Positions 1 to 21,432 of a DNA stretch of 21,432 nucleotides are shown piece after piece. Origin of the DNA: a virus; the IMG/VR virus record IMGVR_UViG_3300037427_002191, positions 1 to 21,432 of that record; one strand, 5' to 3'. Every line of letters starts with the position of its first letter. The stretch's first letter is position 1. The notes under the pieces are model-generated. The model made no database searches, was not told the DNA's origin, and saw nothing but the letters and a program-made list of their open reading frames with translations. A program made the position numbers and the translations under genes.

Positions 1-1
1 T

Positions 2-328
2 GACGGTCATAACTATAGTGTAATCAACCTTAAAAACAACGATGTTCTGTTTGAAGATCTAAATCTTAGAATGGTTGGTAATGTAATTGCCGCGGCTCTT
101 AACACAGGCGAGGAAGTTAGTTATAGTGCTATTGAAAAGTTAATCAAATACGAACGTCAAGCAGTATCTAAAATGGTTGAAATCAATTTATACGAAGAAT
201 TAGTAGATGTTGCTACTGATTACGACCAACAAGACCTATATGAAATCAAACTTCAAGAAGCAGAATTGAAGTGTAAAACAGCAGTAAGCAAAATTCTTCA
301 ACATGCCAGGCAGATAATAACGTCATAA
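2..328 (+). CDS. Hypothetical protein, 5'-truncated by window edge
   Basis: The reading frame is open from base 2 and runs 108 codons to a TAA, so the gene starts upstream of the window. An internal ATG at 71 would give only 85 residues, but the codons before it read as ordinary protein (DGHNYSVINLKN), so a truncated longer gene is more likely. The visible part is charged and mostly helical in character, rich in Glu and Lys, with no membrane segment or motif I recognise. It ends 42 nt before the next gene, and a late promoter lies in that gap, so it is probably the last gene of the preceding transcription unit. Function is unknown. Confidence 0.6.
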   Translation, partial: DGHNYSVINLKNNDVLFEDLNLRMVGNVIAAALNTGEEVSYSAIEKLIKYERQAVSKMVEINLYEELVDVATDYDQQDLYEIKLQEAELKCKTAVSKILQHARQIITS

Positions 329-341
329 AATTGCTCTCTTT

Positions 342-349
342 GATAAATA
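342..349 (+). promoter_or_regulatory. T4-type late promoter (GATAAATA)
   Basis: GATAAATA matches the T4 late promoter TATAAATA at 7 of 8 bases. It lies 21 nt before the ATG at 371, with a Shine-Dalgarno (AGAAGGGA) in between. It is the only intergenic signal before the 371 gene cluster. Confidence 0.7.
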
Positions 350-370
350 TAACTATTAGAAGGGACTACT

Positions 371-1630
371 ATGAAAGTTAATCAATTTAATTCAGACAAC
401 ATTAATAGACTAGTAAAGATTCAAAAATATCTTAATGAAAATTATGATATAAACGTTGGTAAAATTTTACCGCAGAAAAAATTAGATACTGCTTATAAAA
501 ACGTTGAGCAAAGAATTGCTAATCTACGAAATAAAGGAACAAAATTCCAACAAGATCCAAATTATGGAATGAATATTATGGTCAGAGATGCCTTAGGCAT
601 TATGATCAATGAAGGCATGTACTATGAGGGAGAAAATTTCCGTAAACTCATGGACGAACTATATGAGTATGGTTGCTCACTAGCAGAAAGCGGTGACGAT
701 TACGATACTGTTATGGCAAGTTGTAGCAAAAAGTACGAAGTAATGCCAGCAAGATATCCAAAAGAAATGGTTCTTGCTTCACTAGGTGAGCATCTAAGAC
801 CAATGTACGAAGTTGCTCCAGCATTAGCAATAGGCGGTGCCGTTAGAGCCGCTAGTTTAGGTTTTGGAGCAGGAGCAGGCGCCGGAATAGCAGGTGCTGA
901 TGTAAATCTAAACGCAGAAAAAATGACTGAATTAAAAGATGCGCCAGTTGAATTGTCCCCAACTGACAAACTACATCAAGGCTTAGCAAAAATTCTTAAA
1001 AAAGATCCAGACCAATATGGTGTAGGCGAATTGTTTGCTGAATTAGAAAGCATGGATGTAAAACAAGCAGACGCTCTACATGATGCGTATGCTAGTGCCT
1101 GTAAGGCAAAAGGAGAAGAACCAATGAATTTCAAAGAATCAATAGAAGAAAACAATAACATAGACTCGTTCTTAAATGATATAGTAGAGGATATGGTAAC
1201 AGAAGAAATTGCTGGAACTTCAGTAGAAGAAGCAGAAGTTGTTATGGCGGCTAGAGCATTAAGTAACGACATCCAAGATCACATTGAAAGACTTGGAAGA
1301 ATGGTTAACGAAGATATTCCTGCTATTGCTGACAGTATGTCACATGAATTTGGCTTAGATAAAGCACAAAGTTTTAAAACAGGTATGGAAGAATTATTAG
1401 CAAGTACATTAGATGCCAACAAAGCATGTAAGGACGGTATTGATAATATCTTAGGCGGAATAACAGGCGAAGGTTCAGTAGCAGACGCACCATCAGATAT
1501 GGGTATGGGCGGAGACGATATGGCTATGGACGAACCAGCATTAGATGATGTACCAATGGATGACTTTGATGGAGCCGATGCTGAAGCAGGACCATTAGAA
1601 GAGCCATTAGGTAGACTAGAAAAAGAGTAA
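371..1630 (+). CDS. Hypothetical late/virion-associated protein, 419 aa
   Basis: The ATG is supported by an AGGG Shine-Dalgarno and a late promoter 21 nt upstream. I do not recognise the family. The N-terminal 145 residues look globular. Residues about 148-178 are Gly/Ala-rich with a GAGAGAG run and could be a flexible or weakly hydrophobic segment. The remainder is strongly acidic and probably helical, and the last 50 residues (about 370-412) are low-complexity Met/Asp/Gly/Pro. Its position as first gene of a late unit ahead of small virion-like proteins suggests a structural, scaffold or assembly role, but that is inference from context. The antisense ORFs across this gene are shadows. Confidence 0.75.
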   Translation: MKVNQFNSDNINRLVKIQKYLNENYDINVGKILPQKKLDTAYKNVEQRIANLRNKGTKFQQDPNYGMNIMVRDALGIMINEGMYYEGENFRKLMDELYEYGCSLAESGDDYDTVMASCSKKYEVMPARYPKEMVLASLGEHLRPMYEVAPALAIGGAVRAASLGFGAGAGAGIAGADVNLNAEKMTELKDAPVELSPTDKLHQGLAKILKKDPDQYGVGELFAELESMDVKQADALHDAYASACKAKGEEPMNFKESIEENNNIDSFLNDIVEDMVTEEIAGTSVEEAEVVMAARALSNDIQDHIERLGRMVNEDIPAIADSMSHEFGLDKAQSFKTGMEELLASTLDANKACKDGIDNILGGITGEGSVADAPSDMGMGGDDMAMDEPALDDVPMDDFDGADAEAGPLEEPLGRLEKE

Positions 1631-1633
1631 TAA

Positions 1634-1975
1634 ATGAGGTCTATCGAATTCATCCTTAACGAAGGAGAAATAGATCAACTAACATCTGATATTGCCGATT
1701 TAGTATTTGCTAAAAAAGGGCAGAATGTTCAGAAGATGAATTTTATTGAATTCTTAAAAGATGTTAGAGAACGAGGCCACAAAGAAGTTTCAAGTCAATT
1801 ACTAAGAGACATATTAGAAAAATTACCAGTTATACAAACAGTAACAGCAGACTCAATAGAATTTACGGGTAACATACCCGACGACATGGACCAAGATAGT
1901 ATCGAGGACATGGGAGCAAAAGTCAGTTCAATGGCTGACCAAGAAGCAATGAAAGGTGTAAAGGCGGAATTATAA
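1634..1975 (+). CDS. Hypothetical protein, 113 aa
   Basis: It starts at an ATG 3 nt after the upstream stop, with a purine-rich AAAGAG just upstream. The product is acidic, soluble and probably helical, with no cysteine, no membrane segment and no motif I recognise. It is followed after 1 nt by the next gene, so it is co-transcribed and probably translationally coupled within the late unit opened at 342. It may partner the 419-residue protein upstream, since both are acidic and adjacent, but there is no direct evidence. Confidence 0.65.
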   Translation: MRSIEFILNEGEIDQLTSDIADLVFAKKGQNVQKMNFIEFLKDVRERGHKEVSSQLLRDILEKLPVIQTVTADSIEFTGNIPDDMDQDSIEDMGAKVSSMADQEAMKGVKAEL

Positions 1976-1976
1976 A

Positions 1977-2297
1977 ATGGCAGACATATTTATAAATGCA
2001 ACAGAGGCAAGAAAGCAAACTAGAGATAGTGTTATTGTTCTCAACGAAGTCAGAGCCTTAGAAGCAAACGTATTAACTCAAGTAAATGCTGGTAACTTAG
2101 ATGTTACAGTATCCACAGGTACTACTATCACAAGTGGTACTACTTATTATCAAGCATATAACAACATAACAAGCAATACTACATTAACAGATCAAATTTC
2201 CACTGTCAAAAAGTATTTTACCGATAAAGGTTATTCGGTAAATATCAGTACAAACGCAGGTACTGGCAATACTTTACAGTGGAAAATTAAGTGGTAA
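1977..2297 (+). CDS. Small virion-structural-like protein, 106 aa
   Basis: It starts at an ATG 1 nt after the previous stop. The N-terminus reads MADIFINATEARKQTRDS, a style I associate with small conserved marine T4-like phage proteins. The middle is rich in Thr, Ser and Asn with alternating beta-like pattern, followed by a segment 'LTDQISTVKKYFTDKGYSV' and an aromatic end LQWKIKW. This looks like a small beta-rich virion or tail component. The link to that group is from memory of similar proteins, not from a search. The next gene starts inside its last codons (7 nt overlap). Confidence 0.65.
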   Translation: MADIFINATEARKQTRDSVIVLNEVRALEANVLTQVNAGNLDVTVSTGTTITSGTTYYQAYNNITSNTTLTDQISTVKKYFTDKGYSVNISTNAGTGNTLQWKIKW

Positions 2298-2944
2298 AAA
2301 ATAAACTTTATAAATTTGGTTGTAGTTTTTCTACACATAGATTCTTTGATTTAGAACCCGGCGACTATCCGCACGATCCATCTAATTATGCCAGCATTGT
2401 TGCTACACATTTTGATTTAGAAGTAGAAGGCTTTGCCCGTGAAGGACAAGGTAACAGTTTTCTTTTAGATCAATTAAACAAAAATAGTCATATGGTTGGC
2501 CCAGATGACATGGTAATTGTACAACTTACTAACCCTGATAGAATCTACAATACTCTTGAATTTTTTGGTGATGTCAAAATACCCGAACTATTAGAACCAC
2601 CAGAACGTTTGATCGAAGCAAGTAAAATAAGCAAAGAAGATTTACAAACATTTGGGTATGTATATACAACTATGTTTCAAAACAAAGACCTCATACATAA
2701 TTTATATTGCGATTCTATTGTAAGTACATGTTTAACGTTGCCTTGTAAATCTATAATACTCCCTTTTACAAATAGAAAAGAGTACGAAGAAAAATTTACC
2801 AAGTTTGACAAAATTATATTTTCAGATAACCCGTGGAACTATATGCATCATGATCATGACAATTTCAGATTTGATCATTTAACAGACGAATTACATAATA
2901 GGATAGGTCACAATATTATTAGAGATATTGAACGTAAACTATGA
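2291..2944 (+). CDS. SGNH/GDSL-hydrolase-like protein
   Basis: It starts at GTG, overlapping the upstream stop by 7 nt; there is no nearby ATG, and the conserved start of the domain (YKFGCSFS) follows within 7 residues. F-G-C-S-F-S at residues 9-14 fits block I of SGNH esterases, with Ser12 as the expected nucleophile and Cys in place of the usual Asp of GDS. Near the C-terminus D-E-L-H (about 199-202) fits the DxxH block V that carries the catalytic Asp and His. Such proteins may act on esters or O-acyl groups of surface polysaccharide or lipid, but the substrate here is not visible. It overlaps the next, possibly glycosyltransferase, gene by ATGA, consistent with a shared glycan-related role. 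Confidence 0.65.
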   Translation: MVKNKLYKFGCSFSTHRFFDLEPGDYPHDPSNYASIVATHFDLEVEGFAREGQGNSFLLDQLNKNSHMVGPDDMVIVQLTNPDRIYNTLEFFGDVKIPELLEPPERLIEASKISKEDLQTFGYVYTTMFQNKDLIHNLYCDSIVSTCLTLPCKSIILPFTNRKEYEEKFTKFDKIIFSDNPWNYMHHDHDNFRFDHLTDELHNRIGHNIIRDIERKL

Positions 2945-4221
2945 AACTTGGATTTTTGAAATGGCCTTTTGAAGGCGTAAATATCTCAAATAATTACTCT
3001 GTATATAATTACAGTTTATTAAAGACAAAGCAACCACCTAATAATCTTTTTAGCCACCCTGTAAAAGATACACTTTTTTCACAATCAACTTTAGAACTGT
3101 GGATAAGAAGAACTCAATATTCGCAAAAACATATAGTACCTACTTGGTGTGATTTTAACAGTATCGATTGTGATGCTTTAATAATTCCTTATCACTGGTT
3201 CCTATATTTTACTGAAGAACAATTTCTACTTTTAAGCAAATACAAAGGCAAGATAATTATTGATGAGATTAATGACCCATGGCTGTTTGACGAAAATAAT
3301 GGCTTTACGCATATATTTCCGACCTTTTTAAAAGAACTAAAATCCTTAATAAATTTTGAAAATGTTTATCTTCTTACAAGTGCTAAAGTTAGCGACGAAG
3401 CAATACCATATTTCAAAAACAAATTTAGCAATGTAAAAATTATTTCAAGTAATGTGTTAATGCTGTTAATGTCTGTTACAACTAGGCAAAATAACAAGCG
3501 AATATATAGCGACGAACATATTATACAAAATTTTAATAGTGAAAAGGATAAACAATTTTTATTTTGTTCTGGAAGGCCGAGACAACATAGATTAGCATTA
3601 ATGAAATTCTTAACAGACAACAATTATTTAGACAATAGTTTTGTGTCTGCTAATTTGGCACCTGATGTAGGAGAGTCGATACGCAGTATAACAGACAAAT
3701 ATCTTTATGATATATACAACGATAGAGACAAATATAACTTAGAAGAATTTTGTAACTTAGATGAATTAAAAGCCTATGCTACCACAAAGATTATACCAGA
3801 ATACACAAATGAATACTTTAGATTAGAAAATAGCATACCACAAAATAATGTATATAATAGGTCAAAATTTTCAATTATAAGCGAAACATTATTTCAAACA
3901 TGCTTGACAGGATATAATTTTGTTACAGAAAAAACATGTCTACCTTTTGTTTATGGCCACCCATTTATATTATTTGCTATGAGTAATACATGGCAGTATT
4001 TAGAAGAACTAGGCTTTGAACAATACACACAATTCGGTGTCTATGACAGCATTACAACGCCTTACAGCCGTTTTAATACGTTATGTGACTCAATACAACA
4101 ATCTATTAATGAAGACATGTCTAAACACACCTTAGACACAATCCTCCACAACAGCAACAGATTTTACAGTGACGATTTACAAGATTCAATAGTTTCCAGT
4201 ATTGTTAATCAATTACAATAA
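2941..4221 (+). CDS. Possible glycosyltransferase, 426 aa
   Basis: The ATG overlaps the upstream TGA (ATGA). No complete family signature is visible, but residues about 327-345 (FVTEKTCLPFVYGHPFILF, Glu330-Lys331-Thr332) resemble the sugar-nucleotide-binding segment of GT-B enzymes of the fucosyltransferase (GT10-like) kind, where a conserved 'F-x-T/S-E-K-x-x-x-P' motif is followed by a G-x-P-x-I stretch. The N-terminal half lacks a clear motif and has no signal peptide. Coupling to the SGNH-like gene supports carbohydrate modification as a role. The gene could also be an unrelated phage hypothetical. It ends at a TAA that overlaps a candidate late promoter. Confidence 0.55.
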   Translation: MKLGFLKWPFEGVNISNNYSVYNYSLLKTKQPPNNLFSHPVKDTLFSQSTLELWIRRTQYSQKHIVPTWCDFNSIDCDALIIPYHWFLYFTEEQFLLLSKYKGKIIIDEINDPWLFDENNGFTHIFPTFLKELKSLINFENVYLLTSAKVSDEAIPYFKNKFSNVKIISSNVLMLLMSVTTRQNNKRIYSDEHIIQNFNSEKDKQFLFCSGRPRQHRLALMKFLTDNNYLDNSFVSANLAPDVGESIRSITDKYLYDIYNDRDKYNLEEFCNLDELKAYATTKIIPEYTNEYFRLENSIPQNNVYNRSKFSIISETLFQTCLTGYNFVTEKTCLPFVYGHPFILFAMSNTWQYLEELGFEQYTQFGVYDSITTPYSRFNTLCDSIQQSINEDMSKHTLDTILHNSNRFYSDDLQDSIVSSIVNQLQ

Positions 4222-4224
4222 ATA
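4217..4224 (+). promoter_or_regulatory. T4-type late promoter candidate (AATAAATA)
   Basis: AATAAATA matches TATAAATA at 7 of 8 bases, spans the TAA stop of the upstream gene and lies 29 nt before the ATG at 4254. The Shine-Dalgarno after it is weak (AAAGAA), so this is less certain than other sites here. Confidence 0.5.
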
Positions 4225-4253
4225 AAAATACCACTAACTAAAAAAGAATAACT

Positions 4254-4940
4254 ATGTTATTAAATAAAGATGTTCACGAATATCCAACACTAAAAAGAGT
4301 TACAGCAAAATCAGGACAACGTCAATACACAGGTGACGACAATCATCCTGTACCTAGTGTAACAACCATACTGTCAGCAACAGGAGACAAGACTGCTCTT
4401 ATAGCCTGGCGTAAACGTGTTGGAGAAGCAGAAGCAACTCGTATCAGCACAGAGGCCGCAGGTCTTGGTACCAAAGTTCACAACGCATTAGAAAAATTTA
4501 TACTTGGCGAAGAATGGAATACATTTGGTAATAATCATGTCAGTGTGTTAGCAGAATCAATGACATCTGAAATGATAGAAAACGGATTGACAAAAATTGA
4601 CGAACTATGGGGTGTAGAAGTTGCCCTAATTGCCAAAGGATTGTATGCTGGTACCTCAGATGCTATCGGAGTATACGAAGGCCAAGACTCTATCATCGAC
4701 TTCAAAACTGCTAAAAAAATGAAAAAGCGAGAATGGATCGAAGATTATTTCTTACAAGGGTGTGCCTACGCACTTGCCCATAACGAAATGTTTGATACAG
4801 ATATTAAGAAAGTAGTTATATTAATGGTCGATAGAGAGTCAAAATTTAAAGAGTTTTCTATAGAAGGGGAAGAATTTGATAAGTATGCTATGAAGTGGGC
4901 AGATAGATTAGCAGACTATTATGCCAAGCATAATGGATAG
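4254..4940 (+). CDS. PD-(D/E)XK exonuclease, MGME1/RecB-like
   Basis: This is a compact (228 aa) nuclease domain. It begins with VPSVTTIL (about 33-40), followed by the helix GTKVHNALEKF. The catalytic core is Asp136 in AGTSDAIG and Asp149-x-Lys151 in IIDFKTAKK, the classic D...(D/E)xK arrangement, then the QGCAYALA helix typical of RecB/Cas4/MGME1-type nucleases. No Fe-S cysteine cluster is visible, which argues against a Cas4 proper. It lies apart from obvious replication genes and just before a radical SAM gene; the likely role is single-strand DNA processing during recombination, host DNA degradation or genome maturation. The family assignment is firm, the exact role is inferred. Confidence 0.85.
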   Translation: MLLNKDVHEYPTLKRVTAKSGQRQYTGDDNHPVPSVTTILSATGDKTALIAWRKRVGEAEATRISTEAAGLGTKVHNALEKFILGEEWNTFGNNHVSVLAESMTSEMIENGLTKIDELWGVEVALIAKGLYAGTSDAIGVYEGQDSIIDFKTAKKMKKREWIEDYFLQGCAYALAHNEMFDTDIKKVVILMVDRESKFKEFSIEGEEFDKYAMKWADRLADYYAKHNG

Positions 4941-4945
4941 TACTT

Positions 4946-6841
4946 ATGAAAACACCGATAAGTTTTGTACAACCAAACTTTCAAACTGGACCTAAACACT
5001 TAAACGCATTTTACTTGCCTTACACCTCTGGTGTTCTTTGGGCATACGCAAAACAAAATAAAAAAGTAGCAGACAATTTTAATGTAGAATATTTTGTTTA
5101 CAAGCGACATCCTTTTGATGATAATTTTAATAGAATCAAAGATAGCAAGTTATTATTTTTTAGTGTTTATGTATGGAACTACAAGTATTGCTTACAATTA
5201 GCAAAAGAAGTTAAAGAGCATAATCCTGAAGCAGTAATACTATTTGGCGGCCCACAACTTCCTCACACCGACCCTAATTTTTTAAAAGACCATCCTTACA
5301 TAGACAGTATTTGTGTAGGTGAAGGCGAGCATGTTGTAGAAAAAGTACTACTAGATTACATAGACGGTAATAAGCCAGAACCTATAGTAAGAGCAGAACG
5401 TATTAAAGATATGAAACTACCAAGTCCATATTTAGATGGTGTGTTTGATGACTTGATGAAAGAACATCCAGAAGTATTATGGAACCCAACACTAGAAACA
5501 GACCGTGGCTGTCCATACAAATGTACTTTTTGTGACTGGGGCGGTCTTACAAACAGCAAGGTATATAAGTTTGAACTCGACAGAGTGTTTGCTGAAATAG
5601 AATGGTTCGCTGAACACAAAATGGACTTCATTACCATGACGTCTGCTAACTTTGGTATATTCAAAGAACGTGACGGACTTATGGTTGATAAAATGATAGA
5701 ACAATGTCAGCAGACAGGATATCCACAAAAGATTACTACAAGTTGGGCAAAGAATGGTAATGCTGAAGTTTTTGATATGATTAAACGGTTTAAAGAAGGC
5801 GGCGTATCAACAAGTTTTACACTCAGTCTACAAACTACTAACGACCAAGTATTAGAAAATATTAAACGTAAAAACATGGCTATCAATAATGTACGCGACA
5901 TTACAGAACATGCTAGAAAAAACGAAATACCAGTAAGCACAGAACTTATTTTAGGCCTTCCAGGAGAGAGTTACGAAACGTGGAAGAAGACACTTAGTGA
6001 TATACTAGATTATGATTTACACAATGGCTTAGACATATATTTTTTAAACATGATCGAAAATGCTCCTATACGTTCCGACATAGAAAAATATCAAATAGAA
6101 ACATTTACTGCTTATGATATGTTTAACGATACAACAGATTTTGAGGACATACAAAAAAATACTGCCGAGGGTGTTGAAGTATTAAAAAGCACCAGTACAA
6201 TGTCAGAAGACCAATTAATTGACAGTTTTGCTTACACTTGGAAAAGTATCGGACTTCACAGTTATGGTATTACAGATATTATAGCAATATACTTACATAA
6301 AAAATGTGGTATAGAATACTTCGAATTTTATGAAAGATTGTTTGAAGAAGTATTTGCTGATGAAGAATTTAAATTATGGGAAACAGAATTAAAACAAGAA
6401 TTAAAACATTGGCACGAAACAGGATTTTATGATGTTACTATAGGAGATGACATCAAAGTTTATAGTTGGCAATTACCGCATCATCTAGGAATGCTTACAC
6501 ATTTCAATCAAAGCATAGAAAAAATACAAAATATTGTAATTGATCATATAGATAAATTTTACAATATTGATCAAGACATTATAGATGATTATATTACACT
6601 CAATGATGTAAGAATTAAGAAGTGGGGCAAGTATATACGACTTCCTAAACACATACATACTAAAACCAATTTAATGGAATACATATCAGGTAGAGAAGAA
6701 TACCAAAAAAATCCTACCAAATACATAGTATACGATAGAATAGGTGGCGACTTTCCTACATCACTGGAGAGGCACACTGACAGTATCCTATATGGCAGGC
6801 ATAGACTGTGGTACCTCAACGTGTTGGAAAAACTTTCCTAA
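4946..6841 (+). CDS. B12-binding-type radical SAM enzyme, 631 aa
   Basis: The [4Fe-4S]-binding motif Cys189-x3-Cys193-x2-Cys196 is clear (CPYKCTFC). The N-terminal ~140 residues form a Rossmann-like region, with ILFGGPQ followed by CVGEGE, the arrangement seen in B12-binding radical SAM proteins of the BchE type. The cobalamin His motif DxHxxG is not visible, so the domain may bind B12 base-on-free or be degenerate. Residues 200-400 continue as the radical SAM barrel, with ELILGLPGES near 330. The C-terminal 230 residues have no motif I recognise. The protein starts 5 nt after the exonuclease stop. Members of this class methylate or rearrange unreactive carbons; the substrate here cannot be told. 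Confidence 0.85.
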   Translation: MKTPISFVQPNFQTGPKHLNAFYLPYTSGVLWAYAKQNKKVADNFNVEYFVYKRHPFDDNFNRIKDSKLLFFSVYVWNYKYCLQLAKEVKEHNPEAVILFGGPQLPHTDPNFLKDHPYIDSICVGEGEHVVEKVLLDYIDGNKPEPIVRAERIKDMKLPSPYLDGVFDDLMKEHPEVLWNPTLETDRGCPYKCTFCDWGGLTNSKVYKFELDRVFAEIEWFAEHKMDFITMTSANFGIFKERDGLMVDKMIEQCQQTGYPQKITTSWAKNGNAEVFDMIKRFKEGGVSTSFTLSLQTTNDQVLENIKRKNMAINNVRDITEHARKNEIPVSTELILGLPGESYETWKKTLSDILDYDLHNGLDIYFLNMIENAPIRSDIEKYQIETFTAYDMFNDTTDFEDIQKNTAEGVEVLKSTSTMSEDQLIDSFAYTWKSIGLHSYGITDIIAIYLHKKCGIEYFEFYERLFEEVFADEEFKLWETELKQELKHWHETGFYDVTIGDDIKVYSWQLPHHLGMLTHFNQSIEKIQNIVIDHIDKFYNIDQDIIDDYITLNDVRIKKWGKYIRLPKHIHTKTNLMEYISGREEYQKNPTKYIVYDRIGGDFPTSLERHTDSILYGRHRLWYLNVLEKLS

Positions 6842-6859
6842 CAACTAAATTACAAAAGA

Positions 6860-6867
6860 GATAAATA
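6860..6867 (+). promoter_or_regulatory. T4-type late promoter (GATAAATA)
   Basis: GATAAATA lies in the 46-nt gap before the tail-fibre-like gene, 20 nt ahead of its TTG start, with a GGAG Shine-Dalgarno between. Confidence 0.7.
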
Positions 6868-6887
6868 CTTCTATATCGGAGAACATT

Positions 6888-8654
6888 TTGGCAGACGACA
6901 ATAAGATAATTATATCAAGAATGCAACAAAGAAGGGGTAATCGTGTAGATTTACCACAACCTCTACGCCCTGGTGAAATTGGGTTAGCATCAGATAGCAA
7001 AGAAGTATTTATAGGCTTAGATCCACAAATTGGTATCACTAAGCAAAATGCTAATGCTATTAATATTAACAACGTAGTAGGCGGTTATAGTTATGCTAGT
7101 GGGTATTTAAATAACAATGTTATTAGAATTATACTACCTAGTAAACGTTTAGCACCTGGTACATTCGATGGGACATCTAACAGCAGTATATACACACCTA
7201 GTAGCACTAGTAGTCAAACACATGGTAAAACTGTATTTGGCACAGCGGTTGGTAGTACAAGTGTAGTCAACGTTTTTGACAACGCATTTTTCCAAAGTCC
7301 TGATGTAACTGTTACTAAAAACGGCACATTGCTAAGTACAGACGCAACTAGGACAACAGCAAACCTATTATCAAATGAATATATTATTTCGTCAGATACC
7401 AACTCCAAAACAGCAAATCATACAATAACATTTGGTACTCAGCCAACAGGAAGTGATGATTTTACAGTTTCATATTACGATAATGTAGATATTATTTCTG
7501 CTATCGTTGATTCATCATCAGATAATACTATAGGCAGTACTGATATACAAGGCTTTTATCAGCAATACTTTACAGGTACAGATATACCTGATAACAGAAA
7601 ACTAAGTAACGCATACATCATAGCAGACCATGTTACTGGTACAGCATTTATTGGTTTAGAGGATAAGCATTTAGAAGTTGTAGCATACAGTAGCACAGTT
7701 ACTAATCCTGATAACTTAACACTTACTGGCAATATTAATGTAACAAGAAGTGCTGGTAGTGATTTAAACATAGCAATATCTAGTTTTACAACACTAACAA
7801 GTGTTATTTCAGCAATCAATAATAACGCAACAAGTAACACATGGCTAAAGGCCGCGGCAGAATCATCCAATAAATGGAACTTATATTCTACAGACGGTTC
7901 AGAGTTTAATGTAGTTGCGATAGATAGCGATTTAAACATTGCTACAGGAAGTCGCACAAAGGCCAGCGATACAATTAAAGGTAAATTAGAAGCATGGGTT
8001 AGTGGTGCTGTAGCAAGTACAAGTTTTAATATGTTTACAGCGGCACAAATAAAAGGAACTAAATTTAATTCTGGTGCTACAAATATAGAATCATATACAA
8101 ATGTAACAGCATCGTCAGACGCACTATCAATAACATTTACTGGTAATAAAGAAGCAGAAAACTTCTCATACATAGCAAATAGATTATACTTTGCTAATGC
8201 TGACGCAGATGTTACTGGTTTAACAAATGTTAAATCTAACCAACGATTATTAACACATGATGATTACGACTTACTACTAAGTGGTTCTGCAGACTCAGGA
8301 TATACAGCACAAACTGTTTCTTTGACTGCCGGCGAAGTAGACAAAGTAGTAGATACATTCGAAGCATCAGTTTATGATTCAGCAATCATTGAGTATTCTG
8401 TTAAGGCCGTAGGCGCAAGTTCCAGTGACGGGTATAGCAGAACAGGTACATTACAAATTACAGGCGACACAGGCTTAGCAGACGCGGCTTTAGTTGATAA
8501 CGGTGTCGTAATAGACAATAACTTCACAGGTACAGTAGAGTTCACAGCAAGTATGAGTTCAGGGACAATAAATGTCAAAGCAACCAACACATTGGCTTCC
8601 GGTGGTAACAGAGCGGCAACAGTTAAGTACCTAGTGAGAAAATGGTTGGGATAA
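6888..8654 (+). CDS. Tail fibre / virion structural protein, 588 aa
   Basis: The start is TTG, chosen because GGAG (6878-6881) is well placed before it and no ATG precedes the conserved N-terminus. Residues about 8-40 (RMQQRRG...LPQPLRPGEIGLASDS...VFIGLDPQIG) match the N-terminal adaptor seen in many marine phage fibres and structural proteins, where the 'RPGE(I/L)xxA' pattern attaches a beta-rich fibre to the virion. The remainder is Ser/Thr/Asn/Gly-rich, with many beta-strand-like repeats and almost no cysteine, typical of a trimeric fibre. The C-terminal 150 residues (SAIIEYSVKA... to TVKYLVRKW) look like a separate beta domain. It is probably a receptor-binding or fibre component. Antisense ORFs here, including a 204-codon one, are shadows of the biased composition. 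Confidence 0.8.
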   Translation: MADDNKIIISRMQQRRGNRVDLPQPLRPGEIGLASDSKEVFIGLDPQIGITKQNANAININNVVGGYSYASGYLNNNVIRIILPSKRLAPGTFDGTSNSSIYTPSSTSSQTHGKTVFGTAVGSTSVVNVFDNAFFQSPDVTVTKNGTLLSTDATRTTANLLSNEYIISSDTNSKTANHTITFGTQPTGSDDFTVSYYDNVDIISAIVDSSSDNTIGSTDIQGFYQQYFTGTDIPDNRKLSNAYIIADHVTGTAFIGLEDKHLEVVAYSSTVTNPDNLTLTGNINVTRSAGSDLNIAISSFTTLTSVISAINNNATSNTWLKAAAESSNKWNLYSTDGSEFNVVAIDSDLNIATGSRTKASDTIKGKLEAWVSGAVASTSFNMFTAAQIKGTKFNSGATNIESYTNVTASSDALSITFTGNKEAENFSYIANRLYFANADADVTGLTNVKSNQRLLTHDDYDLLLSGSADSGYTAQTVSLTAGEVDKVVDTFEASVYDSAIIEYSVKAVGASSSDGYSRTGTLQITGDTGLADAALVDNGVVIDNNFTGTVEFTASMSSGTINVKATNTLASGGNRAATVKYLVRKWLG

Positions 8655-9086
8655 TTGCTTGACACAGTAGTCAATGCCCAACAAAGATTAACAGTTTGGC
8701 GCAATTTCAAAAAACAAGATTTAGAATTAGAAAAAATCATTAATTATATCGGTAGGATAAAAACTACTGAACGTACTTTTGATTTCTATACGCCTAAACA
8801 TTGGCCATCTTGTTGGGAAATAATAGTTGATGGAATGTATTGTTATAGCGGAAAAGCATTACTTCTACATGATACTTTAGTGCACATGGGAAAAATAGAC
8901 CCAAATAAAGTTTCATGGTTTGTAGCAGATAATTACGAATTTGGCCAAGTAGGACTTGCTTTTTCAGACGGAGTATGTTACTATAACATTTTACCGAATC
9001 AAACTGTGAAAAGACAAGATTTAGATAATTACATACGAGTATTAGAAAATATTAAACATAACAAACTAGACAAAATCAAACGATGA
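8655..9086 (+). CDS. Hypothetical protein, 143 aa, starting directly after the fibre stop codon
   Basis: The reading frame is the same as that of the fibre gene and begins with TTG immediately after its TAA (TAATTG). The next in-frame ATG is about 60 codons later and would remove most of the soluble, well-formed N-terminal half, so TTG or some form of coupling from the fibre is likely. A weak GGGAT lies 2 nt before the TAATTG. The product is basic and soluble, with several Trp and Cys residues (WPSCWEI, MYCYSGKALLLHDTLVHMGK). No family is recognised. It overlaps nrdA by ATGA and so may be coupled to ribonucleotide reductase expression. Confidence 0.65.
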   Translation: MLDTVVNAQQRLTVWRNFKKQDLELEKIINYIGRIKTTERTFDFYTPKHWPSCWEIIVDGMYCYSGKALLLHDTLVHMGKIDPNKVSWFVADNYEFGQVGLAFSDGVCYYNILPNQTVKRQDLDNYIRVLENIKHNKLDKIKR

Positions 9087-11371
9087 AAGTAACAAAACGT
9101 AATGGACACAAAGAAGACTTAAACATAGACAAACTACACAAAGTTGTCATGTACGCAGTTGACGGTTTAACCGGCGTAAGTGCTTCTCAAGTAGAAATCA
9201 ACAGCCAGATTCAATTCTATGATGGTATCGCATCAACTGATATCCAAGAAACATTAATTAAAAGTACAGCAGATTTAATCTCTGAAGAAACACCAAATTA
9301 TCAATATGTAGCAGGTAGATTAATTAACTATCATTTGCGTAAGATGGTTTACAATACATTCGAACCACCTTGCTTATGCGATATTGTACAAAAGAATATC
9401 GACGACGGTTTCTATGATTCAGAATTTGTTGACTTATATACCAAAGACGAAATCAATCAATTACAATCTTATATTAAACATGAACGTGACGAAGATTTAA
9501 CTTATGCGGCCATGGAACAGTTCCGTGGTAAGTACCTAGTACAAAACAGGGCAACAGGGCAAATTTACGAAACGCCACAAGTAGCATACATGATGATTGC
9601 GGCTACATTGTTTGGCAGATATCCTGAAAAGAAAAGAATGGCGTATGTGAAAGCATACTACGATGCTATCAGCACTTTTAGAATTTCCTTGCCTACGCCA
9701 GTTATGGCAGGTGTAAGAACACCGCAAAGACAATTTAGTAGTTGCGTACTAATTGAAACAGATGACAGTTTAGATAGCATAAACGCAACAAGTAGCAGTA
9801 TTGTAAAGTATGTAAGCCAGAAAGCAGGTATCGGTATTGGTGCTGGTAACATTAGGGCAATTGGCTCACCTATCAGGAGTGGAGACGCAACCCACACAGG
9901 AGTTATCCCCTTCTATAAATTATTTCAATCAGCAGTTAAGTCATGCTCCCAAGGTGGAGTAAGGGGAGGAGCCGCCACATTATACTACCCAATTTGGCAC
10001 TTAGAAGTCGAGGACTTACTGGTGTTAAAGAACAACAAAGGTACAGAAGATAATCGTGTAAGGCACATGGACTATGGTGTACAGTTTAACAAACTAATGT
10101 ACGAAAGACTTATTAAAGGCGAAAACATCACATTGTTCTCTCCACATGATGTACCGGGTTTATACGATGCCTTCTTTGCTGATCAAGACAAGTTTAAAGA
10201 AATATACGAAAAAGCAGAACGTATGACTAGCATTAAGAAGAAGTCTGTTCCTGCTATTGAATTGTTTTCTGCGTTTGTTCAAGAACGTAAAGACACAGGC
10301 AGAATTTATTTAATGAATGTTGACCATGCTAATACACACGGCGCATTCATCGAAGATGTAGCACCAATTAGACAAAGCAATTTATGTTGTGAAATTAATC
10401 TACCAACAAAGCCATTAAGTCATATACATGACGAAGATGGTGAAATTAGTTTATGTACATTAAGTGCAGTCAATTGGGGTGTTATTAAAGACTTTGAAGA
10501 AATGAATAAAGTATGTAAGTTAGCAGTTAGAGGATTAGATGAACTGTTAGACTATCAACAGTATCCTGTATTAGCGGCTGAATTAAGCACAATGAAAAGA
10601 CGTCCACTAGGCATTGGTATTATTAACTTTGCTTACTGGATGGTTAAAAATGACATGACCTATCAAGAGCCAAACTTGGAATTAATTGACGAGTGGGCAG
10701 AGGCGTGGAGTTACAGTTTAATCAAAGCCAGTAACAAACTAGCAATGGAAAAAGGCAAGTGCCCAGGCACAGACGAAACAAAATACGGTTTAGGCATTAC
10801 ACCTAATCAAACATACAAGAAAGAATTAGATGAATTAGTTAAGCACAAAGAAAGACAAAATTGGAAAGAACTTAGAAAGAATTTAAAAGAACATGGTATT
10901 AGAAATAGTACACTAATGGCACTTATGCCTGCTGAGACATCAGCACAGATTAGTAATAGTACAAATGGTATTGAACCGCCGCGTGGATATATTAGTATTA
11001 AACAAAGTAAACACGGCGTACTAAAACAAGTAGTACCAGGCTTTCCATACTATAAAAACAAATACGATCTGTTGTGGGATCAAAAGTCGCCACAAGGCTA
11101 TTTGAAAATAATGGCGGTGTTACAAAAGTACATAGACCAAGGGATTTCGGTAAATACTTCTTATAATCCTGAACACTATGAAGATGAAAAAGTACCAATG
11201 AGTGTGCTGATTCAGGATCTCCTCATGTTTTATAAGTATGGTGGTAAACAATTATACTACAATAACACATACGATGGACAAGGTGAGATAGATATCAACA
11301 AAGATGATAAACTAGAAGATCTGCCAATGGGGGAGATCGATGACGAAGACTGCGAGAGTTGTAAAATATAA
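9083..11371 (+). CDS. nrdA: Ribonucleoside-diphosphate reductase, alpha subunit (class Ia)
   Basis: This is the large catalytic subunit, reducing NDPs to dNDPs in the cytoplasm. Length (762 aa) equals that of E. coli NrdA. An N-terminal ATP-cone (MKVTKRNGHKEDLNIDKL, about residues 1-90) indicates allosteric control by ATP/dATP. The active-site segment N433-L-C435-C-E437 matches E. coli Asn437/Cys439/Glu441; cysteines in FSSCVLIE and ISLCTLSAVNWG match the redox pair. The radical-transfer Tyr pair is present in QLYYNNT. The C-terminal tail ends CESCKI, a CxxC instead of the CxxxxC of E. coli, and would still serve thioredoxin/glutaredoxin reduction. The ATG overlaps the upstream stop (ATGA), and nrdB follows with a 1-nt overlap. 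Confidence 0.97.
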   Translation: MKVTKRNGHKEDLNIDKLHKVVMYAVDGLTGVSASQVEINSQIQFYDGIASTDIQETLIKSTADLISEETPNYQYVAGRLINYHLRKMVYNTFEPPCLCDIVQKNIDDGFYDSEFVDLYTKDEINQLQSYIKHERDEDLTYAAMEQFRGKYLVQNRATGQIYETPQVAYMMIAATLFGRYPEKKRMAYVKAYYDAISTFRISLPTPVMAGVRTPQRQFSSCVLIETDDSLDSINATSSSIVKYVSQKAGIGIGAGNIRAIGSPIRSGDATHTGVIPFYKLFQSAVKSCSQGGVRGGAATLYYPIWHLEVEDLLVLKNNKGTEDNRVRHMDYGVQFNKLMYERLIKGENITLFSPHDVPGLYDAFFADQDKFKEIYEKAERMTSIKKKSVPAIELFSAFVQERKDTGRIYLMNVDHANTHGAFIEDVAPIRQSNLCCEINLPTKPLSHIHDEDGEISLCTLSAVNWGVIKDFEEMNKVCKLAVRGLDELLDYQQYPVLAAELSTMKRRPLGIGIINFAYWMVKNDMTYQEPNLELIDEWAEAWSYSLIKASNKLAMEKGKCPGTDETKYGLGITPNQTYKKELDELVKHKERQNWKELRKNLKEHGIRNSTLMALMPAETSAQISNSTNGIEPPRGYISIKQSKHGVLKQVVPGFPYYKNKYDLLWDQKSPQGYLKIMAVLQKYIDQGISVNTSYNPEHYEDEKVPMSVLIQDLLMFYKYGGKQLYYNNTYDGQGEIDINKDDKLEDLPMGEIDDEDCESCKI

Positions 11372-12459
11372 TGGGCGTACTTAATACTAAATCAAAATAT
11401 ACAAATAAAACAAATATGTTTTTATCTGATGACATGGGGATTCAGCGATTTGATGTTCTCAAATATAAACAGTTTGATAAACTCACAGAAAAACAATTAG
11501 GTTTCTTTTGGAGACCAGAAGAAGTAGATATAATCAAAGATAGTAAAGACTTTAGAGAACTTACAGACTTTGAGCAACATATATTTACAAGTAATTTAAA
11601 AAGACAAATACTGTTAGATAGTGTACAAGGACGTTCACCTAACATTGCTTTCTTGCCTGTAGTAAGTCTACCAGAATTAGAAACCTGGATAGAGACTTGG
11701 GCATTCTCAGAAACAATTCACAGTAGAAGTTATACACATATTATCAGAAACGTATATCCTGACCCGAGCAAAGTTTTTGATGAAATGATGAATGTTAAAG
11801 AGATTATAGACTGCTCAGATAGTATAACAGAATACTACAACTCACTTATAGATTATAATTTGTTAAGAGATTCAGGTAGTGCTAAGTACGACGAGTACGA
11901 ACATAAAAAACGTATTTGGATGTGTTTAATGAGTGTAAACATTTTAGAAGGTGTACGTTTTTATGTTTCATTTGCTTGTAGTTGGGCATTTGCTGAACTT
12001 AAGAAAATGGAAGGTAATGCTAAAATTATTAAACTGATTGCTAGAGATGAAAATGTTCACTTAGCAAGTACACAACAAATGCTAAAATTGTTACCACGCG
12101 AAGACACAGACTTTGAAAAGATTCGCGAAGAAACATATGACGACTGTACACAACTATTTTTAGACGCAGTAGAGCAAGAAAAGAAATGGGCAGACTATTT
12201 GTTTAAAGACGGAAGTATTATTGGCCTTAACGCAGATCTACTTAAACAGTATGTCGAGTATATAGCAGGTAAAAGAATGCACGCCGTAGGTCAAAAGAAA
12301 ATATTCAATACCGGTACAAATCCATTACCGTGGACCCAAGCATGGATAACAGGCGGAGAAGTTCAAGTAGCACCACAAGAAACTGAAATAAGCAGTTATG
12401 TTATCGGTGGTACAAAGCAAGATGTCGACAAAGAAACCTTCACCGGCTTTACACTATAA
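11371..12459 (+). CDS. nrdB: Ribonucleoside-diphosphate reductase, beta subunit (class Ia)
   Basis: This subunit carries the diiron centre and stable tyrosyl radical that NrdA needs. Metal ligands and radical residue are visible: Asp83 region (LLDSVQGRSPN), Glu114-x2-His117 and radical Tyr121 (ETIHSRSY, E. coli 115/118/122), then Glu in ILEGVRFY and Glu-x-x-His in ARDENVHLAS. It therefore looks like a complete, oxygen-dependent class Ia subunit, not an Ic Phe or Leu variant. The start overlaps the nrdA stop by one base (TAATG). The C-terminus is FTGFTL. No thioredoxin or glutaredoxin gene is nearby, so reductant is probably from the host or from elsewhere in the genome. Confidence 0.97.
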   Translation: MGVLNTKSKYTNKTNMFLSDDMGIQRFDVLKYKQFDKLTEKQLGFFWRPEEVDIIKDSKDFRELTDFEQHIFTSNLKRQILLDSVQGRSPNIAFLPVVSLPELETWIETWAFSETIHSRSYTHIIRNVYPDPSKVFDEMMNVKEIIDCSDSITEYYNSLIDYNLLRDSGSAKYDEYEHKKRIWMCLMSVNILEGVRFYVSFACSWAFAELKKMEGNAKIIKLIARDENVHLASTQQMLKLLPREDTDFEKIREETYDDCTQLFLDAVEQEKKWADYLFKDGSIIGLNADLLKQYVEYIAGKRMHAVGQKKIFNTGTNPLPWTQAWITGGEVQVAPQETEISSYVIGGTKQDVDKETFTGFTL

Positions 12460-12467
12460 TATAAATA
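12460..12467 (+). promoter_or_regulatory. T4-type late promoter (TATAAATA, exact)
   Basis: An exact TATAAATA lies just after the nrdB stop, 22 nt before the ATG at 12490, with a strong Shine-Dalgarno (AGAGGAA) in between. The promoter separates the metabolic nrd genes from the following late genes. Confidence 0.8.
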
Positions 12468-12489
12468 TTCACATACACAGAGGAAACAC

Positions 12490-12786
12490 ATGTTACTACA
12501 AAAACCACACGCCAAAGGCGATATTGTCACAATCAAATTAACCAGCGATACCGAAATTATTACACGTTTTGTTTCACAAGACGACAACGGTATTACATTC
12601 GAAAAACCTATGGCAGTAAGTATAACTCCACAAGGACTTGGATTAATGCCTTGGTTATTCAGTGCTGACGCATCTAAAGAAATTACTATTGCTAATACGC
12701 AAGTATTTTGTACAATGGATACATTAAAAGATCTCGCTGATCAATATGTCGAAGGTACAACTGGAATCACGTTAGCAAAAGCATAA
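12490..12786 (+). CDS. Hypothetical protein, possibly Sm-like, 98 aa
   Basis: The ATG has a clear AGAGGA Shine-Dalgarno and an exact late promoter upstream. The product is small, soluble and beta-rich, with strands such as GDIVTIKLTSDTEIITRFVS followed by a turn and PMAVSITPQGLGLMPWLF. Strand spacing (DIVTIKL / EIITRFVSQDDNGITFEKP) suggests an Sm-like open barrel, and a Sm-like protein of putative cyanophage origin is known structurally; whether this is the same family is inference from pattern only. It has no membrane segment. The next gene's late promoter overlaps its stop codon, so the following PAAR gene can be read separately. Confidence 0.7.
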   Translation: MLLQKPHAKGDIVTIKLTSDTEIITRFVSQDDNGITFEKPMAVSITPQGLGLMPWLFSADASKEITIANTQVFCTMDTLKDLADQYVEGTTGITLAKA

Positions 12787-12789
12787 ATA
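12782..12789 (+). promoter_or_regulatory. T4-type late promoter (CATAAATA) 5 nt before ATG
   Basis: CATAAATA overlaps the end of the upstream gene and stops 5 nt before the ATG at 12795. With T4 late spacing (motif at about -13 to -6) transcription would start at the A of ATG. There is no Shine-Dalgarno before this ATG. Confidence 0.65.
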
Positions 12790-12794
12790 CTAGT

Positions 12795-13058
12795 ATGCCA
12801 AAAGCCGCAAGAAAAACAGCAGATATAGCCGGAGGGCCAATCAAAGAAGGGTCTGACAATGTAAAGATTGAAGGACTTGCCGCCGCACGAAAGGGCGATG
12901 CTATACAGGCTCATGGTGATTCACCGCATAAAAATCCAAAGATTGCTGATGGTTCGAGCAGAGTAAAAATTAATGGTAAGCCAGCCGCAAGAGTAGATGA
13001 CCCTGCAACTTGTGGTCATGCTATTCAAGGTGGTGCTAGTCGTGTTAATATTGGATGA
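12795..13058 (+). CDS. PAAR-domain baseplate spike-tip protein
   Basis: This is a short (87 aa) protein of two repeats: about 18-35 (GSDNVKIEGLAAARKGD) and 53-70 (GSSRVKINGKPAARVDD), with a final ASRVNIG strand. Such repeats and the His40/His45, Cys73/His75 set are those of PAAR proteins, which form a sharp cone at the tip of the T4 central spike (gp5.4) and of type VI secretion spikes and bind a metal. It is a little shorter than T4 gp5.4. No other Met occurs in the frame, so ATG 12795 must be the start, even though it has no Shine-Dalgarno and lies 5 nt after a late promoter. It overlaps the next gene by ATGA. Confidence 0.85.
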   Translation: MPKAARKTADIAGGPIKEGSDNVKIEGLAAARKGDAIQAHGDSPHKNPKIADGSSRVKINGKPAARVDDPATCGHAIQGGASRVNIG

Positions 13059-14245
13059 TAGATAACGCCAAATTTGGCATTTCAAATGAAACTAAATTAC
13101 ATTTAGTTCCCATTAAAGAAAAATTACACTTTGATACAGATAAAGTTTATGACTTTAGACGTCGTACTATGTTAGGTGGCATTGGCATAGAATTAGACTT
13201 AGTTGAAGCAAATCTACATGAAGTAATACTGCCTTACACCACTACCGCAATATCAAAAAATCCAAAAATAGAAAACAATATAATTGATTATGTTAGATTA
13301 CATTTAAAAGAATATCTACAGGAGAATAATTATAATTTATTTTTAAGTGGTGGTGTTGACAGCGAAAACGTTGCTAATATATTTTTACAATTAGGCATAC
13401 GATTCACACCAATAATAGTCACATACGGTCATAAAGACAAAGTTCTTAATGATTACGACACAAAGTATGCTTTTGACTTTTGTAATAAACATAATTTAAG
13501 ACCAACTGTTATAGATATAGATATAATTCCGTTTTTTAATACAGGTAAAGTAATGGAGTATTGCAGAGAGTATAAGTGTACTAGTCCACAGTTTCCTCCT
13601 ATACTACACGCATTTGAAAAGATCGACGGTAACATAATTTATTCAGGACATCACAAAATATTTACAAATCTTTTTTACAACGCAAGAAAAGAATCAGCAG
13701 ATTTAGAAACGGTATTAGATAATTTTACTTACAAAAATGATTTGTTTAATGACATAGACTACATGACCAAGCCTACATCATTATGGGTGTTTGATAAAGC
13801 ATTAAGCAAACGCAATGACAACTCTTTGTCTGACTTTTATAATTGTACAGCCGATATGGCTCTAACACAAACTAACAATATGATCAACAATACAAATGTA
13901 ACGTTCGATGAGTTACTAGATTACAATGTGTGGCAATACAGAGAAGGATACATGTATCATGGGTTTGGTCAAGTTGATAATCCTAAAAACTTTAGATCGT
14001 TTAAGAAAGATAAATACGACTTTAAGATAAATCACATTTACACACCAAACAACTTGTTCGCTTTACCTAGAACTAAATATACTGGCTTTGAGGGTATCAA
14101 AAAGTTCTATTCAGATAAATACTTAGGTAAAGACATGTTACTCCAAGAGTTTGACAAGTATTTTAGAGAAACAATGTTGCGATCGACTATAGGTTTTGGA
14201 CAGGAGGCTAGTAGGATCGTAAATTATATATTGAAGGAAGATTAA
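13055..14245 (+). CDS. PP-loop ATPase / asparagine-synthetase-like protein, 396 aa
   Basis: The PP-loop motif S98-G-G-V-D-S103 (in LFLSGGVDSENV) binds the pyrophosphate of ATP. It is followed by PIIVTYGHKDK and VIDID, the strand-loop pattern of the adenylating domain of asparagine synthetases and related N-type ATP pyrophosphatases. There is no N-terminal glutaminase domain (no Cys2), so ammonia or another nucleophile would have to be supplied, or the protein adenylates a different substrate such as a sugar or nucleoside. The C-terminal 150 residues are unrecognised. The start overlaps the PAAR stop by ATGA. A long ORF antisense to it is a shadow. Confidence 0.75.
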   Translation: MIDNAKFGISNETKLHLVPIKEKLHFDTDKVYDFRRRTMLGGIGIELDLVEANLHEVILPYTTTAISKNPKIENNIIDYVRLHLKEYLQENNYNLFLSGGVDSENVANIFLQLGIRFTPIIVTYGHKDKVLNDYDTKYAFDFCNKHNLRPTVIDIDIIPFFNTGKVMEYCREYKCTSPQFPPILHAFEKIDGNIIYSGHHKIFTNLFYNARKESADLETVLDNFTYKNDLFNDIDYMTKPTSLWVFDKALSKRNDNSLSDFYNCTADMALTQTNNMINNTNVTFDELLDYNVWQYREGYMYHGFGQVDNPKNFRSFKKDKYDFKINHIYTPNNLFALPRTKYTGFEGIKKFYSDKYLGKDMLLQEFDKYFRETMLRSTIGFGQEASRIVNYILKED

Positions 14246-14246
14246 T

Positions 14247-15947
14247 ATGGCAGATAAAAACTATTTCGTATCAATGGTAAACCACTTTATTGATAGTGGA
14301 GTATCACCTACAGACTGGTCACCAGATGATCAAAAACAAGAACTAGTAACAGCAGGAGCAACTATTGTTAATGAATTTGCTAATATTGATAGCGGATTTT
14401 ATGAGTTAACTATAGATGAGAGCAACATCAGTAGCATTACTGACTTAGCAAATGTTAAAGCAACTGAAGTAGTAGGAGCGGGTTCAAATGTATCAACTCT
14501 TGCTATTAGTGAATCAACAACAGAATGGCATAAGCAAAGATTAGTTACTAGGAACCTTCCACTAAGAGATACTTTCGATCCTGTTTACGAAGGTGACAAC
14601 TCAACAGTTTATATTGTAGACAGTGGTTGCGATATATTACACCCAGAATTAGCAAATGCTACAATACAAAAAGTTCACAATCCAACTAACGGTGGCTACA
14701 ACGATTTTATCGGCGGTGGCGGAGACGCATCAACATTTACGATTGAAGACGACCATGGACACGGTACAGCAATGGCAAGTTTCATAGCAGGCGACAAATT
14801 AGGTGTTGCCAGAAATGCTAAAATTGGAGTAGTAAAAGTTAGCGGTGCTAATGGGTCTGCTGATATTTCAGATGTTGCTAAAGGTGTCAACTCAATGTTT
14901 ACACATAGAGCATGGGAAACAGCAAAAGACAGTGGTGGTACATACGCAACAGCAGTAGCACTTATGGCGTTTACGTTTCCAAAATCAGAAGCACTAGATA
15001 GGCTTATCACTTGTATGTGGAACAGACGTTTCTTAGTTGTTGCCGCGGCAGGTAATGCCGGTGGTGACGTTGATAATTATTCACCCGGTGGTCTTAACAG
15101 TATCCTTACAGTAGGTGCTAGTGACAGTTCAGATAACGTACCAGCATTCTCAAATGACGCAGGTGCTGTAGTTGAACCAGGTACAGGACTACAAACTAAC
15201 GGTGGTGAAGAAGTTGATGTTTTTGCTCCAGGTGTAGCAATTAATTTAGCCACAATTTCAAATAGAAACGAAGGCGGTGGTTACGACTCAGTAGCAGACG
15301 AAGACTTATACGAAGTTGGGTCAGGTACCAGTGCATCAGCCGCAATAGTAGCCGGTGTATCAGCAATAGCAGTTCAAAGAAACCCAGGTTACAAAGCAGA
15401 ACAAGTTAAAGACTTTGTACAATCACAATCCTTAACAGGAATGTTATTCCAAGATCCAGGATTGTATAGCACAACACCAAATAACATTGTGTATTTAGAA
15501 AATGAATATTATGCTACAGTATGGAACACTAATCCTGGTTCACTAGGTGAAACATTAATTAGTGGAGCAAGTAGTGTTGATCTTGCTTTAGATGTAGCAA
15601 ACACAGTTACAGGTATTGCTAGTTCAGAGTTTGCCGCATTACCACCAGCATTAGAGTTAAGTGGTAACGCAACAGACGGTTGGAAACTCACAGCAAATAC
15701 AACTGTAACAGCGGCATTAACAGAAGATAAAATTTATAACTTTATTTTAACAGCAACTAAAAACGATAACACAGAGTTCAATAGACACTTTGCGTATGGT
15801 TTCTACACAGGTTCAGAAATTACAGATAGTAAAAGAGATGATGCCTCAGAAACATATTTTGTTGTTGACGGTAGTGATACTGAAGAAGTTCTTTATATTA
15901 AAGGTATGCAAGCCGCATTTGGTGGTGGTAACTTCCAACTTAAATAG
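14247..15947 (+). CDS. Subtilisin-like serine protease (S8), 566 aa
   Basis: The S8 catalytic set is complete: Asp125 (VDSGCD), His172 (in HGHGTAMASFIAG), oxyanion Asn270 (AAAGNAGG) and Ser362 (GSGTSASAA). Residues 1-90 resemble an I9-type propeptide/inhibitor (GFYELTIDESN... ITDLANVKATEV), so it may self-activate. No secretion signal is visible. Residues about 420-566 are a separate beta-rich, Ig/cadherin-like domain (PPALELSGNATDGWKL), often used for attachment. The gene has AAGGAAG before ATG, one base after the previous stop, and ends just before a strong terminator. A virion-bound protease acting on host surface proteins or on phage proteins is plausible; the role is inferred. Confidence 0.9.
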   Translation: MADKNYFVSMVNHFIDSGVSPTDWSPDDQKQELVTAGATIVNEFANIDSGFYELTIDESNISSITDLANVKATEVVGAGSNVSTLAISESTTEWHKQRLVTRNLPLRDTFDPVYEGDNSTVYIVDSGCDILHPELANATIQKVHNPTNGGYNDFIGGGGDASTFTIEDDHGHGTAMASFIAGDKLGVARNAKIGVVKVSGANGSADISDVAKGVNSMFTHRAWETAKDSGGTYATAVALMAFTFPKSEALDRLITCMWNRRFLVVAAAGNAGGDVDNYSPGGLNSILTVGASDSSDNVPAFSNDAGAVVEPGTGLQTNGGEEVDVFAPGVAINLATISNRNEGGGYDSVADEDLYEVGSGTSASAAIVAGVSAIAVQRNPGYKAEQVKDFVQSQSLTGMLFQDPGLYSTTPNNIVYLENEYYATVWNTNPGSLGETLISGASSVDLALDVANTVTGIASSEFAALPPALELSGNATDGWKLTANTTVTAALTEDKIYNFILTATKNDNTEFNRHFAYGFYTGSEITDSKRDDASETYFVVDGSDTEEVLYIKGMQAAFGGGNFQLK

Positions 15948-15965
15948 AATCAATTTAATAAAAAG

Positions 15966-15990
15966 TAGGCTGGTAACAGCCTATTTTTTT
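15966..15990 (+). terminator. Rho-independent terminator
   Basis: A perfect 7-bp stem (TAGGCTG / CAGCCTA) with a GTAA tetraloop (GNRA type) is followed by seven T. It lies 18 nt after the subtilase stop and is the only clear intrinsic terminator in the window. It closes the late unit that includes the PAAR, PP-loop and protease genes. Confidence 0.9.
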
Positions 15991-16000
15991 GACTATTCAA

Positions 16001-16008
16001 AATAAATA
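16001..16008 (+). promoter_or_regulatory. T4-type late promoter (AATAAATA) 5 nt before ATG
   Basis: AATAAATA lies just after the terminator and ends 5 nt before the ATG at 16014. No Shine-Dalgarno lies before this ATG. The position implies a leaderless transcript for the GNAT/radical SAM pair. Confidence 0.6.
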
Positions 16009-16013
16009 ATACT

Positions 16014-16490
16014 ATGGACGCGAAAACAATCACATTTGAAGAAATCAGCAACGTGTGGCACTCTAAATTATGGCCAGATAGAGTTAGTCCAATTGAAACG
16101 CATAGTGCTATGACTTGGCCGTTTGATGGTAACCCAATTGAATTTGATATGGACGTTTTTAATTACGAACCAACATTCTTTGGAGTATTTAATAACAATA
16201 AACTAATAGGGGTTAATAGCGGCCACAGAACAAAAGATAATATATACAGAAGTAGAGGTATTTGGGTAGACCCTACTTATAGAAAAATAGGCGTAGCACA
16301 AATGTTATTTCTTATGACAGAAAGTCAAGCAGTAAGAGAAGGCTGTGAAATAATTTGGAGTATACCTAGAAAAAGTGCTCTCAAATCTTATACTAAATTT
16401 GGATTCGAAACTGTGGGAAATTATTTTGACGAGGGCATGGAGTTTGGACCTAACATATATGTTAAAAAGGAAATAAATGTCAATAATTAA
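16014..16490 (+). CDS. GNAT-family N-acetyltransferase, 158 aa
   Basis: The acetyl-CoA-binding motif A is visible at residues 85-96 (VDPTYRKIGVAQ), matching the R/Q-x-x-G-x-G/A loop after a beta-strand (SRGIWVD). The helix AQMLFLMTESQA and strand IIWSIPRKSALKSYTKFGFE follow, the latter being motif B with the common Y-x-k-x-GF pattern of GNATs. Length is typical for a single GNAT domain. The substrate cannot be read from sequence. The ATG has no Shine-Dalgarno, and it sits 5 nt after a late promoter. It overlaps the radical SAM gene by 14 nt, so the two are probably made together. Confidence 0.85.
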   Translation: MDAKTITFEEISNVWHSKLWPDRVSPIETHSAMTWPFDGNPIEFDMDVFNYEPTFFGVFNNNKLIGVNSGHRTKDNIYRSRGIWVDPTYRKIGVAQMLFLMTESQAVREGCEIIWSIPRKSALKSYTKFGFETVGNYFDEGMEFGPNIYVKKEINVNN

Positions 16491-17496
16491 ATTACATGGG
16501 CCTAGAAACGATAATGAACCAAATGACATAACAGTTCAATGGAGTATGGGCAACTTTTGTAATTTTGAATGCGAGTATTGTCCTACACAATTACACGATG
16601 GCAGTATGCCATGGAAAACTACAGAAATATATTTAGACGTAATAGACAAAATATGTACTCATTATTCTACACAAAATAAAACTGTAAACTTTGAATTGAT
16701 TGGCGGCGAAGTAACAACTATACCAGGCTTCATAGACATACTACAAAAAATAAAAGAGCACAATGGTAGAAGTATTGTGTTTACTAACGGTAGTAGGTCA
16801 CGTAATTGGTGGAGCAAGGCAAAACATTACATAGATGATTTAATTATAAGTTTTCATATTAATAGTATGCACGAAGATGATTTAATTGACATGGCAGACG
16901 AAATAAGCGATACAGTACCAGCAAGTTATCACTTAGCAGGCGTAAAAGATAGTTTACCTGATATAGAAATATTACAAAAAAGATTAAGAGAAGTATATAG
17001 AGATAATAAAGTACAGGACTACTACGGTGTTAATATTGACATAAAAACAATGTATAAAAAACTTCTTGGACCAGGAAGTAAACAAGAACCTTTTTACAAT
17101 TACGATGGTAACGATTGGCGTATTATAAATTTACCAGCATGGGAAATAGATCCGTCACCGCCACCACCACAAGAACCTATAGTATATTATCCACCAGAAG
17201 ATAATCAATCACATTTCTTATTTACAGTAATGGCTGACGATAAAACTGTACGTTATATGGAGCCTGATCAAATAATGAATCAAGGCTTAAACAAATTTAA
17301 GGGAATGACATGCCATATAGGCGAACGTGGGTTTAATATTGACATGCGTGGCAATATTGTTAGTAGTTGGTGTGGTGCTAAAATTTACGGTAATGTCTTT
17401 AAAGATAATTTTGAATTACCCACACCAGATGGGGTAGTGTGCCCGCACGAACATTGTAATAATCCAAAAGATATCGCTATTCTCAAAACTGCCTAA
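16477..17496 (+). CDS. Radical SAM protein with SPASM-like C-terminus, 339 aa
   Basis: Cys28-x3-Cys32-x2-Cys35 (CNFECEYC) is the radical SAM cluster motif and ELIGGEVT carries the SAM-binding GGE. The barrel extends to about residue 190. The C-terminal region has four further cysteines (Cys279, Cys299, Cys322, Cys327) in a SPASM/twitch-like spacing, so a second Fe-S cluster is likely. A proline-rich PSPPPPQEP linker is at about residue 226. SPASM proteins usually modify peptides (RiPPs) or proteins, but some act on sugars. The ATG has AAGG 6 nt upstream and overlaps the GNAT gene by 14 nt. No precursor peptide with an obvious leader is seen in front of it. Confidence 0.85.
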   Translation: MSIIKLHGPRNDNEPNDITVQWSMGNFCNFECEYCPTQLHDGSMPWKTTEIYLDVIDKICTHYSTQNKTVNFELIGGEVTTIPGFIDILQKIKEHNGRSIVFTNGSRSRNWWSKAKHYIDDLIISFHINSMHEDDLIDMADEISDTVPASYHLAGVKDSLPDIEILQKRLREVYRDNKVQDYYGVNIDIKTMYKKLLGPGSKQEPFYNYDGNDWRIINLPAWEIDPSPPPPQEPIVYYPPEDNQSHFLFTVMADDKTVRYMEPDQIMNQGLNKFKGMTCHIGERGFNIDMRGNIVSSWCGAKIYGNVFKDNFELPTPDGVVCPHEHCNNPKDIAILKTA

Positions 17497-17521
17497 AACC
17501 ACTATCAAAAAACATATTCGA

Positions 17522-17529
17522 TATAAATA
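17522..17529 (+). promoter_or_regulatory. T4-type late promoter (TATAAATA, exact)
   Basis: Exact TATAAATA, 26 nt after the radical SAM stop. The first downstream start codon is 124 nt away (17654), so the expected transcript has a leader of about 120 nt, much longer than elsewhere in the window. Confidence 0.7.
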
Positions 17530-17567
17530 GATTGTATAAAAGGATATAAGTTACTTTTATATTATTT

Positions 17568-17652
17568 TTGCCCACATTCAAGATAAAATTTTTAATGACA
17601 TGCTAGGTTGTGTGTCGTAGTATCCTATTTTTGGGCAATTACGACAGACAAC
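17568..17652 (+). promoter_or_regulatory. Structured leader RNA: 13-bp hairpin with possible pseudoknot
   Basis: Bases 17607-17619 (GTTGTGTGTCGTA) pair with 17640-17652 (TACGACAGACAAC) over 13 positions with a single G-G mismatch; the loop is 20 nt. The loop contains TGGGCAA (17632-17638), which is complementary to TTGCCCA (17568-17574) upstream, giving pseudoknot topology. AGGATA (17541-17546) can pair with TATCCT (17621-17626) as an alternative. The 3' arm ends one base before ATG 17654, which has no Shine-Dalgarno. A regulatory leader or small RNA is plausible but unproven. Apart from this element and the late promoter, I see nothing between 17497 and 17653. Confidence 0.5.
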
Positions 17653-17653
17653 A

Positions 17654-17740
17654 ATGGATGAATTAAAAGACAAAGCAGAATTATTTACTCTAATATCAAT
17701 ATTTCTTGTAAGTATTCTTGCTCTCACACCAGGATCATGA
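17654..17740 (+). CDS. Candidate 28-aa membrane miniprotein
   Basis: A short N-terminal charged part (MDELKDKAEL) is followed by one hydrophobic segment (FTLISIFLVSILAL) and TPGS. It looks like a single-pass mini membrane protein. Its stop overlaps the next start (ATGA), which is the same arrangement as in larger genes here and is the main reason for accepting so short an ORF. The start sits one base after a hairpin and lacks a Shine-Dalgarno, so translation may be controlled. Function unknown. Confidence 0.4.
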   Translation: MDELKDKAELFTLISIFLVSILALTPGS

Positions 17741-17868
17741 AGTACACAATTTGTTACATGATGCTACTCTTTGCCGCACAAACTGATAATATAGCAGGTA
17801 TTTTACGTGGCATAAGAGATATCAATAATACACCATATCACTTGGAGCCTAGAAAAGATGAAGTATAA
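17737..17868 (+). CDS. Candidate 43-aa small protein
   Basis: It begins MKYTICYMMLLFAAQTDN, a short hydrophobic N-terminus that resembles a weak signal or membrane anchor, followed by a charged tail (GILRGIRDIN...EPRKDEV). The ATG overlaps the upstream TGA, and its last 11 nt overlap the next gene. No family is recognised. Coupled translation with its neighbours is likely from the overlaps. Confidence 0.45.
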   Translation: MKYTICYMMLLFAAQTDNIAGILRGIRDINNTPYHLEPRKDEV

Positions 17869-18037
17869 AGTTAGAGACGCAACACCAGAAGAGTTTGCTG
17901 AGTGGAGGGAAACAGACTATTGGAATAAAATGGATTTTGATCCATTAGTAATGTTTGTTGCCATACCAACAATAGTACAAGTAATGTGTATGGGCATGAT
18001 GTTTGCAGTTATGTATCTTAATTATAGAGTATTTTGA
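17858..18037 (+). CDS. Single-pass membrane protein, 59 aa
   Basis: A soluble acidic N-terminus (MKYKVRDATPEEFAEWRE) is followed by one long, Met-rich hydrophobic segment at about residues 30-54 (VMFVAIPTIVQVMCMGMM...), ending YRVF. It is preceded by AGAAAAGATG, and its stop is overlapped by the next gene's TTG (TTGA). It could be a holin-like or other small inner-membrane protein; the sequence does not decide. It sits in a run of four overlapping small genes. Confidence 0.55.
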   Translation: MKYKVRDATPEEFAEWRETDYWNKMDFDPLVMFVAIPTIVQVMCMGMMFAVMYLNYRVF

Positions 18038-18198
18038 TTATTGAAGCATTAAAGGCTGTAATAGGCGTAGGCAGGAAAACTGATAAAATAGAATTAACAC
18101 CTCTGACAATTATTTGGTTTGCATTTTTAGTAGCCTTATTATTTCTAGGTGGCGTAAGCGGATTATTATTCTTGACAAGTTTAATTATTAATGTATAA
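18034..18198 (+). CDS. Membrane protein, 54 aa, TTG start
   Basis: The frame opens at TTG within TTGA, overlapping the upstream stop; no ATG occurs in it. It encodes about 20 soluble residues (IIEALKAVIGVGRKTDKIEL) and then a strongly hydrophobic region (about 22-53) rich in Leu, Phe, Gly, long enough for one or a hairpin of two membrane segments. TTG starts also occur at 6888 and 8655. The -35 hexamer of the sigma70 promoter for the following gene lies within its 3' end. Function unknown; membrane partner of the previous gene is plausible. Confidence 0.5.
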   Translation: MIIEALKAVIGVGRKTDKIELTPLTIIWFAFLVALLFLGGVSGLLFLTSLIINV

Positions 18199-18199
18199 T
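18172..18199 (+). promoter_or_regulatory. Sigma70-type promoter, full consensus, 16-nt spacer
   Basis: TTGACA (18172-18177) and TATAAT (18194-18199) are both perfect matches and are separated by 16 nt. Expected transcription start is around 18206-18208, only a few bases before ATG 18210. The -10 overlaps a late promoter (18197-18204), so the downstream gene may be read both early by host polymerase and late. Confidence 0.75.
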
Positions 18200-18204
18200 A
18201 AATA
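18197..18204 (+). promoter_or_regulatory. T4-type late promoter (AATAAATA) 5 nt before ATG
   Basis: AATAAATA ends exactly 5 nt before the ATG at 18210 and overlaps the sigma70 -10 box. No Shine-Dalgarno lies before this ATG. Confidence 0.6.
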
Positions 18205-18209
18205 CTATT

Positions 18210-18362
18210 ATGAAAAAGCAAAGGACAATTCAGAAACCCAAGCCGCGATATGCCAAAGAGTTGTTTTCCCGCGACACTCCCTATGGTCATAAAGTTCAAC
18301 GTGACCGCACAAAAACTATACCACGTAAGCAGAAGTATAAAGAAGATTTATCTGGCAAATAA
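18210..18362 (+). CDS. Small basic conserved phage protein, 50 aa
   Basis: A highly basic protein (MKKQRTIQKPKPRYAKELFS, then RDTPYGHKVQRDRTKT). From memory, very similar short basic proteins with YGHKVQRDRTK occur in marine T4-like phages, where they have no assigned role; this is recognition, not a search. Charge suggests nucleic-acid binding. The ATG is the only possible start and is preceded by AATAAATA with 5 nt spacing and by a consensus sigma70 promoter, with no Shine-Dalgarno. It is one of the best-supported small genes outside the main ORF set. Confidence 0.7.
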   Translation: MKKQRTIQKPKPRYAKELFSRDTPYGHKVQRDRTKTIPRKQKYKEDLSGK

Positions 18363-18401
18363 GGTAAATACAAGTAACAAATTAACATAATAAAGAAATA
18401 T

Positions 18402-18563
18402 ATGTCAAGTAAAACACCTTATGAAATCCGTCTAGAACTTATTCAAGAGGCTAGACTCATCCTCCAGGCAAAAGCCAACAAACCTGAATACATGCCAACG
18501 GCAGAAGAGGTTATCGAAGAAGCGGAAAAACTAAACAAGTTTGTATCCAAAAGACCCGAGTAA
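18402..18563 (+). CDS. Small helical conserved phage protein, 53 aa
   Basis: It begins MSSKTPYEIRLELIQEARLI, an amphipathic helix, and continues PTAEEVIEEAEKLNKFVSKR, a second helix. A 'TPYEIRLELL' opening is one I associate with small hypothetical proteins of marine T4-like phages. Upstream is a purine-rich AAAGAA 5 nt before ATG. It is the last gene before tRNA-Thr. Function unknown; a small helical-hairpin DNA- or protein-binding protein is possible. Confidence 0.65.
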   Translation: MSSKTPYEIRLELIQEARLILQAKANKPEYMPTAEEVIEEAEKLNKFVSKRPE

Positions 18564-18597
18564 TCACTCAAACATAAAGTAAATAATATCTAAGTAA

Positions 18598-18673
18598 GCC
18601 ACCGTAACTCAGTTGGTAGAGTAACTGATTTGTAATCAGTAGGTCGTCAGTTCGAGTCTGACCGGTGGCTCCA
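18598..18673 (+). tRNA. trnT-UGU: tRNA-Thr (anticodon UGU)
   Basis: A full cloverleaf of 76 nt. The 7-bp acceptor stem pairs GCCACCG (18598-18604) with CGGTGGC (18663-18669). The D-arm has an ACTC/GAGT stem, the anticodon stem is ACTGA/TCAGT around loop TTTGTAA with anticodon TGT (18631-18633), and the T-arm is GTCAG/CTGAC around TTCGAGT. CCA is encoded (18671-18673). It reads ACA, by eye a very common Thr codon in this window, as expected for an AT-rich phage carrying its own tRNA. Confidence 0.97.
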
Positions 18674-18677
18674 TTTT

Positions 18678-18685
18678 AATAAATA
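18678..18685 (+). promoter_or_regulatory. T4-type late promoter (AATAAATA)
   Basis: AATAAATA lies between the tRNA and the 18715 gene, 29 nt before its ATG, with an ACAGGAA Shine-Dalgarno in the space between. Confidence 0.6.
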
Positions 18686-18714
18686 AAAAGCACACACAAC
18701 TAACAGGAACACAA

Positions 18715-19806
18715 ATGGCACGGAATAAAAAACCAAGAAACAAAAAATACTCAGGTACTAAAAAAACTGCAGAGTCTAACAATTTAGAACCAACCTCAGT
18801 CATAGATCAAGCAAACTTAACCCCAGAGCAAATCCAAGCAGAAGAAATTTTGTTTAGTTTATTGGAAAGAAAAATCGAAATACCGGTAGAAGCATTTGAA
18901 GGTAAACACTTGTTTATTGCTACACCATGTTACGGTGGTCAAGTATCTGAACCATACTTAAGAAGTTTAGTAAGATTAATTCTATTAATGAATAGATTTA
19001 ATGTTGAATTTACACTAAGTACACTAGCAAATGAAAGTTTAATTACAAGAGGTAGAAATACACTTGTAAGTTTCTTTATGGAAAATGAAAAAGCAACACA
19101 TTTGTTTTTTATTGATGCTGATATTGAATACCACCCTGAAGATGTTCTAAGAATGTTAGCATACGACAAGCCTGTTATTACAGGAGCATATCCTAAGAAA
19201 GCACTCAATTGGGATAGTATTATCAATGCCGCAAGGTCACCTAACTTAAACGAAACTCCGGAAACAATCGAAGGACATAGTTCAAACTATGTAACAAACT
19301 TTGATTATCCTGAAGACGAAGAAGGCAACAAAGTTCCTAATGTACAAATACAAGATAACTTAATAAAACTTCTTGATGCTGGTACAGGTTTTATGATGAT
19401 TAAAAAAGAAGTCATTCAAAAAATGTTTGACATGTATCCTGAAACAAAATATAACAATGATTTAAATATTGATAATAAATTTGAGCCGTTTATGTATGCG
19501 TTATTTGATTGTATTATCGATCCAGAAAGTAAACGTTACTTGTCAGAGGACTATACATTCTGTAGACGTTGGCAACAAATTGATGGTGCTATTTGGTTAG
19601 ACCCAAGAGTTGCTCTTAATCACGTTGGACATTATACTTTTAGAGGCAATGTAAGAAAGATGCTTACAGGAGAATCTACGTCAAGTAACTATGTATCGCC
19701 TGATCAAAGACCATTTGTAGTTGGTAAATCTGATAAAGTTAATACACCTAAGGCTGAAGAAAACACAACAAGTCAAAATAAAATACAACTGAGTAAAAAG
19801 AAATGA
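18715..19806 (+). CDS. GT-A glycosyltransferase (GT2-like), 363 aa
   Basis: After a basic, low-complexity N-terminus (about 45 residues, many Lys/Asn) comes a GT-A fold: HLFIATPCYGGQVSEPYL (nucleotide-sugar strand), then FFIDADIEYHPED with the metal-binding Asp134-Ala-Asp136 (DxD). LSEDYTFCRRW is the acceptor/base region and LNHVGHYTFRG carries a late His. The set of motifs is that of family-2-type glycosyltransferases common in marine T4-like phages. No membrane segment is visible, so it acts in the cytoplasm, perhaps on phage DNA, virion protein or a cell-envelope precursor. It overlaps the next glycosyltransferase by ATGA. Confidence 0.85.
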   Translation: MARNKKPRNKKYSGTKKTAESNNLEPTSVIDQANLTPEQIQAEEILFSLLERKIEIPVEAFEGKHLFIATPCYGGQVSEPYLRSLVRLILLMNRFNVEFTLSTLANESLITRGRNTLVSFFMENEKATHLFFIDADIEYHPEDVLRMLAYDKPVITGAYPKKALNWDSIINAARSPNLNETPETIEGHSSNYVTNFDYPEDEEGNKVPNVQIQDNLIKLLDAGTGFMMIKKEVIQKMFDMYPETKYNNDLNIDNKFEPFMYALFDCIIDPESKRYLSEDYTFCRRWQQIDGAIWLDPRVALNHVGHYTFRGNVRKMLTGESTSSNYVSPDQRPFVVGKSDKVNTPKAEENTTSQNKIQLSKKK

Positions 19807-20621
19807 AGAAGATAAGTGTACTATTAGCAACTAGAGGAAGACCAGAGATGCTAGAAAAAAGCATTGACAGTTTAATGACTAACGTCAGTGATTCAGAAAA
19901 TGTAGAAATAATGCTAGGCATCGATAACGATGACCAAGATACTTTAGATTTTGTTCAGACTGACGAATTTCAAAATAAATTACAAGATGAATATAATGTA
20001 GATGTACAAGCAGTTTTATTTGATAGACTAGGTTATAAAAATCTACATCAATACATGAATCAACTTTGGGGACAGGCACACGGCGAATGGTTAATGTTGT
20101 GGAATGACGATGCTATTATGGAAACCAAAGATTGGGATTTAGAAATTGGCAAATTTGATGATAAGTTTGCTTTACTAAAGTTTAATCAAGTTAATCATAC
20201 ACACCCATACGCATTGTTTCCAGTGATCCCTACAGACTGGTGTAGACTAATAGGTAACTTTAGTTTGAACGCACAAAACGATGCTTGGTTAAATCTTATT
20301 GCTAAACCGTTAGGCATAATTAAAAACATTCCTGTTGATGTTGTTCATGATCGATTTGATTTAACGGGCAACAATGACGACGAAATATTTAGAAGTAGAG
20401 AATACGCAGAAGGCAATCCACAAGATCCAAATGATCTAATGAATGAAAGTATGATTAAAACAAGAGATGCTATTATACATAAAATAGCATGGTATTGTGA
20501 TAGAATAGGTCAAAAAGAAACTAGTGAATATTTTGCTAAAGTAAAACAGGGCGAAATTGACCCTTATGAAGATTGGAAAGAAATCAGAGAAGAATCAGTA
20601 GGATTAGGCTCTGGTTTATAA
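19803..20621 (+). CDS. GT2-like glycosyltransferase, 272 aa
   Basis: The N-terminus KISVLLATRGRPEMLEKSIDSL is a typical GT-A nucleotide-binding opening. LMLWNDDAIME holds Asp102-Asp103 at the place of the DxD motif. The rest (residues 110-272) includes CRLIGNFSLNAQNDAWLN and VVHDRFDLTGNNDDE, with no further motif known to me. It is shorter than the preceding GT and has no membrane segment. The ATGA overlap shows the two are coupled. They may add consecutive sugars or form a heteromer. The 3' end contains a late promoter for the next gene. Confidence 0.8.
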   Translation: MKKISVLLATRGRPEMLEKSIDSLMTNVSDSENVEIMLGIDNDDQDTLDFVQTDEFQNKLQDEYNVDVQAVLFDRLGYKNLHQYMNQLWGQAHGEWLMLWNDDAIMETKDWDLEIGKFDDKFALLKFNQVNHTHPYALFPVIPTDWCRLIGNFSLNAQNDAWLNLIAKPLGIIKNIPVDVVHDRFDLTGNNDDEIFRSREYAEGNPQDPNDLMNESMIKTRDAIIHKIAWYCDRIGQKETSEYFAKVKQGEIDPYEDWKEIREESVGLGSGL

Positions 20622-20624
20622 ATA
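20617..20624 (+). promoter_or_regulatory. T4-type late promoter (TATAAATA, exact) 5 nt before ATG
   Basis: An exact TATAAATA overlaps the stop codon of the upstream glycosyltransferase and ends 5 nt before ATG 20630. The nearest Shine-Dalgarno-like AGG is more than 20 nt upstream. Confidence 0.7.
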
Positions 20625-20629
20625 GTAGT

Positions 20630-20836
20630 ATGGCAACAAAAGGAAAGAAAAAGAACGTCACAGTTTATTTGATACCGGAAGGGGAAACAAGAGATAGTCA
20701 TACTTATCACTATACAGCAGTTAAAACAAAAACACTCATACAAGAAAACAGGAAACTTAAGATGAAAAAGTACAATCCTGTTAAAAGAATACATGAGATG
20801 TTTGTTGAAGCAAAACTTCCTAAACATCAGAAATAA
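20630..20836 (+). CDS. rpmG: Ribosomal protein bL33-like, 68 aa
   Basis: The C-terminal 35 residues match bacterial bL33: YTAVKTK, then KLKMKKYNPVKRIHEMF-VEAK, against the family pattern Y-T-x-x-K-x-K ... KL-x-x-KK-(F/Y)-(D/N)-P-V-x-R-x-H-x-x-x-x-EAK. It is of the type lacking the zinc-binding CxxC. E. coli bL33 has 55 residues; here the first beta-turn is longer and there are two extra residues before KL. bL33 sits at the 50S E-site. I start it at ATG 20630 because the domain begins MATKGKKKNVTVYLI; an earlier in-frame ATG at 20573 lies inside the upstream gene. A late promoter ends 5 nt before. Identification is by motif, from memory of the family. Confidence 0.65.
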   Translation: MATKGKKKNVTVYLIPEGETRDSHTYHYTAVKTKTLIQENRKLKMKKYNPVKRIHEMFVEAKLPKHQK

Positions 20837-20849
20837 TAGTTGACAACTA
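20837..20849 (+). repeat. 13-bp perfect palindrome over the sigma70 -35 box
   Basis: TAGTTG-A-CAACTA is a perfect inverted repeat with 6-bp arms and a single central base. It overlaps the -35 hexamer (20840-20845) of the promoter driving the 20877 gene, so it is a candidate operator. No repressor gene is visible near it. Confidence 0.45.
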
Positions 20850-20868
20850 CCATAAATAGTAGTATAAT
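20840..20868 (+). promoter_or_regulatory. Sigma70-type promoter, full consensus, 17-nt spacer
   Basis: TTGACA (20840-20845) and TATAAT (20863-20868) are both perfect and separated by the optimal 17 nt. It stands 8 nt before the ATG at 20877. A late promoter lies entirely in its spacer. Likely used early by host RNA polymerase. Confidence 0.85.
20851..20858 (+). promoter_or_regulatory. T4-type late promoter (CATAAATA) within sigma70 spacer
   Basis: CATAAATA (7/8 to TATAAATA) lies between the -35 and -10 boxes of the sigma70 promoter. By T4 spacing +1 would be about 20864, giving a 13-nt leader with AGG 5 nt before ATG 20877. Confidence 0.55.
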
Positions 20869-20876
20869 AGGTTATT

Positions 20877-21302
20877 ATGGAAGAAAAAAGATATAAAATT
20901 TTTGTATACGGTACACTGAAATCAGGCAACTCTACACGAGGCCTAGACGGCATGGGTTTTGAAGGTATCGATATGAAAAAAGTTGGTCTAGCAGTTACCA
21001 CAGAACGTAAATTTAATATGGTAGATCTAGGCTCATTCCCGGGTGTTATTATTAATGGTACACACGACGTTTCAGGTGAAGTTTGGGAAGGTGGTGAAGA
21101 CTTTTTAGAACTATGCGATAGCATAGAAGGCCATCAAGGTGACAAACTTAATAACTTTTATCACAGAGATTTAGTTAATACATCAGAAGGAAAAGCATAC
21201 ATATATCATTTAGATCCATGGTATTGGAGTGATTACGGTGACGAATACGAGAACGTGCCCAGCATTACATTGTCTAATAACACACTTACTTGGAAAAGAT
21301 AA
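20877..21302 (+). CDS. Gamma-glutamylcyclotransferase-like (AIG2/GGCT) protein, 141 aa
   Basis: Y11-G-T-L14 with KSG in IFVYGTLKSG is the signature substrate-binding loop of GGCT-like proteins. GEVWEG and CDSIEGH follow, Glu84 being the candidate catalytic acid/base in the conserved 'D-x-x-EG' motif, and then FYHRDLV. Length agrees with single-domain members. Known members cleave gamma-glutamyl peptides or amines to 5-oxoproline, so it might influence glutathione or gamma-glutamyl amine pools, or modify a gamma-glutamylated metabolite; the substrate cannot be told here. ATG is chosen because it follows a consensus sigma70 promoter and an AGG. It ends on the start of the next gene (TAATG). Confidence 0.85.
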   Translation: MEEKRYKIFVYGTLKSGNSTRGLDGMGFEGIDMKKVGLAVTTERKFNMVDLGSFPGVIINGTHDVSGEVWEGGEDFLELCDSIEGHQGDKLNNFYHRDLVNTSEGKAYIYHLDPWYWSDYGDEYENVPSITLSNNTLTWKR

Positions 21303-21432
21303 TGGAATACGCAACACTATGGAACAACTCGTTAGTTGATGCCAACGATCCTGTTCTACGTCAACCAGCAACAATTGATCCACTAGAAACTGATATTGTG
21401 TGGCAAACAGTTGAACAAGAAATGTTCAAACT
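21302..21432 (+). CDS. def: Peptide deformylase-like protein, 3'-truncated by window edge
   Basis: Only the first 43 residues are present. After MEYATLWNNSLVDAN comes DPVLRQPA (residues 16-23), the typical opening of peptide deformylase (xDPxLRxxA/xPV), and then a helix WQTVEQEMFKL that resembles the E. coli helix before the metal-binding part. The metal-binding motifs HExxH and EGCLS would lie outside the window, so the call is provisional. Deformylase removes the formyl group from nascent proteins and is known in marine phages. The start overlaps the GGCT stop by one base. Confidence 0.6.
   Translation, partial: MEYATLWNNSLVDANDPVLRQPATIDPLETDIVWQTVEQEMFK

Follow-up and report, generated by a model that had tools for sequence, protein, structure and literature searches.

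T4-type late promoters five nucleotides before start codons predict leaderless late mRNAs in marine phages

Late promoters and genes in the window

The window, by which we mean the whole 21,432-nucleotide stretch of phage DNA that was analysed, carries late promoter boxes at two kinds of distance from the genes that follow them (Table 1). Four boxes are followed by exactly five nucleotides and then an ATG (spacing N5), and no AGG, GAG or GGA occurs within about 15 nt 5' of these four ATGs. The original prediction had described four NATAAATA-N5-ATG sites without a Shine-Dalgarno (SD) sequence, and all four were found exactly so. Its leadered promoters at 342, 4217, 6860, 12460 and 18678, each with an SD (weak at 4217), were likewise recovered. 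The sites in its list of boxes were correct, but the list omitted the in-gene boxes 14009 and 14114 and two minus-strand boxes, and also 17522 and 20851.

Table 1. Late promoters, genes and associated elements in the window.
Feature	Coordinates	Strand	Details
Leadered late promoter	342..349	+	21 nt to ATG 371; SD present
Leadered late promoter	4217..4224	+	29 nt to ATG 4254; weak SD
Leadered late promoter	6860..6867	+	20 nt to TTG 6888; SD cggag
Leadered late promoter	12460..12467	+	22 nt to ATG 12490; SD gagga
Late promoter box CATAAATA	12782..12789	+	Spacer ctagt, then ATG 12795
PAAR-motif protein gene	12795..13058	+	PF05488, 5.7e-17; ATG 5 nt past box; no SD
Terminator-like hairpin and T run, 5' of GNAT gene	15966..15983	+	Plus strand AGGCTGGTAACAGCCTATTTTTTT
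Late promoter box AATAAATA	16001..16008	+	Spacer atact, then ATG 16014
GNAT acetyltransferase gene	16014..16490	+	PF00583, 2e-10; start 5 nt past box
Composite promoter TTGACA-N16-TATAAT fused to AATAAATA (TATAATAAATA)	18172..18204	+	Sigma-70 part 18172-18199
Late box AATAAATA of small basic gene	18197..18204	+	Spacer ctatt, then ATG 18210
Small basic protein gene	18210..18362	+	50 aa; ATG 5 nt past box; no SD
Leadered late promoter, just 3' of tRNA-Thr	18678..18685	+	29 nt to ATG 18715; SD agga
Late promoter box TATAAATA	20617..20624	+	Spacer gtagt, then ATG 20630
bL33-like protein gene	20630..20836	+	68 aa; ATG 5 nt past box; no SD
Composite promoter TTGACA-N17-TATAAT with late box 20851	20840..20868	+	For ORF 20877; leadered class

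The PAAR and GNAT identities proposed for two of the N5 genes agree with their Pfam assignments. A family search, Pfam included, assigned no family to the small basic protein. The product of 20630-20836 has a weak bL33 match (PF00471, E 0.0011, below the curated cut-off) and also matched PDB bL33 chains (E 0.002); this bL33-like ribosomal protein gene sits behind a leaderless-type late promoter. Elsewhere in the window, a phage ORF at 14247-15947 encodes a Subtilase-family protease domain (PF00082), and a tRNA-Thr gene (TGT, 18598-18673) adjoins the leadered late promoter 18678 on its 5' side.

Two of the boxes, 18197 and 20851, overlap sigma-70 promoters, both of them perfect (12/12). The string gtagtATA that follows box 20851 is the TATAAT -10 element of the promoter at 20840-20868. 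The composite at 18172..18204 is conserved as TATAATAAATA at the homologous loci that bear a box. The two composites (18172-18204 and 20840-20868) are conserved in relatives and are probably early/late promoters. Judging by sigma-70 geometry, the genes behind them may be transcribed early too, from nearly the same start and with a leader of 3-4 nt.

The ATAAATA heptamer is no more common in the window than expected by chance (15 sites versus 14 in shuffled sequence). The probability that at least four of the 15 boxes are followed by an ATG at one pre-named spacing is 1.5e-4, for a spacing that was in fact picked post hoc. Because the spacing was chosen after being seen, the window alone is only suggestive as evidence for an N5 class.

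Conservation of the five-nucleotide spacing

We used three window proteins to retrieve 104 related loci from viral contigs. This related marine phage DNA amounts to 1.7 Mb and holds 589 distinct ATAAATA boxes after deduplication. At spacings 3 to 8 past these boxes, ATG occurred 12, 2, 139, 21, 5, and 10 times, respectively; eleven control 7-mers in the same 1.7 Mb gave flat counts without a comparable peak. ATGs that open ORFs were almost absent at spacings 0-4 and few at the spacings neighbouring N5, N6 excepted. When the downstream proteins were clustered, the N5 genes of the 104-locus set fell into 37 families.

The set was then enlarged with larger relatives: G001 (340 kb), G004 (130 kb), and the complete genome of HTVC008M. 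The first box base in the enlarged set can be G, A, T or C, so that the box is NATAAATA, a T4-type late box. Counts of families per spacing were N5 72/161, N4 1, N6 16, N7 3, and N8 8. That a single gene family copied many times produced the peak is ruled out by the 72 N5 families. Comparison of N5 with N4, N6 and N7 in relatives had been proposed as a check on the original prediction, and N5 came out ahead several-fold to by an order of magnitude, in sites as well as in families. Box-to-start distances are bimodal, at either 5-8 nt or 17-45 nt, with leadered starts appearing from about 17 nt past the box onward in the enlarged set. There are therefore two spacing classes, as had been claimed, but not a second type of late promoter: the same late box is placed differently. 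The start codons at N5 were 174 ATG, 10 GTG, and 1 TTG (minimum ORF length 40 codons for ATG, 60 codons for GTG or TTG), an AUG preference of the kind expected for leaderless mRNA. Sigma-70-like promoters overlap 14 of the 174 N5 sites, a set that includes those of the larger relatives.

The spacing is also overrepresented within single genomes. An ATG stands at N5 past 24 of 71 boxes in G004 (expected 1.4, P 5e-23), 19 of 121 in G001 (P 2e-12), 9 of 45 in HTVC008M (P 2e-7), and 8 of 56 in the phage Mosig (P 1e-5). A chance meeting of an AT-rich motif with ATG would fit the ordinary frequency of ATAAATA in the window, but it does not account for 72 independent families, for the flat control 7-mers, or for the P value of 5e-23 in one relative. 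The comparative counts, with the control 7-mers and the single-genome binomials, refute this explanation, and we consider its probability negligible.

Loss of Shine-Dalgarno sequences, and coupling as a rival explanation

We scored SD strength as the energy of the anti-SD duplex. Only 3 of the 72 N5 families have a strong SD, compared with 57 of 82 leadered families (Fisher P 1.8e-18), and the median duplex energies are +0.3 kcal/mol and -5.8 kcal/mol, respectively. SD-like matches are found in 6% of the N5 class versus 13% of random ATGs. N5 families thus almost always lack a strong upstream SD, as leaderless mRNAs do, and the claimed co-variation of motif, spacing and SD loss is borne out at the level of families.

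Starts without an SD could also be read from long read-through mRNAs, through translational coupling to the upstream gene or re-initiation after it, with the box lying where it does for compactness and for its TAA stop. A co-directional upstream ORF is present at 138 of 170 N5 sites, and in 39 of these 138 the upstream stop is the TAA inside ATAAATA. Two window sites are among them, where the TAA of box 12782 ends ORF 12490-12786 and that of box 20617 ends ORF 19803-20621. However, 29 of the 170 N5 sites are divergent, without a co-directional upstream ORF, and the GNAT gene lies behind a conserved terminator-like hairpin. Coupling, moreover, requires no fixed 5-nt distance from a box, and a trough at N4 and N7 would not be expected from it. 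We therefore regard coupling as an improbable explanation, ruled out as a general cause by the divergent sites. Read-through mRNAs probably do exist: because 138 of 170 sites have a co-directional upstream gene, many N5 starts are probably covered by them as well, which we count against the leaderless reading.

The hairpin upstream of the GNAT gene, with its T run, is kept in GNAT homologues and, as far as its sequence indicates, would shield the gene from transcription coming from upstream. In the feature scan, the hairpin is listed at the same coordinates (15966..15983) on the minus strand.

Predicted position of the transcription start

Late transcription in T4 is a textbook case, and the late mRNAs there have leaders with SD sites. 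In the numbering used for T4 late genes, the first box base is -13, and transcription starts about one helical turn past the box (PMC2988020). By this numbering +1 would therefore be the sixth base after the box, which at N5 sites is the A of the ATG.

Leadered sites offer an independent view of the same position. Among leadered, SD-bearing sites, A occupies the N5 position at 73% of the 158 from marine phages and 64% of the 25 from T4; in neither set is any other position past the box as strongly biased. Because the leadered sites have no ATG preference there, the likeliest role of their A is that of initiating nucleotide.

The same observation bears on whether the ATG could belong to an extended promoter consensus (TATAAATAcTAgTATG-like) and serve as a start codon only by coincidence. 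The N5 spacer does have a mild consensus (C/G, T, A, G/T, T) that is in part common to leadered sites. Against a longer consensus, 134 of 138 N5 ATGs open long ORFs (at least 40 codons), GTG takes the place of ATG in homologues, and T4 and cyanophages have the same box without an N5 ATG class. The artefact is rejected on the strength of the leadered sites, where A is found without a preference for ATG, and we hold it to be very improbable.

We favour the explanation that T4-type late promoters set +1 on the A of the start codon and yield predicted leaderless late mRNAs that are translated without an SD, to which we assign a probability of about 85%. The boxes would be recognised by the phage gp55 sigma factor together with gp33 and the gp45 clamp, and the initiating A would coincide with the A of the start codon. 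Late mRNAs of N5 genes would then begin with 5'-AUG, leaderless, and would be translated without SD pairing, probably through recognition of the 5'-AUG by 70S ribosomes. Other late genes of the same phages would use the same box with a leader of 17-45 nt and an SD, so that promoter placement would sort late genes into two translation classes. What is observed directly is the box, its spacing, the ORFs, the loss of the SD, conservation, and gp55 in relatives; we infer +1 and the leaderless 5' ends from promoter geometry, and infer the mode of translation as well.

Homologues of the window genes

Membership in the N5 or the leadered class is mostly conserved gene by gene. All nine GNAT homologues are at N5, as are all nine small basic homologues that bear a box, which agrees with the fixed spacing expected in homologues. 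PAAR homologues depart from it in part (16 of 28 at N5, six at N8, and one at N6), and some genes are at N6. On the leadered side, homologues of ORF 18715 have leaders of N27-29, and those of ORF 20877 are at N18-19 in all box-bearing cases. Close homologues of ORF 12490 have leaders of N19-22 and two distant ones are at N5.

The GNAT family bears on the leaderless reading in two ways. Seven of the nine homologues start with GTG, and the spacing of 5 is held while the start codon switches from ATG to GTG, which we count in favour. Leaderless GUG is weak in E. coli, and GTG starts would be unusual for leaderless initiation, a point against. The N6 and N8 variants imply leaders of 1 and 3 nt, suggesting that an exact zero is not obligatory. 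One of the N5 sites in the window doubles as a sigma-70 promoter, from which the RNA would have a leader of 3-4 nt; this too is counted against.

Distribution and late sigma factors

We determined the distribution from whole-record searches and full-genome spacing spectra. Three cultured Kyanoviridae have the N5 class: HTVC008M, Mosig, and Melnitz. HTVC008M, a cultured Pelagibacter phage, has nine N5 sites, all nine at independently annotated CDS starts; the genes include those for the tape measure, DNA end protector, tail tube cap, baseplate wedge, and a CsgF-like protein, among others. Mosig, also a cultured Pelagibacter phage, has eight, seven of them at annotated starts including that of the DNA end protector, and three of the four N5 sites in Melnitz have ORFs. 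Melnitz also has a protein resembling the DNA end protector whose gene is at N5. PA5oct shows a weak N5 excess (8/145, P 0.006), with five sites having ORFs.

T4 has two N5 ATGs at its 65 boxes, neither of which opens a 40-codon ORF. Syn9 has no N5 ATG with an ORF and P-SSM4 at most two, and counts in S-PM2 and P-SSM2 are near control. Spacing searches of KVP40, Aeh1, Cr30, phiM12, phiM9, and VAP7 gave no N5 sites. A trait of all T4-like phages is thereby ruled out, since T4, KVP40, Aeh1, Cr30, phiM12, phiM9, and the tested cyanophages lack the class or show it at control level. The N5 architecture belongs to particular marine lineages rather than to T4-like phages in general.

A gp55-like late sigma factor was found in the relatives HTVC008M and G001; the 21-kb window is a fragment without these genes. 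HTVC008M is annotated with the late sigma gp55, a gp33-like factor, and a clamp. G001, a large marine phage genome (339,794-bp contig, loci L125-L141), encodes a gp55 of 290 aa (PHROG 12791, 2.5e-93) that is 46% identical to PA5oct gp55 (46-48% to PA5oct and the Sinorhizobium phage Phosso). This identity appears to link these marine phages to known jumbo lineages. The window contig belongs among these marine phages, which have a gp55 similar to the gp55 of jumbo phages.

Relation to known systems

T4 late promoters (gp55/gp33/gp45; TATAAATA) share with those described here the box, the late sigma family, and the +1 offset (PMC2988020), as well as the A at the N5 position of leadered sites. They differ in that none of the 65 T4 boxes has an ORF-opening N5 ATG; most starts there lie 12-38 nt away, and many of them have an SD. 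The late promoters of cyanophages S-PM2 and Syn9 have the same box, NATAAATA (PMC2984593), but Syn9 lacks the N5 class, P-SSM4 has at most two such sites, and S-PM2 and P-SSM2 are near control. Thermus phage phiYS40 has leaderless middle and late mRNAs (PMC3594737), as predicted for the marine phages. It differs in having a Thermus host, a link to altered levels of IF2 and IF3, and no described T4-type late box (PMC3594737); in the marine phages, only some of the late genes are predicted to be leaderless. In TA-led bacterial genes, an accepted mark of leaderless expression is a -10-like box about 10-12 bp 5' of the start (PMC3160421). The distance and the missing SD are shared, but those are host genes with sigma-70-type promoters, whereas the marine phages use a phage late sigma box.

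In the openly licensed literature, we found no paper describing leaderless expression driven by T4-type late promoters. Leaderless phage late mRNAs are already known; what would be new is their predicted expression from a T4-type (gp55) late promoter. If this is correct, marine phages set one promoter in either of two registers, with the start codon at +1 in one of them, and promoter choice is linked to the mode of translation. From sequence, the rule predicts the mRNA 5' ends of over 70 gene families of phages that infect Pelagibacter and relatives, and it helps to correct gene starts. HTVC008M or Mosig on HTCC1062 provides a cultured system for leaderless translation.

Ribosomal proteins encoded by the phages

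The ribosomal protein bS21 is in contact with the anti-SD helix, and it has been suggested that it favours the mRNAs of the phage in late infection (PMC9723584). Of the 16 records searched first, 12 encode bS21, including most of the N5-rich contigs: HTVC008M, Mosig, Melnitz, G001, G002, G004-G008, PA5oct, and Phosso. It was not found in T4 or in G003, G009, and G010, the latter three being fragments, nor in any of the 18 records with few or no N5 sites that served as a comparison. Phosso has bS21 without an N5 site. A leaderless late regulon could conceivably be tied to ribosome remodelling, with late ribosomes carrying phage bS21 (and the bL33-like protein) favouring 5'-AUG mRNAs, although we think this rather doubtful. 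Efficient reading of N5 genes would in that case be limited to the late phase and to transcripts from their own promoter. The association between bS21 and N5 is confounded by kinship, and we treat it as a lead, not a finding.

Back-to-back late promoters

Late promoters on opposite strands stand back to back 5' of PAAR homologues at four loci (L022, L027, L030, and L004), and such a pair also occurs in G004 (123269-123319). In these pairs both starts lie 5-8 nt past their boxes, within about 50 bp.
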